NCBI RefSeq assembly: GCF_001880325.1
Contig: NZ_CP016312.1
Span: forward strand, 1,426,001 to 1,490,000
Direction: 5' to 3'
Length of the DNA: 64,000 bases
Source: Thermus brockianus
Lineage (GTDB): Bacteria; Deinococcota; Deinococci; Deinococcales; Thermaceae
The position numbers and the translations under genes were made by a program. Positions 1 through 64,000 of this stretch are shown piece after piece (within the stretch, counting starts at the first letter, position 1; each line of letters opens with the position of its first letter). A model generated the notes under the pieces. It made no database searches. It saw only the letters and a list, made by a program, of their open reading frames with translations, and was not told the DNA's origin.

Positions 1-1
1 C

Positions 2-883
2 CACGCCAAGGCGGTGGTGAACGCCACGGGCCCCTTCACCGACGCTACCCGCCGCCTCCTGGACCCCCACCTGCCCCCCCTCCTCACCCCCTCCAGCGGG
101 GCCCACCTGGTCCTGGACTACCCGCTCAGGACGGGCCTCCTCCTCCCCAGGACCCGGGACGGCCGCGTTCTCTTCCTCCTGCCCTACCGGGGAAAGGCCC
201 TCTTGGGCACCACCGACCGGCCCGCCGAGGCCAGCTTCTGCCCCTTGCCCAAGGAGGAGGAGGTGGCCTACCTCCTGGAGGAGGTGAGGCCTTACCTGGG
301 GGACCTCTCCCCCCATATCCGGGCGGTCTGGAGCGGCCTTAGGCCCCTGGTGGGGCGGGGGGAGACGCGGCTTTTGGTGCGGGACCACCTCATCGCCGAG
401 GAAAGGGGGCTTTACACCCTCACGGGGGGCAAGTGGACCACCTTCCGCCTCATGGCCCAGGACCTCGTGGACCGCTTGGACCGGGACCTGGGCCTCGGGC
501 TTCCCCCCTCCCCCTCCCACGCCACCCCCCTCCTGGGGGCTGGCCCCAAGCCCCCCTTGGACCTCCCCGAGGGGGTGGCGGAACACCTCTACCGCACCTA
601 CGGCAGGGAGGCGCAGGCGGTGGCGGCCCTGGGGGATAGGCCCCTCCTGCCCGGGCGCCCTTACCTGGAGGGGGAGGTGGTCTACGCCGTGCGGGAGGAG
701 CTTGCCCAGAAGCCCCTGGACGTGCTCGCCCGGCGGATGGGCCTGGCCCTTTTGGACCAGGAGGCGGCGCGGGAGGCCCTGCCCCGGGTGGTGGCCCTCA
801 TGGCCCCCCTCCTGGGCTGGGACGAGGGGAGGGCCCGGGCGGAGCTGGAGGAGGCCCGGGCCGCCTTGCCCGGGCTTTGCTAA
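2..883 (+). CDS. glpD: glycerol-3-phosphate dehydrogenase, C-terminal part (5' end outside window)
   Basis: FAD-dependent oxidation of sn-glycerol 3-phosphate to dihydroxyacetone phosphate, feeding electrons to the quinone pool. The reading frame is open from base 2, so the N-terminal FAD-binding Rossmann part is missing. Visible family motifs are VNATGPFTD, the SSGAHLVL strand, [15 protein letters not shown] and the very characteristic [15 protein letters not shown] near the end of the core; the last ~110 residues fit the helical C-terminal domain. The stop codon overlaps by 3 nt the stop of the convergent ftsH. Apparent internal starts such as the GTG at 14 are ordinary valines. Identification is secure; which operon it belongs to cannot be seen. 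Confidence 0.9.
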
Positions 884-2730
884 GCCTCCTCCGCCCTCTG
901 CACCGCCTGCGTTTCCCGCAGGATGGCCCGCACCCTTTCCCCGGGGATGGTTTCCTCCCGGAGGAGCTCTTCCGCCAGGCGGTGCATGGCCTCGGCGTGG
1001 GCCAGGAGGACCTCGCGGGCCCGGGCGTAGGCCTCGTCCAGGATTTTGCGGATGTCCTGGTCAATGAGGCGGGCGGTCTCCTCGGAGTGGTCTTTCTTCT
1101 TGGCGATCTCCTCGCCCAGGAAGATGGGGCCGGAGTCCGAGCCCCAGGCGATGTTCTTGAAGTGCTCCCCCATGCCCCAGTCCAGGACCATGCGCTTGGC
1201 GATCTGGGTGGCCCGCTTGAAGTCGTCCTGGGCCCCGGTGGTCACGGTGCCGGTGAAAAGCTCCTCCGCCACCCGGCCCGCCATGAGGACGGAAAGCTCG
1301 TCCATGAGGTGCTCCCGGGAGACCAGGACCCGCTCTTCCGGCTTGCTCCACCGGGCCCCCAGGGCCATGCCCCGGGGGACGATGGACACCTTTTCCGTCT
1401 TGTCGGCGTGGGGCAGCACCTCGCCCACCACGGCGTGGCCCGCCTCGTGGTAGGCCACGGCCCGCTTCTCCTCGGGGGAAAGCTTGAGGGCGGGGCGTTC
1501 CAGGCCCAGGACGATCTTGTCCAGGGCCTTGAGGAAGTGTTCCTTGCGGATTTTCTTTTCCCCGTCCCGGGCGGCGAGGAGGGCCGCCTCGTTCACCAGG
1601 TTCTTGAGGTCGGCCCCGGAGAAGCCCGGGGTGAGGTGGGCGAGCTCCAGGGCGTCCACGTCCTCGGCGATGGGCTTGCCCCGCATGTGCACCAGGAGGA
1701 TGTCCTTCCTCTCCTCCAAGGAGGGAAGGCCCACCACCACCTGGCGGTCAAAGCGCCCGGGGCGGAGGAGGGCGGGGTCTAGGATGTCGGGGCGGTTGGT
1801 GGCGGCGAGGACGATGACGGAGGTGTCCTTCTCAAAACCGTCCATCTCGGAAAGGATTTGGTTCAGGGTCTGCTCCCTTTCGTCGTGGCCGCCCCCGATG
1901 CCCGCTCCCCGTTTGCGGCCGATGGAGTCCAGCTCGTCAATGAAGATGATGCTGGGGGCGTTGCGGCGGGCGTCCTCAAAGAGGCTCCGCACCCGGCTCG
2001 CCCCCACCCCCACGAACATCTCCATGAACTCGCTGGCGGAGACGGAGAAGAAGGGCACCCCCGCCTCCCCCGCCACCGCCCGGGCCAGAAGGGTCTTGCC
2101 CGTGCCCGGGGGGCCCACCAGGAGGACGCCTTTGGGGATCTCCGCCCCTAGCTCTAGGTACTTCTTGGGGTTTTTGAGGAAGTCCACCACCTCCATGAGC
2201 TCGCGCTTGGCCTCCTCGTGCCCGGCCACGTCCTTGAAGGTGGTGTTCACCTTCCGCTCCTTGCCGTAGAGCTTGGCCCGGCTTTGGCCGAACTGCATCA
2301 CCTGGCCCGCCCCCCCTTGGGCCCGCATGAAGAAGAACCAGAAGAAGAGGATAAGGAGGAGGGTGGGTCCCACGTAGAGGAGGAGTTGCGGCCAGAAGGA
2401 GGGCGCTTTGGTGACCACCCGGACCCCGTTTTCCTCCAGGAAGCGCAAGAGCTCGGGGTCCGCCACCTGGGCGGGGGGCAGGGGCACCTGGAAGCGGCGG
2501 GCCACCTGGGTGCCTCCTTGGGGGGTGGGGAAGCGCTCGGGTTCTTTGAGTGTGCCCAGGAGGCGGGTTTCCTCCAGGGTGACCTCGGCCACCTTGCCCT
2601 GGCGCACCAGTTCCCGGAAGCCGGTGTAGGAGAGGGTGGGGGCGGGGGGGCCGGTGAAGGCGGTGTAGGCCAGGTAGCCTAAGAGGAGCAGAAAGATTAG
2701 GGTGAAGGGGTTCAAGCGTTGCGGCAACAT
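880..2730 (-). CDS. ftsH: ATP-dependent zinc metalloprotease FtsH
   Basis: Membrane-anchored AAA+ protease that degrades misfolded membrane proteins and short-lived regulators. The 616-residue protein has a first transmembrane helix at about 10-25, a periplasmic segment, a second helix at about 114-135, Walker A GPPGTGKT at 206-213, Walker B IIFIDELD around 261-268, the second region of homology [20 protein letters not shown] around 310-329, and the zinc motif HEAGH at 428-432 with the third ligand Asp in the GAQDD segment near 502. Length and order are normal for the family. A GGAGGT Shine-Dalgarno precedes the ATG and a TACCAT -10-like hexamer lies further upstream. Thermus genomes carry more than one FtsH paralogue, so which one this is remains open. 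Confidence 0.96.
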
Positions 2731-2764
2731 CTACCTCCCTTGCCCTATGGTAGCGCCTTACCGG

Positions 2765-2792
2765 GTGAGAGGACTGAAGGCTGTGGTATCCT
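2765..2792 (+). promoter_or_regulatory. leaderless promoter of the TPR gene
   Basis: GTGAGA at 2765-2770, 16-nt spacer, TATCCT at 2787-2792, ending 9 nt before the ATG at 2802. No Shine-Dalgarno is present, so transcription would start at or next to the start codon. Confidence 0.5.
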
Positions 2793-2801
2793 CTAGCGGC
2801 G

Positions 2802-4157
2802 ATGAGGGGGGTCCTCGAGGCCCTGCACCAGGGGGACTACGACACCGCCATAGAGCGCCTTACCCGCAAGGCCCTCTTCGGCTCCAAGGAGGAGGCCCGG
2901 GAGGCCCTCCTGCTCCTCGCCGAGGTGCATAGCCTCTATGGGGAGGAGGGGCTGGAGCGGGCCCACCAGGCCCTGGAGGAGGCCTATGAGCTTGGGGGGT
3001 TGGAGTTTAACCCCCTCTACCGGGCCCTCTTGGCGGAGCTTTTGGCCCTGGAGGGCCGAAGCGAGCGGGAAGTCCTTCCCCTTCTCCTCCCCACGGGGGA
3101 TCCCCGGGCCCTCTACCACCAGGCCCAGGCCCTCTTTTACCTAGGCCGCTTTGAGGAGGTTCTTGGGACGCTTAAGGAGGGGCTTCCCGCCTTTTTGGCC
3201 TGGCGGGCGGAGGCCCTTAAGGGGAGGGCTTTGGAGCGGCTTGGCCGCCACCGGGAGGCGGCCATGGCCTACGAGCGGGGGGCGGAGCTCGCCCTGGGGC
3301 TTGAGCGCTACTGGCTCCTCCTGGACGCCGCCGCCATGTGGGTGGAGGCGGGGGAGGGGGAAAGGGCCCTCCTCGCCTTGGAGGAAGCGAGGGAGGAGGT
3401 GGGGGAGATGGAAGGCGCCGAAGACGCCGCCACCCGCCACTACCTCCTGGCCCGGGCCCATCTCCTCCTGGAAAACCCCAACCGCGCCCTCGAGGAGGTG
3501 CAGGAGGCCCTGAGGAGGGAGGAGGAAAGCGGCCACAAGGCCTACGGCACCCCTCTCCTCCTCGGCCAGGCCCTCCTGCGCCTAGGCCGCTACCCGGAGG
3601 CCATGGCCGCCTTTCAGGAGGCCCTGGCGAGGGCCCAAGGGGAGGAGCGCCCCTATGTCCTCCACGAGATGGGGGTGGCGGCCTTGGACCAGGGGGCCTA
3701 CCTGGAGGCGGAGGAGTACCTCCGGCGCTTGGTGGAAGAGGAGGGCTACCCTTACCGGGCCCAGGCCCTGGCGGACCTGGCGGAGGCCCTTTACCGCCAA
3801 GGGCGTTACCAGGAGGCGGAAAGCGTGGCCAAGGAGGCCATGGCCCAGGGGGCGGAGGCGGCGGGGGAGCTCATCCTGGGCCACGTGGCCTACGACCTCA
3901 TGCACCTGGAGGAGGCCTTGGCCCACTACCGCAAGGCGGCGGAGCTTTCCGAGGAGGGAAGCCGGGAGTGGGTGGGGGCCCAGGAGATGGTGGTGGATAC
4001 CCTGGCCCAGTTGGGCTACCGCTCCCCCGAGGAGATCCTGGCCCGCGCCGAGGCGGTGCTTCCCCATGTCCACCCTGCCGACGAGTGGCACCAGGCCCTC
4101 CTCGCCTACCGGGAGCGGGCGGAGGCCATCCTGCGCCAGGGCAGGCGGCCCAACTAG
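2802..4157 (+). CDS. tetratricopeptide-repeat protein of unknown function
   Basis: A 451-residue, almost entirely helical protein built of repeated TPR-like units; clear ones include ALYHQAQALFYLGRFEEVL, KGRALERLGRHREAAMAYE, LLLGQALLRLGRYPEAMAAF and LADLAEALYRQGRYQEAES. There is no signal peptide or membrane segment, so a cytoplasmic protein-protein interaction scaffold is the most that can be inferred. It is read divergently from ftsH with a 71-bp intergenic region holding both promoters, and overlaps the 3' end of the convergent DUF4388 gene by 4 nt. No partner or process can be assigned from sequence. Confidence 0.85.
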   Translation: MRGVLEALHQGDYDTAIERLTRKALFGSKEEAREALLLLAEVHSLYGEEGLERAHQALEEAYELGGLEFNPLYRALLAELLALEGRSEREVLPLLLPTGDPRALYHQAQALFYLGRFEEVLGTLKEGLPAFLAWRAEALKGRALERLGRHREAAMAYERGAELALGLERYWLLLDAAAMWVEAGEGERALLALEEAREEVGEMEGAEDAATRHYLLARAHLLLENPNRALEEVQEALRREEESGHKAYGTPLLLGQALLRLGRYPEAMAAFQEALARAQGEERPYVLHEMGVAALDQGAYLEAEEYLRRLVEEEGYPYRAQALADLAEALYRQGRYQEAESVAKEAMAQGAEAAGELILGHVAYDLMHLEEALAHYRKAAELSEEGSREWVGAQEMVVDTLAQLGYRSPEEILARAEAVLPHVHPADEWHQALLAYRERAEAILRQGRRPN

Positions 4158-5185
4158 CCCCGCCGCAGGGGGCTTAGGGCCTTAAGCACCTCCTGGGCCC
4201 GAAGGGGCTTGGGCAGGTGGAGGACCCTTAGGGGGCGGAAGAGGAGGCCTGGGGGCGTTTCGCTCACCAGGTACAAGGAGGCCAGTTTCCCTTCGGGGTG
4301 GGCCCGGATTTTGCGGACCCACTCCAGGGCTTTCTCCCCTTGCAGGATGACGCCCTTGGGCCTTTCCTTGAGGAGCCTCAGGGCCATCTCCAGGTCCTTG
4401 GCCAGGAGGACGCGGAAGCGGTGGGCCTCGAGGAGGTACAAAAGGAGCCTCCGCACCACCCCGCTCTCCGAAAGGATGAGGACCAAGGGGTCCTCCGCCA
4501 GGAGGGTGGAGGGGCGGACCAGGCCCCGGCTTTTGAGCTCAAAGAGGAGGTGGTACACCGCTTCTTCCGGCAGGCCCGAAAGGAGGGCCACGCTCCGCGC
4601 CCGGCGCACCCCGTCCAGGTGCTCCAACACCGCCCAGGCCTCGGGGGAAAGGGGGTGGCGGGTGGGGTCTTCCACCAGGTGGAGCACCTCGTCCGGGTCC
4701 ACCTGGCCCCGGCGCCACTCGTCCAGGCGCCTCGCCGCCTCCATGAGGGCGGCGTCCGTGTCCAGGGTGTGGGGCAGGGCCACCTGGCTCCCCTCCGTGA
4801 GGGGTTCGGCCAAGATCTCCCCCTCCCTTTCCCCCAGGAGGGTGGCCAAGGCCTCCAGGACCTGGGCCTCCAGGGCCTCCCGTAGCTCCTCCTCCCCGAT
4901 GAGGCCAAGCTCCAGGGCCAAGGCCCCTAAGGGGGTGCCGGGGTTCTCCCGGCCCTGGCGCTCCACCAGGGCCTGCACCTCCTCCAGGCTCAGGTGGCCG
5001 AGGCGCACCAGGTACTCCCCCAGGTGGGGCCCGGGCTCCGTGCGGGCGTAGAGGATGCGCCCGCCTAGGAGGTGGACCCGGCCATAGATGCGCCCCTGGA
5101 AGGCCACCACGGCGCTTTTCCGCTGGGCGGCGAGGGCCTTTAGGAGCTCGCCCAGGTCCAGTTCCTCCAAGGTGGCCCGGATCAT
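4154..5185 (-). CDS. DUF4388 protein with degenerate response-regulator receiver domain
   Basis: 343 residues. The N-terminus (about 1-110) matches the DUF4388 pattern (LEELDLGELLKALAAQRKSA, then a glycine-rich beta region with LLGGRILYA and LGEYLVRLG). The middle looks like a helical/winged-helix segment. The C-terminal ~110 residues fold like a receiver: a hydrophobic LVLIL strand, regular alpha/beta spacing and a final conserved LPKPLR lysine, but the acidic pair is replaced by SES and no Asp occupies the phospho-acceptor position (GVILQGEKAL), so phosphorylation is unlikely. Its ATG lies one base after the ruvB stop codon, implying translational coupling to ruvB. DUF4388 proteins are often linked to two-component or gliding systems; role here unknown. 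Confidence 0.8.
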   Translation of the reverse strand: MIRATLEELDLGELLKALAAQRKSAVVAFQGRIYGRVHLLGGRILYARTEPGPHLGEYLVRLGHLSLEEVQALVERQGRENPGTPLGALALELGLIGEEELREALEAQVLEALATLLGEREGEILAEPLTEGSQVALPHTLDTDAALMEAARRLDEWRRGQVDPDEVLHLVEDPTRHPLSPEAWAVLEHLDGVRRARSVALLSGLPEEAVYHLLFELKSRGLVRPSTLLAEDPLVLILSESGVVRRLLLYLLEAHRFRVLLAKDLEMALRLLKERPKGVILQGEKALEWVRKIRAHPEGKLASLYLVSETPPGLLFRPLRVLHLPKPLRAQEVLKALSPLRRG

Positions 5186-5186
5186 G

Positions 5187-6164
5187 CTAGAGAAGGGGTT
5201 CCGCCGGCGGCGGAAAGCCCAGGTGGCGGTAGGCCCTTTCCGTGGCCACCCGCCCCCTGGGGGTGCGCTTGAGGAGGCCCTGCTGGATGAGGTAGGGCTC
5301 GTGCACCTCCTCCAGGGTCCCGGGGTCCTCGGACACCGCCGTGGCCAGGGTGGCGAGGCCCACGGGGCCGCCGCCGAAGCGGAGGATGAGGGCCTCGAGG
5401 ATCTCCCGGTCCCGCTTCTCCAGGCCGAGCTCGTCTAGCCCCAAGGTGGCCAGGGCCTCCTCGGCCCTTTCCCGGGTGATGACCCCTTCCCCCGCCACCT
5501 GGGCGAAGTCCCGCACCCTGCGGAAGAGCCGCTTGGCGATGCGCATGGTGCCCCGGCTCCGCTTGGCGATCTCTATGGCGGCCTCCTCGGCGATCTCCAC
5601 CCCAAGGAGGCGGGCGTCCCGCTTGATCCCAAGGGCAAGCTCCTCCAGGCTGTAGTACTCCAGGTGCTCCACGATGCCGAAGCGGCTCCTAAGGGGCGGG
5701 GTGATGAGGCCGGGGCGGGTGGTGGCCCCGATGAGGGTGAAGCGGGGAAGCTCCAGGCGGATGGTCCTCGCCGCCGGCCCCTGGCCGATGACGATGTCCA
5801 TCTTGAAGTCCTCCATGGCCGGGTAGAGGTGCTCCTCCGCCTGGCGGCTTAGGCGGTGGATCTCGTCAATGAAGAGGATATCCCCCTCCTCCAGGGAGTT
5901 GGCCAGGATGGCGGCCAGGTCCCCAGGCTTCTCAATGGCCGGCCCCGAGGTGATGCGCAGGTTCACCCCGAGCTCGTGGGCGATGACGTGGGCCAGGGTG
6001 GTTTTGCCGAGACCGGGGGGCCCAAAGAGGAGGAGGTGCTCCAGGGGCTCCCCCCGGGCCTTGGCGGCCTCGAGGTAGACCCTGAGCTTTCTCTTGAGCC
6101 TCTCCTGGCCGATGTATTCGTCCAGGGTCTTGGGCCTTAGGGCAAGGTCCGGGTAAACCTCCAC
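5187..6164 (-). CDS. ruvB: Holliday junction branch-migration helicase RuvB
   Basis: AAA+ motor that with RuvA drives branch migration of Holliday junctions in recombinational repair. 325 residues, the usual length. Walker A GPPGLGKT at 48-55, Walker [12 protein letters not shown] around 95-105, sensor/arginine-finger region [18 protein letters not shown] around 165, and the C-terminal winged-helix DNA-binding domain ([27 protein letters not shown]). It is read divergently from panB across only 24 bp and is followed with a 1-nt gap by the DUF4388 gene. ruvA and ruvC are not in the window. Confidence 0.97.
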
Positions 6165-6188
6165 GCCCTTTCATGATAGCCTTTTCCC

Positions 6189-6974
6189 GTGCGGCGCACG
6201 GTGAAGGAGTTTCGCCAGGCTAAGGGCAAGAGGCTCGTCTACCTCACGGCCTACGACTACCCCACGGCCCGGCTGGCTGAGGCCGCCGGGGTGGACGCCA
6301 TCTTGGTGGGGGACTCCTTGGGCATGGTGGTGCTGGGCTACCCCTCCACCGTCCCCGTCACCTTGGAGGAGATGCTCCACCACACCAAGGCGGCCAGGCG
6401 GGGAGCCCCGGAGACCTTTTTGGTGGCGGACCTGCCCTACCTGAGCTACGCCACCCTGGACCGGGCCTTGAGGGCGGCGGAGCGCCTCCTCAAGGAGGGC
6501 GGGGCGGATGCGGTGAAGCTGGAGGGGGGCGAGGAGGTGGCGGAGATTGTCAAGGGCCTCACCCGGGCCGGGGTGCCGGTCCTGGGGCACGTGGGCCTCA
6601 CCCCCCAGACGGCGAGCCAGCTTGGGGGCTACAGGCTCCAGGGTAAGGGCAAAGAGGAGGCCGAGCGCATCCTGAAAGGGGCCTTGGCCTTGGAGGAGGC
6701 GGGGGCCTATGGGGTGGTGCTGGAGATGGTGCCCGCCTCCTTGGCCAAGGAGATCACAGAGCGGCTTTCCATCCACACCGTGGGCATCGGGGCGGGGCCC
6801 CATACGGACGCCCAGGTCCTGGTCTTCCACGATGTGGTGGGGCTTTATGGGGAGTTCAAGCCCCGCTTTGTAAAGCGCTACCTGGAGGCGGGGAAGCTCA
6901 TCCAAGAGGCCCTTGCAAAGTACGCCGAGGAGGTGCGGGAAGGGGTTTTCCCTGGCCCCGAGCACAGCTTCTAG
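6189..6974 (+). CDS. panB: 3-methyl-2-oxobutanoate hydroxymethyltransferase
   Basis: First committed step of pantothenate (coenzyme A) synthesis: transfers a hydroxymethyl group from methylenetetrahydrofolate to alpha-ketoisovalerate. The 261-residue TIM-barrel protein shows LTAYDYPTARLAE, GDSLGMVVLGY (metal-ligand Asp 42), ADLPYLSY (Asp 81), VKLEGG (Lys 110, Glu 112), GHVGLTPQ (His 134) and the catalytic Glu 179 in VLEMVP. The GTG at 6189 is the first start that gives the family's N-terminus (TVKEFRQAKGKR). It is followed 7 nt later by rluD, so the two are probably cotranscribed. Confidence 0.96.
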   Translation: MRRTVKEFRQAKGKRLVYLTAYDYPTARLAEAAGVDAILVGDSLGMVVLGYPSTVPVTLEEMLHHTKAARRGAPETFLVADLPYLSYATLDRALRAAERLLKEGGADAVKLEGGEEVAEIVKGLTRAGVPVLGHVGLTPQTASQLGGYRLQGKGKEEAERILKGALALEEAGAYGVVLEMVPASLAKEITERLSIHTVGIGAGPHTDAQVLVFHDVVGLYGEFKPRFVKRYLEAGKLIQEALAKYAEEVREGVFPGPEHSF

Positions 6975-6981
6975 CCCTACA

Positions 6982-7921
<940 letters not shown>

Positions 7922-7925
<4 letters not shown>

Positions 7926-8803
7926 ACGCTTTCCAGGCCCTTCCGGCGGCAGGGGTGGGAACGTCCAAAGGGCACACGCTCTACGTGGGGGATGCCCGGG
8001 AGGTGCTCAGCCGGTTGCCCGAGGCCTCCGTGCACCTGGTCATCACCTCTCCCCCCTACTGGACCCTGAAGCGCTACGAGGACGTGCCCGGCCAGCTCGG
8101 CCACGTGGAGGATTACGAGGCGTTCTTGGACGAGCTGGACCGGGTCTGGCGGGAGGTGTACCGCCTACTGGTGCCTGGGGGCAGGCTCATCGTGGTGGTG
8201 GGGGATGTGGCCGTGGCCCGGAAACGCTTCGGGCGGCACCTGGTCTTTCCCCTCCACGCCGACATCCAGGTGCGGTGCCGGAAGATGGGCTTCGACAACC
8301 TGAACCCCATCCTTTGGCACAAGCACACCAACGCCGCCCTAGAAGCGGACCGCCCCGGCTTTTTCTTGGGCAAGCCCTACGAGCCCGGGGCCATCATCAA
8401 GACCGAGGTGGAGTACATCCTGATGCAACGGAAGCCCGGGGGCTACCGCAAGCCCACCCCCGAGCAACGGGAAGCCTCCAGAATCCCCAAGGACCTCTTC
8501 GCCCGTTGGTTCCGCCAAATCTGGGACGACATCCCGGGGGAGAGCACCAAGGCCCACCCCGCCCCCTTCCCCCTGGAGTTGGCGGAGCGGCTTGTGCGCA
8601 TGTTCAGCTTCGTGGGGGACGTGGTCCTAGACCCCTTTGCCGGCACCGGCACCACCCTTATCGCCGCTGCCCGGTGGGGGAGGCGGGCTTTGGGGGTGGA
8701 GCTCGTGCCCAAGTACGCCGAGCTCGCCCAAAAGCGCTTCGCCCAGGAGCTCCCAGAGGCTCGGCTTGAACCCCTGGAGGTTTGGCGATGGAGCGAGACC
8801 TAG
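7922..8803 (+). CDS. beta-class DNA methyltransferase of a type II restriction-modification system
   Basis: 293 residues. The catalytic motif IV TSPPYW is at 42-47 and the S-adenosylmethionine motif DPFAGTGTT at 237-245; catalytic before cofactor motif is the beta-class order. The TSPPY form is typical of N4-cytosine methyltransferases, although N6-adenine cannot be excluded. It would protect host DNA from the nuclease encoded directly downstream, whose ATG lies inside its 3' end (16-nt overlap). A TATACT hexamer just upstream suggests a leaderless transcript. Recognition sequence cannot be read from the protein by eye. Confidence 0.88.
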
Positions 8804-9459
8804 CCAGGGAGTTAGAGCGCCTTTTGCAAGGGGTGCTGGGTACCTCCTCCCAGGACAGCGGGCGTCAAGGCGGCCTGGCCAAGTACTTGGTAGAGCGGCT
8901 AAAGGACCGCCTTCCGTCCCGCCTTTGGCCCTATCTGGAAGCGGAGGTCCAGGTGCCAGGCTTGGCGCGGGAAAAAGCTTGGGACCTGGGCTTGGTCTAC
9001 CCTGTGGAGCCCTCTCTCCCGAAAAAGCCCCGGCTCCTCCTTTCGCTCAAGTCCATTCTGCGAAACCCCTCGGGTTCGTGGCCTAACCGCCTGGATGACT
9101 TGGTGGGGGAGGTCTCCTCCGTTCAGATGCTTTTCCCGGAGGTGGTGGTGGGGTACGTCGTGGTTTTAGACCACGGCGCCCCTACCAAGCGGAAGGGCAC
9201 CTACAAGCGGCCCGAAGGGGACGAACTCCTTTCCATCTATGCCCGCTTTAAGGAAGGCCTGGCCGCCTTAGCCCAAAGGCGGCCGCCCCTTTGGGCCCAA
9301 GGGCTTGTGGAGGCCCATTGGGTCTTGGAGATGGACAGCCGCAAGAAGCCGCTTCTGCGAAATCCCGAAGAAACGGTTCGTGCGGGCGAGGCTTTTTTAG
9401 ATACTTTGGTGGAGGCCTTGCGCCAGCGGGAGCCCCTCCTTTTCCTAGACGAGGGCTAG
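8788..9459 (+). CDS. probable type II restriction endonuclease
   Basis: 223 residues, placed and overlapped like the partner nuclease of the preceding methyltransferase. The core WDLGLVYP ... RLLLSLKSI (Asp 66, Ser-Leu-Lys 86-88) is compatible with a PD-(D/E)XK nuclease with a serine in the middle acidic position, and the following NRLDDLVGEVSSVQMLFPEVVVGYVVV helix-strand pattern resembles that seen after the catalytic core of several type II enzymes. The ATG at 8788 has a GGAGG seven bases upstream. Base composition is visibly less GC-biased at third positions than in neighbours, suggesting horizontal acquisition. It ends 15 nt inside the 3' end of the convergent lysN. Assignment rests mainly on context. 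Confidence 0.65.
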   Translation: MERDLARELERLLQGVLGTSSQDSGRQGGLAKYLVERLKDRLPSRLWPYLEAEVQVPGLAREKAWDLGLVYPVEPSLPKKPRLLLSLKSILRNPSGSWPNRLDDLVGEVSSVQMLFPEVVVGYVVVLDHGAPTKRKGTYKRPEGDELLSIYARFKEGLAALAQRRPPLWAQGLVEAHWVLEMDSRKKPLLRNPEETVRAGEAFLDTLVEALRQREPLLFLDEG

Positions 9460-10638
9460 AAGCCCCTTAAGCGCCCTTCCCAGGCGGCGCACGCCCTCTT
9501 CTATCCGGGCCCGGTCCATGGTGGCGTAGGAAAGCCTTAGGGTGTTCTCCCCACCCCCCTCGGCGAAGAAGGGGCTGCCGGGCACGAAGGCCACGTTTTC
9601 CTCTATGGCCCGTTGGAAGAGGCGCTCGGCGGAAAGCCCTTCGGGTAGGGTCATCCAGACGAACATGCCCCCCTTGGGCCGGGTGTAGCGCACCCCCGCG
9701 GGCATCTCCCGGTCCAGGGCGGAGAGCATGGCCTCCGCCTTCTCCCGGTAGGTTTGGCGGATGAGGGCGAGGCGCTCGGGGAAGCCCTCCTGTACCAAGG
9801 CGTGGACCAGCATCTGGTTGAGGACGGGGGAGTGGAGGTCCGCCCCCTGCTTGGCCTGGGTGAGCTTCAGGATGGCCTCGGGGTGGGCGGCCACGAAGGC
9901 CACCCTGAGGCCCGGGGCGAGGATTTTGGAGAAGCTGCTCAGGTAGATGACCCCGGGGTAACCCGCCTCCCGGGCGAGTTCAAAGAGGCTTGGAAGCCGG
10001 CTTTCCCCAAAGTAGAGCTCCCGGTAGGCGTCGTCCTCCACCACCACGAGGCCCCTTGCCATGGCCATCTCCAGGAGGCGCTTACGGGCGGGAAGGGGCA
10101 TGAGACCCCCCGAGGGGTTTTGGAAGGAGGGGATGAGGTAGAGGAAGCGGGGGCGTTCCCCCTTCAGGGCTTCTTCCAGGGCCTCGAGGTCCGGCCCCTC
10201 TTCCCCGGCGGGCACGGTGAGGAAGCGGGGACCATAGGGCCGGAAGGCCTGGATGGCCCCCATGTAGCTGGGGGCCTCCAGGAGGAGGGGGCTTCCTTCG
10301 TCCAGGAAGACCTTCCCCAGGAGGTCCAAGACCTGCTGGCTTCCCGTGGTGATGAGGACCTCCTCTGGGCTTAGGCCAAGCCACTCCGCCACCCAGGCCC
10401 TTAGGGGGAAGTAGCCCTCCGTGGGCCCATACTGCAAGGCCACCTCGCCCTTATCCCGGAGGATGGCGGCCGCCTTTTCCGCCGCCAAGCCCTTGGGGAA
10501 AAGCTCGGGGGCGGGAAGCCCCCCGGCGAAGCTGATGACCCCAGGGCGCTGGGTGAGCTTGAGGAGCTCCCGGATGGTGGAGGCCTGGATGCGGCGCGCC
10601 CTTTCGCCAAAAAGGGTATTCCAGTCTAGGGTTTTCAC
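9445..10638 (-). CDS. lysN: alpha-aminoadipate / branched-chain and aromatic aminotransferase LysN
   Basis: Fold-type I PLP aminotransferase of 397 residues, nearly identical in layout to T. thermophilus LysN, which converts 2-oxoadipate to alpha-aminoadipate in the AAA-type lysine pathway and also accepts leucine and aromatic substrates. Visible features: the N-terminal substrate-determining helix region RIQASTIRELLKLTQRPG, SFAGGLPAPELFP, YGPTEGYFPLR, IPSFQNPSGG, VVVEDDAYRELYF and the PLP lysine 238 in SSFSKILAPGLR. GTG start at 10638 is set by a TAGAAT -10 element six bases upstream (leaderless). It lies 16 nt downstream of dgt on the same strand. Other lysine-pathway genes are not in the window. 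Confidence 0.93.
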   Translation of the reverse strand: MKTLDWNTLFGERARRIQASTIRELLKLTQRPGVISFAGGLPAPELFPKGLAAEKAAAILRDKGEVALQYGPTEGYFPLRAWVAEWLGLSPEEVLITTGSQQVLDLLGKVFLDEGSPLLLEAPSYMGAIQAFRPYGPRFLTVPAGEEGPDLEALEEALKGERPRFLYLIPSFQNPSGGLMPLPARKRLLEMAMARGLVVVEDDAYRELYFGESRLPSLFELAREAGYPGVIYLSSFSKILAPGLRVAFVAAHPEAILKLTQAKQGADLHSPVLNQMLVHALVQEGFPERLALIRQTYREKAEAMLSALDREMPAGVRYTRPKGGMFVWMTLPEGLSAERLFQRAIEENVAFVPGSPFFAEGGGENTLRLSYATMDRARIEEGVRRLGRALKGLLALV

Positions 10639-10644
10639 TTACCC

Positions 10645-10650
10645 ATTCTA
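10645..10650 (-). promoter_or_regulatory. -10 element of lysN
   Basis: TAGAAT on the minus strand, six bases upstream of the lysN GTG and just past the dgt stop; no Shine-Dalgarno intervenes. Fits a leaderless lysN transcript in addition to read-through from dgt. Confidence 0.45.
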
Positions 10651-10654
10651 CGCC

Positions 10655-11785
10655 TTAGGGGAAGAGGCGGCGGTAGGCTTCCAGGGCGTAGCGGTCCGTC
10701 ATGCCGGCGATGTAGTCGCACACCGCCCGCTCCAGGCCCTCCTCGGAAATCCTGGCCTGCACCTCTTTGGGTAGCGTTTCCGGATAGCGGGTGTAGGCGC
10801 GGAAAAGCCCTTCCAGCGCGGTTTCGGCCTTGAGCCTTTCCCGGAGCACCTCGGGGTGGCGGTAGAAGCGCTCCAGCAAAAACGCCTTGAGCTCCTTAAG
10901 TCCCCGTTCCGCCTCCTCCGTGAGGGCGGCGAGGCGGCTTGGGTGGTGGCGCACCGCTTCGGCGCTTTGCACCTGGGCCGCTTCCAGGCGGGCGTGGGTG
11001 GCCTCAATGGCGGCGGTGATGAAGTAGCCCAGCAGTTGCCGCACCAAGACCCGCCTTTCCAACTCGGGAAGCCTCAGGAGGTCCAGCCCTTCCTCCTGGG
11101 CCAAGGCCTTGAGGAGGGGGACTTCCAAGAGCTCCTCCGGGCGCAGAAGCCCTGCCCTGAGCCCATCGTCCAGGTCGTGGGCGGCGTAGGCGATGGCGTC
11201 GGAGAGGTCCACCACCTGGGCCTCGAGGGTCCCCTGCCCCTGGTAGCTCTCCTTGAAGCCGGGGACATAGGCGGCCTCGTGGGTGGCGATGCCCTCCAGG
11301 ACCTCGTGGGTAAGGTTGAGGCCGCGGAAGCCCGGGTAGCGCACCTCCAGGTGGGTGAGGATGCGCAGGGCCTGGGCGTTGTGCTCAAACCCCCCATGCG
11401 CCTTCATGAGCTCGTGCAGGACCTTTTCCCCCGTGTGGCCGAAGGGGGGGTGGCCCAGGTCGTGGGAGAGGGCGATGGCCTCGGTGAGGTCCTCGTTGAG
11501 GCCGAGGGCCCGGGCGATGGAGCGGGATACCTGGGCCACCTCCAGGGTGTGGGTGAGGCGGGTGCGGTAGTAGTCCCCCGCCCATCCCGGGAGCACCTGG
11601 GTCTTGTACTCCAGGCGGCGGAAGGCGGTGGTGTGGAGGATGCGGTCCCGGTCCTTCTGGTAGGGGGTGCGGAAGGGGGACTCAGGCTCCGGGTGCATGC
11701 GCCCCCGGGTGTCCTTGGCTTTCTGGGCGTAGGGGGCGAGGCGGCTGGCCTCCAGTTCCAGAAGGGTTTCCCGAGGGAACAGCAT
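10655..11785 (-). CDS. dgt: deoxynucleoside triphosphate triphosphohydrolase (dGTPase family)
   Basis: HD-superfamily metal enzyme that cleaves dNTPs to nucleoside and tripolyphosphate, controlling dNTP pools. 376 residues with the family start RTPYQKDRDRILHTTAFRRLEYKTQVL, metal ligands in RLTHTLEVAQ (His 79), ALSHDLGHPPFGHTGE (His 108, Asp 109) and a later VVDLSDAIAYAAHDLDDG. T. thermophilus has a studied homologue of this type that is activated by mixed dNTPs. The ATG directly abuts the fabF stop codon (TAG ATG), so it is translated as the last gene of the fab operon. Confidence 0.93.
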   Translation of the reverse strand: MLFPRETLLELEASRLAPYAQKAKDTRGRMHPEPESPFRTPYQKDRDRILHTTAFRRLEYKTQVLPGWAGDYYRTRLTHTLEVAQVSRSIARALGLNEDLTEAIALSHDLGHPPFGHTGEKVLHELMKAHGGFEHNAQALRILTHLEVRYPGFRGLNLTHEVLEGIATHEAAYVPGFKESYQGQGTLEAQVVDLSDAIAYAAHDLDDGLRAGLLRPEELLEVPLLKALAQEEGLDLLRLPELERRVLVRQLLGYFITAAIEATHARLEAAQVQSAEAVRHHPSRLAALTEEAERGLKELKAFLLERFYRHPEVLRERLKAETALEGLFRAYTRYPETLPKEVQARISEEGLERAVCDYIAGMTDRYALEAYRRLFP

Positions 11786-13011
11786 CTAGACCCGCTTGAA
11801 GAGGAGGACGGCGTTGTGGCCGCCGAAGGCGAAGGAGTTGGAAAGGGCGTAGTCCACCCTGGCCTCCCGGGGTTCGGGCACGAAGTCCAGGTCCAGCTCG
11901 GGGTCGGGGTCCTCCAGGTTAAGGGTGGGGGGATGACCCCGTGGTGGAGGGCCTGCACCGTGGCGATGGCCTCCACCGCCCCCGCCGCCCCCAGGAGGTG
12001 GCCGATCATGCTCTTGGTGCTGGAGACCATGAGCCGCTTGGCGTGTTCCCCGAAGACCTGCTTGATGGCCAGGACCTCGGCCCTGTCCCCCACGGGGGTG
12101 GAGGTGCCGTGGGCGTTGATGTAGCCCACGGCCTCCGGGGGCACTTTGCCGTCCTCCAGGGCCCGGCGCATGGCCAGGGCGGCCCCCTTCCCTTCGGGGT
12201 GGGGCTCGGTGATGTGGTGGGCGTCGGCGCTCCGGCCAAAGCCCACGATCTCGGCGTAGACCTTAGCCCCCCGCTTCTTGGCGTGCTCGTACTCCTCCAG
12301 GACCAATATCCCCGCCCCCTCCCCCATGACGAAGCCGTCCCGGCTTAGGGTGAAGGGGCGGCTCGCTTTCTCGGGCTCCTCGTTCCGGGTGGAAAGGGCC
12401 CGCATCACGGCGAAGGCCCCGATGGCCATGGGGGTGATGGCGGCCTCCGTGCCCCCGGCCAGGACCACGTCCGCCTCCCCCCACTGGATCATGCGGTAGG
12501 CCTGGCCGATGGCGTCCGAGCCCGTGGCGCAGGCGGTGACGGCGGTGGTGGAGGGCCCCATGAAGCCGTAGCGCATGGCGATGTGGGCCGAGGCCATGTT
12601 GGCGATCATCATGGGGATGAAGAAGGGGCTGATGCGGTTGGGACCCCTTTCCAGGAAGACCTTGCTCTGCGCCTCCCAGGTTTCCATGCCCCCGATGCCG
12701 GTGCCCACCAGGGTGCCCACCCGTTCGGGGTCCAGGGCACCCGGTTCCAGCCCGGCATCTTGGAGGGCCAGCTCGGCGGCGATGAGGGCGTACTGGGCGA
12801 AGCGGTCCAGGCGCTTGATTTCCTTCTTGTCCAGGTAGGCCTCGGGGTCCACGTCCACCTCGGCGGCGATGCGCACGGGAAGCGCCGAGGCGTCAAAGCG
12901 GGTGATGGGGCGGACCCCGCTCTTGCCCTCCAGTTGGGCCTTGTGGAAGGCCTCCTGCCCCACCCCGATGGGGGTGAGGGCGCCGAGGCCGGTGACCACC
13001 ACGCGTCGCAT
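11786..13011 (-). CDS. fabF: beta-ketoacyl-ACP synthase II, one-base frameshift near the 3' end as read
   Basis: Condensing enzyme that elongates acyl-ACP with malonyl-ACP. Thiolase fold with the active-site Cys 161 in TACATGSDA and the two histidines in INAHGTSTP and [13 protein letters not shown]. The frame is normal up to HHGVIPP (about residue 357), then one base is missing in the run of six G at 11929-11934 (plus strand); adding a G restores [15 protein letters not shown] and [21 protein letters not shown] and a TAG stop at 11786-11788, giving the usual 408 residues. Without that the frame runs into dgt as nonsense. The gene is essential, so a sequence error is far more likely than a real mutation. 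A TATACT -10 six bases upstream of the ATG indicates a leaderless internal promoter. Confidence 0.92.
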
Positions 13012-13017
13012 GGGGGT

Positions 13018-13023
13018 AGTATA
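13018..13023 (-). promoter_or_regulatory. -10 element of fabF
   Basis: Minus-strand TATACT separated from the fabF ATG by six bases, within the 78-bp gap after acpP. Lets fabF-dgt be transcribed separately from the upstream fab genes. Confidence 0.5.
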
Positions 13024-13089
13024 CCCCGTGGCCTTCCCAAAAGGCCGGGGAGCGGGGAAGCACCCCGCTCCCGGAGGCACGGATGGGTA

Positions 13090-13332
13090 CTAACCCAGCT
13101 TGGCCTTGATGTACTCCACGGCGTCCTTCACGGTGCGGATCTTCTCGGCCTCCTCGTCGGAGATTTCCAGGCCGAACTCGTCCTCCAGGCCCATGATGAG
13201 CTCCACGGTGTCCAGGGAGTCCGCCCCCAGGTCCTCAATGAAGCGGGCCTCGAGGGTCACCTTCTCCGCCTCCACCTGGAGCTTGTCCGCGATAACCGCC
13301 TTGACCTTTTCAAAGATTTCCTGCTCCGTCAT
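13090..13332 (-). CDS. acpP: acyl carrier protein
   Basis: 80-residue acidic four-helix protein that carries growing acyl chains on a 4'-phosphopantetheine arm. The attachment site is Ser 39 in the classic [10 protein letters not shown] motif. The frame extends upstream, but the ATG at 13332 gives the family N-terminus ([14 protein letters not shown]) and has a GGGAGGT Shine-Dalgarno at the right distance. Lies 27 nt after fabG and 78 nt before fabF. Confidence 0.97.
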
Positions 13333-13359
13333 GGAAACCTCCCTGGGGGATTTTACCAC

Positions 13360-14097
13360 CTAGTGGGGGGTAAGCCCCCCGTCCACGCAAAGGGTCTGGC
13401 CGGTGATGTACCCCGCCCTTTCCGAAACCAAAAAGGCCACCGCCTCGGCCACGTCCTCGGGGCGGCCGAAGCGGCCGGCGGGGATCTGCTTGAGGTAGGC
13501 TTCCCGCACCTCGGGGGGTAGCTTCTCCGTCATCTCCGTCTCAATGAACCCCGGGGCCACGGCGTTCACCGTGATGCCCCGGGCGGCGTACTCCTTGGCC
13601 ACGGCCCGGGTGAAGCCGATGAGCCCCGCCTTGGAGGCCACGTAGTTGGCCTGCCCCGGGTTGCCGAGAATCCCCACCACGCTGGTGATGTTCACGATGC
13701 GCCCAAAGCGGGCCTTCATCATGAGCTTGATGGCCTCGCGGGTGGTGCGGAAGACGGCGGAGAGGTTGGCTTCCAAGACCGCCTCCCAGTCCTCGTCCTT
13801 CATGCGCACGAGGAGGGTGTCCCGGGTGATGCCGGCGTTGTTCACCAGGGTGTCTAGCCCGCCCAAAACCTCCGCCGCCTGGTGCACCAAGGCGCTTGCC
13901 GCCTCCGCCTCCAAGAGGTTCGCCCCCAGGATGCCCACCAAGGGGCTTCCTAGGCGGCGGGCTTCCTCCGCCACTTCCTCCGCCTTTTCCCGGTTTTGGC
14001 CGTAGTGGATGGCCAGGGCAAAGCCCTCCTGGGCCAGGCGGAGGGCGATGGCCCGGCCGATGCCCCGGCTCGCTCCGGTAATGAGCGCCTTACGCAT
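13360..14097 (-). CDS. fabG: 3-oxoacyl-ACP reductase
   Basis: NADPH-dependent short-chain dehydrogenase that reduces the beta-keto group in each elongation cycle. 245 residues with the cofactor motif TGASRGIGRAIA (8-19), NNAGITRD, and the catalytic triad Ser 139, Tyr 152, Lys 156 (SSVVG-like region and YVASK). The C-terminus GYITGQTLCVDGG is typical. Its ATG overlaps the end of fabD by 8 nt. Confidence 0.96.
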   Translation of the reverse strand: MRKALITGASRGIGRAIALRLAQEGFALAIHYGQNREKAEEVAEEARRLGSPLVGILGANLLEAEAASALVHQAAEVLGGLDTLVNNAGITRDTLLVRMKDEDWEAVLEANLSAVFRTTREAIKLMMKARFGRIVNITSVVGILGNPGQANYVASKAGLIGFTRAVAKEYAARGITVNAVAPGFIETEMTEKLPPEVREAYLKQIPAGRFGRPEDVAEAVAFLVSERAGYITGQTLCVDGGLTPH

Positions 14098-15007
14098 CCT
14101 GCACCTCCAACGCCTTTTGCAAGGTTTCTGGGTCGGTGACGGAAAGGGCTTCCGCCCCTTCCAGGGTGCGGCCCACGAGCCCTTTCAGCACCTCCCCGCT
14201 CCCGAACTCCAAAAAGCGGCGCACCCCCCGCCTTTCCATATCCTTTAGGATCTCCACCCAGCGCACGGGGGCGGTGATCTGCTGAAGGAGGAGCGCCCTA
14301 ATGGCCTCGGGGTCCTCCACCGGCTGGGCGGTGACGTTGGAGTAGACGGGGAAAAGGGGCTTCCGGAAGGGAACCCCTTCCAGCTCCTGGGCGAGCCTTT
14401 CCTGGGCGGGGGCCATGAGGGAGGAGTGGAAGGGGGCGGAAACGGGCAGGAAGACCACCCGGGCCCGCTTGGCCTTAAGCCTTTCCGCCGCCATCTCCAC
14501 CGCCTCTTTTCGCCCGGAGATGACCGTCTGCTCGGGGGCGTTGAGGTTGGCGATCTCCACCCCTTCCAGGCCTTCCAAGGCGGCCCTAATCTCCTCCAGG
14601 GGGAGCTTGAGGATGGCGGCCATGGCCCCCTGGCCCGGGGGCACCGCCTCCTGCATGTACCGCCCCCGGAGGCGCACAAGCCTTAGGGCGTCCTCTAGCT
14701 CCAGGGTGCCGGCGGCCACGTGGGCCGTCCACTCCCCCAAGGAGTGCCCGGCGGCCAGGGCGGGGGGCTTGCCCCCTTGGCCCAGGTAGGCCCGGTAGGC
14801 GGCGTAGCCCACGGCGAGGAGGGCGGGTTGCTGGTTTTCCGTGAGGGTGAGGGCTTCTTCAGGGCCTTCCCACATGAGGGAGAGGAGGCCCGGCAGGACC
14901 GCCTCGGCCCGGTCCAGGACCTCCCGGGCCTCGAGGAAGGCCTCGTAGAGGGCCCTTCCCATGCCCACCCTCTGCGAGCCCTGCCCCGGGAAGAGGGCCG
15001 CCCACAT
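14090..15007 (-). CDS. fabD: malonyl-CoA:ACP transacylase
   Basis: Loads malonate from CoA onto ACP. The frame is open far upstream, but the ATG at 15007 gives the family start (WAALFPGQGSQRVGMG) and overlaps the fabH stop by one base (TGATG), a typical coupled junction. Catalytic Ser 89 lies in AAGHSLGEW and His 193 in SAPFHSSLM; the QQP and GRYMQEAVP segments also match. About 305 residues. Confidence 0.96.
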   Translation of the reverse strand: MWAALFPGQGSQRVGMGRALYEAFLEAREVLDRAEAVLPGLLSLMWEGPEEALTLTENQQPALLAVGYAAYRAYLGQGGKPPALAAGHSLGEWTAHVAAGTLELEDALRLVRLRGRYMQEAVPPGQGAMAAILKLPLEEIRAALEGLEGVEIANLNAPEQTVISGRKEAVEMAAERLKAKRARVVFLPVSAPFHSSLMAPAQERLAQELEGVPFRKPLFPVYSNVTAQPVEDPEAIRALLLQQITAPVRWVEILKDMERRGVRRFLEFGSGEVLKGLVGRTLEGAEALSVTDPETLQKALEVQDA

Positions 15008-15975
15008 CAGGCACCCCCCCAGGTGAGGACCGCCGCCGCCCAGGTGAGCCCGGCCCCGAAGGAAACCAGGAGCACGTGGTCCCCCTCCCGGATGCGCCCG
15101 GCGTCCACCGCCTCCTTGAGGGCCAGGGGGATGGAGGCGGTGGAGGTGTTCCCGTAGCGGTCCACGTTCACCACCACCCGCTCCCAAGGGAGGCCAAGCC
15201 GCTCCCGGGCGGCATCAATGATGCGGAGGTTGGCCTGGTGGGGTACGAAGGCCTTGATGTCCTCGGGGGTGAGGCCGGCCTTTTCTATGGCCTCGAGGGT
15301 GGCCGTGTTCATCACCCGCACGGCGAACTTGAAGACCTCCCGCCCGTTCATGTAAAGGCGGTTTCGCATGGAGGTGCCGTCGGGTAGCCTCGGGGCCACG
15401 CAGGCGTGGTAGAGCTCCTTGGCCCCAGCGCCGTCCGCCCCCAGGACGAAGGACTTGAAGCCAAAGCCCTCCCGGACCTTCCCCACCACCGCCGCTCCCC
15501 CGGCGTCCCCGAAGAGAACGGCGGTGGCCCGGTCGTTCCAGTCCAGGATTTTGGAGAGGGCCTCGGCCCCCACCACCAGCACCTTGCGGGCGAGGCCTGC
15601 CTCCACCAGGGCGTGGGCTTGGGCCAGGCCATAGACCCACCCCGGGCAGCCCGCAAGGAGGTCGTAGGCGAAGGCCTGGAGGCCGAAGCGGGCTTGGACC
15701 AGGGCGGCGGTATCGGGGAAGAGGGCGTCCGGGGTGTTGGTGGCCACGATGACCCCGTCCACCCCTTCCAGGGCCCCCGGGTGGCGGGCCAGGAGGTCCT
15801 CCACCGCCTTAAAGGCCAGGTCCGAGGTGTACTCGTCCTCCGCGGCGATGCGCCGTTCCCGGATGCCCGTGCGGGTCACGATCCATTCGTCCGAGGTGTC
15901 CAGGTAGGCCTCAAACTCCTCGTTTTTCATGACCCTTTGGGGCGCATAGGCCCCCAGGGCCAGGATGCCGCTCAT
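15007..15975 (-). CDS. fabH: beta-ketoacyl-ACP synthase III
   Basis: Initiates fatty-acid synthesis by condensing an acyl-CoA primer with malonyl-ACP; in Thermus this step would use branched primers, since its lipids are iso/anteiso (family knowledge). 322 residues, catalytic triad Cys 110 (LAGCPGWVYGL), His 246 (FVPHQAN) and Asn 276 (RYGNTSTASIP). The ATG has a GGAGGT upstream. plsX, which often sits between rpmF and fabH in other bacteria, is absent here. Confidence 0.96.
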   Translation of the reverse strand: MSGILALGAYAPQRVMKNEEFEAYLDTSDEWIVTRTGIRERRIAAEDEYTSDLAFKAVEDLLARHPGALEGVDGVIVATNTPDALFPDTAALVQARFGLQAFAYDLLAGCPGWVYGLAQAHALVEAGLARKVLVVGAEALSKILDWNDRATAVLFGDAGGAAVVGKVREGFGFKSFVLGADGAGAKELYHACVAPRLPDGTSMRNRLYMNGREVFKFAVRVMNTATLEAIEKAGLTPEDIKAFVPHQANLRIIDAARERLGLPWERVVVNVDRYGNTSTASIPLALKEAVDAGRIREGDHVLLVSFGAGLTWAAAVLTWGGA

Positions 15976-15999
15976 GCCCGACCTCCCGTCATGGGCTTT

Positions 16000-16028
16000 A
16001 CTATACTCGCGCCCATGAAAAAAGTTGA
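16000..16028 (-). promoter_or_regulatory. promoter of the fabHDG-acpP operon
   Basis: Minus-strand TATAGT (16000-16005) preceded by a weak TCAACT (16023-16028) at 17-nt spacing, followed by a GGAGGT ribosome site and the fabH ATG. It partly overlaps the T-tract of the rpmF terminator, so transcription units are separated cleanly here. Confidence 0.5.
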
Positions 16029-16047
16029 GGCCCCGGAGAGCCGGGGC
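16018..16047 (-). terminator. intrinsic terminator after rpmF
   Basis: GCCCCGG and CCGGGGC arms (7 bp, loop of 4) at 16030-16047 followed on the minus strand by CTCAAC and six T. Ends the yceD-rpmF transcript. Confidence 0.7.
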
Positions 16048-16065
16048 TTGGGGATTGAACGGGGT

Positions 16066-16247
16066 CTAAACCTCTAGGACCTTGCGCCCGTCGTAGTAGC
16101 CGCACTCCGGGCAAACGGTGTGCGGGGGCTTCATCGCCTTGCACTCGGGGCAGGGAACCAGGGTCGGGGGGTTAGGGCGTGGTGGCTCCGACGCGCGTCC
16201 CGCCGGGCCTTGGAGGTTTTCTTCTTGGGTACCGGGTGCTTCGCCAT
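16066..16247 (-). CDS. rpmF: 50S ribosomal protein L32, one-base frameshift as read
   Basis: Translating the minus strand from the ATG at 16247 gives MAKHPVPKKKTSKARRDARR and then SHHALTP, after which one base is missing in a run of six C (plus-strand GGGGGG at 16166-16171). Adding it restores PPTLVPCPECKAMKPPHTV, then CPECGYYDGRKVLEV and a TAG at 16066, i.e. a normal 60-residue L32 with two CPEC zinc-binding pairs. A broken rpmF would be very harmful, so this is taken as an error of the sequence. Follows yceD as in most bacteria and has its own TATACT promoter. Confidence 0.88.
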
Positions 16248-16261
16248 CTCCAATCCTCCGT

Positions 16262-16298
16262 GGGGGGCCTTGGCCCCCGCTAAACCCCTGGTAGTATA
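16262..16298 (-). promoter_or_regulatory. rpmF promoter and 5' UTR hairpin
   Basis: A minus-strand TATACT lies at 16293-16298. Between it and the rpmF Shine-Dalgarno (GGAGG) a GGGGGCC/GGCCCCC hairpin (about 16263-16279) can form; there is no T-tract, so it may be an mRNA 5' structure rather than a terminator. Confidence 0.45.
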
Positions 16299-16307
16299 GC
16301 AGACCCG

Positions 16308-16844
16308 CTAGAGTTCGGGAAGGAGGTCCTTAAGCCCCGTGAAGGGGTGGGAGAGCCCCACCTCGTGGCCGCAGTCCACCAGGTTGCGGTCGGCCCCGCA
16401 CACCGGGCAAAGCCCCTTGCACCCCTCCTCGCACAGCACGGTGTAGGGCATCTCCGTGACGAAGGCCTCCGTGAGGAAGGGGAGGAGGTCCAGGTCGGGA
16501 AGGCCGAAGGTGTAGTACTCCTCCTCTTCCTCCTCGTGGAAGACCACCTCCTTTAGGCCCTCTTGGTAGCGAAGGAGGTGCTGGAAGTGGGCGTGGATGT
16601 GGGTGGGGGTGGGCTTGAGGCAACGGCGGCACTCCATGAGGACCACCCCTTCCACCTCGCCGGAAAGCCAGTACTCTTGGCCGCCCACGGCGGACACCGC
16701 CACCTTCCAGTTGGCCTCGCCCTGCAAGGGGAAGTGCTCCTCGCCCACATGGAAGGCCTCCCGCACCACGCCTGCGGCCCGGGCGGTGCCTCCTTCCTTC
16801 AAAAGGCGGGCTAGGTTAATGCTGGTCACCTCGCGCTGTTCCAT
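16308..16844 (-). CDS. yceD: YceD/DUF177 family protein
   Basis: 178 residues. The family signature is visible: ECRRCLKPT in the middle and a C-terminal CKGLCPVCGADRNL...CGH segment, a likely metal-binding cluster. YceD proteins almost always precede rpmF and are linked to 23S rRNA/ribosome assembly, which fits the order here. An acidic run EEEEEEYY sits around residue 107. The ATG is 7 nt after a TATACT -10 hexamer, without a Shine-Dalgarno. Confidence 0.85.
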   Translation of the reverse strand: MEQREVTSINLARLLKEGGTARAAGVVREAFHVGEEHFPLQGEANWKVAVSAVGGQEYWLSGEVEGVVLMECRRCLKPTPTHIHAHFQHLLRYQEGLKEVVFHEEEEEEYYTFGLPDLDLLPFLTEAFVTEMPYTVLCEEGCKGLCPVCGADRNLVDCGHEVGLSHPFTGLKDLLPEL

Positions 16845-16851
16845 CCTTACA

Positions 16852-16880
16852 AGTATAGCGCCTTTAGGGCGGATTTCCTA
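16852..16880 (-). promoter_or_regulatory. leaderless promoter of yceD
   Basis: Minus-strand TATACT at 16852-16857 with a weak TAGGAA 17 nt upstream; the ATG follows after seven bases. Confidence 0.5.
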
Positions 16881-17255
16881 GCCTGACGGGCCAGGGGCTA
16901 CCCGCGGCGATGGTCACTTGACACGATGGAAAGGGCGCGCCTTTCGCTTTCACATGGTATAGCGAGCCCTTGAAGGGCCCTCGTCCGTCTTTTTTGGACC
17001 GCGTCAAGCGTTACGGTGAAGTGCTAGAATGGGGGTACCGGCACCCGCCGGAGGGCATCTTGACAAACGGTTTTCCCCTTGCGCAAGGGCTTTATGCGCT
17101 TTGGCCCTCTCATCGCCCGTTCCCCATGCGCCTGCCTAACAGCATAAACCCCCAAAAATGGCCCTTATACGGCGTGTGCATATTCCAGACTTCATCTTTC
17201 TCAGAAAACCCCCTCCGGAGCATGCCCTCCAGGACGCTATTCCTAAGGGGTTGCC
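16881..17255 (+). other. non-coding region upstream of the CRISPR array (candidate leader)
   Basis: About 375 bp with no credible gene. It is less GC-rich than its surroundings, especially just before the first repeat, where A/T-rich pieces such as CCCAAAAATGG, TGCATATTCC and TTTCTCAGAAAA occur. Since the degenerate repeat is at the other end and the crRNA tag orientation is rightward, this side should hold the leader and promoter. Single elements can be seen (TTGACA at 17060-17065; TAGAAT at 17025-17030) but no pair with normal spacing. Confidence 0.5.
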
Positions 17256-17975
17256 GTTGCAAGAGATGCTTCCCCGTAAGGGGATTGCGACAAGCTAGGA
17301 AGGTTCTGGAGTCTAGGAACGCCAAGAACTCCACTAGTTGCAAGAGATGCTTCCCCGTAAGGGGATTGCGACACCATCTCGTTGTAGGTGGCGAAGACAA
17401 CCTCTGTGTTGCAAGAGATGCTTCCCCGTAAGGGGATTGCGACTGTTTGATTAGGGCGACCTCTTCCCGCATTTGTGTTTGGTTGCAAGAGATGCTTCCC
17501 CGTAAGGGGATTGCGACAAGATTTTTCTAGAGGCGTAGGAGTAAATGAAAGCCAGGTTGCAAGAGATGCTTCCCCGTAAGGGGATTGCGACTCCGCGATC
17601 CCCCACGCCTCAGTCATGATCTCCTGCGCCTTGTGGTTGCAAGAGATGCTTCCCCGTAAGGGGATTGCGACTGGCGGGCACGGATGATGTGCACGCCCTT
17701 GAAGACGGGCATCAGGTTGCAAGAGATGCTTCCCCGTAAGGGGATTGCGACACTTCGGAGGACGCCCTTACCACGCGCCCGTTCGCCCCGAGTTGCAAGA
17801 GATGCTTCCCCGTAAGGGGATTGCGACAGGTAGGGCACCCCGTACCCACCCCATACCTCCTGATAAGTTGCAAGAGATGCTTCCCCGTAAGGGGATTGCG
17901 ACTGTCCTCCCAGGGTAAAGGGTGTCTACCTAGCCGATAACCGGTTACAAGAGATGCTTCCCCGTAAGGGGATTG
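17256..17975 (+). CRISPR. CRISPR array, 10 repeats and 9 spacers, no cas genes nearby
   Basis: Repeat of 36 nt, starting GTTGCAAGAGATGCTT and ending CCCCGTAAGGGGATTGCGAC, with an internal CCCC/GGGG stem. Repeat starts: 17256, 17337, 17408, 17482, 17556, 17636, 17716, 17792, 17867 and a degenerate last copy at 17944 (GTTACAA..., ending ATTGACG). The first nine are identical. Spacers are 45, 35, 38, 38, 44, 44, 40, 39 and 41 nt. The last eight repeat bases ATTGCGAC equal the 5' tag of T. thermophilus type III crRNAs, so transcription is rightward and the degenerate repeat is the leader-distal, oldest end. The wide spacer-length range also fits a type III-associated array. cas genes must act in trans from elsewhere in the genome. 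Confidence 0.97.
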
Positions 17976-18096
17976 ACGCTGTCTTGCCCTGCCCCCAGGC
18001 CCCTCGTGCCGCTTTGGGTGGCCCCGTGCGGGTCTGGGGCGGGGTGGTTTGGGCTTGCGGGCATAAACTTCCCGGGCAACGCATAGGGCTTTCTGC

Positions 18097-18102
18097 TACC
18101 AT
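18097..18102 (+). promoter_or_regulatory. -10 element of the arginase-family gene
   Basis: TACCAT ends 7 nt before the ATG at 18110, with no Shine-Dalgarno; used to choose that ATG over an in-frame ATG at 18101 that lies inside the hexamer. Confidence 0.4.
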
Positions 18103-18109
18103 GCCCCCC

Positions 18110-18976
18110 ATGGAACGGGTAGCGGTGGTTGGGGTGCCCATGGACCTGGGGGCGGGAAGGCGCGGGGTGGACATGGGGCCTTCCGCCCTGCGCTACGCCC
18201 GGCTTTTGGAGGAACTGGAAGCCTTGGGCTACCTGGTGGAGGACTTAGGGGACGTGCGGGTGCCCGTGGCGGAAACCCTTAGGGGGCGCAAGGGGCCCTA
18301 CCTGGAGGAGATCCGCCAGGCGGCCCTGGACCTAAAGGAGAGGCTTCGCGCCTTGCCCGAAGGGGTTTTCCCCATCGTCCTTGGGGGGGACCACTCCCTT
18401 TCCATGGGCTCGGTTTCCGGCGTGGCCAAGGGGCGGCTTGGGGTTATCTGGGTGGACGCCCACGCCGACTTCAACACCCCGGAGACGAGCCCTTCCGGGA
18501 ACATCCACGGCATGCCCCTGGCGGTGCTCTCCGGGCTAGGCTACACCCGGCTCACGGAGGTTTTCCAGGCGGTGGACCCCAGGGACGTGGTCCTCATCGG
18601 GGTGCGGAGCCTGGACCCCGGGGAGAGGCGGCTTCTGCGGGAGATGGGGGTCAGGGTCTACACCATGCACGAGGTGGACCGCCTGGGCATCGCCCGCATT
18701 GCCGAGGAGGCCTTGGCCTACCTGGACGGCCTACCCCTGCACGTTTCCCTGGATGCGGACGTCCTGGACCCCACCCTGGCCCCCGGGGTGGGCACCCCGG
18801 TGCCGGGAGGGCTTACCTACCGGGAGGCCCACCTCCTCATGGAAATCCTCGCCCAGACCGGGCGGGTGCGAAGCCTGGACCTGGTGGAGGTGAACCCCAT
18901 CCTGGACGAGCGGAACCGCACGGCGGAGATGATGGTGGGCCTGGCTTTGAGCCTTTTGGGCAAGCGCATCCTCTAG
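18110..18976 (+). CDS. rocF: arginase-family ureohydrolase (probable arginase)
   Basis: Binuclear manganese enzyme hydrolysing arginine to ornithine and urea. 288 residues with all metal-ligand motifs: GGDHS (His 95), DAHAD (Asp 116, His 118, Asp 120) and SLDADVLDP (Asp 215, Asp 217). The N-terminal GVPMDLGAGRRGVDMGPSALR and the GNIHGMPLAVLSG loop favour arginase over agmatinase or formimidoylglutamase. The frame is open upstream into the CRISPR array, but the family N-terminus begins at 18110. Its stop overlaps that of the next, convergent gene. Confidence 0.88.
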   Translation: MERVAVVGVPMDLGAGRRGVDMGPSALRYARLLEELEALGYLVEDLGDVRVPVAETLRGRKGPYLEEIRQAALDLKERLRALPEGVFPIVLGGDHSLSMGSVSGVAKGRLGVIWVDAHADFNTPETSPSGNIHGMPLAVLSGLGYTRLTEVFQAVDPRDVVLIGVRSLDPGERRLLREMGVRVYTMHEVDRLGIARIAEEALAYLDGLPLHVSLDADVLDPTLAPGVGTPVPGGLTYREAHLLMEILAQTGRVRSLDLVEVNPILDERNRTAEMMVGLALSLLGKRIL

Positions 18977-19344
18977 GGGACCCTGGCCCGAAGGGCTTCC
19001 CCAAGGCGGCTTCCCTGGAGAAAGGCCTGGCGCAGGCGGGCGTAGCTGGGGCGGCGCTTGCGGTAAAGGAGGGGCTCGAGGGCGCCCCTCGCCCACTCGC
19101 TCACCAAGACGGGGAAGTCCAGGCCCGTGTCCCAAAAGTAGCTTTCCGCCTCTTGCCAGGCCCCCTCGAGGCGGCGGAAAAGGGCGGCGAGGTCCTTGGG
19201 GGGCGGGGCCTCGGGCCAGAGGAAGCCGCTTGCCACCCCCAAAAGCCAGGCCCCCCGGATCTCCTTGGGCAGGCTTTGGGCGAAAAGCCGCACGCCCGCC
19301 AAGGGGTCTTTCTCCCAAAGCTCGGGGGCCAAGGGGCCTTCCAC
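18973..19344 (-). CDS. small conserved-looking protein of unknown function
   Basis: About 123 residues, helical, rich in Leu, Arg and Ala, with aromatic stretches such as AWQEAESYFWDTGLDFPVLVSEWARGALEPLLYRKRRPSYARL. No recognisable domain, signal peptide or membrane helix. The GTG at 19344 is preferred because a TTGTGC-17-TAAAGT promoter ends 10 nt upstream; an in-frame GTG at 19356 overlaps that -10. It lies just behind the nuo terminator and converges on the arginase gene. Confidence 0.55.
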   Translation of the reverse strand: MEGPLAPELWEKDPLAGVRLFAQSLPKEIRGAWLLGVASGFLWPEAPPPKDLAALFRRLEGAWQEAESYFWDTGLDFPVLVSEWARGALEPLLYRKRRPSYARLRQAFLQGSRLGEALRARVP

Positions 19345-19354
19345 GTTGGCCCTC

Positions 19355-19383
19355 ACTTTACCCAAGCCCCAAAAAGCGCACAA
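19355..19383 (-). promoter_or_regulatory. promoter of the small gene downstream of nuoN
   Basis: Minus-strand TTGTGC (19378-19383), 17-nt spacer, TAAAGT (19355-19360). The -35 sits inside the distal arm of the nuo terminator, so the next unit starts immediately where nuo ends. Confidence 0.5.
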
Positions 19384-19404
19384 GGGGGGCCTTGGCCCCC
19401 CTTG
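19371..19404 (-). terminator. terminator of the nuo operon
   Basis: CAAGGGGGG and CCCCCCTTG arms (9 bp, loop CCTTGG) at 19381-19404, followed on the minus strand by GTGCGC and TTTTT. Located 15 nt after the nuoN stop. Confidence 0.75.
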
Positions 19405-19418
19405 GAGCCGGGTGCCGG

Positions 19419-20699
19419 CTAGCCCGCCGCCAGGGCGGGAAGCAGCGTTCCCGGGAAAAGCCCGAGGAGGAGGAGGAAAAGGGCCACCAAAAGGGCCACG
19501 TTCCGGGCCAGGGGCCTGGGGGCGGCTTCCGCCTCGCCCTTCTGGAAGACCGCCAGGGCCAGGCCCAGGTAGTAGTAGGCGCTCACGGCGCTCGTGAGGA
19601 GGGCCAGGACCAGAAGCCCCCACTGCCCCGCCTTGGCCGCCTCCGTGAAAACCAGGTACTTCCCCCAGAAGCCCGCCAAGGGGGGCAGGCCCAGGAGGGA
19701 GAGGGCGGCCACGAAGAGGCTCAGGCCCAGGAGGGGGTCCTTGTGGAAGAGGCCCTTGAGGCGCTCCAAGGGCACCTGGTCCGGGGAGACCTCCGAGAGC
19801 ACGGCGAAGGCCAGGCCCGTGGCCAGGACGTAGGTGAGGAGGTAGAAGCCCAGGGCTTGGGCGTTCCCGGTGTAAAGGGCCAAGGCCATGTACCCGGCGT
19901 GGGCAATGGAGGAGTAGGCGAGGAGCCTTTTGGCCTCCTTCTGGCCCAAGGCGGCCAGGTTGCCGATGAGGACGGAAAGGGCCACGAGGAGGGCCAGGGC
20001 GTCCCCCGCCCCCGGGGCCACCACCCGGAGGAGGGCGGCGAAGGCGGCGGCCTTCACCCCCGTGGCCATGAAGAGGACCACGGGGGTGGGGCTACCCTGG
20101 TAGACGTCCGGGGTCCAGAAGTGGAAGGGGGCCAGGGCCACCTTGAAGCCGAGCCCCACCAGGAGGAGGGCCAGGGCCAGGGCGTAGAGGGGGCCTTCCC
20201 CAGGGGTACCCGCCAGGAGGCTTCCCGTGGCCCCGTAGAAGAGGGCGGTGCCGTAAAGGAAGAAGGCGGCAGCCAGGGCCCCCAGGAGGAAGTACTTGAG
20301 GGCGGCCTCGAGGCCCGCCCCCCGCCGCCAGGTGGCGAGGGCGTAGAGGGGGAGGGAGAGGGCCTCGAGGGCCACCAGCATCAGGACCAGGTTCTGCGTG
20401 GAGGCGAGGAGGTGCATCCCCGTGGCGGCGTAGAGGACCAGGAGGTAGAACTCAAAGCGCCGCGTGCGCACGAGCCCCACGGTCCAAAGGGCCCCCAGGA
20501 GGGCGAGGAGGGTGAAGGTCCGGGATACGCCGTCCACCTGGTAAGGGCCAAAGGCCTCCGCCCGTCCCCAGGTGAGGAGGAGGGCCAGAAGCCCCAGGGA
20601 AAGCCCCAGGATGGTGAGCCGCTTGAAGGCGGGGACGGAGACGAAAAAGCCCAAAAGGGTGAGGACCACCGAGAAGCCGGCCAGCACCAAAAGCGTCAT
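19419..20699 (-). CDS. nuoN: NADH-quinone oxidoreductase subunit N (Nqo14)
   Basis: One of three antiporter-like proton channels in the membrane arm of complex I. 426 residues, about fourteen hydrophobic helices. The family stretch LAPFHFWTPDVYQGSPTPVVLFMATGVKAAAFAALLR contains the conserved lysine region of the central proton path, and LGQKEAKRLLAYSSIAHAGYM is the repeat signature. Last gene of the operon; its ATG overlaps the nuoM stop by 4 nt (ATGA). Confidence 0.97.
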   Translation of the reverse strand: MTLLVLAGFSVVLTLLGFFVSVPAFKRLTILGLSLGLLALLLTWGRAEAFGPYQVDGVSRTFTLLALLGALWTVGLVRTRRFEFYLLVLYAATGMHLLASTQNLVLMLVALEALSLPLYALATWRRGAGLEAALKYFLLGALAAAFFLYGTALFYGATGSLLAGTPGEGPLYALALALLLVGLGFKVALAPFHFWTPDVYQGSPTPVVLFMATGVKAAAFAALLRVVAPGAGDALALLVALSVLIGNLAALGQKEAKRLLAYSSIAHAGYMALALYTGNAQALGFYLLTYVLATGLAFAVLSEVSPDQVPLERLKGLFHKDPLLGLSLFVAALSLLGLPPLAGFWGKYLVFTEAAKAGQWGLLVLALLTSAVSAYYYLGLALAVFQKGEAEAAPRPLARNVALLVALFLLLLGLFPGTLLPALAAG

Positions 20700-22105
20700 G
20701 CGCCACCTCCGAGGATGCGGGCGAAGGCCTCCGCCAAGGGCTCAAGGCCCTGGAGGAAAAAGCCCGGGAAGACGCCCATGAGGACCAAGGCCACGACGGC
20801 CAGCAGGGCGAAGGGCCACTCCTCCCCCTTCAGGTCCGCCACCCCCTTCCCCTCCTCCTCCCAGAAGGTCTTCTGGAAGGCGGTGAGGGCGTAGGCGGCG
20901 GAGGCGATCACCGAGAGGAAGGCGATGCCCGCAAGCCAAGGGCTTGCCTTGTAGGCCCCAAGGAGGGTCATGAGCTCCCCGGGGAAACCGGCAAGGCCGG
21001 GAAGCCCCACCATGGCGAGGAAGAGGAAGAGGGCCAAGGCGGCAAGCCCCGGGGCGCTATGGGAGAGGCCCCGGTAGCGCCCAATCTCCAGGGTGTGGAG
21101 CCGCTCGTAAAGCTTCCCCGCAAGGAGGAATAGCCCCCCCGTGTAGACGCCGCTCGCCGCCAGGAGGTACAGCCCCCCCAGGGCGCCTTCGGGGGTACCG
21201 GAGAAGACCCCCAGGGCCGCCACCCCCATGTGGGAAACCCCGGCGTAGGCGAGGAGGGTCTTGAAGTCCGTGGCGGAGAAGGCCACCCAGGCCCCATAGA
21301 GGGCGGAAAGGGCCGCCAGGAAGAGGAGAAGCCCCTGGAGCTCGGCGAAGCCCTCGGGGGCCAGGGGGATGGCGTAGCGGAAGAAGGCGAAGACCCCCAC
21401 CTTGTAAAGGGTGCCGAGGGCGTCCGCCAGGCCCGAGGGGTGGTTTTCCCGGTGGAAGAGGGGAAGCCAGGCGTGCACCGGGAAGAGGGGCGTCTTGATG
21501 GCAAAGGCCAAGGCGAAGCCCAGGAAGACCCAGAGGGCGGCCTCGCCCCGCACGGGGTGGGCGAGGAGGTCCTTGAGGAGGAAGGTGGGGCTTCCCCCTA
21601 GGGCCTTTACCGCCAGGATGGCGGCCAGCATGGGCAAGGAGCCCACCAGGGTGAAGAGGAGGAAGGTGTAGATGGCCTTAAGCCGGCCTTCCCCGCCATA
21701 GAAGAGGAGCATGAGGAGGGCGGGGATCAGGGCCGCTTCAAAGAAGAGGTAGAAGACCACCAGGTCCTGGGCGGAGAAGAGGCCTAAAAGGAGCCCCTCC
21801 ATGAGGAGGGCGAGGCCCAGAAAGCGCCCCTCCACCCGGGCCACCAGGGCCCCTAGGAGGACGGTGAGGCCCACCGTGAGGAAGAAGAGGGCGGAAAGCC
21901 CGTCCAGGGCGAAGGCCCAGTGGACCCCCGCCCCCGGCAGGAGGGGCAGGCTTAGGGCGAAGCTTTCCCCGCCCCTTTGCGCCAGGAAAAGGGCCAGGTT
22001 GAGGAGGAAGGAGGCCAAGGCCCCCAGGACCCCCAGGGCCCTAGGGGCGCCCAAGAGGAGGAGCACCCCGAAGAGGATGGGTAGGAGGATGGCCAGGACT
22101 ACCAC
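20696..22105 (-). CDS. nuoM: NADH-quinone oxidoreductase subunit M (Nqo13)
   Basis: Antiporter-like proton-pumping subunit, 469 residues, about fourteen helices. Motifs include the conserved Glu of the first half ([21 protein letters not shown]), [30 protein letters not shown] with the central Lys, and [16 protein letters not shown]. The GTG start at 22105 lies inside the nuoL 3' end (7-nt overlap). Confidence 0.97.
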
Positions 22106-23919
22106 CGCATCACCCCCAGAAGGACAAGGACGCCCAGCACGAAGAGGAGGGCGTACACCCTAAGGTAGCCCGCCTGGAGCCGGGCCGTGCCCTGCCCCAG
22201 GCCCCGCACCGCACCCCCCAGGCCAAAGTACCCCCTAAGGAGGCCAAAGTCCCCCTGAAGGAGGGCCTCGGCTAGGGCCTTCAGGGGGTTCACCAGGAGG
22301 GCGTTGTAGATCTGGTCCACGTAGAAGCTTTCCCGGCTCGCCCGCTCAAAGGCCAGGTACCAGGCGGGGAAGGCTTTGCGTTGGAAGAAGGTGTAGCCGA
22401 GCCAAAGCCCGAGGAGGGCCACCAGGGCGGAGAGGGCGATGAGGCCCCACTCGGCCCCCAAGGAGAGGTGGTGGGCCTCCACCTCCGCCAAAGCCGGCTT
22501 CAGGAAGGGCTCTAGGGCGTTGGGCAAGGGGTGGGGCAGGGCCAGGTAGCCCGCGAGCACCGAGCCCAGGGCCAGGAGGTGGTTGGGCCAGAGCATCACC
22601 GCCGGGGCCTCGTGGGGGTGGTGGTGGCCCCGCTCCTCCCCCAGGAAGACCAAAACGAACCAGCGCATGGCGTACATGGCGGTGAGCACCGCCACCAGGA
22701 GCGCCCCCACGTAAAAGCCCACCCCGCCGAAGGGGTAGGTGAGGGTGGCGGTGAGGATGGCGTCCTTGGACCAGAAGCCGGAAAGGAGGGGTAGGCCTCC
22801 CAGGGCCAGGGCGCCGATGAGCCCATGCCAGCGGGTCAGGGGCAGGTGGCGCCAGAGCCCGCCCATCCGGCGCACGTCCTGTTCCCCGCCCAGGGCGTGG
22901 ATCACGCTCCCCGAGGCCAGGAAGAGGAGGGCCTTGAAGAAGGCGTGGGTGAAGACGTGGAAAAGCGCCACCCAGTAGGCCCCCACCCCCGCCGCCAGGA
23001 ACATGTACCCGAGCTGGCTGATGGTGGAGTAGGCGACGATTTTCTTGATATCGGTTTGCCCGAAGGCGGAAAGGGCCCCGTAGAAGGCGGTGAGGAGGCC
23101 GATGACGGCGATGGTGTAGGAAACGTCGGGCAGCACGCTATAGAGGAAGGAGCTCCGGGCGACGAGGTAGACCCCGGCGGTCACCATGGTGGCGGCGTGG
23201 ATGAGGGCGGAAACCGGGGTGGGGCCGGCCATGGCGTCGGGAAGCCAGACCATGAGGGGCACCTGGGCGCTTTTGCCCACGGCCCCGAGGAAGAGGAAAA
23301 GCCCCGCCAGGGCCAGGAGGGAGGGATTCTTCAGGGGGCCTTCCAGGGCTTCCTTGAGCTCGGAGATGGAAAGCGTCCCGTAGAGCGCCCAAAGGATGGC
23401 CATGCCCAGGAGGAAGCCCAGGTCGCCGATGCGGTTCACGATGAAGGCCTTGCGGGCGCTATCGGCGTACTGGGTGTTCTTGTACCAGAAGCCGATGAGG
23501 AGGAAGCTCGCCAGGCCCACCCCTTCCCAGCCGATGAACATCACCGGGTAGCTATCCGCCAGGACCAGGGTGAGCATCATGGCGATGAAGAGGTTGAAGT
23601 AGGCGAAGAAGCGGCTATAGCCCGGGTCCCCGTGCATGTAGCCGATGGCGTACACGTGGATGAGGAAGCCCACCCCGGTGACGATGAGGAGCATGAAGCC
23701 GGAGAGGTTGTCTAGGAGAAGGCTAAAGGGGATGCCGGGAAGCCACTCCGCCTCAAAGCGGGCCCCACCCCCCAAGAGGAGCCCCGTGCCCACCAGGAAG
23801 GAAAGGAACACCAGGGCAGAGGCGATGACCCCGGGAAGGGGTTCCCGCATCCGTTTGCCGAAGAGCCCCAGGAGGGCGAAGCCCAGAAGGGGCAGGAGGA
23901 TGGTGGATAGCAGCGCCAT
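22099..23919 (-). CDS. nuoL: NADH-quinone oxidoreductase subunit L (Nqo12)
   Basis: Largest antiporter-like subunit, carrying the long lateral helix along the membrane arm. 606 residues; [19 protein letters not shown], the [36 protein letters not shown] segment with conserved Lys/His, and [18 protein letters not shown] are diagnostic. The C-terminal extension (lateral helix plus final helix) is present. Two bases separate it from the nuoK stop. Confidence 0.97.
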
Positions 23920-23921
23920 GC

Positions 23922-24209
23922 TTACCCCCTAAGCTCCGATAGGTCGTCCACCGCCGTGCTTTCCCGGTGGCGGAAGATGGCCACGATGAGCCCCAGGCCC
24001 ACCGCCACCTCGGCGGCGGCGATGGCGATGACCATGAGGGCGGCCACCTGCCCTTCCAGCCCGTGGGCCTTGGCGAAGCCCACCAGGGAGAGGTTGGCGG
24101 CGTTCAGCATGAGCTCAATGGAGAGGAAGACCAATATGGCGGTCCTGCGGGTGAGGACGCCATAGACCCCGAGGGCGAAGAGGAGGGCCGAGGCGAAAAG
24201 GTAGCTCAT
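23922..24209 (-). CDS. nuoK: NADH-quinone oxidoreductase subunit K (Nqo11)
   Basis: 95 residues, three transmembrane helices. The two membrane glutamates required for proton transfer in the family are visible in [17 protein letters not shown] and [19 protein letters not shown] overlap with the nuoJ stop. Confidence 0.96.
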
Positions 24210-24739
24210 CGGAGCACCTCCTCCTTGCGCTCCTCGGGGCGCAGGGCGTCTAGGGAGCGGCTGGGTTGCACCAGGGCCACCGCCACCACCGTGGCCGCCA
24301 TGAGGAGGAAGCCCACGGCGAGGAGGACGAGGAGCCAGTCCCCGTAGAGGAGGGGCCCCAGGGCCTGGGGGAGCCCTCCCTGGAGGTCCTGGGTGAGGGC
24401 GAGCTTCAGGCCCAGGAACCCGGAGAGGAGGATCCCCGCCACCCCCAAGGCCAGGAGGGCGGCCAAGGGCTTGGAGCGCACCAAGGGGTCAAAGCCCACC
24501 TCGCCTTGGGCGGCGAAGAGGAGCATGATGACGAAGAGGAAGAGGACCACGATGGCCCCGGCGTAGACGATGATCTGGATGAACCCGAGAAAGCGGGCAT
24601 CCAGGGCCACGTACACCCCGGCCAGGACCAGGAAGTTGGCGATGAGGGCCAAGGCGGCGTGGATGGCGTTCCTCAGGGTCACCACCAGAAGCCCGGTGGC
24701 GAGGAGGAGGAGGAGGGCCAAGGCTTCCCAGGGGCTCAC
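24206..24739 (-). CDS. nuoJ: NADH-quinone oxidoreductase subunit J (Nqo10)
   Basis: 177 residues with five predicted helices; contains the conserved [32 protein letters not shown] stretch, including the pi-bulge helix (YAGAIVVL) that undergoes redox-coupled rearrangement in complex I. Overlaps nuoI by 4 nt. Confidence 0.96.
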
Positions 24740-25284
24740 CGCTTCCCTCCTTCCGTGGGGGCCTTGAAGCCCTCCAGCTCGGGCCTAACGTAGGGCACCA
24801 CGTAGCCCGGCTTCACCGCCTTCCCGGTCATCTTGGCCTCGCGCCGCTGGGGCTTGGTGCCCACCACGTCCACCAGCATGTCCTCCTTGCCGTAGATCAG
24901 GTCGGAGTACTGGTAGTCCGCCATCTCAAAGTCGTAGCCAAGAACGATGGCCCCCGTGGGGCAGGCCTCCTCGCAGAGGCCGCAGAAGATGCACCGGAGC
25001 ATGTTGATCTCGTAGACCTTGGCGTAGCGCTCCCCAGCGGAGATGGGGTTTTCCGGGTCGTTTTCGGCGGGTTCCACGTAGATGGCGTAGGCGGGGCAGG
25101 CGGCGGCGCAGAGGGAGCAGCCGATGCACTTCTCCAGGCCGTTGGGGTGGCGGGTGAGGACGTGCCGCCCGTGGAAGCGGGGTTTTAGGGCCACGGGGGC
25201 GTCGGGGTAGGGGACGGTCACCGGCTTGGAGAAGAGGTACTTCAGGGTGATGCCGAGGCTTTGCGCTAGGGCTTTTAGGGTCAT
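24736..25284 (-). CDS. nuoI: NADH-quinone oxidoreductase subunit I (Nqo9)
   Basis: Ferredoxin-like subunit holding clusters N6a and N6b between the peripheral arm and the quinone site. 182 residues; cluster ligands Cys 53, 56, 59 and 63 ([12 protein letters not shown]) and Cys 98, 101, 104 and 108 ([12 protein letters not shown]). 4-nt overlaps with nuoH and nuoJ. Confidence 0.97.
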
Positions 25285-26375
25285 GCGCCACCTCCTTTGC
25301 GCACGGGCTTGGGGCTATAGAAGAGGGCCCCGAGGAGGGCGAGGAAGCTTAGGGCGGAGAGGTAGACGAGGTAGACCCGGGGCAGGTCCAAGGCCACCAC
25401 GAGGGCGGTGACCAAGAACCAGAAAAGGGCCACGGGGAAGAGGAACCCCCAGCCGAAGCGGAGAAGCTGGTCGTAGCGGAGGCGGAACCAGGTGGCCCGG
25501 ATCCAGATGAAGACGAAGAGGAAGAAGGCGATCTTGAGGAACATCCAGAGGTAGGGGACGTTGAGGAAGGGCATGGTCCAGCCCCCTAGGAAGAGGGTGG
25601 GGATGAGGGCGCTAGCGGTGATGAAGTGGATGTACTCCGTCATCTGGAAAAGCGCCCATTTGATGGAGCTGTATTCCGTGTGGTAGCCGCCCACCAGCTC
25701 CTGCTCCGCCTCGGGGAGGTCAAAGGGGGTGCGGGCGGCCTCGGCCAGGGCGGCGATGGCGTAGACCAAGAAGGCGGGGAAGGCGTAGAGGAAAAGCCAG
25801 CCGTTTTCCTTTTGCCAGTTGACGATGTCGTTCAGGCTGAGGCTCCCCACGAGAAGCACCGGGGCGAGGAGGGCGATGCCGAGGCCGAGCTCGTAGGAGA
25901 TGAGGCTAGCGGAGGAGCGCAGGGAGCCCAGGAGGCTATACTTGCTCCCCGAGGCCCACCCCGCCAGGAAGATGCCGTAGATGGCCATCTCGCTCACGGC
26001 GAAGAGGTAGAGGATCCCTAGGTCCAGGTTCACCACCCAGGGGTGGAAGCCGAAAAAGCTCCCAGGCGGGCCGAAGGGGATGGCCCCGAAGGCCAGGAGG
26101 GCGAAGACCACCCCGAGGAGGGGGGCGAGGACGAAGAGGACCTTGTCGGCCCGCTCCACCACCAGGTCTTCCTTGAAGATGCTCTTGATGGCGTCGGCGA
26201 TGGGTTGGAAGAGGCCGAAGGGTCCCACCCGGTTCGGGCCCATGCGGATCTGGAAGCGGGCGAGGAGCCGCCTTTCAATGAGGGTCATGAAGGCGAAGGC
26301 GGTGAGGAGGCCCACCACCACCAGAAAGGCTTTGAGGGCCACCATCCAGTAGGGGTCCTGGGGGTACGGGTTCAC
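25281..26375 (-). CDS. nuoH: NADH-quinone oxidoreductase subunit H (Nqo8)
   Basis: Membrane subunit forming the quinone-access chamber at the arm junction. 364 residues, eight or nine helices. The conserved [39 protein letters not shown] loop and the acidic loop [26 protein letters not shown] are both intact. Overlaps nuoG by 4 nt. Confidence 0.97.
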
Positions 26376-28729
26376 GCTTCACCTCCTGTGGGGACCAGGA
26401 TTCGGGCCTCCAGCCTCCTGCCGGCCCAGGGGCCCCGGGCGGAGAGGTAGTAAAGGCCCTTGGGCACGTCCTCCCGGTGGACCACCCGGGCCTTCTGCGG
26501 GCCCAGGGGGGTTTCCACCTCCACCAGGGCCCCTTCCAAGAGGGCCTCGAGGCGGGCCGTCTCCGGGTGGACCCAAAGCTCCAGGGAGGCGGCTTCCACC
26601 GCCTTGCCCACGGCCTGGTGGGCCTTCCACATGGTGGGGCGGAGGTAGAGGTTGCCCTTCTCCTCCCTGGGCCTGAGCGCCTTGGTGCGGAAGGAAAGGA
26701 GGCCCATGGCCTCGGGCACCTTCTTGGCCTTAAGCTCCCTTTGCGCCTCCAGGTGGAGCCGGAAGGGCGGCCGCACCCCGAGGGCCTCCGCGAGGAGGGC
26801 GAGGACCTGGAGGGCCCCTTCCGCCTCCCCGTTCTCAATGGGAGCGGGGGAGAGGGGGAGGACGCGGCCTTCCAGGTTCACCACGTGGCCCCGCTTCTCG
26901 TAGAAGGTGGGGGCGGGCAGGACCACGTGGGCGTAGGCCTCGGCCAGGGGATGGAGGTGGCTTAGGTGGAGAACCACGAAGCGCTTCCCTTTGAGGGCCC
27001 CTTCTGGGGGTACAAAGCCGTAGTAGGCGTAGGGGGCCCCGGGCTCATCCCAGGCGGCGCCCTTCTCCTTGGGCCAGACCCCCATGGCCTCGAGGCCCCG
27101 GGCGTTGGCGGCGGGGGTCATGGTGAGGACCTTGGCCCCCTTGCGCTCGGCGAGGAGCCGGGCCCGTTCCGCCGCCACCGCATCCTGCAAGACCCCGGCC
27201 CCCAGGATGAGCACGGGGCGCTCGGCCCGTTCAAAGGCCTCCCTGGCCCTTTGCACCGCCTCGCTCCCCTCCTTCTCCCCCAGGAGGGCGAGGAGGATCT
27301 CCCGCTCTTCCCCGGGGGCGTGGACCTCCTGGATGGCGGCCCAGCGCATGAGGGGGGCGCGGTAGGGGGCGAAGAGGGCCATCTTGTCCTTCCTTCGGGG
27401 CATGCGCTCCTTGATCTGCAGGTCGGCGAAGGGGGTGCCGTGGGCAAAATGATGGGGAGGCTTGAGGTCCCGCACGAACTCGGAGAGGCGGAGGTGGAGG
27501 ATGGGGGCCTCCTCCGTGGGGTCCCCGAGGACCAGGGCGAAGTCCGCCCGGAGGAGGTCCTCCAGGGTGGCGGCGGGGTAGAGGCTCGCCGGGGCGGCGG
27601 TGCGGCCCTGGAAGTCCAGGTGGGGCGTGGCAAGGACCCGGGCCAGCTCGGCGGCCATGAGGCCCTCCTCGAGGGTGGCGTCCCCCGCAAGGTAAAGCCC
27701 CACCTCCTCCCCCTTGGCCCCCTTCAGGCCCTCCTGGAGGGCCAAGAAGGCCTCCTCCCAGGTGGCCTCCACCAGCCTGCCCTCCTTGCGCACCAGGGGG
27801 GTCTTGAGGCGGTCCGTATCCGCCCACTCGTGGCCGAAGCGGCCCGCATCGCAAAGCCAGATCTCGTTGACCTCGGGCACCTCCCGGGCCCGGATGCGCA
27901 GGAGCTCCCCGCTCCGGGTATCCGCCGTGATGCCGCACCCCACGGGGCAGAGGGCGCAGGTGGTGGGGGTTTCCTCCATCTCCCAGTTGCGGGCGCGGAA
28001 ACGAGCGGTGAGGTCCAGGAGGGCCCCCACGGGGCAGATGTCGGTGATGTTTCCGGAGAAGCCCGAGGGGAGGCCGAAGTCCAGGGTGCCGATGAAGGTG
28101 TGCACCCCCCGCTCAATGAAGTCCAGGACCTCGTCCCCCGGGACCTCCTCAAAGTAGCGCACGCACCGCTTGCAGTGGATGCACCGCTCCCGGTCCAGGA
28201 TCACGAAGGGGGAGAGGGGGTGGTGCTTGTCCTCGTGGCGGCGGGTGAACTCAAAGCGGGTGTAGACGGGAAGCTCCAGGGGGTCTTTCTGGTAGTACTT
28301 CTCGTAAAGCCCGTACTCCACCGTGCGGTCCTGGAGCTCGCAGGCCCCTCCCTTGTCGCAGGTGGGGCAGTCCAGGGGGTGGTTGACCAGGGTGAACTCC
28401 ACCATCCCCGCCTGGGCCTCCCGCACCACCTCGGAAAGGGTGTCCACCACCATGCCCTCGGCCACGGCGGTGACGCAGCTTGCCGCCAGTTTGGGTTGCC
28501 ACTGGATCTCGGGCTCTCCCTTCTCGTTCAGCAGGGGCTTCCCGTCGGGGCCCCGCTTGGGCAGGCCGATGCGCACCAGGCACATGCGGCAGGCCCCGAT
28601 GGGGGAGAGGTGCTTTTCCGAGCAGAAAAGGGGGACGTCGTACCCCGCGTGGAAGACGGCGTCCATGACGCTCGTCCCCGGGGGTACCTCCACCACGCGG
28701 TCGTTGACCTTGACCCTAACCACCTTCAC
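26372..28729 (-). CDS. nuoG: NADH-quinone oxidoreductase subunit G (Nqo3)
   Basis: 785-residue peripheral-arm subunit with four iron-sulfur clusters. Ligands seen: N1b Cys 36, 47, 50, 85; N5 His 117 with Cys 121, 124, 130; N4 Cys 183, 186, 189, 232; and the extra cluster N7 Cys 258, 261, 265, 293, present in only some bacterial lineages including Thermus. The C-terminal two thirds form the molybdopterin-oxidoreductase-like domain without cofactor role. 4-nt overlap with nuoF. Confidence 0.97.
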
Positions 28730-30039
28730 CTCCAGAGGGTTGGCCTGGGCACGGGCTTCTTCTCCCGGGCCAGGGCGAGGTACTGGTCCTTGAAGTGCTT
28801 CAAGGAGCCTTTCACCGGCCAGACGGCGGCGTCCGCCAAGGGGCAGAAGCTTCGGCCCTCAATGAGGGGAAGGAGGGCTTCCAGGGTTTCCACGTCCTTC
28901 TCCTCCCCTTGCCCCGTGCCGATCTTGGCGAAAAGGTTCACCATGAACCCCGCCACCCCTTCCCGGCACGGCGTGCACTTGCCGCAGGACTCGTGGGCGT
29001 AGAAGCGGGTGACGTTCCACATGGCGTCCACCATGCTCACCCGTTCGGGGATGAGGATCACCCCCCCGGTGCCCAGCATGGAGCCCTTGGCCTGGAGGTG
29101 CTCGTAGCTCATGGGGGTGTCCAGGACCTCGTCCGTGAAGGGCAGGGGTGGGGTGGAGGACCCGCCGGGGATGAGGGCCTGGATGGGCTCCAAGGGTCCC
29201 CCGGCCCACTCGTAGATGAGCTCGCGCAGGGTGGTGCCCATGGGGAGCTCATAGACCCCAGGCCGCCGCACGGGGCCGGAGATCTGGTAGAGCTTCATGC
29301 CCTTGGACTGCTCCGTGCCCATCTGGGCGAACCAGTCCGCCCCCCGCTCCAGAATGGGGACCACCGAGGCCAGGGTTTCCACGTTGTTGATGGTGGTGGG
29401 CTTGCCCCAAAGCCCCGCCTGGGCGGGGAAGGGGGGTTTGAGGCGGGGGTTGGCCCGAAGGCCCTCCAGGGAGTTCATGAGGGCGGTCTCTTCCCCGCAG
29501 ATGTAGGCCCCCGCCCCCCGGTGCACGTGGACGTCAAAGGAGAAGTCCGTGCCGAAGAGGTTTTGCCCCAGGTAGCCCCGGGCCCGGGCCTCCCGGATGG
29601 CGGCCTCGAGGCGGTCCGCCGCCTTCCGGTACTCGCCCCGCACGTAAATGTAGCCCACCGTGGCCCGGATGGCGTAGCCGGCCAGGATCATCCCCTCCAG
29701 GAGGAGGTGGGGGACGTCCTCCAGGATGTAGCGGTCCTTGAAGCTCCCGGGCTCGGACTCGTCGGCGTTGCAGATGAGGTAGTGCTGCTGCCCGTCCTTG
29801 GGCATGAAGCTCCACTTAAGCCCCGTGGGGAAGCCCGCCCCGCCCCGGCCCCTGAGCCCCGAGCGCTTCACCTCCTCTATGACCTCTTCCGGGGTCTTCT
29901 CCTTTAGGACCCGCTTGGCCGTCTCGTACCCCCCGTGCTTCAGGTAGTAGTCCAAGGTCCAGCTGCCCTCCTTGCCCACGTGGGCGTAGAGGGTGCGCTC
30001 AAACCGGGGGTCTTTTCCGGAAACGATGGGCCCGGTCAT
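28726..30039 (-). CDS. nuoF: NADH-quinone oxidoreductase subunit F (Nqo1)
   Basis: NADH-oxidising subunit with FMN and cluster N3. 437 residues; glycine-rich nucleotide/FMN site [49 protein letters not shown], and cluster motif [12 protein letters not shown] (about 350-361) with a distal Cys near 399 ([10 protein letters not shown]). The ATG at 30039 overlaps the nuoE stop (ATGA); the frame is open further upstream but that part is nuoE read out of frame. Confidence 0.97.
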
Positions 30040-30581
30040 ACCTCCACCTCGTGCACGTGGTGGCCGCACCGGCCGGGAAGCTCTATCTCCTCAAGCCGCT
30101 TTCCCGCCCGGAGGCCTTCCAGGAGGGCCTGAAGCCTGGCCCGGGTCACGCACTCCACGTAGGGCTCATCGTTCACCTGGACCACGGGGGCGGTGTGGCA
30201 GCTTCCCAGGCACTCCACCTTCTGCACGCTAAAAAGCCCGTCCGGGGTCACCTCCCCGGGGCCGATGCCCAGGGTTTCCGTGAGGTAATCCCAAAGCTCG
30301 TCCGCCCCCGCCAGCTTGCAGCTTAGGGTGGCGCAGACCTGCAGGTGGTACCGCCCCGTGGGCACGAACTGGTAGTAGGAGTAGAAGCTCGCCACCCCCA
30401 TCACCTCCGTGGGGGTGGTGCCCACCAGGCGGGCAATCTCCTCTACCCGCTCGGGGCGGATCCAGCCCTCCTCCTGCTGCACCCGCCTTAGAAGGGGCAT
30501 GATGGCCGCCCGCCGCCCCTCGGGCGGGTACTTGGCGAAGGTTTCCTCCAGGAAGTCCTGCTTGTCGTCAAAGAACCCCAT
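30036..30581 (-). CDS. nuoE: NADH-quinone oxidoreductase subunit E (Nqo2)
   Basis: 181-residue thioredoxin-like subunit with the off-path [2Fe-2S] cluster N1a; ligands Cys 83, Cys 88, Cys 124 and Cys 128 (CATLSC and CLGSC), at the same positions as in T. thermophilus. The C-terminal [12 protein letters not shown] tail is histidine-rich. Nine bases separate it from the nuoD stop. Confidence 0.97.
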
Positions 30582-30590
30582 CTTCCCTCC

Positions 30591-31808
30591 TTAGCGGTCC
30601 ACGTCGCCCATGACCGGGTCCAGGCTGGCGATGATGGCCACCATGTCCGGCACCTGCTCGCCCTTGCAGGCGTAGGGCAGGCTTTGCAGGTTGACGAAGC
30701 TGGGGGCCCGCACCTTTACCCGGTAGGGCATGCTTCCGCCGTCGGAAACGATGTAGTAGCCGAGCTCCCCCCGGGCCGACTCCGTGGGCACGTACACCTC
30801 CCCCTTGGGAGGGTGGAAGCCTTCGGTGTAGTGCTTGAAGTGGTAGATGACCGCCTCCATGGAGGTTTCCAGGAGGGGGCGGGGGGGCGGGGTGATCTGG
30901 GGGTTGGGGTCGCGGACGGGCCCGGGCTCGAGGCGCTCCAGGGCCTGCTGGATGATCTTCACCGACTCCCGCATCTCCCGGATGCGGACGAGCATCCGGT
31001 CAAACACGTCCCCGTGTTCCCCAAGGGGCACGTCAAACCGGTAGGTCTCGTACCCGGCGTAGGGGTAGGCCTTCCGCACATCGTAGTTCACCCCGCTTGC
31101 CCTCAAGGAGCCCCCGGTGAGGCCCAGGTGGATGGCCACCTCGGGGGGGATCACCCCCACGCCCCGCGCCCTTTCGTAGAAGATGGGGCTTTCGGCGAAG
31201 AGGGCCTCGTACTCGTCAATGCGGTGGGGCAGGACCTCCAGGAACTTCTTGAGCTCGGGGACGAACTCCTCGGGCAGGTCCTCCTTGACCCCGCCGATGC
31301 GGATGTAGTTGTGGTGGAAGCGCTGGCCCGTGACCCACTCAAAGAGGTCTAGGATGGTTTCCCGCTCGCGGAAGGCGTAGAAGAAGGGGGTGAGGGCCCC
31401 GAGGTCCAAAAGGCCCGTGCCCAGGAAGACCAGGTGGCTCGCCAGGCGGGAGAGCTCGTTCAGGATGATGCGGATGGTCTGGGCCCTGGGCGGCACCACC
31501 GCCCCCACCAGCTTCTCCACCGCCAGGGCGTAGGCTAGGTCGTGGGCGAAGGAGTGGAGGTAGTCCATCCGGGGCGTATACGTGATGACCTGCGTATACG
31601 TCCGGTTCTCCATGTTCTTCTCAAAGCCGGTGTGGAGGTAGCCGATGTGGGGGACGAGGTCCAAGACCTCTTCGCCCGATAGGGTGACCACCACCCGCAA
31701 TACCCCGTGGGTGGAGGGGTGCTGCGGGCCCACGTTCAGGGTCATGACCTCGGTGCGGAGCTCTTTGGGCTCCTCCAGGGTCTCCACCGGGTCCAGGTAG
31801 TCCTTCAT
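30591..31808 (-). CDS. nuoD: NADH-quinone oxidoreductase subunit D (Nqo4)
   Basis: 405 residues, homologous to the large subunit of NiFe hydrogenases; with NuoB it forms the quinone-reduction site. Visible: [13 protein letters not shown] with the quinone-site histidine, [11 protein letters not shown] with the partner tyrosine region, [10 protein letters not shown] and a [19 protein letters not shown]-terminal segment. Overlaps nuoC by 4 nt. Confidence 0.97.
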
Positions 31809-32425
31809 TTGACCTCCTTGGCCTTGGTCAGGTCGGCCCAGAGGGACCGGTAGCCCTTGCGGCTACCTCCCTTGTAGAGGGTGAGGCCGGGGTTCTTGCC
31901 GGTGATGGCCGCCCGGAACTCGCTCGGCACGATGAAGCGCCCCTCGCGGAAGAGGGTGGGGGTTTCCCCCAAGGGGAAGTCCTTGCGCAAAGGGTGGCCC
32001 TCGAGGTCCTCTGGGGTGAGGATCTTGCGCAGGTCCGGGTGCCCCTCAAAGACGATGCCGAACATATCGTAGACCTCCCTTTCCAGGAAGTTGGCGCTCC
32101 CCCAGAGGTCGGTCACCGTGGGGAGCCTAGGGTCCTTCTCCGGCACGTAGACCCGGACGAAGAAGCGGCTCCCGTCCCCATCCTTCCACCCCGGCAGGGA
32201 GACGAGCTCGTAGACCACGGCGAAGCGCTCGGGGCGGGGGTCGGGGTATTCCAGGTAGTCCAGGCCCACGATGTCCGCCAGGTAGTTAAAGCCCATCTCC
32301 TTGTACCGGGCCATCTCCCCCTTGAAGGCCTCGCGGGGCAGGACCACCCAGAGGTTGCCGAGGCCGTTGTCCTCTATGGGGTAGCCCTTGGCCCGGGCAT
32401 CGTCCAAGACGCTATGGAGCCGCAC
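31805..32425 (-). CDS. nuoC: NADH-quinone oxidoreductase subunit C (Nqo5)
   Basis: 206-residue structural subunit of the connecting module (30-kDa family). The signature is [39 protein letters not shown]. Lies 3 nt after the nuoB stop. Confidence 0.96.
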
Positions 32426-32428
32426 GTT

Positions 32429-32974
32429 TCACCCCCTTGCCCGCTGCCAAGCGGCCACGGGCGGAAGCTTCCGCCCCTTCTCGTCGTAGGCCTGGCCGCG
32501 GACCTTCTTCTGGAGTTGCATCACGGCGTAGATGAGGGCCTCGGGGCGCGGGGGGCAGCCCGGCACGTAGACGTCCACGGGCACCACGGAGTCCACGTTC
32601 TGGACGATGGCGTAGTTGTTGAACATCCCCCCGGAGCTGGCGCAGGCCCCCATGGAGATCACCCACTTGGGGTCGGGCATCTGCTCCCAGACCCGGCGCA
32701 TCACCGGGGCCATCTTCTTGGATAGCCGCCCGGCCACGATCATCACGTCCGCCTGGCGGGGGCTTGCCCGGAAGACCTCGCTGCCGAAGCGGGCGAGGTC
32801 GTTGCGGGCGTCGGTGGAGGCCATCATCTCAATGGCGCAGCAGGCGAGGCCGAAGGTGGCGGGCCACAGGGAGTTGGACCTTCCCCAGGCCACCAGCTTC
32901 TCCAAGGTGGTGAAGAGGATCCCCTCCCGCTCCAATTCCTGGACATCCCTTTCAAACAGGTCCTTCAGTGCCAC
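32429..32974 (-). CDS. nuoB: NADH-quinone oxidoreductase subunit B (Nqo6)
   Basis: 181 residues; carries N2, the terminal cluster that reduces quinone. Ligands are the tandem Cys 45-Cys 46 (LACCAIEMM), Cys 111 (GACASSGG) and Cys 140 (PGCPPRPEA). The GTG at 32974 reproduces the N-terminus of the T. thermophilus subunit ([14 protein letters not shown]) and overlaps the nuoA 3' end by 10 nt; longer upstream readings are nuoA out of frame. Confidence 0.97.
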
Positions 32975-33324
32975 CGCATCACCCCCTTCCACCACTCGTA
33001 GAGGAAGCCCACGAAGAGGAGCAGGGTGAAGGCCAAGACCCCCAGGAAGCCCCATAGCCCAAGCCCCCCGGCGCTCACGGCGTAGGGCCAGAGGAAGGCC
33101 ACCTCCACGTCAAAGAGGATGAAGAGCATGGCCACCACGTAGAAGTGGACGGGAAAGCGCTTCACCTCCCCGGCGGGGTCATTCCCCGACTCGTAGGGCA
33201 TGAGCTTGGCCCTGCCCGGTTTCTTGGGGCCCAGAAGAGCCCCCACCCCCAGGGCCGCCACCCCGATGAAGAGGGCCACCCCCAGGTAGATGAGGACGTT
33301 CACGTACTCTGCGATCGGCGCCAA
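32965..33324 (-). CDS. nuoA: NADH-quinone oxidoreductase subunit A (Nqo7)
   Basis: 119 residues, three helices, with the conserved loop [13 protein letters not shown] that closes the quinone cavity and the [12 protein letters not shown] acidic helix. First gene of the operon. The start is an unusual TTG at 33324, chosen because it gives the exact 119-residue family length and has a strong AAAGGAGG Shine-Dalgarno at 8-9 nt; no ATG or GTG fits. Confidence 0.95.
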
Positions 33325-33400
33325 GGTCCCCTCCTTTCGTGCATCTCTTCACGAGGCGGGGACCCAGTGGAGCCCAAGGACCCCGCCCCCTTTCCCGCCC

Positions 33401-33428
33401 ATCTTACCACCCCCTTCCCGAGACAAAA
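33401..33428 (-). promoter_or_regulatory. promoter of the nuo operon
   Basis: Minus-strand TTTTGT (33423-33428), 16-nt spacer, TAAGAT (33401-33406). The 5' UTR would be about 70 nt, ending in the AAAGGAGG site of nuoA. Unlike many neighbours this operon is therefore not leaderless. Confidence 0.5.
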
Positions 33429-33470
33429 GGGGTGGGGTACACCGGAGGGGGGTAATCGGTGTAATACCCC
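33425..33470 (-). terminator. probable terminator of the ddrA-ksgA unit
   Basis: Arms CGGTGTAATACCCC (33457-33470) and GGGGTACACCG (33434-33444) pair with a 2-nt bulge, followed on the minus strand by TTTT. It overlaps the presumed nuo -35, so termination and re-initiation are adjacent. Confidence 0.45.
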
Positions 33471-33491
33471 ATCTTATGGAGATTTCGCTGG

Positions 33492-35045
<1,554 letters not shown>

Positions 35046-35049
<4 letters not shown>

Positions 35050-35687
35050 CCCTTGAGCAGGGCCCGGAGCTCCCCGTAGAGGCGCTTGGTCTCCTCGGGG
35101 GTTTTGCCGTACCCCCCGTACTTGGTGACGATTTTGGCCGCCTCCTTCCCTAGGCCCTTTTCCTTCAGGCGCTCCAGGAGCTGGTCTATCAGGCGGTAGG
35201 CCTCGGGTTTTTCCTCCTCCTCGGGTTCGCCCGCCTCCGCCTCCTCGGGAAGCTTGGGCGGGGTGAAGCGGCCCTTTTCGGGGTCGTAGTCCACCCACTG
35301 CTTCTCCAAGCGGTAGAGGTAACGGCCCACGCCGAACTTCACCGCGGCCCGCTTGAGGGCATCGGAGAAGGCGGCCTTGAGGGAGTCGCCCTCCCCCACG
35401 TCCTCCTTGGTGACCCCGAGGACCGTGAGGCGGCACTTCACCTCGCAAAGCCGCTCCCGGCGCTCGCCCCGTTCGTCCCGGACCACCCGCTCCTGGTCGG
35501 CGAGGACCTCGTAACTGTCGTGCCACCCCTCGGGCCCTACGGCCCGGTCCAGGCGGTCCAAGACGGTGCGGGCGTCCACGTAGGGGACCACCAGGGCCCG
35601 CCTCCGGTCCTTGGTGAGGGCCTCTATGCGCCACTGGACCTCGGAGGGGGGGAAGGGTTCCGCCAGTTTACGCCAAACGTCGTCCAC
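35046..35687 (-). CDS. ddrA: DdrA/Rad52-family single-strand DNA-binding repair protein
   Basis: 213 residues. The N-terminal ~140 residues match the Rad52/Rad22/DdrA fold: VDARTVLDRLDRAVGPEGWHDSYEV, CEVKCRLTVLGV, and the highly conserved GEGDSLKAAFSDALKRAAVKFGVGRYLYRLEKQWVDYD. Deinococcus DdrA protects DNA 3' ends and promotes annealing after damage. The rest is an acidic linker (EEAEAGEPEEEEKPEAYR) and a helical C-terminus. GTG start at 35687, six bases after a TACACT -10 element, so leaderless. First gene of the operon with the phosphoesterase and ksgA. Confidence 0.82.
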
Positions 35688-35693
35688 CTTTTA

Positions 35694-35743
35694 AGTGTAC
35701 TTTAGCCGGCTCTCACGGACGAGGGGAGGGGCTTAGGTATCCT
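35694..35743. promoter_or_regulatory. divergent promoters of ddrA and the secreted protein
   Basis: Minus-strand TACACT (35694-35699) six bases from the ddrA GTG, and plus-strand TATCCT (35738-35743) six bases from the ATG at 35750. Both give leaderless transcripts. Confidence 0.5.
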
Positions 35744-35749
35744 TGGGGC

Positions 35750-36088
35750 ATGCGGAGGTGGCTTGCCCTTTCCCTCCTGTTGGTGCCGGCGGTGGCCCTC
35801 GAGGTCCGCATCACCGCCAACCTTACCCTGGACCCCTTTCCCCAGGCGGTGGTGGTGGAGCGGGTGGCGGAGCCCCAAGGGATCCTGGTGGTTTACAACT
35901 TTTCCCGGGCGGAAGCGGTCTTCCGCTACCACGACGAGGACCTGCGCCGCCGGGGCTGGGTGCGCACCAAGTACGAGGTGAAGAAGAACGAGTGGAAGGC
36001 GGAGTACCGCAAAGGGAAGGCCAAGGCCACCCTCTCCGTGAAGGACAAGAAGGGCCGGGTGGAGGTGCGCCTCAAGGAAGGGGACTAG
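35750..36088 (+). CDS. small secreted/periplasmic protein of unknown function
   Basis: 112 residues. N-terminal signal peptide: RRW, then hydrophobic LALSLLLVPAVALE with likely cleavage after the AVA region. The mature part has two short beta-rich halves and a very basic C-terminus (RTKYEVKKNEWKAEYRKGKAKATLSVKDKKGRVEV). No known domain recognised. Leaderless promoter just upstream; its stop codon is inside the -35 of the tRNA promoter. Confidence 0.65.
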   Translation: MRRWLALSLLLVPAVALEVRITANLTLDPFPQAVVVERVAEPQGILVVYNFSRAEAVFRYHDEDLRRRGWVRTKYEVKKNEWKAEYRKGKAKATLSVKDKKGRVEVRLKEGD

Positions 36089-36114
36089 ACAAGCCAAGGC
36101 CCCCCCGCTACCAT
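36086..36114 (+). promoter_or_regulatory. promoter of tRNA-Ala
   Basis: TAGACA (36086-36091), exactly 17 nt, TACCAT (36109-36114), eleven bases before the tRNA 5' end. The best-formed promoter in the host part of the window. Confidence 0.7.
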
Positions 36115-36125
36115 ATAGGGCGCAT

Positions 36126-36201
36126 GGGGCCGTGGCGCAGCTGGGAGCGCGCCTGAATCGCACTCAGGAGGTCACGGGTTCGAGTCCCGTCGGCTCCACC
36201 A
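36126..36201 (+). tRNA. tRNA-Ala(CGC)
   Basis: 76 nt with encoded CCA. Acceptor stem GGGGCCG/CGGCTCC, D stem GCGC/GCGC, anticodon stem CCTGA/TCAGG with loop ATCGCAC (anticodon CGC, reads GCG), T stem ACGGG/CCCGT with loop TTCGAGT. The prophage integrase gene begins 78 nt downstream, so the 3' part of this gene is the likely integration target. Confidence 0.97.
36179..36201 (+). other. candidate prophage attachment site in the tRNA 3' end
   Basis: Integrases of this type usually recombine within the T arm and acceptor stem of a tRNA gene and restore the gene. Here the tRNA is intact and the integrase lies directly 3' of it. The exact core can only be set by finding the matching repeat at the other prophage end; no second copy was noticed in the window. 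Confidence 0.5.
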
Positions 36202-36202
36202 G

Positions 36203-36220
36203 CTCCAGAACGGAGTTTTT
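36203..36220 (+). terminator. short terminator after tRNA-Ala
   Basis: CTCC-AGAAC-GGAG hairpin of only 4 bp followed by TTTTT. Weak but well placed, directly behind the CCA end. Confidence 0.4.
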
Positions 36221-36246
36221 GACCCCCCGGGCTTCCCCGGGGGGTC
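36221..36246. other. strong GC hairpin between tRNA-Ala and integrase
   Basis: GACCCCCCGGG and CCCGGGGGGTC form a perfect 11-bp stem with loop CTTC. Five T precede rather than follow it in the plus direction, so it is not a textbook terminator in either direction; it may insulate host and phage transcription. Confidence 0.5.
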
Positions 36247-36250
36247 GCTC

Positions 36251-36270
36251 TGTAGCAGAAGGTGTAGCAG
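36251..36270 (+). repeat. paired TGTAGCAG direct repeats, possible integrase arm sites
   Basis: Two copies of TGTAGCAG at 36251-36258 and 36263-36270, spaced 12 nt, between the candidate attachment core and the integrase stop codon, where arm-type binding sites of tyrosine integrases commonly lie. Confidence 0.3.
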
Positions 36271-36278
36271 GAACCCCG

Positions 36279-37412
36279 CTAACCGATGTCCAGCACCCAC
36301 CCCCGCCGCTCCTCCTCCAGGAGGTGGCGGTAGATGCCCAGGGTGATGTTGGGGTTAGCGTGGCCCATGCGCTCGGCCACCAGCTCCACGGGAGCCCCCT
36401 GAGCGAGGAGGAGGGAGCCGTAGGTGTGCCGGAGGTCGTGGACCCGCACCTGGGGGAGACCGAGCCGGGCGAGGAGCCTGCGGAGGAAGTGGTCCGGGGC
36501 GTCCGGGTGGACGGGCTGGGAGGGGTCCCGCCCCGGGAAGAGCCAGCTCCTCCGCGCCTCCTCCTCGCTGAGCCCCTGGACGCTCTCGCGGTAGGCCCGC
36601 AGGCGCTCCAGGGTGGTGGGGGGGATGGGGACCGCACGGTAGCCCGAGGAGGTTTTGGGTTCGGAGACAACCCCCTTCCCGCCCACCTTCGCCCACGCCC
36701 GGCGCACGTGGAGCACCCCCTCCTCGAGGTCCACGTCTTCCCACCGGAGGCCCAGAGCCTCGCCCCTTCGGAGCCCGCAGGTGAGCATGAGCCGGAGGGC
36801 GATGGCGAGGGGGGAGGGGTGCTCGTCCAGCGCGGCGAGAAGTCTCCTAGCCTCATCGGGCTCGAGGGTCCGGCCCGGACTCTTCCTCGGCGGCCCCTTC
36901 ACCTTCACGGGAGCCACAGGGTTGCGGTGGATGAGCTCCATCCGCACGGCGTCCTCAAAGACGGCGTGGAGGAGCCAGCGGATGTTCTTCATGGCGTGCG
37001 GGGTGAGCCTGAGCCCGTCCAGGTGCCGCCGGACGTGGAGAGGTTGGACGCTCTGGAGCCGCATGCGCCCAAAGCGGTCGTAAGCCGTGGGGTCCCTGAG
37101 GGAGGGTATGGCCTTCGCCAGGTGGTAGCGGTAGCTCTCCAGGGTGCGGGGGCGAACCTCCGCCGCCTTGCGCTTGAGCCAGTCCTCGGCCCAGTCCCGC
37201 ACGGTGATCTGGGCGGGCTCGGCGAGGAGCCCCCGGTGGTGGAGCACCTGGAGCTCGGCGAGCTTACGGGCGACCTCCTGGCGGGTCCTGCCGTAGACGA
37301 CCTTCCGCCGGGGGTTCCCGCGAGGGGTGTAGCCCACCGTGATGGCCCCGACCCAGAGCCCGTCCTTCCGCTGGTAGATGGACCCTTCTCCTGGAGGACG
37401 CTTGCGGGCCAT
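36279..37412 (-). CDS. int: tyrosine-type phage integrase
   Basis: Site-specific recombinase that inserts and excises the prophage. 377 residues: N-terminal arm-binding region (GEGSIYQRKDGLWVGAITVGY...GRTRQEVARKLAEL), a SAM-like core-binding domain (about 65-170), and the catalytic domain with Arg 215 (TCGLRRGEAL), Lys 253, His 325 and Arg 328 (HDLRHTYG), His 351 (MGHANPNIT) and nucleophile Tyr 361 (GIYRHL). All six residues are intact. The ATG at 37412 gives the family start and directly follows (1 nt) the upstream gene's stop. Expression probably comes from the repressor-side promoter. Confidence 0.95.
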   Translation of the reverse strand: MARKRPPGEGSIYQRKDGLWVGAITVGYTPRGNPRRKVVYGRTRQEVARKLAELQVLHHRGLLAEPAQITVRDWAEDWLKRKAAEVRPRTLESYRYHLAKAIPSLRDPTAYDRFGRMRLQSVQPLHVRRHLDGLRLTPHAMKNIRWLLHAVFEDAVRMELIHRNPVAPVKVKGPPRKSPGRTLEPDEARRLLAALDEHPSPLAIALRLMLTCGLRRGEALGLRWEDVDLEEGVLHVRRAWAKVGGKGVVSEPKTSSGYRAVPIPPTTLERLRAYRESVQGLSEEEARRSWLFPGRDPSQPVHPDAPDHFLRRLLARLGLPQVRVHDLRHTYGSLLLAQGAPVELVAERMGHANPNITLGIYRHLLEEERRGWVLDIG

Positions 37413-37413
37413 G

Positions 37414-38166
37414 TCAGCGCAGGTGCTGGCTCCAGGACTCGTAGTCCCGGTGGCTGACCTCCAGGGTGTAAGACGTGGGCGGGTTGCCCAAGAGGACGAA
37501 AACGGCTTCCCCCACCCTCCGCTCCAAGGGAGCACCCTGCCGCACCTGGCCCAGGGCTTTCTCGGCCCACGCCTTGGACTCCAGCTGCGGGTTGCCGTCA
37601 AAGGGGGCGGTGGCGAGGTAGGGGAGGAGCCAGGACGCCGTGGGCTCGGCGTTCAAACCGGATACGCTGACCTCGTAATGCAGCACCTTGTCCCCGTAGG
37701 TGGCGATCTCCACCCACATCTCCGCCCCGGTGTCGGGGTCCACCTTCACCGCCCGGTGGTACTTCACCCCAGGGATAACGTTGGAGGGCTCCATGGTAAA
37801 GCGGAAGCCGTAGGGCTCCTTCTCCAGGTTCAAGGTGATGTCTACCCAGAAAAGCCCGGGTAGGACAGGGGGCGGAGGCATTTCCGCCTCCTGGGTTTTG
37901 GGGGGTTCGCTGGCCTGCTCCGTTTGCGAAGGTTGGGGAGATTGTGCAGGTTGCGAAGGTTGGGCAGATTGAACAGATTGGGCCGATTGGGGGTTTTGCG
38001 GTGTTTGCGGTGGAGGAATGAGGACCAGTCCGATGAGCGCCACCACCGCACCGAAGGCAAACATCCCCAGCCTTTCCTTCAGGGTCAGCGGCTTGGCACC
38101 CTTGGGCGTCTTGGAGAACGCCGCCGCCAGGAGCAGCCCCCCAAGGATGAGGAGAACCCAACCCAT
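37414..38166 (-). CDS. prophage membrane protein with Ser-Gln-rich linker, unknown function
   Basis: 250 residues. Two N-terminal transmembrane helices (about 2-17 and 33-50) joined by a short basic loop, then a low-complexity linker of about 45 residues with a three-residue period (SAQ, SVQ, SAQ, PSQ, PAQ...) encoded by 9-bp tandem repeats, then a globular C-terminal domain of about 150 residues (FWVDITLNLEKEPYGFRFTMEPSNVIPGVKYHRAV...). Topology suggests an outward-facing or linker-tethered domain. It sits between integrase and repressor on their strand, so it is probably expressed in the lysogen; superinfection exclusion or lysogenic conversion are guesses. Confidence 0.65.
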   Translation of the reverse strand: MGWVLLILGGLLLAAAFSKTPKGAKPLTLKERLGMFAFGAVVALIGLVLIPPPQTPQNPQSAQSVQSAQPSQPAQSPQPSQTEQASEPPKTQEAEMPPPPVLPGLFWVDITLNLEKEPYGFRFTMEPSNVIPGVKYHRAVKVDPDTGAEMWVEIATYGDKVLHYEVSVSGLNAEPTASWLLPYLATAPFDGNPQLESKAWAEKALGQVRQGAPLERRVGEAVFVLLGNPPTSYTLEVSHRDYESWSQHLR

Positions 38167-38175
38167 GGCTACCTC

Positions 38176-38832
38176 CTACATCTTCCGCACCAGGGTGGCC
38201 GCCACCCCGAGGATGCGGTCGTGCTCGGTTAGGGGAACGGGAGGGTGGTCCGGGTTGTCGGAGTAGAGGTACCAGGAGCCGTTGTAGCGCTGGAGCCGCT
38301 TTACCACAACCCCGTCCCAGTGCACATGCACCGCCACGATGCGCCCGGGCTCCGGGGCTCCCCCCGTCCAGAAGACCACGATGTCCCCGTCCCTGAGCGT
38401 GGGCTCCATGGAGTCTCCCTTGACCCGCACGGCGAAGAGCTCGTCCTCCCGTTTACCCCTGAGCTCGGGGATGTGAAGGGTGATGTATTCCGCGCCCTCG
38501 TTCCACATCGGCGGCCCAGCCCCGGCGTCTATGACAGGAATACGATACCGCACCACGGGGATGGACCCGGGGATTTCCGCACCAGGAAGCTGGATGCCGG
38601 TTTCGCGGGAGAACTCCTCGGGGGTCCATTGGAGAACCCGGAGAAGCCGGTTGAACGCTTCCGGGTCCTTAGCCCAGAGATAGCGGATGGCATTCTCGGG
38701 GTCGGGAAGGACCTGGGTTGCCAGCCACGAAGCGCTGCGCCCTACCATACGGCTCACCTTTGGCTGTGATAGCCCCAGCTCGCGGATGCGCTTGCGGATA
38801 GCCATAGCGGCTTTTTCTTCTGTAGCCACCAC
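38176..38832 (-). CDS. CI-like phage repressor with S24 (LexA-type) peptidase domain
   Basis: 218 residues. N-terminal helix-turn-helix region (about 11-45: IRKRIRELGLSQPKVSRMVGRSASWLATQ) and C-terminal S24 domain with a likely Ala-Gly cleavage site in IDAGAGPP (about 103-104), catalytic Ser 141 (KGDSMEPTLRDGD) and Lys 178 (GVVVKRLQ). It should maintain lysogeny by binding the operators upstream and self-cleave on RecA activation. The start is uncertain: the GTG at 38832 has a GAGGGG upstream; an in-frame ATG at 38805 would shorten the protein by nine residues but leave the HTH intact. Confidence 0.88.
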   Translation of the reverse strand: MVATEEKAAMAIRKRIRELGLSQPKVSRMVGRSASWLATQVLPDPENAIRYLWAKDPEAFNRLLRVLQWTPEEFSRETGIQLPGAEIPGSIPVVRYRIPVIDAGAGPPMWNEGAEYITLHIPELRGKREDELFAVRVKGDSMEPTLRDGDIVVFWTGGAPEPGRIVAVHVHWDGVVVKRLQRYNGSWYLYSDNPDHPPVPLTEHDRILGVAATLVRKM

Positions 38833-38847
38833 TTTGCCACCCCCTCG

Positions 38848-38866
38848 GTGTTAGCATAGCTAACAC
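38848..38866. promoter_or_regulatory. operator 1 of the lysogeny switch
   Basis: Perfect palindrome GTGTTAGC-ATA-GCTAACAC. Its centre contains the minus-strand TATGCT that can act as -10 for the repressor gene, so occupancy here would control repressor transcription. Confidence 0.75.
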
Positions 38867-38879
38867 TCTGTCAGGGGTG

Positions 38880-38908
38880 TTGACTATTCGGCCAGGCTGT
38901 GCTAGCAT
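38880..38908 (+). promoter_or_regulatory. early rightward promoter (PR-like)
   Basis: TTGACT (38880-38885), exactly 17 nt, TAGCAT (38903-38908). The -10 lies inside operator 2 and the Cro-like ATG follows after ten bases, giving a leaderless early transcript. Confidence 0.7.
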
Positions 38909-38917
38909 GGCTGACAG
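38899..38917. promoter_or_regulatory. operator 2 of the lysogeny switch
   Basis: GTGCTAGC-ATG-GCTGACAG, imperfect palindrome matching operator 1 at 15 of 19 positions with the same spacing. Covers the -10 and start of the early promoter; centre is 51 bp from operator 1. Confidence 0.7.
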
Positions 38918-38918
38918 G

Positions 38919-39146
38919 ATGACGGCAACGGACCTGGCAACCCTGATTAGGGTCAAGCGAGCGGAGAAGCGCTGGAGCCAGGCGGATTTGGCAGCCAAGG
39001 CTGGCGTCTCCCGCTCGCTCGTTGCGTATGTGGAGAATGGCGGTCGCCCCAGCATCAGCACTCTAAAAAAGCTGGCGACTGCGTTGGGTATTTCTGCGTC
39101 CGAGTTATCAGCAATACTGCTGGCAGAGGAGGCCTCCCATGCCTAA
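38919..39146 (+). CDS. Cro-like HTH XRE-family regulator
   Basis: 75 residues, essentially one XRE helix-turn-helix domain: LATLIRVKRAEKRWSQADLAAKAGVSRSLVAYVENGGRPSISTLKKLATALGI. First gene of the rightward early transcript and divergent from the repressor, the position of Cro. The ATG at 38919 is chosen over upstream in-frame ATGs (38877, 38907) because those fall in the promoter and operator. Confidence 0.85.
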   Translation: MTATDLATLIRVKRAEKRWSQADLAAKAGVSRSLVAYVENGGRPSISTLKKLATALGISASELSAILLAEEASHA

Positions 39147-39402
39147 CCCCACGACCACCCCTCAGACTGCGTTGCCCCACCCCGTGGCCTACAACATCGC
39201 CCAGGCCGCCAAGGTTCTGGGTATCGGGGAAAGGACCCTCCGCTACCTCATCCGGGCGGGGCAGATCCGCGTGGCCCGGGTGGGGAGGAGGGTGCTGGTC
39301 CCTCACTCGGCCATCGTGGAGTTTTTAGAACGCGGTGGCGTTGAACAGGTCCTTTACGGCCACGTGGCCGTGAGGAAGGCCAGGGTGGAGGCCCTGGCCT
39401 AG
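39139..39402 (+). CDS. excisionase/MerR-type DNA-binding protein
   Basis: 87 residues with a winged-helix excisionase-family core: YNIAQAAKVLGIGERTLRYLIRAGQIRVARVGRRVLVPHSAIVEFLER. Likely the recombination directionality factor (Xis) or an early regulator. Overlaps the Cro-like gene by 8 nt, so it belongs to the early operon. Confidence 0.75.
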   Translation: MPNPTTTPQTALPHPVAYNIAQAAKVLGIGERTLRYLIRAGQIRVARVGRRVLVPHSAIVEFLERGGVEQVLYGHVAVRKARVEALA

Positions 39403-39416
39403 TGGAGGTGATGCGA

Positions 39417-39716
39417 ATGACTAGACAGGCGCAGGTTGATTATACCACGGCTCTGCGGCGGGTGCTGGAGAAGTACCCAACCCTCCCCCCTCGGGAGCGC
39501 GGGGAGTCCTGGGAGGACTATCTCCAGCGCCTCGAGGACCGCCTCCGGGTGCTGGAGTACGCCTGGGGGGACTGGATCCGCCTCGGCCCGCCGAGGGATT
39601 GGATCTACAACCCCCATTGGGCCTGGGCGTGGCCCAAGGCCCGGGGGGAGATTCTGACGTTGCGGATGGCCCTGCCGGAGCTTCGGCGGGCCATTAAGGG
39701 GGTGCGCGATGCGTAA
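39417..39716 (+). CDS. phage early protein of unknown function
   Basis: 99 residues, rich in Arg and Trp (SWEDYLQRLEDRLRVLEYAWGDWIRLGPPRDWIYNPHWAWAWPKARGE). No known domain recognised. The ATG at 39417 has a GGAGGTG six bases upstream; the ATG at 39411 is too close to it. Overlaps the next gene by 8 nt. Confidence 0.6.
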   Translation: MTRQAQVDYTTALRRVLEKYPTLPPRERGESWEDYLQRLEDRLRVLEYAWGDWIRLGPPRDWIYNPHWAWAWPKARGEILTLRMALPELRRAIKGVRDA

Positions 39717-39897
39717 GGGGCGGATTTACAGGGTTTACAAGAAGAGGAGCCCCCAGGACGAGGGGTACGTGGAATGCCAGTTCTGCGGGGTTTTGGTCCC
39801 CCTTCCCCTCGTCCGCTTTAGCGCCTTTGGCGGCGAGGAAATGTGCCCCGGCTGCAAGCGCCGGGAGGAGGAGTACCGGAGGAAGCGCTATGCGTAG
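39709..39897 (+). CDS. small zinc-ribbon protein
   Basis: 62 residues, strongly basic ends (RKGRIYRVYKKRSP; KRREEEYRRKRYA) around two CxxC pairs, CQFC and CPGC, about 23 residues apart, which would bind one zinc. Probably DNA- or RNA-binding early phage protein; function unknown. Confidence 0.6.
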   Translation: MRKGRIYRVYKKRSPQDEGYVECQFCGVLVPLPLVRFSAFGGEEMCPGCKRREEEYRRKRYA

Positions 39898-40381
39898 CTG
39901 GCGCGCCGCCTGGTATCAGGCCAACCCAGAGGGACTGGTGGGGCGTCTCAGGGACCTCGCGCGGTCCCGCCCCGAGGCCGCCAGGGCCCTGGCCACGCGG
40001 CTGGAGCGCGAGGGCTGGGGCCCCTGGTGGGAGCTCCTGGGGGACCTCCAGGCCCCCCGGGCCCTCTGCCCCGTGTGCGAGGGCGAGGGCGAGGTCCTAA
40101 CCACGGGGGCCGTGGCTAGCGGATGGCACACCTGCCCCACCTGTGGGGGCCAGGGGCTCATGCCATACCCCCTCACTCAGTGGCGGGAGTACTGCCATGA
40201 GTGCTGGGGGGAGGGCGGATGGTGGGCATACCATCCGCACCGGCCCGATGACGACATCTGGGTAGAGTGCCCGGAGTGCGGCGGGATAGGGGTGTTCACC
40301 CGCATGGGTCCCGCCGCTTATGCAGAGGTTAGGGGCCGCGTGGAGGAGGACTTTCCCCCCGACGCGCCCCTGCCGTTCTGA
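39890..40381 (+). CDS. protein with four DnaJ-type CxxCxGxG zinc-finger motifs
   Basis: 163 residues. After a helical N-terminal ~65 residues come four motifs in order: CPVCEGEG, CPTCGGQG, CHECWGEG and CPECGGIG, with the pattern and spacing of the DnaJ cysteine-rich domain (two zinc centres). There is no J domain, so it is not a DnaJ; such domains bind unfolded protein or act as disulfide exchangers. The ATG at 39890 overlaps the end of the previous gene. Role in the phage unknown. Confidence 0.7.
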   Translation: MRSWRAAWYQANPEGLVGRLRDLARSRPEAARALATRLEREGWGPWWELLGDLQAPRALCPVCEGEGEVLTTGAVASGWHTCPTCGGQGLMPYPLTQWREYCHECWGEGGWWAYHPHRPDDDIWVECPECGGIGVFTRMGPAAYAEVRGRVEEDFPPDAPLPF

Positions 40382-40396
40382 TAGAGGAGGTGCGTG

Positions 40397-41269
40397 ATGG
40401 CGCACGAGCTGGCGAAAACGACTGAAGAGCGGATGGCGGTCCTGGAGAAAGTCGTGGTGGAGGGCGACCTCTCCAAGCTCACCCCGGCGGAGCGGGTCAT
40501 CTACTACCGCAACGTCTGCGAGTCCCTGGGCCTCAACCCCCTCACCCGCCCCTTTGACTACATCGTGCTCAACGGGCGGCTCACCCTCTACGCCCGCAAA
40601 GACGCCACGGACCAGCTCCGCCGCATCCACGGCGTGAGCGTTCGCATCGCGAGCCGGGAGTTCATTGAGCCCCTTGGCCTCTACGTGGTGGTGGCCCGGG
40701 CCACCACGGCGGACGGGAGGGAGGACGAGGCCATCGGCGCGGTGAGCGTGCGCGGTCTCTCGGGAGAGGCGCTGGCGAACGCCATCATGAAGGCCGAGAC
40801 CAAGGCGAAGCGCCGGGTGACCCTCTCCATCGTGGGGCTGGGGTGGACGGACGAGTCCGAGGTGGACACCATCCCCGGCGCCCAGACGGTCCGGGTGGAC
40901 CCCGAGACCGGGGAGATCCTGGACGCTCCCGCCCGGCCCGCCCCCGAGGAGAAGGAGAACGGAGGGGCCACAGGGAAGCAGCTCAAGCTCCTCGCGGTCC
41001 TCATGGGAAAGGTGGGCCTTGGCCGCGAGGAGGCTCACCGCTACGTCTCCGCGCTCCTCGGGCGGCAAATCTCCTCCGCGAAGGACCTCAGCAAGGAAGA
41101 GGCCAGCCGGGTGATTGACCATCTCCAGCAGGTCGCGGGGTGGTTTGACGCCATGGAGGTCCCCGAGGACCTGCGCCGGGAAGTCATGACCGACGCCGCC
41201 CGGCACGGGGACACGTTTGACTCGGAGGAAACCCTCCGGGTGGTGGTGGAGGGCTACAAGGCTACCTAG
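40397..41269 (+). CDS. possible phage single-strand annealing (RecT/Redbeta-like) protein
   Basis: 290 residues. The N-terminal ~165 residues have the look of RecT-type recombinases: VIYYRNVCESLGLNPLTRPFDYIVLNGRLTLYARKDATDQLRRIHGV, and a conserved KAETKAKRRVTLSIVGLGWTDESEV. The rest is an acidic linker and a helical C-terminal domain (GREEAHRYVSALLG...). No exonuclease partner is seen next to it, which weakens the assignment; a replication-linked DNA-binding protein is an alternative. GGAGGT lies before the ATG. Confidence 0.45.
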   Translation: MAHELAKTTEERMAVLEKVVVEGDLSKLTPAERVIYYRNVCESLGLNPLTRPFDYIVLNGRLTLYARKDATDQLRRIHGVSVRIASREFIEPLGLYVVVARATTADGREDEAIGAVSVRGLSGEALANAIMKAETKAKRRVTLSIVGLGWTDESEVDTIPGAQTVRVDPETGEILDAPARPAPEEKENGGATGKQLKLLAVLMGKVGLGREEAHRYVSALLGRQISSAKDLSKEEASRVIDHLQQVAGWFDAMEVPEDLRREVMTDAARHGDTFDSEETLRVVVEGYKAT

Positions 41270-41273
41270 AGCA

Positions 41274-41301
41274 GGGAGGGGGGCTGAGCCCCCCTCCCTT
41301 T
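41274..41301 (+). terminator. hairpin terminator between early genes
   Basis: GGGAGGGGGGC-TGA-GCCCCCCTCCC, a perfect 11-bp stem followed by TTT, then directly the AAGGAGG ribosome site of the next gene. Short T-tract, so partial termination or attenuation is likely. Confidence 0.55.
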
Positions 41302-41312
41302 AAGGAGGAGAG

Positions 41313-42500
41313 ATGTACCGGTGGAACCATCACATATGGGGCAACCGCGAACTCAGCGCGGCTGAGAAGCTGGTCCTACTGTACCTCCTTGAACGGGCCA
41401 ACAGGGACGGCATTTGCTGGCCGTCCCTCAACACCATCGCCCGGGACACGGGGCTGACCCGGCGGGGGGTCATCGGGATCCTTCGCCGGTTGAGGGACGC
41501 CGGGTACATTACCTGGGAGCAAGTCGGCCAGACTAACACCTACCGCGTGGCCGTGGACCGACTGGTGAACCCCGTTCACCAGGATGGTGAACCAGATTCA
41601 CCAGGGGTGGTGAACCAGATTCACCAGGTGGTGAACGGCATTCACCAGGGTGGTGAACCAGATTCACCAGGTGGTGAACGTGGTTCACCGGGGGTGGTGA
41701 ACGGCGTTCACCCAAACCATTCAATAGAACCACCCATAGAACCACCCATAGAACCATCTCCCCCCCCTATAATCCCCCCCCAAAGCCCGGAACCGGTGAA
41801 GGAGGAGGGGGAGGGGGGGGAGGTCAAAAAGGCCGAACCAGGAAGACCAAAAGCTTCCCCTTTACCGGAGAAGCCAAGCAATGGGGCATCTCAGACTATC
41901 CCGGGCGGCGTCGCTGGAGCCATCCCAATCGGCGCCGCCTTGGCGAGCATGGGAGGCCGCTTCCGCTGGCCCGAGCCCCCGGAGGCCATGGTGCGGGCCT
42001 TGAAGGAGGCCGGAGTCTGGGAGCGCCTGGCCTCCCTCCGGCGCTACGCCAGGGACCAGCGGGCGTGGCTGGAGTGGCTGGCCGGGCCTCTAGCGGCCCT
42101 GTGGCGGGGCAACCCTGAAGCCTTCCCCGCCGCCATTGGTGAGGCGCTGGACGCCCTGGCCTCGAGGCCCGAGGTGAAGGACCCCCTCTCCTACCTCCTC
42201 GCCGTGGCCCGGAAGCGGCTCACGCCCAACGGCGAGGCGGCGCGAGGTGAGGAGGCCCCCGCCGCCCGGGCGCTCCGGCTCCTCCGGGAGGGGCAGGAGC
42301 CGTCAGGCGAGGACCTGGTGGAGCTCCTCCGTCAGCGGGGCGTGCCCACCAAGGCTGGCCTAGGGCGCTACAACGGCATGTCCGCCGATGGGGAGTGGGT
42401 CTACGCCCGCCTAGGTGGCGACATCATCGCCGTCTCCAGGAGAGAGGCGATCAGGAGGCTCGTGGACGGTGGTCATGAGGAGGTGGCTCATGCTGGATGA
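41313..42500 (+). CDS. phage replication initiator (O-like) with internal origin repeats
   Basis: 395 residues. N-terminal winged helix (about 1-85: LSAAEKLVLLYLLERANRDGICWPSLNTIARDTGLTRRGVIGILRRLRDAGYITWEQ), the HTH_36 type of replisome organisers. Then a disordered Gly/Pro/His/Ser-rich linker (about 85-200) encoded by seven palindromic repeats, then a helical C-terminal region (about 210-395) that may bind host replication proteins. The layout, a DNA-binding domain followed by iterons inside its own gene, mirrors lambda O. No phage helicase gene is seen, so the host helicase would be recruited. Confidence 0.75.
   Translation: MYRWNHHIWGNRELSAAEKLVLLYLLERANRDGICWPSLNTIARDTGLTRRGVIGILRRLRDAGYITWEQVGQTNTYRVAVDRLVNPVHQDGEPDSPGVVNQIHQVVNGIHQGGEPDSPGGERGSPGVVNGVHPNHSIEPPIEPPIEPSPPPIIPPQSPEPVKEEGEGGEVKKAEPGRPKASPLPEKPSNGASQTIPGGVAGAIPIGAALASMGGRFRWPEPPEAMVRALKEAGVWERLASLRRYARDQRAWLEWLAGPLAALWRGNPEAFPAAIGEALDALASRPEVKDPLSYLLAVARKRLTPNGEAARGEEAPAARALRLLREGQEPSGEDLVELLRQRGVPTKAGLGRYNGMSADGEWVYARLGGDIIAVSRREAIRRLVDGGHEEVAHAG
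41564..41712. repeat. seven palindromic iterons, candidate phage replication origin
   Basis: Seven copies of GGTGAAC-NNN-RTTCACC at 41564, 41586, 41609, 41630, 41652, 41673 and 41696 (17 nt each). Start-to-start distances are 22, 23, 21, 22, 21 and 23 nt, about two helical turns, so all dyads face the same side of the helix. They lie in two different reading frames of the host gene (coding GEPDSP in one and VNQIHQ or similar in the other), so the DNA, not the peptide, is conserved. Confidence 0.8.
41724..41759 (+). repeat. tandem 12-mers next to the iterons, possible unwinding element
   Basis: Three copies of ATAGAACCACCC (third ends ATCT), in the least GC-rich stretch nearby (41713-41760). 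Adjacent A/T-richer direct repeats are typical of origin melting regions; here they encode IEPP repeats. Confidence 0.45.
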
Positions 42501-42864
42501 CGCCCCTGAGCTCGTCCTAGATCTCGGCCCCTGCCCGTGGTGCGGCGAGGAGGAGCTGGAGTACGCGGGGAACGGCCTCGCCGCCGGGCGCAGGCCCCCC
42601 TCCCTCTGCTGCGAGCGCGGCGCTGTGGCCTCCCTCCTCCGGCACGCGGCGGCGGTGCGGGCTACGGCGGAGAAGGAGCGGGAGGAAGTGGCCGAGGAGT
42701 ACCGCGCCCTCCTCCAGGACGCCACCAAGCAGTTTGGGTCCCAGGCGCTCCTCGCCGTCCTGGACGAGGTGGCGCGCGCTGGCGTCATCGGCTGGAGGAG
42801 CGCCGGAGCGGTGCGGGCGGCTCTTGAGCGGCGTGAGAGGACGCCCAGCGGGACTGGGAGGTAG
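42490..42864 (+). CDS. small zinc-finger phage protein (Lar-like N-terminus)
   Basis: 124 residues. The N-terminus LGPCPWCGEEELEYAG...SLCCERG resembles restriction-alleviation Lar-type zinc ribbons; the rest is a long helix (AAAVRATAEKEREEVAEEYRALLQDATKQ). An AGGAGG lies seven bases before the ATG at 42490, inside the end of the replication gene. Function not assignable with confidence. Confidence 0.5.
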   Translation: MLDDAPELVLDLGPCPWCGEEELEYAGNGLAAGRRPPSLCCERGAVASLLRHAAAVRATAEKEREEVAEEYRALLQDATKQFGSQALLAVLDEVARAGVIGWRSAGAVRAALERRERTPSGTGR

Positions 42865-42879
42865 CGCTGGAGGTGGGCC

Positions 42880-43293
42880 GTGGGGGAGGTGGTGGTGGCC
42901 CTCTGCCTAGGGACCGGGACCTGGGAGGCCGTGGTGCTCGCCGGAGGTAGGGTCGTGGGCTACGGCTCCAGCCCGGACTACGGCGTGGCCGTGAAGGCGG
43001 CCATTCTGGAGGCCCGGGCTAAGGGCGTCCACGAGGAGGAAGGGATGAAGATTCTCGGACGGGCGGAGGAGGCGCTAGCGCATCTCGCGGAGGCGGTGGG
43101 GTGTTACTGCCCCCCCGAGCTGGCCCTGGAGGCCGAGAAGTGGCTGGACGACCTGCGGGAGGCGCTCAGGGAGGGCGCGGAAGCGAGCCGGGCGCTAGAG
43201 GCGTGCCGCGCCCGGGAGCGCTTGTCATCCCAGGAGCGGTTGCGGCTCAAGGAGGCCGTCATTAGAGCGCGGGAGATTTTGGAGCGGATATGA
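42880..43293 (+). CDS. phage protein of unknown function
   Basis: 137 residues. A short beta-rich start (VVVALCLGTGTWEAVVLAGGRVVGYGSSPDYG) recalls a ribonuclease-H-like first strand set but lacks further motifs; the remainder is helical, with HLAEAVGCYCPPELALEAEKWLDDL. GTG start. Coupled by ATGA overlap to the next gene. Confidence 0.5.
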   Translation: MGEVVVALCLGTGTWEAVVLAGGRVVGYGSSPDYGVAVKAAILEARAKGVHEEEGMKILGRAEEALAHLAEAVGCYCPPELALEAEKWLDDLREALREGAEASRALEACRARERLSSQERLRLKEAVIRAREILERI

Positions 43294-43460
43294 CCCTGGC
43301 GGACCTGCTTTTGGCCTACGTTCTCGCCATGCTCACGGGGCTCGCTGTCCTGCTTCGCCCTCGCCGCGAGCCCCTGCCGGAGGGGGCGAGCGTGGGGTTT
43401 TTGGTTCTCGTGGGGGTTTTATGGCTAATGTTCTTCCTCGCGCTCGTTCTGTGGCGCTAG
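43290..43460 (+). CDS. small two-helix membrane protein
   Basis: 56 residues: hydrophobic helix LLLAYVLAMLTGLAVLL, a basic turn RPRREP, and a second helix VGFLVLVGVLWLMFFLALVLW. The ATG overlaps the previous stop (ATGA) and the end overlaps the RusA gene by 10 nt, so it sits in a tight operon. Small size and topology would fit an early membrane-modifying protein; nothing more can be said. Confidence 0.55.
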   Translation: MTLADLLLAYVLAMLTGLAVLLRPRREPLPEGASVGFLVLVGVLWLMFFLALVLWR

Positions 43461-43801
43461 AGGCCACTCTTCCCTGGCCCCCGAGCGTGAACCACTACTG
43501 GGCGGCCAGGGGGAATGGCCGCTACCTCGCCCCCCACGCCCAGCGGTGGCACAAGGAGGCGTGGGCCACCCTGCGCGCCGCGTGGCGGGGGAAGCCCATG
43601 CGGGGGGAGGTGGCGGTGCTCGTCGTCCTTCATCCCCCGGACCGGAGGAGGCGGGACCTGGACAACATCCTGAAGGCGGTCCTGGACGCGCTCGTGCACG
43701 CGGGGGTGCTCCAGGACGACTCCCAGGTGGCGGAGCTTCACGCCGTGCGGCGGGAGGCGTGCCGTCCTGGACGGGTGGAGATACGGGTGGAGAGATTGTG
43801 A
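43451..43801 (+). CDS. rusA: RusA-family Holliday junction resolvase
   Basis: Structure-selective endonuclease that resolves four-way junctions during phage recombination or before packaging. About 116 residues: LPWPPSVNHYWAARGNGRY, HAQRW and the active-site acidic cluster DRRRRDLDNILKAVLDAL (Asp 69, Asp 71) and QDDSQV (Asp 89/90), matching the catalytic aspartates of the family. The GTG at 43451 gives the family N-terminus; an in-frame ATG at 43421 is possible. Last gene of the early block. Confidence 0.85.
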   Translation: MALEATLPWPPSVNHYWAARGNGRYLAPHAQRWHKEAWATLRAAWRGKPMRGEVAVLVVLHPPDRRRRDLDNILKAVLDALVHAGVLQDDSQVAELHAVRREACRPGRVEIRVERL

Positions 43802-43981
43802 CCCTCACGGGCTGGGAGGTCCAACCCCTCCCGGCACCGAGGTACCAGCCCAATCGGCGGTTTCCGGTACCGCCTAACCAAAACCGGAGCCCCCTAAAAA
43901 TCACATCTTGGGGCGATACCGCCCCCCCGGGCGCTCGATGGGCTGGGGGTGCCCGGAGAGGGGCGGGAGAGGGAGGTGGTA
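43802..43981. other. intergenic region between early and late genes, with inverted repeats
   Basis: 180 bp without a gene, A/T-richer than its flanks (CCTAAAAATCACATCTTGG). Inverted repeats seen: GGCGG/CCGCC around 43856-43874, two GGTACC sites at 43841 and 43865, and GGGGCG-ATAC-CGCCCC at 43910-43925. Lying directly before the terminase small subunit, it could hold the packaging start site or a late control site; no promoter with good spacing was found. Confidence 0.4.
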
Positions 43982-44464
43982 GTGCCTAGAAGGTGCACCA
44001 TTTGCACCCATCCCCAGCGGGAGGAGATAGACCGGGCGCTCGCGAGTGGGCAACCGTTTCGGACCATAGCGGTCCGCTATGGCGTTTCTGCTACCTCTTT
44101 AAAACGCCACCGCGCGCACGTCCAGGACGCCATTCAGCAGGCCATTGAGGCCAAGGTGGTTTCGGTCGGGGCGTCCGTTCTGGACCGGATCAGGGAGCTA
44201 AACCGCGAGGCCCGCTCTCTCTTGGAGGAGGCTCGCTCAAAGGGACGCTACGCGGCGGCGGTCCAGGCGATTGGGGCGGCTACCAGGCTTTTGGAACTAG
44301 AGGCCAAGCTCCTCGGGGAGCTAGACGAGCGTCCCAGCGTCCAGGTGGCGCTGGTGGCGAGCCCGGAGTGGGCCCGGCTGAGGGCGGTGGTCCTCGAGGC
44401 CCTGGCCCCCTACCCCGAGGCCAGGGCCGCCCTGGTGGAACGTCTGGAGGCGGAGGGTGCGTGA
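43982..44464 (+). CDS. probable terminase small subunit
   Basis: 160 residues. N-terminal zinc-ribbon plus helix-turn-helix: RRCTICTHPQREEIDRALASGQPFRTIAVRYGVSATSLKRHRAHV, then a long helical region (ASVLDRIRELNREARSLLEEARSKGRYAAAVQAIGAATRLLELEAKLLGEL). This plan and the position before the large terminase fit a DNA-recognition subunit. GTG start with GGGAGGTGGTA upstream, the same context as the gene at 45710. Confidence 0.7.
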   Translation: MPRRCTICTHPQREEIDRALASGQPFRTIAVRYGVSATSLKRHRAHVQDAIQQAIEAKVVSVGASVLDRIRELNREARSLLEEARSKGRYAAAVQAIGAATRLLELEAKLLGELDERPSVQVALVASPEWARLRAVVLEALAPYPEARAALVERLEAEGA

Positions 44465-45710
44465 GCTCGCCCAGGACCTGGCCCTCGCCCTAGACCCCAC
44501 GGTGGTCCTCAAGCGGGCGGGCGTGATCCCCGCCCCCTGGCAGCGGCGGGCCCTCCTCTCCCCGTCCCCCCGCCTTCTCCTCCTCGCCTCGCGTCAGGCG
44601 GGGAAGAGCACCACCGCCGCCGCCCTCGCCCTCCACACCGCCCTGGTGCGCCAGGAGGCCACGGTGCTCCTCATCGCCCCCTCCCAGCGGCAGAGCCAGG
44701 AGCTCGCCAACCGGGTGCGGCGCTTCGCCCAGGTCCTCGGCCTGGAGCTCCAGGCGGAGAGCGCCCTTCGGCTGGAACTCCGAGGGGGGAGCCGGGTCAT
44801 CGCCCTGCCCGCCAAAGAGGGGACCATCCGGGGCTACAGCGCCCACCTCGTGGTCCTGGACGAGGCCGCGTGGATCCCCGACGACCTTTACGCCGCCGTG
44901 CGCCCCATGCTGGCCGCCACCCGTGGCCGTCTGGTGGCCATCTCCACCCCCTTCGGCACCCGGGGCTGGTTCTGGCGGGAGTGGGTGGAAGGGGAGGGGT
45001 GGGAGCGGGTCATGGTGACCGCCTACGACGTCCCCCACCTGGACCCGGCGTTCCTGGAGGAGGAGCGCCGCGCCCTGGGAGAGTGGCGATTTCGGCAGGA
45101 GTACCTGTGTGAGTTCCTCTCCTCGGGCGGGGCCATCCCCGAGGAGGACGTGGAGCGGGCCACACGCCTCCCCGGCCCCGAGGAGCCCCGGGAGGGGCGG
45201 CGCTACGTGGCGGGGCTGGACCTCGCCCGCGTCCACGACTGGAGCGCTCTCGCCATCGTGGACGCCACGGAGCCCGAGGCCATGCGCCTGGTGCGCCTGG
45301 AGCGCTGGCGGGCAGAGTGGGAAGAGACGGTGGAGCGGGTCCTGAGCCTCGTCCGCCCCTACGCCCCGAGGCTACTCGTGGACGCCACGGGCGTGGGGGA
45401 TCCGGTCTACGAGCGCCTGCGGCGGGCCTATCCCAATGTCTACCCGTACCGGTTTTCCCACGCCACAAAGCCCCCCCTGGTCACCGAACTTCGCCTGGCC
45501 CTCGCCGAGGGGAGGCTTCTCCTCTACCCGGACCCCGCCCTCCTCGGGGAGCTCCGGGCCCTCGAGGCCCGCCAGACGACCTACGGGGTGAGCTACGAGG
45601 CCCCGTCCGGAGCGCACGACGACACGGTGATGGCCCTGGCCCTCGCGGTGTGGGCGGCCCGGCATGCGGCCCCTACTGGTGGGCCCTACCGGGTGAAGGG
45701 GAGGTGGTAG
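44457..45710 (+). CDS. terminase large subunit (packaging ATPase/nuclease)
   Basis: Motor that packages phage DNA and cuts it. 417 residues: Walker A ASRQAGKST (Lys 50), Walker B HLVVLDEAAW (Asp 135, Glu 136), coupling motif AISTPFGTRG, and the RNase H-like nuclease with Asp 255 (AGLDLARVHDW), Asp 309 (LLVDATGVGD) and Asp 388/389 (GAHDDT). GTG start overlaps the small subunit by 8 nt. Confidence 0.94.
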   Translation: MRELAQDLALALDPTVVLKRAGVIPAPWQRRALLSPSPRLLLLASRQAGKSTTAAALALHTALVRQEATVLLIAPSQRQSQELANRVRRFAQVLGLELQAESALRLELRGGSRVIALPAKEGTIRGYSAHLVVLDEAAWIPDDLYAAVRPMLAATRGRLVAISTPFGTRGWFWREWVEGEGWERVMVTAYDVPHLDPAFLEEERRALGEWRFRQEYLCEFLSSGGAIPEEDVERATRLPGPEEPREGRRYVAGLDLARVHDWSALAIVDATEPEAMRLVRLERWRAEWEETVERVLSLVRPYAPRLLVDATGVGDPVYERLRRAYPNVYPYRFSHATKPPLVTELRLALAEGRLLLYPDPALLGELRALEARQTTYGVSYEAPSGAHDDTVMALALAVWAARHAAPTGGPYRVKGRW

Positions 45711-45934
45711 TGGGCTCCAAAGAGCTGTATGCTAGGGCTAAGCTGGGCAAGACTCTACCCTGCCCCCGGTGCGGCTCCACGGAGGTGGAGTCCAGGGGGC
45801 GGGTGGGCGTGGAGGGGGTATGGCCGGACGTGATGCTGGTGCGGCGGTACAGGTGCAGGCGCTGCGGGCTTACGTACGAGAGCGCCGAGGTCGCTCTGAC
45901 GTTGACCCCGCCCTCCTCGTCTGGGGCGCTCTGA
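45710..45934 (+). CDS. small zinc-ribbon protein
   Basis: 74 residues with CPRC and CRRC pairs about 28 residues apart (LPCPRCGSTEVES...YRCRRCGLTYES), the layout of transcription-factor-like zinc ribbons. GTG start at 45710 (its first base is the last base of the terminase stop), preceded by GGAGGT. Possible late-gene regulator like other phage zinc-ribbon activators, but this is only a guess. Confidence 0.55.
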   Translation: MGSKELYARAKLGKTLPCPRCGSTEVESRGRVGVEGVWPDVMLVRRYRCRRCGLTYESAEVALTLTPPSSSGAL

Positions 45935-45942
45935 ACGCCCGC

Positions 45943-46224
45943 ATGCGCCGCGTGGGGCCTCCCGGCCGGGGGCGCCGGGAGGAGGTGGAGCGGCTGGTGG
46001 GTCAAGCGGGGAGCTACGCCCTGCGGGTGGGGGGGCGCTGGTACCCCTGGGACACAGTGCGTGAGGCCCTGCGGCGGGCCCTGGAGCTGGACCGCCCGCC
46101 CCACGAGCGGAGCCAGGAGGCGAAGGACCTGGCGGCCTTCCTCTGGTCCACCACCCCCAACCGGGTGGGCTATGTCCTAGCCCGCCCCAGGCTCCTCCAG
46201 ATATGGAGGGAGATTCATGGCTAA
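45943..46224 (+). CDS. phage protein of unknown function
   Basis: About 93 residues, basic and helical (GRGRREEVERLVGQAGSYALRVGGRWYPWDTVREALRRALELDRPPHERSQEAKDLAAFLW). The ATG at 45943 follows the previous stop by nine bases; an in-frame ATG at 45820 would imply a 115-nt overlap. Ends within the portal gene start. No family recognised. Confidence 0.5.
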   Translation: MRRVGPPGRGRREEVERLVGQAGSYALRVGGRWYPWDTVREALRRALELDRPPHERSQEAKDLAAFLWSTTPNRVGYVLARPRLLQIWREIHG

Positions 46225-47644
46225 GGAGAAGGTGAACACCTACCAGGAGCCTCGGGGCTGGCTCCGGGCCGAGTGGACCCCGGCGGAGGTCCGCACCGTC
46301 TGGGCCATCGCCCAGCAGGGGGACATGCGGCCCGTGGCCGAGCTTGCCCGGGCCATCTTGGGGGACGATCGGGCGCAGGGGGTCCTCTCCGTGCGGGTCC
46401 GGGGCCTCTTGGGCCTCCCCTTCACTCTGGAGCCCGCCCCCGGCGGGGAGCGCTGGGCGAAGCTCCTGGAGGAGCGGTGGTGGAGCCTCTTCCCCGAGGA
46501 GGCCCTGCACGACCTCATGGTCTGGGCCCTCCTCACGGGGGTGGGCCTCGCCGCCCTCTCCTGGGTGGAAGAGGACGGCCTCCTCTGGCCCAAGCTGGAC
46601 GTCTGGAACCCGGGGGCCCTGGTGATGCGGGACGGGGCGTGGCGCGTGCGGGACGCCACAGGGCAGGAGCATCTGCTGGAGCGGGGGATGTGGCTCCTCT
46701 ACACCCCCTACGGGCCGAAGCGCCCGTGGGAAAAGGGGCTCTGGCGGACCCTCGCCCTCCCCTGGTTGGTGAAACTGGACGCCATCCGCTACTGGGCCAG
46801 GGACAACGAGGTGGGGGCCCTCAGGGTGGCCTACACCGATGGGCCCACGGGGGAGACGGGAAAGGAGCTCGCCCAGCTCCTGGCGGACCTCGGAGGTGAC
46901 ACGGGCCTCGTCCTCCCCGAGGGGTGGCGGCTGGACGTGCTCTCGCCCTCGGCGGAGGTGTGGCGCTCCAAGGCGGAGGCCATCGCCTGGGCGGACCGGG
47001 CCATGACCATCGCCATACTCGGGCAGAACCTCACCACGGACGTCCAGGGCGGGAGCTACGCCGCCGCGCGGGTGCACGAGGCCGTGCGAGCGGACCTCCT
47101 GGAGGCGGACGTGGAGACCCTAGCCACCGGGCTCAGGAACGGCGTCCTGGCCCTCTGGGCCGAGTGGAACGCGGGAGACCCTGCCCTCGCCCCCTGGCCT
47201 CGCTGGGACCCCAGGCCCCCCGAGGACCTGGCCGCCCGGGCGGAGACCCTGCAGAGGCTGGCCCAGGCCGTGGCGACCTTCGCCCAGGCGGGGGCGAACG
47301 TGGACCTGGACGCCCTCCTGGAGGAGTACGGCCTCCCCGTGCGGAAAGGGCAGGGGCTCGTGCGCCTCGCCTCGGGGGACCCGCCCCAGGAGGCCCCGGG
47401 CTTCGTCCAGGGGCAGCTCTACGCCGACGCCCTCGCGGATCGCCTCCTATCCCGCCTCCCCGACCCCCTGGCGGGCCTCGAGGCCGAACTCGCCCAGGCC
47501 CAGAGCTACGAGGAGGTGCGGGGCCTCCTCATGCGCCGCTTCCGGGAGGCCTCCCCTGAGGAGGTGGCCGCCCTCACGGAGCGGGCCCTGGTCCTCGCGG
47601 GACTGGCGGGGCGGTACTCGGTGATCCGGGATGTGGAGCGTTAG
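46217..47644 (+). CDS. portal protein, phage Mu gp29-like (DUF935)
   Basis: Forms the dodecameric portal ring at the head vertex. 475 residues; the DUF935 signature is clear in RDNEVGALRVAYTDGP..., WADRAMTIAILGQNLTTDVQGGSYAAARVHEAVRADLLEADVETLATGLRNGVL. Followed, as in Mu, by the gpF-type head protein, with a 14-nt overlap. Confidence 0.9.
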   Translation: MAKEKVNTYQEPRGWLRAEWTPAEVRTVWAIAQQGDMRPVAELARAILGDDRAQGVLSVRVRGLLGLPFTLEPAPGGERWAKLLEERWWSLFPEEALHDLMVWALLTGVGLAALSWVEEDGLLWPKLDVWNPGALVMRDGAWRVRDATGQEHLLERGMWLLYTPYGPKRPWEKGLWRTLALPWLVKLDAIRYWARDNEVGALRVAYTDGPTGETGKELAQLLADLGGDTGLVLPEGWRLDVLSPSAEVWRSKAEAIAWADRAMTIAILGQNLTTDVQGGSYAAARVHEAVRADLLEADVETLATGLRNGVLALWAEWNAGDPALAPWPRWDPRPPEDLAARAETLQRLAQAVATFAQAGANVDLDALLEEYGLPVRKGQGLVRLASGDPPQEAPGFVQGQLYADALADRLLSRLPDPLAGLEAELAQAQSYEEVRGLLMRRFREASPEEVAALTERALVLAGLAGRYSVIRDVER

Positions 47645-48770
47645 CGCCGATCCCCTCCGCTTCCAGGAGGCGGCGGAGTGGTTCCGGGGCAAGGTGCCCC
47701 TCCTCAAGGGGGAGTGGGGCCAGCTCACCCAGGAGGCCCGGCGGCGGGCCTTCACCGCCGCCGGGGTGGCCCTCTTGGACCGCCTCGCCCTTCTCCACCA
47801 GAGCGTCCTCCGGGCCCTGGAGGAGGGGACGCCCCTGGAGGAGTGGCGGCAGGAGGCCCTGCGCGTCCTCGGGGGGAGGTGGAGCTACGGCCACCTGGAG
47901 ACCATCTTCCGCAACAACGTCCAGGCCGCCTACTCCGCCGGGAGGTGGGACCAGCTCCAGGACCCCGCCGTGCGGCGCTCCCACCCCTACCTCATGTACG
48001 ATGCCGTGCTGGACAGCCGCACCACGGAGATCTGCCGGGCCCGGGACGGGGTGGTGCGCCCGGCGGACGACCCGTGGTGGAGGTCCAACTGGCCCCCCCT
48101 CCACCACAACTGCCGGAGCGGGGTGCGGGCCCTCACCCGCGCGGAGGCCGAGCGCCGGGGCGTGGCCCGGGCCCTGCCCAGCGTCCCCCCGCAGGAGGGC
48201 TTCGGCCTCTCCCCGGCGGAGGAGGAGTGGGTGGAGGGCTACGCCAAGGGCCAAAGGGACGCCGCCCGCCTCCCCTGGGCGCCCGCCTTCGCCGGGGAGC
48301 CACCCACCTGGCGCTCCTACGGCCTACCTGAACGCCTGGACCCTACGCCCGCCCCCGGAGACCTCCTGCCCACGCTGGCGGAGGTGGGGGAGGCGCGCTT
48401 CCTCGCCCTCCTGGAGGAGCGCTTGGGAGGCCTCCCCGCCCTCCTCGTGGACCCCACGGGCCTCCCCGTGCTGGTGGACCGGGGGCTCGTGGGCCACCTC
48501 AAGGGGGATGGGCGGGAGCGCTTCCTCGCCTGGCTTCCAGACCTGGTGCGGACCCCGCAGGAGGTCTGGCTCCTCCCCCTTCAGCACGAGCGGCGAGTGG
48601 TCTTCCGCCAGCGGTACCTGAAGGTCTACCGGGAGGGGCGGGACCGGCACCTGGTCCTCTCGGCGGAGGTGCACCGGGGGGCCCTGGTAGCCCTGACCTT
48701 CGTGGAGTCTAGGGACTACGCCTATCTCCAAAACCAGCGGGTGGGGTTTCTCCGGTGGGTGGCCAAATAA
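47631..48770 (+). CDS. Mu gpF-like head morphogenesis protein with C-terminal PBECR-type nuclease domain
   Basis: 379 residues. The first ~190 match the gpF/SPP1 gp7 minor head family: LETIFRNNVQAAYSAGRWDQ, YDAVLDSRTTEICRARDGVVRPADDPWWRSNWPPLHHNCRSGVRAL. A linker is followed by about 105 residues (LVDRGLVGHLKGDGRERFLAWLPDLVRTPQEVWL...RQRYLKVYREGRDRHLVLSAEVHRGALVALTFVESRDYAYLQNQR) resembling the phage Barnase-EndoU-ColicinE5/D-RelE-like nuclease domains often fused to head proteins. It might be injected with DNA and cleave host RNA; catalytic residues were not verified. Confidence 0.8.
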   Translation: MWSVSADPLRFQEAAEWFRGKVPLLKGEWGQLTQEARRRAFTAAGVALLDRLALLHQSVLRALEEGTPLEEWRQEALRVLGGRWSYGHLETIFRNNVQAAYSAGRWDQLQDPAVRRSHPYLMYDAVLDSRTTEICRARDGVVRPADDPWWRSNWPPLHHNCRSGVRALTRAEAERRGVARALPSVPPQEGFGLSPAEEEWVEGYAKGQRDAARLPWAPAFAGEPPTWRSYGLPERLDPTPAPGDLLPTLAEVGEARFLALLEERLGGLPALLVDPTGLPVLVDRGLVGHLKGDGRERFLAWLPDLVRTPQEVWLLPLQHERRVVFRQRYLKVYREGRDRHLVLSAEVHRGALVALTFVESRDYAYLQNQRVGFLRWVAK

Positions 48771-48779
48771 AACGGGGAA

Positions 48780-48845
48780 CGCCCCCCTGGAGGGGCGCCC
48801 GTCCTGCACCGGGCTATCGGGAACCCAGGCCCAGCCCGGTGGGTT
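48780..48845 (+). other. structured intergenic RNA/DNA segment before the capsid operon
   Basis: Hairpin CGCCCC/GGGGCG (48780-48797), then CACCGGGC (48807-48814) pairing with GCCCGGTG (48834-48841), and an alternative pair AACCCA (48822-48827) with TGGGTT (48840-48845) that shares bases with it, so two exclusive folds are possible. No T-tract follows. Confidence 0.4.
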
Positions 48846-48865
48846 TGCCCTGATTCTAGCACCCC

Positions 48866-48894
48866 TTGTAGCGGAGTGCAAGGTGTGCTATCCT
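48866..48894 (+). promoter_or_regulatory. late promoter upstream of protease and capsid genes
   Basis: TTGTAG (48866-48871), exactly 17 nt, TATCCT (48889-48894). Transcription would start near 48901, only about 40 nt before a strong terminator. Confidence 0.65.
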
Positions 48895-48917
48895 AGAGCT
48901 AAGCTCGGATAACTCTA

Positions 48918-48942
48918 CCCCCGGGAAGCCCCGGGGGGTTTT
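48918..48942 (+). terminator. intrinsic terminator / attenuator directly after the late promoter
   Basis: CCCCCGGG-AAGC-CCCGGGGG, 8-bp perfect stem, then G and TTTT, eight bases before the protease ATG. With the promoter above it would release an RNA of about 42 nt unless transcription is antiterminated. Confidence 0.65.
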
Positions 48943-48950
48943 CGTGGACC

Positions 48951-50267
48951 ATGACACGGCATGCCCTGACCATCCCCGTCCCCGGGGGCGAGCCCCCCCG
49001 CGAGTTTCGCATCTTCCCCTTCGGTCGCGTGGAGACGACCAAGGGGGTCTTTCTCTTTGACCAGGAGGCGGCCCGCCGGGTGATGCAGGCCTGGCGGGAC
49101 TACGGCAACCGGCTCTCCATTGACTACGAGCACCAGGCCCTGGAGCCCGTGTCCAACGGCCCCGTCCCCGCCGCGGGGTGGTTTGACCTCGAGGTCCGGG
49201 AGGACGGCCTCTGGGCGGTGAACGTGGAGTGGACCCCGAGGGCTATGGAGCTTTTGCGCAACCGGGAGTACCGCTACTTCAGCCCCGCCTTCTACGTGGA
49301 CGAGGAGGGGCGCATCGTGGAGCTCATCAACCTCGCCCTCACCAACCTCCCGGCCACCAAGCGCATGGAGCCTCTGGTGGCGAAGGCGGTGGGGTTTGAG
49401 GCGGGTCCGGTCCACGAGGGCTCCTCGTGGGACGCGGACGCCGCCGTGGCCCGGGTCCGGCGCTGGGCCAGCCGGGACGGGAGCGGGGACAAGGAGACCA
49501 TAGACTGGGCGAGGTACCGCAAGGCTTTCGCCTGGTACGACGCCACGGACCCAGAGAGTTTCGGCTCCTACAAGCTCCCCCACCACGACGTGGTGGACGG
49601 GCGGCTTGTGGTGCACAAAAGGGGGGTCTACGCCGCCGCCGCCGTTCTGCAAGGGGCGCGTGGTGGCGTGGACATCCCAGAGGCGGAGCTGGAGGCGGTG
49701 AGGAGGCACATCGCGGCCCACTACCACCAGTGGGGCGAGAAGGCCCCCTGGGAGCGGGAGGAGACCAGGAGGACGAGGATGGAGAAGGTTCTGAGGCTTT
49801 TAGGGCTTAGGGAGGACGCTGGCGAGGCCGAGGCCGAAGCGGTTCTCCGCAGGCTCATGGCGTTCCCCGAGAGGGTCTTTGCCCTCACGGGGACGCGCCG
49901 GGAGGACGAGGCCGAGGCGGTTCTCCTGGCCTGGAAGCAGGCCCACGAGGAGCTGCCCCGGGTCCAGGAGCGGCTGGCCGCGCTGGAGGAGGAGCGGAGG
50001 AAGGAGCGGCTCGCCCGCCTCATTGAGGAGGGGAAGAGGGAGGGCAAGCTCACCCCGGCCATGCTCTCCTGGGCGGAGAGCCAGACTCCCGAGGCGCTGG
50101 AGGCGTTTTTGCGGGTGGCCCCCAGGGTGGTCCGGGCGAACGGTCTGGAAGAGCCGGAACCTGGTGGGCTGGACTGGAACCAGATGACGCCCGCTCAGCG
50201 GGCGGAGCTCTACAGGAAGGACCCCGAGGCCTACCGCGCCCTGCGGCGGAGGGCCCTCGGGTACTGA
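48951..50267 (+). CDS. Mu I-like prohead protease fused to scaffold region
   Basis: 438 residues. N-terminal ~170 match Mu gp32 (I) protease: RIFPFGRVETTKGVFLFDQEAARRVMQAW...LSIDYEHQALEP, AAGWFDLEVREDGLWAVNVEWTPRAMELLRNREYRYFSPAFYVDEEGRI. A middle segment (IDWARYRKAFAWYDATDPESFGSYKLPHHDVVDGRLVVHKRGVYAAAAVLQGARGGVDIPEAELEAVRRHIAAHYHQ) resembles a domain found in other prohead proteases. The C-terminal ~150 residues are charged coiled coil (ERLAALEEERRKERLARLIEEGKREG), typical of scaffolds. Cuts itself and scaffold during capsid maturation. Confidence 0.85.
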   Translation: MTRHALTIPVPGGEPPREFRIFPFGRVETTKGVFLFDQEAARRVMQAWRDYGNRLSIDYEHQALEPVSNGPVPAAGWFDLEVREDGLWAVNVEWTPRAMELLRNREYRYFSPAFYVDEEGRIVELINLALTNLPATKRMEPLVAKAVGFEAGPVHEGSSWDADAAVARVRRWASRDGSGDKETIDWARYRKAFAWYDATDPESFGSYKLPHHDVVDGRLVVHKRGVYAAAAVLQGARGGVDIPEAELEAVRRHIAAHYHQWGEKAPWEREETRRTRMEKVLRLLGLREDAGEAEAEAVLRRLMAFPERVFALTGTRREDEAEAVLLAWKQAHEELPRVQERLAALEEERRKERLARLIEEGKREGKLTPAMLSWAESQTPEALEAFLRVAPRVVRANGLEEPEPGGLDWNQMTPAQRAELYRKDPEAYRALRRRALGY

Positions 50268-50279
50268 GGAGGTAGTGAG

Positions 50280-51140
50280 ATGCCTGTGACCACTAGGAGC
50301 GACCTATTCATCCCCGAGGTGCTGGCCGACGCGGTGGCGGGCGCGTGGCCCGACCGCGTGGCCCTCTTGGGCACGGAGGCGGTGGTGGAGTCTCGCACCC
50401 TGCCCGGCGACGCCAAAGGCGGAGATAGGGTCAGGATTCCGTACTTCGGAGTCCTGGGCGAGTACGAGGTCGTGGGGGAGGGGCAATCCCTGACCCCCAC
50501 GAAGCTCACCATGACCACAGAGGAGGCCGTGGTGCAGCGGGCGGGGAAGTTGTTTGAGATAACCGCCTGGGCCCGCATGGCGGCCATGTACGCCGACCCC
50601 TACGCCGAAGCCACCCGCCAGCTCCTCGAGGGGGCTCGGCGGACCTTTGACCGGGCTCTGGTGGAAGCGGCTGCCTCCACCACGGGCGGAGGAGTCCAGA
50701 CGGTGAACGCCTCCTCCGGCACCATCTCCTACGACGCCATCGTGGACGCCCTGAGCGCCTTCGGCGAGAGCGAGGACTCCGTGGCCGCCGTCGTCATGCA
50801 CCCCAAAGTCTTGAACGACCTCCGCAAGGCGAAGAGCAACGACGGCATGCCCCTGTTCCTCAACCCCCAGGACGGTGGCCGCCCACGGGTGCTGGGCCTG
50901 CCCATCATCGTCTCCCGCCGGGCCCCGGTCATCAGCGGCACCCCCAACACCTACGTCACCCTCTTCGTGCGCCGCGGGGCCCTCGCCCTCTGGTACAACG
51001 GCACGCCGAGCATTGAGACGGACAAGGACATCGCCAGCGACACCCTCCTCGCCGCCGTGAACGTCTACTTCGTGGCCCACCGCTACTCCCGACTCCCCGG
51101 CGACACCGATCCTGTGGTGGTGCGGCTCGTGACCAGGTAG
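50280..51140 (+). CDS. major capsid protein (HK97 fold)
   Basis: 286 residues. Long N-terminal helix and E-loop region (VESRTLPGDAKGGDRVRIPYFGVLGEYEVVGEGQSLTPTKLTMTTEEAVVQRAGKLFEIT), spine-helix region with YADPYAEATRQLLEGARRTFDRALVEA, VVMHPKVLNDLRKAK and VLGLPIIVSRRAP, all typical of HK97-fold capsid proteins. Follows the protease by 12 nt with AGGAGGT before the ATG. Confidence 0.85.
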   Translation: MPVTTRSDLFIPEVLADAVAGAWPDRVALLGTEAVVESRTLPGDAKGGDRVRIPYFGVLGEYEVVGEGQSLTPTKLTMTTEEAVVQRAGKLFEITAWARMAAMYADPYAEATRQLLEGARRTFDRALVEAAASTTGGGVQTVNASSGTISYDAIVDALSAFGESEDSVAAVVMHPKVLNDLRKAKSNDGMPLFLNPQDGGRPRVLGLPIIVSRRAPVISGTPNTYVTLFVRRGALALWYNGTPSIETDKDIASDTLLAAVNVYFVAHRYSRLPGDTDPVVVRLVTR

Positions 51141-51142
51141 CC

Positions 51143-51412
51143 ATGGGGTACTTCGCTATTCGGCGCATGCGGGAGAGGCTGCAAGGAGCAGGAGCGCCCG
51201 AGCTCCCTCGGGAGGGTGCCCCCACCCCCGAGGGGCCTGCGGGAGGTACGCCCCTCCCCGAGGGCTTTCCCGCCCGTAGCCTCCTCCTCGCCAACGGATA
51301 CGCCACCCTGGAGGCGGTGCGGGAGGCCACGGACGAGGCCCTCCTGGGAGTGAAGGGCATCGGGCCGAAGCTCTTGGCGGAGATCAGGGATGCCCTACGC
51401 CAGCAGGGCTGA
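51143..51412 (+). CDS. small protein with helix-hairpin-helix C-terminus
   Basis: 89 residues. Pro/Gly-rich N-terminal half (GAPTPEGPAGGTPLPEG) and a C-terminal SLLLANGYATLEAVREATDEALLGVKGIGPKLLAEIRDAL, a tandem helix-hairpin-helix like that of the RNA polymerase alpha C-terminal domain. Between capsid and connector genes, it may be a capsid-associated or DNA-contact protein. Overlaps the next gene by 23 nt. Confidence 0.6.
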   Translation: MGYFAIRRMRERLQGAGAPELPREGAPTPEGPAGGTPLPEGFPARSLLLANGYATLEAVREATDEALLGVKGIGPKLLAEIRDALRQQG

Positions 51413-51782
51413 CCTGCGCGCCCTCGGGCTTCCCGAGGCGGTCCTGGCCTCCATCCCGGAGGCGGAGCAGGAGGCGGCCCTCGAGGCTGCCTCCGCCCTG
51501 GCGGACTCCTACCTCCGGGCCCGCTACGACCTCCCCCTCGCTTCCTGGGGGCGCGGGCTCACCCGGGCCGTGGCCCTCATCGCCGCCTACGACCTCATGA
51601 GCCGGAGGGGGTACGACCCCACCCGGCCCGGGCAGGAGAACCTGCGCATGCGCTATGAGGACGCCATCCGCTGGCTGGAGGGGGTGGCCGCAGGGAAGGT
51701 GGACCCCGGGGTAGAGGACGCTACCCCCGAGGTTTCCTCCACCGCCGTCCAGGCCGTGACCCGCGAGCGGAGGTGGCCGTGA
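51390..51782 (+). CDS. head-tail connector, Mu gp36-like (DUF1320)
   Basis: 130 residues; DUF1320 pattern YASRADLRALGLPEAVLASIPEAEQEAALEAASALADSYLRARYDLPLASWGRGLTRAVALIAAYDLMSRRGYDP. Located directly after the capsid gene as in Mu. Confidence 0.85.
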   Translation: MPYASRADLRALGLPEAVLASIPEAEQEAALEAASALADSYLRARYDLPLASWGRGLTRAVALIAAYDLMSRRGYDPTRPGQENLRMRYEDAIRWLEGVAAGKVDPGVEDATPEVSSTAVQAVTRERRWP

Positions 51783-52300
51783 GTGTGCGCGGGGATTTTG
51801 ACGAGCTGAAGCGGCTCCTGCGTGGCTTTGAACGGCTAACCCGGCCCGGGGCCCTGCGGGAGGTGTCCCGCGCGGCGGCGGAGGGGGCCATGAGCGCCCT
51901 CATGGACCGCTTCCGCACCGCCACCGACCCGTACGGGAGGGCGTGGCCGCCTTCTCTCCGGGCTCAGCTGGAGGGGGGGCAGACCCTCTCGGACACGGGC
52001 CGCCTGCGCCGCTCCTTCAGCGTCCAGAGCGTCACCGCTCGGGGGTTCGCCATCGGGACCAACGTGCGCTACGCCGCCGCCCACCAGTTCGGGGCGGTGA
52101 TCCGCCCCCGCCGCGCGCGCTACCTCCGCTTCCGCCTGGCCGGGGGGCGTGGGACGCGGAAGGGCGGGAGGGGGCGGTGGGTCACCGCTAGCCGGGTGGA
52201 GCTTCCCCCCCGGCCCTTCTTCCCCGAGGGGCGGGACCTCGGGGAGTACGCCGAGCGCATGCGCGAGGCCATCGCCGCGTGGTTGGAGGCCGAGCTGTGA
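51773..52300 (+). CDS. virion morphogenesis / tail completion protein (Mu gpG-like)
   Basis: 175 residues; FDELKRLLRGFERLTRPGALREVSRAAAEGAMSALMDRFRTATDPYGRAWPPSLRAQLEGGQTLSDTGRLRRSFSVQ and YAAAHQFGAVIRPRRARYLRFRL match the phage virion morphogenesis family, which joins head and tail. GTG start inside the previous gene. Confidence 0.8.
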   Translation: MAVSVRGDFDELKRLLRGFERLTRPGALREVSRAAAEGAMSALMDRFRTATDPYGRAWPPSLRAQLEGGQTLSDTGRLRRSFSVQSVTARGFAIGTNVRYAAAHQFGAVIRPRRARYLRFRLAGGRGTRKGGRGRWVTASRVELPPRPFFPEGRDLGEYAERMREAIAAWLEAEL

Positions 52301-52731
52301 TCGCGGAGTTCATCCAGGTCCTCGCCCAGGAGCTTCCCCCCGTGCCCATCTACGTGGGGCTCGCCGGGCTGGACGAGCACGCCCACCCGCCCCGTCTGGT
52401 GGTGGTGCCCGAGCGGGAGACCCTGGAGGCCTCCACCCAGTACACCTTCCCCGCGCCCACAGGCCGCCCCCTCTACGCCCGGCGGGTGCGCCTCTCCCTC
52501 TACCTCTGGGCCAGCGCCTACTCGGACGTGGAGGGGATGCTGGCGGAGGTCCTCACCGCTCTGCGGCGGCGGCTGGGCACCCTCGCCCAGCCGCGGGACG
52601 GGGAGTGGGTGGAGGGGGGAGCCATCGCCCTGGGGGTGGCCTACCGGCTGGGCCTCGAGGTGGTGGCCCCGGTGGAAGAGCGGGAGCAGTACGTAATCCT
52701 GGAGCAGTTAGCCATGCAGTGCGGAGGTTGA
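52297..52731 (+). CDS. probable tail terminator protein (Mu gp37/38 region)
   Basis: 144 residues, alpha/beta: IAEFIQVLAQELPPVPIYVGLAGLDEHAHPPRLVVVPERETLEAS...RRVRLSLYLWASAYSDVEGMLAEVLTALRRRL, the look of tail-terminator folds. GTG start overlapping the previous TGA (GTGA). Assignment rests largely on position before the sheath. Confidence 0.6.
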   Translation: MIAEFIQVLAQELPPVPIYVGLAGLDEHAHPPRLVVVPERETLEASTQYTFPAPTGRPLYARRVRLSLYLWASAYSDVEGMLAEVLTALRRRLGTLAQPRDGEWVEGGAIALGVAYRLGLEVVAPVEEREQYVILEQLAMQCGG

Positions 52732-52733
52732 GT

Positions 52734-52937
52734 ATGCCTAGGAAGGACGAGACCCAAGAGGTTCAGGAGGAGCCCCGGCGCCCCTACGAGGAGTGGGCGC
52801 GGGAGCTCGGCACCCCAGGGTGGCTCCTCGCCGCCGCCAAGACGAAGGCGGGATGGGCCCTGGGGCAGGAGGTGACCCGCAAGGAGTACGAGGCTGCCCT
52901 TGAGGCGGCCCAGGGGGAGGTGATCAGGAATGGCTAA
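52734..52937 (+). CDS. small tail-region protein of unknown function
   Basis: 67 residues; acidic N-terminus (KDETQEVQEEPRRPYEEW) then helix (PGWLLAAAKTKAGWALGQEVTRKEYEAALEAAQGEVI). Mu encodes a similar small acidic protein (gp38-like) before its sheath, which may be the counterpart. GGAGGT before the ATG; overlaps the sheath gene by 8 nt. Confidence 0.55.
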   Translation: MPRKDETQEVQEEPRRPYEEWARELGTPGWLLAAAKTKAGWALGQEVTRKEYEAALEAAQGEVIRNG

Positions 52938-54345
52938 CCTGCCCGGCGTGACCATAAACGTCCAGGACGGGAACCTGGGCGTCCTCCCGGCCCTGGGAGA
53001 GGGCGTGCACGTCAAGATCGGCGTGGCGAGCCAGGGGCCCGTGAACGAGGTGGTGGCCGTCTCCGACACCAAGCGGGCCAAAGAGGTCTTCGGCTCCGGT
53101 CCCCTCCTGGAGGCCATCGGCGTGGCCTTCGCCCAGGGGGCGGGGGCCATCTACGCGATCCGGGTGAACGCCAGCGTAGCCGGCTCAGTAGGGAGCGTCA
53201 CCAAAACGGGCACGGGTACAGGCACCCTGGCGGTAAGCGGCAACCCCTCCGACGCCTACGAGCTGGTGGTGCGCATCACCCGCACGGGGGCCCGTGGCAC
53301 CGCCGCCTTCATCTACTCCCTGGACGGCGGGGACAACTGGAGCCCGGAGATCGCCGTGCCCTCCAACGGCACGTACGTTCTGCAGGGGACGGGCCTAACC
53401 CTTACGTTCACCAACGGAGCCACAGAGCCTTCCTTTGCCGCAGGGGATGAGTTTCGGGCTAACACCACCGCCCCCGGCTATAGCCTGACCGACCTCAACG
53501 CTGCCATAGACGCCCTCTTCGGCCAGGCCCAGCTCCGCTACCAGTTCGTCCACGTTGTCGGGGCCGCCACCCCCACCGTGGCCGCCGCCGTGGACGCCCG
53601 CATGGGGGAGGCGGCCAGCCAGCACCGCTACATCTGGGCCATCCTGGACGCCGAGGACAAGACCGACAGTCAGCTGCGCACCGACTGGGCCTCCTTCGCC
53701 TCCACCCGGGTCGGGGTCGGGGCGGGGTACGCCGAGATCGCCTCCCCCATCACGGGGCGCGTGCACCGGAGGCCCATCTCCTGGCTATGGGCGGGACGCC
53801 GCGCCGCGCGCCCGGCCCAGGAGGACGTGGGCCGGGTGGCCTCGGGGCCCCTGGTGGGCGTGGTCCGGCTCCACCGGGACGAGTACGTGAGCCCCGGTCT
53901 GGACGAGGCCCGCTTCACCACGGCCCGCACCTACCCCGCCTACGCGGGGTACTACCTCACCCAGGGCCGCCTCATGGCCCCGCCCGGCTCGGACTTTGAG
54001 CTGGACCAGTACCGCTCCGTGATGGACCTGGCCTGCACCGTGGCGTACCAGGCGGGGCTTAGGTTCGTGAACGAGTCCATCCGCGTGGACCCCGCCACCG
54101 GGGGCATCGCCGAGAAGGACGCGGTGCGGGTGGAAGGGTACATCGCGGGGATGCTCAGAGCGGCTCTGAAGGGGAAGGTGAGCGAGATAGAGGGCCAGCC
54201 CGCCGTACGGGTGACGGTGGACCGCACGGAGAACATCCTCTCTTCCCGCCGCCTCCCCGTGTCCATCGCCGTCATCCCTCTGGGCTACGCCAAGTTCATC
54301 AGCGTGGAGATCGGGTTTGAGAACCCGGCGCTGAAGGTGGGGTGA
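52930..54345 (+). CDS. contractile tail sheath protein
   Basis: 471 residues. N-terminal GVTINVQDGNLGVLPALGEGVHVKIGVASQGPVNEVVAVSDTKRAKEVFGSGPLLEAIGVAF and C-terminal DAVRVEGYIAGMLRAALKGKVSEIEGQPAVRVTVDRTENILSSRRLPVSIAVIPLGYAKFISVEIGFENPAL match Mu gpL-type (DUF2586) sheath proteins. It makes the virus a myovirus-type particle. Confidence 0.85.
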   Translation: MANLPGVTINVQDGNLGVLPALGEGVHVKIGVASQGPVNEVVAVSDTKRAKEVFGSGPLLEAIGVAFAQGAGAIYAIRVNASVAGSVGSVTKTGTGTGTLAVSGNPSDAYELVVRITRTGARGTAAFIYSLDGGDNWSPEIAVPSNGTYVLQGTGLTLTFTNGATEPSFAAGDEFRANTTAPGYSLTDLNAAIDALFGQAQLRYQFVHVVGAATPTVAAAVDARMGEAASQHRYIWAILDAEDKTDSQLRTDWASFASTRVGVGAGYAEIASPITGRVHRRPISWLWAGRRAARPAQEDVGRVASGPLVGVVRLHRDEYVSPGLDEARFTTARTYPAYAGYYLTQGRLMAPPGSDFELDQYRSVMDLACTVAYQAGLRFVNESIRVDPATGGIAEKDAVRVEGYIAGMLRAALKGKVSEIEGQPAVRVTVDRTENILSSRRLPVSIAVIPLGYAKFISVEIGFENPALKVG

Positions 54346-54350
54346 TCTGA

Positions 54351-54788
54351 ATGGAGGTCAGGAACACCAAGCTCTACGACTTCTCCTCGGTGGAGATCAT
54401 GATTGACGGGGAGACCATCCCTGTGGACGCCGAGGTGGAGTACGCCGTGCCCGAGGTCCAGGAGGAGTACATCTACAAGGGGGGGAAGCCGGTGGGGCGC
54501 ACGCCGGGGATGGTGGAGCCGGTGGAGGTGACGGTCAAGCTCCCCAAGGACATCTACGACCAGCTCCTGGACAAGTGGGGGAACGGCTTCCAGGACAAGG
54601 AGGTGGACATCCAGGTGGTCTACGCCGGGACGGACGGGCAGACCACCGTGGACTTCATCCGGGCGTGGAGGCCTACGGGCGGGGGGAGCGTGTCCGTGTC
54701 CAAAGGCGCTGAGCCCGTCATGGTGGAGCTCAAGGGGAAGGCCCTCGAGGTCCTGCCCCGGTCCAAGGTCCCCTTCCGGGCCAAGTGA
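54351..54788 (+). CDS. tail tube protein
   Basis: 145 residues, all-beta, following the sheath as in Mu gp40: YDFSSVEIMIDGETIPVDAEVEYAVPEVQEEYIYKGGKPVGRTPGMVEPVEVTVKLPKDIYDQLLDKWGNGFQDKEVDIQVVYAG. Tube proteins of this family have such antiparallel-sheet patterns and conserved charged loops. Confidence 0.75.
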   Translation: MEVRNTKLYDFSSVEIMIDGETIPVDAEVEYAVPEVQEEYIYKGGKPVGRTPGMVEPVEVTVKLPKDIYDQLLDKWGNGFQDKEVDIQVVYAGTDGQTTVDFIRAWRPTGGGSVSVSKGAEPVMVELKGKALEVLPRSKVPFRAK

Positions 54789-54798
54789 GGAGGGGTAG

Positions 54799-55122
54799 AT
54801 GCCTGAGCTGAAACCCGCAGACGAGCAGGACCTCCTCCTGGAGCACGGGGAGGTCTACGTGGCCGAGGGGCGCTGGGGCAAGGCGTACTTCCGCCCACCC
54901 CAGGAGCCCGAATACAGCCGCTTCGTGGCTACCGCCGCCCGTGAGGGGGCGAACCTCTACGCGGCGCAGAAGACTCTGGTCCTGGACTGTCTCCTGAAAC
55001 CCTCGCGCGCTGAGTTCGCCGAGATCGTTCGCCAGCGGCCTGGGCTCGTGCCGCGCATTGCCACCGACCTCATCGCCCTGGCCCAGGACGAGGAGGCCCG
55101 GTTTCTGGCGCCGCTCGGTTGA
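54799..55122 (+). CDS. tail assembly chaperone, short form
   Basis: 107 residues (PELKPADEQDLLLEHGEVYVAEGRWGKAYFRPPQEPEYSRFVATAAREGANLYAAQKTLVLDCLLKPSRAEFAEIVRQRPGLVPRIATDLIALAQ). Position between tube and tape-measure genes and the overlap with a second frame identify it as the G-type tail chaperone (Mu gp41). Confidence 0.75.
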   Translation: MPELKPADEQDLLLEHGEVYVAEGRWGKAYFRPPQEPEYSRFVATAAREGANLYAAQKTLVLDCLLKPSRAEFAEIVRQRPGLVPRIATDLIALAQDEEARFLAPLG

Positions 55123-55273
55123 GGTCTACCAGCAAATCCTGAAGGAGCGGAACGTGGCCCTGGCCGCCAAGTGCCTCTTAGCCTACCGCAGGGGGGAGCG
55201 CTCCCCGGAGGCGGCGGCCGGGGCCATGCTGGAGGCCGCGAGCCACCTGGCCCTCATCCCCGACCGTGGATAA
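55058..55273 (+). CDS. frameshift extension of the tail assembly chaperone
   Basis: Open in the +1 (equivalently -2) frame relative to the short form, overlapping it by 65 nt and continuing after its stop with VEVYQQILKERNVALAAKCLLAYRRGERSPEAAAGAMLEAASHLALIPDRG. The only start codon in this frame is a TTG at 55058 without Shine-Dalgarno, so expression by ribosomal frameshifting into a G-T fusion is the likely route. Mu itself uses a -2 shift at this gene pair. No obvious slippery heptamer was recognised; the exact site is unknown. Confidence 0.6.
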   Translation: MPPTSSPWPRTRRPGFWRRSVEVYQQILKERNVALAAKCLLAYRRGERSPEAAAGAMLEAASHLALIPDRG

Positions 55274-57749
55274 CCGCCTGCAGTGGATCTTTGAGCTTCG
55301 CGCCCAGGTTGCCGGGCTCACCGCCGCCGTCAGACAGGTGCGGGAGTTCCAGCGGGCGGTGGTGGGGGCTACCTCCGCCGCCCGCGCGGCCAGCGCGGGC
55401 ATAGGGGCGGAGTTCAGGGAGACGGGCTACGCCGCCCGCTCCCTCTCCCTGGCCCTGGCAGGGGTAGGGGCGGCCCGAGGAGGGTTCGCGGCCCTCGCCT
55501 CCGGGGCGGCCAGGGCCAGGGCGGAGATGGCCGCCCTCTCCTCCAGCGTTTTCAACCTCCGCAACCTCCTCCTCGCCGGGGCGGCGGGGTACGGGGCCAA
55601 GCTCGTCCTGGACGCGGTTTCGTTTAAGGAGAACACCCTCATCGCCTTCCAGACGCTTTTGGGCAGCCGCGAGGAGGCGGAGCGGATGATGCGGGAGGCG
55701 GTCAGGTTCGCCGCCGGCACCCCCTTTGAGACCCGGGACGTCATTGACGCGTACCAGCGTTTGCTGACCGACCGCTTCAAGCCGGCGGAAATCCCGGTGG
55801 TGCTCAAGGCCGTGGGCGACCTGGCCGCTCTGAAGGGGTTCAGCGAGGAGGTCATTGACCGAGCGCTCCGCGCCATCGGGCAAATCCGGGCCAAAGGGCG
55901 GTTGCAGGGCGAGGAGCTAGATCAGCTGGCCGAAGCCGGGGTGTCTCGCGGCAAGGTCTACGAGGTGATCGCGAAAAGGATCGGGAGGACGACCGATGAG
56001 GTGCGCAAACTGCAGGAAGCGGGGCGCATATCCGCTGACTTGGGCGTCGTGGCGGTCCTGGAAACCATACGCGATACCATTTCCGGCGGGCAGCTGGGGA
56101 AGCTCATGGACCTCACGAGCCGGTCCATCTCCGGGCTGTGGTCCACGCTCCGCTCCCGGCCCACGGAGCTCCTAATGGACATCAACGTTGACCCCGTGCG
56201 CAACGTGTTGGCTAACCTGGTAGCCCTCACCGACCCCGACACCCCTAGCCGCACGGGGCAGCGGTTAAAGGCCATGCTGGAGCGCTACATCGGCGGGGCG
56301 TTTAGGAGCGTGTTTGGTAGCCTCGCCGACGCTACCGACCCCTCGAGGGCCGAAGCCAACCTGAACCGCTTCCTGGACAGCGTGGAGCGCACGATTGCCA
56401 AGGTGAGCCTGGCGTGGCAGCGCATCCGCCCCGCCATCGTGGAGACGTGGCGCGGGGTCATGGACGGCATCCGAGCCGCTCAAAGCGTGGCCCAAACCGT
56501 GGCCCCCGTTCTAAACGCCGTGGCCCAAGCGCTAGGGGGCACTGCGGGCGGCATGGAGGCTTCCACCGTTTCTGGCTTCCGGCTCATCGGCATGGGCATC
56601 GCCTTGGCCGGAGCGTGGCGGCTTCTCAACCTCCTCACCCTGGGCATGGCGGGAAGCGTGGTGCGCTGGGGTGGGCTATCGGTGCTGTGGTTTGGCCGTG
56701 TGGCGTTGGCCGCCATGCGCTACGCCGTGGCCCACCGAGCCGCCATGATGGCCGCGGCCTCCAGCATGGGGCCCATGCTGGCCCGCTTGGGCATGGGGGC
56801 GCTAACCATCCTCCGGCTGGCCACCCCCTGGGGGCTGGTGGCTACGGCGGCGGCGTTTGCCGTGGGCTACATCATCCGCAACTGGGACAAGATCAGGGGA
56901 TTCTTCGCTAACCTCTGGACGTCCGTCTCCGGCGCGGCCTCGGCGACCTGGCAGAGGATCGCGGCCTGGGCGAGCGGGGCGTGGTCCTCCGTGGTGGCGG
57001 CGGTTTCCGGGGCGTGGGGGAGGATCACCGAGGCCGTCTCCAACGCCTGGGCCGCCCTCCGCGAGCGCGTTTCTAGCGCCGCGGGGAGGGTGCGGGAAGC
57101 CCTCTCGTCCCTCTACCGGGGAGTGGTGGAGTGGTTCAGGAGCCTCCCGGGCCGCATCGTGGAGGCCGTGCGTGGGGCGGGGAGCCGCTTTGTGGGGGGC
57201 TTGCGGGAGATCGTCCGGCGTGCCCCTGGCGGGGACCTCCTCCTGCGGGCGCTGGACGCGGCGGGGGGCGTGGCCCGCCAGGCGTGGGAGTGGGGGAAAG
57301 GCGTGGCCCGGGCTATTGGGGGCGGGGCCAGAGAGGGGCTCGGCATCCGTTCCCCCTCGCGGGTGTTCGCCCACATCGGAGCCATGACGGCCCTTGGCCT
57401 CGCCGTGGGCCTGCAGAACGCTGCGCCTATGGTGGAGCGGGCCACCCAAACGCTGCTCCAGGCGACGCAGGTGGCTCCCACGATAGAGGCCGCCATCAGA
57501 CTGCCGGAGGTCGCGCCTACTCTCCGCTCGCCCGAGGCTCCCCCGCCCCCTCCCGCTCCTCTCCTCCCCGTCGTGACCGCGCTAGCTCCTACGACCAGAG
57601 AAACCGTGGTCCATATCCACGTGAACGGGGCACAGGATCCACGGGAGGTGGCCCGCGAGGTGGTGGCGGCCATAGACCACTGGGCGGCGGGGCGCATCGT
57701 GGTGCTGGGCCTCGAGGCCCTGGCCTCGGAGGTGGGCCATGACGCATGA
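55266..57749 (+). CDS. tail tape measure protein
   Basis: 827 residues, mostly helical, with hydrophobic segments around 430-540 (FRLIGMGIALAGAWRLLNLLTLGMAG; LRLATPWGLVATAAAFAVGYIIRNW). The N-terminal TMP_2-like region contains the conserved FETRDVIDAYQRLLTDRF and GEELDQLAEAGVS. A Trp-repeat stretch (LWTSVSGAASATWQRIAAWASGAWSSVVAAVSGAWGRITEAVSNAWAAL) and IRSPSRVFAHIGAMTALGLAVGL near the C-terminus are classic for tape measures. Length sets tail length. GTG start. Confidence 0.92.
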   Translation: MDNRLQWIFELRAQVAGLTAAVRQVREFQRAVVGATSAARAASAGIGAEFRETGYAARSLSLALAGVGAARGGFAALASGAARARAEMAALSSSVFNLRNLLLAGAAGYGAKLVLDAVSFKENTLIAFQTLLGSREEAERMMREAVRFAAGTPFETRDVIDAYQRLLTDRFKPAEIPVVLKAVGDLAALKGFSEEVIDRALRAIGQIRAKGRLQGEELDQLAEAGVSRGKVYEVIAKRIGRTTDEVRKLQEAGRISADLGVVAVLETIRDTISGGQLGKLMDLTSRSISGLWSTLRSRPTELLMDINVDPVRNVLANLVALTDPDTPSRTGQRLKAMLERYIGGAFRSVFGSLADATDPSRAEANLNRFLDSVERTIAKVSLAWQRIRPAIVETWRGVMDGIRAAQSVAQTVAPVLNAVAQALGGTAGGMEASTVSGFRLIGMGIALAGAWRLLNLLTLGMAGSVVRWGGLSVLWFGRVALAAMRYAVAHRAAMMAAASSMGPMLARLGMGALTILRLATPWGLVATAAAFAVGYIIRNWDKIRGFFANLWTSVSGAASATWQRIAAWASGAWSSVVAAVSGAWGRITEAVSNAWAALRERVSSAAGRVREALSSLYRGVVEWFRSLPGRIVEAVRGAGSRFVGGLREIVRRAPGGDLLLRALDAAGGVARQAWEWGKGVARAIGGGAREGLGIRSPSRVFAHIGAMTALGLAVGLQNAAPMVERATQTLLQATQVAPTIEAAIRLPEVAPTLRSPEAPPPPPAPLLPVVTALAPTTRETVVHIHVNGAQDPREVAREVVAAIDHWAAGRIVVLGLEALASEVGHDA

Positions 57750-58287
57750 CGAGCTCGTCATCGTGGGCCCTAGCCGCTGGCGCATCGCCCCCGACCCCAA
57801 GGCGGACATCGTGGGGCAGGTGCGGGTGAGCGTGCGAGGCGGGGGCCTGCGCGAGTCCACCGTGGAGGTGCCGGGGCAGGACGGGGTGGTGTCCACGAAG
57901 CTCGGCTACTCCCCGGCAGAGGTCACGGTGGAAGTGCGGGTGGCGGACTTCGGCCAGCTGGACCGCATCCGGCGCTTCGCCGAGGTCTACCGCAACCGGC
58001 GCGGGGCGGAGAAGCACACCCCCGTCCAGCTCGTCCACCCCGCCACGCACCGCTGGGGCATCCGGGAGGTCTACCTGGTGGACCTGGAGGAGGCCCCCCT
58101 GGACTGGAGGGAGGGGTATCGGCTCACCCTCCGCTTCCAGGAGTGGTGGCCGGAGACGAGGACGAAGAAGGCCACCAAACAGCAGGGAGGCGGCGCCGGG
58201 GGTGAGGGCGGGCTCCTCGGCCAGGGCGTGAGCGTCCTGGAGGTGGACCGCCCCTCTAAGTCCCCCCCGCCTCCGCCTAAGAGGTAG
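57739..58287 (+). CDS. baseplate/tail protein downstream of the tape measure (Mu gp43 position)
   Basis: 182 residues, beta-rich (ADIVGQVRVSVRGGGLRESTVEVPGQDGVVSTKLGYSPAEVTVEVRVADFGQLDRIRRFAEVYRNRRG) with a basic, Gly- and Pro-rich C-terminal tail (QQGGGAGGEGGLLGQ; PPPPPKR). Position suggests the DNA-circularisation/hub-adapter protein of Mu-like phages, but no signature was confirmed. Confidence 0.6.
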   Translation: MTHDELVIVGPSRWRIAPDPKADIVGQVRVSVRGGGLRESTVEVPGQDGVVSTKLGYSPAEVTVEVRVADFGQLDRIRRFAEVYRNRRGAEKHTPVQLVHPATHRWGIREVYLVDLEEAPLDWREGYRLTLRFQEWWPETRTKKATKQQGGGAGGEGGLLGQGVSVLEVDRPSKSPPPPPKR

Positions 58288-58289
58288 CT

Positions 58290-58961
58290 ATGGCGAGCTT
58301 TAAGTTAGGCGACGACCCCATCGCCACCGGGGAGGTGGTGCGGCCCTACCCCGGACGGGCCCACGCCACCCTCCTCCTCGGGGTCCCTCACGGGGAGCAC
58401 TCCGTGACCGAAGGGGCGCCCGCGCCCCTTCGCCTTTTCCATGACGACGTGGAGCTCGTCCTCCATGGCACGCCCGTCCAGATCATGCGCACCCCGGAGG
58501 GCTGGCCCCTGGTGCGCTGGGTGGCCGGGGCGGGCGCCCTCCACCGCGTCCTGCGCCCCCGCTACTACCAGGGCGTGCCCGCCCGCCTGGTGGCGGAAGA
58601 CGCCCTGAAGGAGGTAGGGGAGAAGCCTGGGGCGCTGGACCTGCCCAGCGTCCTCAGGGTCTGGGTCCGCCACGCCGAGAGCGCCTACCGGCTCCTCTGG
58701 CGGCTGGCGGAAAGGGAGGGGCGGGCGATCTACGTGGGCGAGGACGGAAAGGTCCACGCGGAGCGCCCCGAGTGGCCCAAGGGCCCCGAGGTGCCCGGGG
58801 CGAAAGCCCTCGGCCCCGGGGCGTACCTAGCCCCCCTGGACCTCTCCCTCCGCCCGGGCGCGGAGGCCACCCTCTGGCTAGGTGGGGTGCGGGTGCCCGT
58901 CCGGGTGAGCCGAATCGTCTATCGGCTGGAGATGGCCACGATGGAGGTGTGGCGTGCGTGA
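58290..58961 (+). CDS. baseplate hub protein (Mu gp44/gpP-like)
   Basis: 223 residues, beta-rich with the hub-like sequence AEDALKEVGEKPGALDLPSVLRVWVRHAESAYRLLWRLAEREGRAIYVGEDGKVHAERPEW, resembling the phage late control gene D family. It is shorter than gpD-type hubs. Precedes the spike gene by overlap of 8 nt. Confidence 0.65.
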   Translation: MASFKLGDDPIATGEVVRPYPGRAHATLLLGVPHGEHSVTEGAPAPLRLFHDDVELVLHGTPVQIMRTPEGWPLVRWVAGAGALHRVLRPRYYQGVPARLVAEDALKEVGEKPGALDLPSVLRVWVRHAESAYRLLWRLAEREGRAIYVGEDGKVHAERPEWPKGPEVPGAKALGPGAYLAPLDLSLRPGAEATLWLGGVRVPVRVSRIVYRLEMATMEVWRA

Positions 58962-59451
58962 GCGAGCCGTTCGCGCTCTGAAGGCCCTCGTCTACCCCGA
59001 GGGCATAGACTTCCTCGCCCTCTACCCGGCGGAGGTCCTCCTGGACCACGGGGACATGCACCTGGACCTCCGCCCGGACGACCCGCGCTTCCCTCACCTC
59101 GTCCGGGTGCCCCTGCGCGTGTTCCTCCCCGGGGCGTACGTGCGGGTCAAATCGGGTAGCCGGGTACTCCTCGGGTTTGAGGGGGGAAACCCTGAGCGCC
59201 CCGTGGCCTACCTGTGGGAGGCCGGGGGAACGGTGGTGGTAGAGATCCGCTCCGTGTCTGGCCGCCGGGTCCGGGTGGACGACGAAGCGGGAGAGATCCG
59301 GGTGGAGGACCCCGTCCGGGTCGTGGTGGACGCCCCCCAAATCCTCCTTGCCGGGGGCGGCCCCCCTGTGGCCCGGGTGGGGGACCCGGTGCAGGTGGGG
59401 GCGGCTGTGGGCCAGATAATCGGCGGCAGTTCCAAGGTCTTTTCGGGGTGA
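58954..59451 (+). CDS. baseplate assembly / tail spike protein (gpV, Mu gp45-like)
   Basis: 165 residues. An N-terminal OB-like part (LRVFLPGAYVRVKSGSRVLLGFEGGNPERPVAYLWEAG) followed by a beta-prism-like repetitive C-terminus (VVVEIRSVSGRRVRVDDEAGEIRVEDPVRVVVDAPQILLAGGGPPVARVGDPV), as in central spikes that pierce the cell envelope. Confidence 0.75.
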   Translation: MRERAVRALKALVYPEGIDFLALYPAEVLLDHGDMHLDLRPDDPRFPHLVRVPLRVFLPGAYVRVKSGSRVLLGFEGGNPERPVAYLWEAGGTVVVEIRSVSGRRVRVDDEAGEIRVEDPVRVVVDAPQILLAGGGPPVARVGDPVQVGAAVGQIIGGSSKVFSG

Positions 59452-59454
59452 ACC

Positions 59455-59832
59455 ATGACCGACTTCGGGACCGACATCACTGAAGAGCTGACCTGGCGCC
59501 GGGTCTCCGGCCTGGAGAACCTGGCCCGGGCCATCGCCCGCCGCTACATCACCCCGAGGGGGGCGCTCTGGTACGCCCCGGGGTACGGGCTGGACCTGCG
59601 GCGCTACTTGAACGAGGCCATGACCCCAGAGCTCCTGGAGGAGATGCGCATCCTGGTGGAGCAGGAGGCCGAGAAGGACCCCCGGGTGCGCTTCGCCGAG
59701 GCCAGCGTGGCCCCAGAACCGGACCACCGCGTGCGGGTGGCCCTGCGCTTGGAGACGGACCAAGGGCCCTTTGACCTGGTCCTCAGCGTGGACCGGGTGA
59801 GCGTGGAGGTGCTGAATGCCTACCCTGGATGA
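59455..59832 (+). CDS. baseplate wedge protein (gpW/gp25-like, Mu gp46)
   Basis: 125 residues: LENLARAIARRYITPRGALWYAPGYGLDLRRYLNEAMTPELLEEMRILVEQEAEKDPRVRFAEASV is the characteristic Mu gp46/gpW pattern. Overlaps the J gene by 17 nt. Confidence 0.85.
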   Translation: MTDFGTDITEELTWRRVSGLENLARAIARRYITPRGALWYAPGYGLDLRRYLNEAMTPELLEEMRILVEQEAEKDPRVRFAEASVAPEPDHRVRVALRLETDQGPFDLVLSVDRVSVEVLNAYPG

Positions 59833-60910
59833 GTTGCTGACGCCCCGAACACGGGACGAGCTTCGGCAAATGCTCCTGGACGAACTCGCCCGCCAGGGGT
59901 TCCCCTTGACCGACTTCGTACCTGGGAGTGTGGCCCGCCACGTGGCCGTGGAGACTCCTGCTCTGGGGCTGGAGGACCTTTGGCGCACCATTGCCCAAAT
60001 CGCCCGGGGGGGCTACCTCTCCACGGCACAGGGGCCATGGCTAGATCTGTTGGCAGAGGAGTTTTTCGCCCTGGAACGGAAGCGGGCCACGTTTGCCCGC
60101 GGGCGGGTGCGGCTGACGGCAAGCCCCGGTTCTGGCCCCTACAACATCCAGCCCGGCGACCTGTGGCTAGGTACCGCAGACGGGCTACTTTACCAAAACA
60201 CCACCGGAGGGCTGCTCCAATCGGGAGGTCAGCTGGACGTGGAGGTGCAAGCGGAAAGTCCCGGTTCCCGGTACAACGTGCCCGCTGGGGCCATTTCCAT
60301 CCTGCACACCCCCCTGCCGGGAGTGAGCGCCACGAACCCGCCCGACTGGCTCCTGGAGGCGGGCCGGGACGAGGAAACGGACGAGGAGCTGCGGGGGCGC
60401 TGCCGCACCCGCTGGGCTGAGCTGGGGGGTGGGGCGACCCGCCACGCCTACGAGTTCTGGGCTCTCACCGCCCATCCTGCGGTAACCAAGGTGCGGGTGC
60501 TGGATGACCACCCTCGAGGGCAGGGCACGGTGGACGTGGTGGTCTGGGGCGAGGGTGGCCTAGGAGCCGACGTGGTGGCCCAGGTGGACGCCTACATCCA
60601 GGAGCGCCGTCCCCTCACGGCCAACGTGTTGGTCTATGCCGCCACGCCTCGGGTGGTCAATGTGAGCGCCACCATTGCCGTTCGGACTGGGCATCTCTCT
60701 GCGGCCCAATCCTCAGTGGTTAGTGAACTCAGCGCGCTGCAGCGGGAGATGCCCATAGGGGGCACCCTGTACCGTTCCCGGCTAGTGGAAGCCCTCTTTG
60801 TCCGCCCGCACGTGGTGAACGTGGTCCTGTCTGCCCCCAGCGCCGATGTTGCTCTCGCCCCCACCGAAGCCCTGGTGCTCGCACCGACCCTCACGTGGCA
60901 GGAGGTCTAG
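59816..60910 (+). CDS. baseplate J-like protein (Mu gp47)
   Basis: 364 residues with the J family signatures DFVPGSVARHVAVETPALGLEDLWRTI, LLAEEFFALERKRATFARGRVRLT, PGSRYNVPAGAISIL, GRDEETDEELRGRCRTRW and VRVLDDHPRGQGTVDVVVWGEGG. Forms the baseplate wedges with the gp46- and gp48-type proteins. Confidence 0.92.
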   Translation: MPTLDELLTPRTRDELRQMLLDELARQGFPLTDFVPGSVARHVAVETPALGLEDLWRTIAQIARGGYLSTAQGPWLDLLAEEFFALERKRATFARGRVRLTASPGSGPYNIQPGDLWLGTADGLLYQNTTGGLLQSGGQLDVEVQAESPGSRYNVPAGAISILHTPLPGVSATNPPDWLLEAGRDEETDEELRGRCRTRWAELGGGATRHAYEFWALTAHPAVTKVRVLDDHPRGQGTVDVVVWGEGGLGADVVAQVDAYIQERRPLTANVLVYAATPRVVNVSATIAVRTGHLSAAQSSVVSELSALQREMPIGGTLYRSRLVEALFVRPHVVNVVLSAPSADVALAPTEALVLAPTLTWQEV

Positions 60911-61543
60911 ATGTCGTACGCAGACTGGCTGCCGAAGGTGCAACCCCCATGGCTACACGGCGACCGCGGCCAGGCGTGGGCTAGGGCATTGGGGAGCACT
61001 CTGGACCGGACGGTAGATGCGGCGGTAGACGCGGTGCAAGCGCGGCATCCCAGCTACGCCGATACCCAAGCGCTCTTGCAATTGGCCCACGACCGGGCCA
61101 TGCCCACCTTCCCCGGTGAATACATAGACGCCTTCCGCCAGCGGGTCCGCCTGGCCCGGGTGTTTTGGGAGAAGGCCGGGACCCTGCCCGGGGTCCTCCT
61201 GTGGCTTCGCGCGGCGGGCTACCAGGCCTTCGTCCGCGAGCACTACCTGGATGACCCCGCCATCTGGGCCGAGTTTTCCGTGTATCTGTGGCCCGAAGTG
61301 GCCGCCTACGTTACCGACCGCTGGAATGACGGGGTGGGGGCATGGGACGACGGCACCCCGTGGGACTACCAACTGGCCGCCACGGAGGTCATCCGCATCC
61401 CTACTCTGTTGCGGGAGGTGAAGCCTGCCCACGCTCGGGTCCGGAGCATTTGGTACGTCTCCGGACTCCGGGATGCATGGGACGACGGTGGGGCATGGGA
61501 CGACGGGAGGACATGGAACCCTGAGCCCATCCAAATCCTGTAG
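60911..61543 (+). CDS. tail protein I / Mu gp48-like (DUF2313)
   Basis: 210 residues; YADWLPKVQPPWLHGDRGQAWARALGSTLDRTVDAAVDAVQARHPSYADTQALLQLAHDRAMPTFPGEYIDAFRQRVRLARVFWEKAGTLPGVLLWLRAAGY fits the wedge-to-fibre connector. The C-terminal part repeats a W-D/N-D-G motif (WNDGVGAWDDGTPWDY; AWDDGGAWDDGRTWN). First base directly follows the J stop codon. Confidence 0.78.
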   Translation: MSYADWLPKVQPPWLHGDRGQAWARALGSTLDRTVDAAVDAVQARHPSYADTQALLQLAHDRAMPTFPGEYIDAFRQRVRLARVFWEKAGTLPGVLLWLRAAGYQAFVREHYLDDPAIWAEFSVYLWPEVAAYVTDRWNDGVGAWDDGTPWDYQLAATEVIRIPTLLREVKPAHARVRSIWYVSGLRDAWDDGGAWDDGRTWNPEPIQIL

Positions 61544-61558
61544 CTGTAGGAGGTAGAC

Positions 61559-62389
61559 ATGCCTGAGAACCTGACGCCGCAAGACCAGTGGGAGACGCAG
61601 TTTGAAGTGCCCCTTCCGGGGGAACCCCGAAACATCGGGCCGCTCAGGACGCTCTTCCAGAAGCTCCTCAACCGCACGGAGCGCCTGAAGAGCCGCATAG
61701 GGGCCATCCTGGGCACGAATTGGGATGCTACACCGCCTGATACCATAGCCGGGCTCGCGAATAGGGTGGGAGCCCTTGAAGCCAACCAGGGCGGCACCAC
61801 CCTCTCTGCCCACCGGACCGCGCCAGTCCTGGACCATCCCGATGGTTCCGTTACCACAGACAAGCTAGCTGACGGGAGCGTAACGACCGCAAAATTGGCC
61901 AATGGGGCGGTAAATGGTGCTAAGCTGGCCCCGGGAGCGGTGGGAACTGCACAACTGGCCGATGCCAGCATTACCGTTTCAAAATTGGCCTTTGGCGTGT
62001 CTATTTTGGACAGCGACGGGATGCCCCTGGATAGTGCGGGGCGCAAGATTGTGGCATACGGCTCTAACTCCAACGGGTCGTTTGTGCGCTTCGCCGATGG
62101 GACGCAGATTTGTTGGGCGAAACAACCTACTAGTAGGTGGGCCAGCGCGTCCGAAGTTTCAGTTCAGAGGGGCGTAACCGTCTACACCAGAGACCTCCTC
62201 GGAGTGACTTTTCCAGCCGCCTTCGTGGACGAACCCTCCATAGCTCTAGGAGGCGACGTCGCCGATGCCCAACTGAAATCATTTGTAGTCTGGAACCCGT
62301 CCGCGACTAGGTTCAACATAGGGGCTATCTACCAGATTAGCGGGGCGCCCATTTTCTCTTACTACATCGCCATCGGGAGGTGGTACTAA
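61559..62389 (+). CDS. tail fibre protein
   Basis: 276 residues. N-terminal helical attachment part ([15 protein letters not shown]), then five ten-residue shaft repeats ([50 protein letters not shown], about 95-144), then a beta-rich tip ([10 protein letters not shown]...YYIAIGRWY). Base composition is less GC-rich than the tail genes upstream, as often for host-range genes that recombine. GGAGGT before the ATG. Confidence 0.82.
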
Positions 62390-62391
62390 TA

Positions 62392-62688
62392 ATGATTCGG
62401 GTATCCTACACCCCTCAATTAGCTCTGCCCGGCCACTCTCTTCGCTACTCCTGGAGCGGCAGGGTCCTCACGGCCACCCTGGCCACGCCAGGGCAGGAGC
62501 TAACGGAGCAATACGACCTCTCCGTCCTCCAGCCGGGGGACTCAGTAGAGGTAGTGGAACCAGAGGTGCTCCCGTTCAGCCCGGTGGTGAGCGCCCGGTG
62601 CCTGGAGGACGGCACCCTGGAGGTCCGGCTTCTCCTCTGGTATGAGGGCGAGGAGCCGGAAGTGCGAGAGGAGGTGCTAGATGGCTAA
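62392..62688 (+). CDS. fibre-associated protein of unknown function
   Basis: 98 residues, beta-rich (IRVSYTPQLALPGHSLRYSWSGRVLTATLATPGQELTEQYDLSVLQPGDSVEVVEPEVL). Set between fibre and fibre chaperone, so probably a fibre or decoration component. GGAGGTGGT precedes the ATG at 62392. Confidence 0.55.
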   Translation: MIRVSYTPQLALPGHSLRYSWSGRVLTATLATPGQELTEQYDLSVLQPGDSVEVVEPEVLPFSPVVSARCLEDGTLEVRLLLWYEGEEPEVREEVLDG

Positions 62689-62959
62689 ACTTAGGGTTCT
62701 TACCAAGGAGGAGCGCATCCGCCGGGCGTGGGCCGCTTTGAGGGCCGAGCGGAACCGCCGCCTGGCAGATGCCGATTGGATCGTGGTTCGAGCTTATGAG
62801 CGCGGTGAGCCTGTGCCGGAGGAGTGGGCCAACTACCGGCAAGCATTGCGTGATTTGCCTGGCATCCTCACTGACGAGCAGGTACTGGCGGGAGATGTTC
62901 CCTGGCCTGTTCGTCCCGACGAAACCACAAAGGAGAAAATAGGAGGTGGCGCACCCTAA
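62681..62959 (+). CDS. tail fibre assembly chaperone-like protein
   Basis: 92 residues. RRAWAALRAERNRRLADADWIVVRAYERGEPVPEEWANYRQALRDLPGI is the motif of small phage tail-assembly chaperones. Its last codons (ATA GGA GGT GGC) look like the ribosome site of a following gene, which is missing: the region right after it has been replaced (see 62960-63205), so the true C-terminus may be altered. Confidence 0.7.
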   Translation: MAKLRVLTKEERIRRAWAALRAERNRRLADADWIVVRAYERGEPVPEEWANYRQALRDLPGILTDEQVLAGDVPWPVRPDETTKEKIGGGAP

Positions 62960-63205
62960 CGGCTCTGGACGGCCGGGATGTCCCCTTACCGCCTCGACCC
63001 CTAGGGTCGGGGCTCCATGCCCCGACCCGACCTTGCGCACTACCTAGTCGGACACCTGCACCGCGCATAAGCCCAGAATTGCGGTCAACTGATGTGCGTT
63101 CAGTCGGCTCACCTTTCTGTTGCATAACGGCTCACATCGTTAACCCAAAGCATGATTGAACTGCGTCAAATTAACCTAGAGCATGATCGTCTATTGACCT
63201 AGAGC
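62960..63205. other. foreign non-coding segment replacing the start of the endolysin gene
   Basis: About 250 bp with no credible frame, A/T-richer in its right half. It begins immediately after an AGGAGGT that should serve a lysis gene and ends where a truncated endolysin frame resumes. It holds a perfect 10-bp hairpin and direct repeats annotated separately. Likely the scar of an insertion plus deletion. Confidence 0.6.
63004..63028. repeat. perfect 10-bp inverted repeat
   Basis: GGGTCGGGGC-TCCAT-GCCCCGACCC. No T-tract on either side, so not a normal terminator; resembles the subterminal hairpins of some small transposable elements. Confidence 0.5.
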
Positions 63206-63211
63206 GTGACG
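63141..63211 (+). repeat. three direct repeats of a 17-mer
   Basis: TTAACCCAAAGCATGAT (63141), TTAACCTAGAGCATGAT (63172) and TTGACCTAGAGCGTGAC (63195), start distances 31 and 23. The last runs into the first codons of the truncated endolysin. Looks like an array of protein-binding sites, such as a transposon end. Confidence 0.6.
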
Positions 63212-63559
63212 GATGACACCGGCGTCGCCCTCTATGTGTTTGACTCCGCCGTCCAGCACGGGGTAGGGTGGGTGCGCAAGGCGCTCACGAATAGCCTGCG
63301 TGAGGCGCTCTCCCGCCACCCCCTCCTGGGCCTAGCCCAGTTCCACCGCGACAGATGCGAGTACTACGCTGCCCTGCCCCATTTCCCAACATTCGGACGG
63401 GGGTGGCTTCGCCGGGTGGCCGCTGTCTACGCCGAGGCGGTGGGGTTGGAACACCCCGAGGGGCTTATCCGGGTGAAGGAGCTCAACCTGGACGGGCAGG
63501 AGCTCCCCGTGAGCGTGGCTCGCTGGGTTGGGTCTACGCTGTGGGTAAAGAGGAGGTAG
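63206..63559 (+). pseudogene. phage endolysin (GH108/TtsA-like), N-terminally truncated
   Basis: 117 codons from a GTG without Shine-Dalgarno. ALYVFDSAVQHGVGWVRKAL corresponds to the internal (V)FDxAVNxG segment of glycoside hydrolase 108 muramidases, and the following ~90 residues (REALSRHPLLGLAQFHRDRCEYYAALPHFPTFGRGWLRRVAAVYAEA) to their peptidoglycan-binding C-terminal part. The N-terminal ~90 residues with the catalytic Glu-Gly-Gly motif are absent and replaced by unrelated DNA. The prophage is probably lysis-defective unless another lysin exists beyond the window. Confidence 0.7.
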
Positions 63560-63561
63560 GT

Positions 63562-63972
63562 ATGGGAAAGAAGATGCGGTTTAGGACGGTTCTGGCCCTT
63601 GGTTTCGCTCTCTCCGGCCTGGCGCTGGCCCAGGAGGGGGGCATCCCCACCGACATCTCCCAGTGGTTCGCTTCCACGGCTTCCCTGGCGGCGGTGGTGG
63701 CCGCACTGGTGGCGCTCATCCGGAAGCATGTTCTCCGGTCCCTGGACGGCGTGGCCGTGGTGGGCCTCTCCCTGGCCCTCGGCGTGGCCCTCGCCTACCT
63801 GGGCCACCGCATGGGGTATGTGGGACCAGACTGGCTCACCTTCGGCATCGGGGCGGGCCTCGCGGCCTCTGGTGGTACTGCGTGGCTCCGCTCCATCGCC
63901 AGTGGGGGGGGCGGCAAGAATGCGCCGGGTGGGAACGCTCCTACTGACGCTGGGCGCGCTCGCCTGCGGTAG
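63562..63972 (+). CDS. phage holin
   Basis: 136 residues with GGAGGTAGGT before the ATG. N-terminal hydrophobic, signal-like segment (FRTVLALGFALSGLALAQ), then helices TASLAAVVAALVALI, VAVVGLSLALGVALAYLG and WLTFGIGAGLAASGGTAWL, and a Gly-rich tail (SGGGGKNAPGGNAP). Position next to the endolysin fits a holin that permeabilises the membrane. Confidence 0.7.
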   Translation: MGKKMRFRTVLALGFALSGLALAQEGGIPTDISQWFASTASLAAVVAALVALIRKHVLRSLDGVAVVGLSLALGVALAYLGHRMGYVGPDWLTFGIGAGLAASGGTAWLRSIASGGGGKNAPGGNAPTDAGRARLR

Positions 63973-64000
63973 CGCCCTGGCGGGTGGCCGTGCGGCGTGC
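63920..64000 (+). CDS. start of a signal-peptide or lipoprotein gene, possible spanin (cut by window end)
   Basis: 27 codons visible, nested +1 in the end of the holin gene: MRRVGTLLLTLGALACGSALA. The hydrophobic segment ends in a lipobox-like GALAC (Cys 16). A small lipoprotein overlapping the holin is typical of outer-membrane spanins (Rz1-like), but the rest lies outside the window. Confidence 0.45.
   Translation, partial: MRRVGTLLLTLGALACGSALAGGRAAC

Follow-up and report, generated by a model that had tools for sequence, protein, structure and literature searches.

A candidate lambda-type replication origin within the initiator gene of a Thermus prophage, and residue-base covariation across HTH_36 initiators

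Results

The initiator gene and its prophage setting

The DNA analyzed here is a stretch of 64,000 nucleotides from Thermus brockianus, referred to as the window, whose numbering is used throughout. It includes a prophage-like region that contains an Xre-type regulator, an excisionase-like gene, and a large terminase, together with the following genes.

36279-37601, minus strand: integrase of the prophage-like region
38176-38832, minus strand: CI/LexA-like repressor of the prophage-like region
40394-41269, plus strand: RecT-like annealing protein of the replication module (PHROG 4171, E 5.9e-8, C-terminal part only)
41313-42500, plus strand: replication initiator gene, 395 amino acids, HTH_36 / "replication initiation O-like" (Pfam, PHROG)
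43421-43801, plus strand: RusA Holliday-junction resolvase of the replication module (Pfam RusA, E 5.3e-19)

A tRNA gene at 36126-36198 adjoins the integrase gene and is likely the attachment site; an RNA family scan returned only this tRNA and no relevant family. A CRISPR array with the repeat GTTGCAAGAGATGCTTCCCCGTAAGGGGATTGCGAC lies at 17560-17960.

Residues 13-66 of the initiator match HTH_36 (PF13730) with an E value of 3.8e-15 and 55.9 bits, against a curated cut-off of 25, and its best PHROG matches are O-like replication initiation proteins. In Pfam searches at E values up to 0.1, it matched neither PF04492 (Phage_rep_O) nor PF06970 (RepA_N), and DnaD_N was matched only below its cut-off. 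The protein is predicted to be organized as follows.

41313-41567, plus strand: N-terminal winged-helix domain, residues 1-85 (AF2 pLDDT at least 95 over most of residues 11-80)
41460-41498, plus strand: codons of the recognition helix, residues 50-62 (AF2 model)
41982-42221, plus strand: helical C-terminal domain, residues about 224-303 (AF2 pLDDT mostly 78-93, between disordered stretches)

Foldseek yielded only generic winged helices and none at E values up to 0.001, CodY, MarR, ArsR, AspA, and TubR being among the matches, and a sequence search of the PDB also found generic winged helices only. The C-terminal domain, whose counterparts occur in the homologs of phages Cumys and phiMa and of G049 and G046, may serve as a replisome-contact domain. 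No helicase was recognized near the initiator gene, no helicase loader or P-like neighbor was identified, and a promoter scan gave nothing informative for the locus.

Seven palindromic iterons read in two frames

The first-pass annotation of this DNA had described seven palindromes spaced by 21-23 bp at 41564-41712, and an exact search for GGTGAAC-NNN-RTTCACC retrieved precisely these, with no further match elsewhere in the 64-kb window and a chance expectation of 0 in 100 dinucleotide-preserving shuffles.

41564-41580, unstranded: iteron 1, GGTGAACCCCGTTCACC (pattern match)
41586-41602, unstranded: iteron 2, GGTGAACCAGATTCACC (pattern match)
41609-41625, unstranded: iteron 3, GGTGAACCAGATTCACC (pattern match)
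41630-41646, unstranded: iteron 4, GGTGAACGGCATTCACC (pattern match)
41652-41668, unstranded: iteron 5, GGTGAACCAGATTCACC (pattern match)
41673-41689, unstranded: iteron 6, GGTGAACGTGGTTCACC (pattern match)
41696-41712, unstranded: iteron 7, GGTGAACGGCGTTCACC (pattern match)

All seven are nearly perfect, and their spacings are, in order, 22, 23, 21, 22, 21, and 23 bp. Relative to the ATG at 41313, their phases are 2, 0, 2, 2, 0, 0, and 2, so that four iterons are read as VN.VH or VN.IH and three as GE..SP (VNPVHQ, GEPDSP, VNQIHQ, VNGIHQ, GEPDSP, GERGSP, and VNGVHP from iterons 1 to 7). The third frame would contain TGA; thus, both usable frames are occupied. As the first-pass annotation had recognized, the same DNA is read in two frames into unlike peptides, and the constraint therefore acts on the DNA, a conclusion that the homologous arrays, the residue-base covariation, and the adjoining unstable region described below also bear out. 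The iterons lie inside the coding sequence between the DNA-binding and C-terminal domains, as expected for a lambda-type origin, and the linker encoded by them and by the DNA beyond them is predicted to be disordered in the AlphaFold model. The possibility that the palindromes are CI operators was rejected, as no such site occurs elsewhere in the window.

A 34-nt CRISPR spacer carried by plasmid 4 of Thermus thermophilus TTHNAR1 (L216, NZ_LR027520.1) is identical to window 41588-41621 within the iteron array, and further full-length spacers of the same CRISPR array match 41146-41179, 49924-49961, and 51735-51771.

An unstable region adjoins the last iteron

41712-41762, unstranded: proposed DNA-unwinding element, abutting iteron 7 (nearest-neighbor stability)
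41724-41759, plus strand: three 12-bp repeats, ATAGAACCACCC, ATAGAACCACCC, and ATAGAACCATCT (repeat search)
41760-41781, plus strand: C8-TATAAT-C8 tract, with similar tracts in the Lalka and Cumys genes (sequence comparison)

The three A/T-richer tandem repeats reported earlier to follow the array were likewise recovered. Those at 41724-41735 and 41736-41747 are identical, that at 41748-41759 shares 10 of 12 positions, and they consist of 50-67% A+T as compared with 32% for the window. The stretch 41712-41762, about 52-54% A+T, has a nearest-neighbor stability of -1.32 kcal/mol per bp. No 50 bp within the 2.3 kb of 41000-43300 are less stable than those from 41712, which hold the repeats, and among separated places in the 36-64 kb part they rank third in instability. 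The low duplex stability that marks a lambda-type origin is, in other words, found directly beside the iterons. Of 97 related ORFs, 42 have 12-bp repeats downstream of the iterons, as against 0 in control stretches.

Related arrays in other Thermus phages

The genes of Cumys, phiMa, and Lalka8/27a/27b are built like that of the window, with a winged helix followed by a palindrome array, and Cumys and phiMa also have a related C-terminal domain; the C-rich tract of the window is shared by the Cumys and Lalka genes. The half-sites vary by phage. Between the winged helix and the C terminus, Lalka phages carry about ten GTGCAC palindromes, Cumys has mixed GTGAAC/GTGCAC half-sites, and phiMa and G049 have GTCAAC/GTAAAC half-sites. 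Lalka differs further in possessing its own helicase and primase. Comparison of homologous initiators, which had been proposed as a check, hence revealed a conserved layout with other half-sites, and it also removed the claim that palindromic iterons are new for Thermus phages, even though the palindromic arrays of Cumys, phiMa, and Lalka are not mentioned in the portion of the phage description consulted (PMC11437467). No homolog lacking the repeats was seen among the close full-length ones.

Riverbug, an isolated phage, is the reverse case. Its protein is 100% identical to that of the window over residues 64-395 and all seven iterons are kept, yet most of the winged helix is replaced by RusA-derived sequence. 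Because no other winged helix of the HTH_36 initiator family occurs in the complete genome and the phage carries its own helicase and primase genes, Riverbug probably initiates replication differently, and the retention of the iterons despite the loss of most of the winged helix suggests that a phage with another, acquired replication module can probably do without the origin. The replacement replication gene Riverbug_47 (L215 26979-27689, annotated as primase) has direct and inverted linker repeats of the GTAGTCAGRTAGTC type, which are perhaps a second, unrelated self-embedded origin.

In Lalka27b and Lalka27a (L014 and L015), the annotated initiator start falls inside the iteron array, and an in-frame ATG at 3001 restores the missing winged helix; Lalka27a also has about 29 extra codons, part of the array having been duplicated. 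In G046 (L007), a homologous C-terminal domain is preceded by an N-terminal helix-turn-helix and a linker that are both different, an arrangement that suggests module exchange, and no such iterons were seen in the gene. A weak match in G034 is not within a CRISPR array.

HTH_36 initiators commonly carry arrays

The complete window protein retrieved no relative from IMG/VR, and a diverse 13-row alignment gave no usable conserved stretch; closer alignments did work. A scan of IMG/VR for two tandem GTGAAC palindromes returned 64 contigs from both high- and low-GC phages, and in most of them a winged-helix initiator carries the sites in its linker; the palindromes shared an ORF with the winged helix in 55 of 67 contigs selected by DNA pattern alone. 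The 174 sites were distributed over two open frames (108 and 66), with none in the third.

To avoid circularity, 106 HTH_36 ORFs, including those of annotated phages, were selected by the winged helix alone. At least three tandem palindromes of 6-3-6 geometry were present in 98 of them with a tolerant finder, and in 42 of 49 after dereplication, as compared with 0 in codon shuffles. A strict finder, allowing up to one arm mismatch, detected arrays in 70/106 and left two seeming exceptions, L137 being out of register and L128 a probable chance match; the tolerant finder was adopted after these had been seen and was fixed before the held-out test described below. The layout is shared by many phages that are not related to one another, with about ten half-sites across the 98 initiators with arrays, including GTGAAC, GTGAAA, GTGCAG, GTGCAC, GTGACA, GGGAAC, GTCAAC, GTCTAC, and CGGAAA. 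Site spacings cluster at 21-24, 33-37, 42-45, and 66-69, near multiples of 11 bp, and in 92% of cases the 60 bp 3' of the last site exceed the ORF in A+T content. Among plasmid ORFs, 4 of 11 had no usable array (L206, L207, L211, and L212) and L214 had none that was clear; the plasmid arrays, some with few sites, broadly fit the rule described below, with R55 accompanying C5 in Thermaerobacter, Sulfitobacter, and Spartinivicinus.

Recognition-helix residues covary with half-site bases

All winged-helix columns were scanned for association with all half-site bases, the half-site register being set by bases 1-2 and site number only. The three strongest associations were residue 51 with base 3 (z 12.3), residue 55 with base 5 (9.3), and residue 54 with base 2 (7.4), and all three residues, which are R51, I54, and G55 in the window protein, are near the start of the recognition helix. 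The association of residue 54 is the least independent because the register favors G1/T2. After dereplication at 80% (n=43), R or K at 51 accompanied G3 in 35/35 cases and other residues a non-G base in 8/8, while R55 accompanied C5 in 8/8 and other residues a non-C base in 35/35. With dereplication at 50% (n=12), both tables were still perfect (p 0.002 and 0.015, respectively). A tree from which the helix columns had been excluded showed as many residue changes as base changes (6/6, 7/7, and 4/4), and independent tree contrasts agreed, but few of them fell on well-supported branches (3, 1, and 1), where agreement was seen for the first two associations. The window, with R51, G55, and GTGAAC, fits the rule and belongs to the set from which it was derived.

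Predictions for residues 51 and 55, but not for the 54-base 2 pair, were fixed in advance and applied to held-out ORFs, of which only 43 of 116 had at least three sites of 6-3-6 geometry; many of the others had zero-spacer or other repeats, two sites, or an early end. R/K51 predicted G3 in 17/17 cases, R55 predicted C5 in 2/2, and residues other than R at 55 predicted a non-C base in 41/41. The converse for residue 51, that other residues go with a non-G base 3, failed in 16 of 26, mainly in Ser51-Lys54 proteins with GGGCAG sites. R/K54 was found with G2 in 23/24 and other residues with T2 in 19/19. The residue-base rule predicts well in one direction but falls short of a complete code, and the covariation lends indirect support to the view that the N-terminal domain of the initiator itself binds the iterons. 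The linkers of four Ser51 initiators (L239, L254, L264, and L266) have zero-spacer palindromes and 12-mers such as TGTAGGCCCAGA, apparently a different site geometry within the HTH_36 family.

Discussion

The array, its coding in two frames, the O-like PHROG match, and the RecT-like and RusA neighbors lead us to consider the locus to be the replication origin of a temperate Thermus phage, located inside the initiator gene as in lambda, with a probability of roughly 0.85. The arrays of relatives, their contrast with codon shuffles, the covariation, and the unstable 50 bp after iteron 7 point in the same direction. Of the first-pass proposal, the lambda-O-type origin and the binding by the winged helix are strengthened by the homologous arrays, the covariation, and the unstable neighbor, but the novelty attached to palindromic iterons is lost, and so is the difference from lambda that they were taken to represent. 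Lambdoid iterons lie in the initiator gene, each is an inverted repeat to which an O dimer binds, and they adjoin an A+T-rich region that melts (PMC5043065, PMC7466680). The window locus shares inverted-repeat iterons within the initiator gene next to a low-stability region, and differs in the number of sites (seven versus four, or six in Stx phages), in an unrelated site sequence, and in having no Phage_rep_O match and no recognized adjacent P-like loader. Phage-specific cognate iterons are known from P22 and phage L (gene 18) (PMC8022706). In RepA_N plasmids such as pSK41, the origin is central in rep, encodes a linker, and is bound by the N-terminal winged helix, and pPR9, whose HTH_36 N-terminal module is related to a phage replication protein, yields a working minireplicon that is compatible with pSK41 (PMC5703833). 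Most RepA_N iterons are semi-palindromes centered on a poly-A tract (PMC7145576). The likeness of the initiator gene to these plasmids is in the origin within rep and the N-terminal winged helix; its iterons are 6-3-6 palindromes, RepA_N is not matched in Pfam, and DnaD_N is matched only below cut-off. The origin layout is thus already known from lambda, and the new element is the covariation across the HTH_36 family, of which no description was found in the literature searched.

We propose that the N-terminal winged helix binds the palindromes via R51 and its neighbors in the recognition helix, probably as one dimer per palindrome. With sites two helical turns apart, the dimers would be loaded side by side on one face of the DNA, and the assembled complex might then melt the adjoining low-stability region of 12-bp repeats. 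The C-terminal domain would subsequently recruit the replicative helicase, presumably that of the host since none was recognized near the initiator gene, and initiation would follow.

The palindromes could instead be an operator through which the initiator mainly blocks its own transcription, with the true origin elsewhere. The fold resembles those of transcription repressors such as CodY, MarR, and ArsR, and protein bound to an array within the coding sequence would stand in the way of polymerase; such autoregulation could, moreover, coexist with an origin. As the whole explanation it is improbable, because the array lies 250 bp into the gene rather than at a promoter and adjoins an exceptionally unstable region, the copy number and helical phasing recur across the family with 12-bp repeats downstream, and the PHROG matches are replication initiators. 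There is a similarly small, slightly lower chance that the origin is real yet dead in the window prophage. Riverbug demonstrates that the module can be broken and bypassed while the iterons and C terminus remain in a protein otherwise 100% identical; the window ORF, however, is intact, its R51 and iterons fit the family rule, and its seven sites are nearly perfect. Very improbable is a partition centromere whose binding protein would be a winged-helix protein of the AspA or TubR kind. Both are among the Foldseek matches, albeit not below E 0.001, and repeat arrays are usual at centromeres, but the element, which has an integrase and a CI-type repressor, is a temperate phage in integrated form, a ParA- or TubZ-like neighbor was not recognized, and the O-like protein has a C-terminal domain set apart from the rest. 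The idea that the repeats are merely a low-complexity protein linker without a DNA role agrees with the predicted disorder of the linker but is already largely refuted by the unlike peptides from the same DNA in two frames and by the codon-shuffled linkers of relatives, which never reach three sites with the tolerant finder.

With the origin reading preferred, the locus offers Thermus vector work a precise and testable candidate origin from a thermophilic phage, in which the same few hundred bases encode both the origin and the specificity of its initiator. Such initiators are often annotated only as helix-turn-helix or hypothetical proteins. We consider it somewhat better than an even bet that phage HTH_36 initiators represent a large class of self-contained origins, for the most part undescribed, in which residues 51, 54, and 55 set bases 3, 2, and 5. 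With the covariation, particular residues can be paired tentatively with the bases that they read, and origin prediction and incompatibility therefore become testable across many phages and phage-plasmids. If such a class with such a rule exists, the origin sequence and compatibility group would be predictable from the protein, and an origin could be found from sequence alone.
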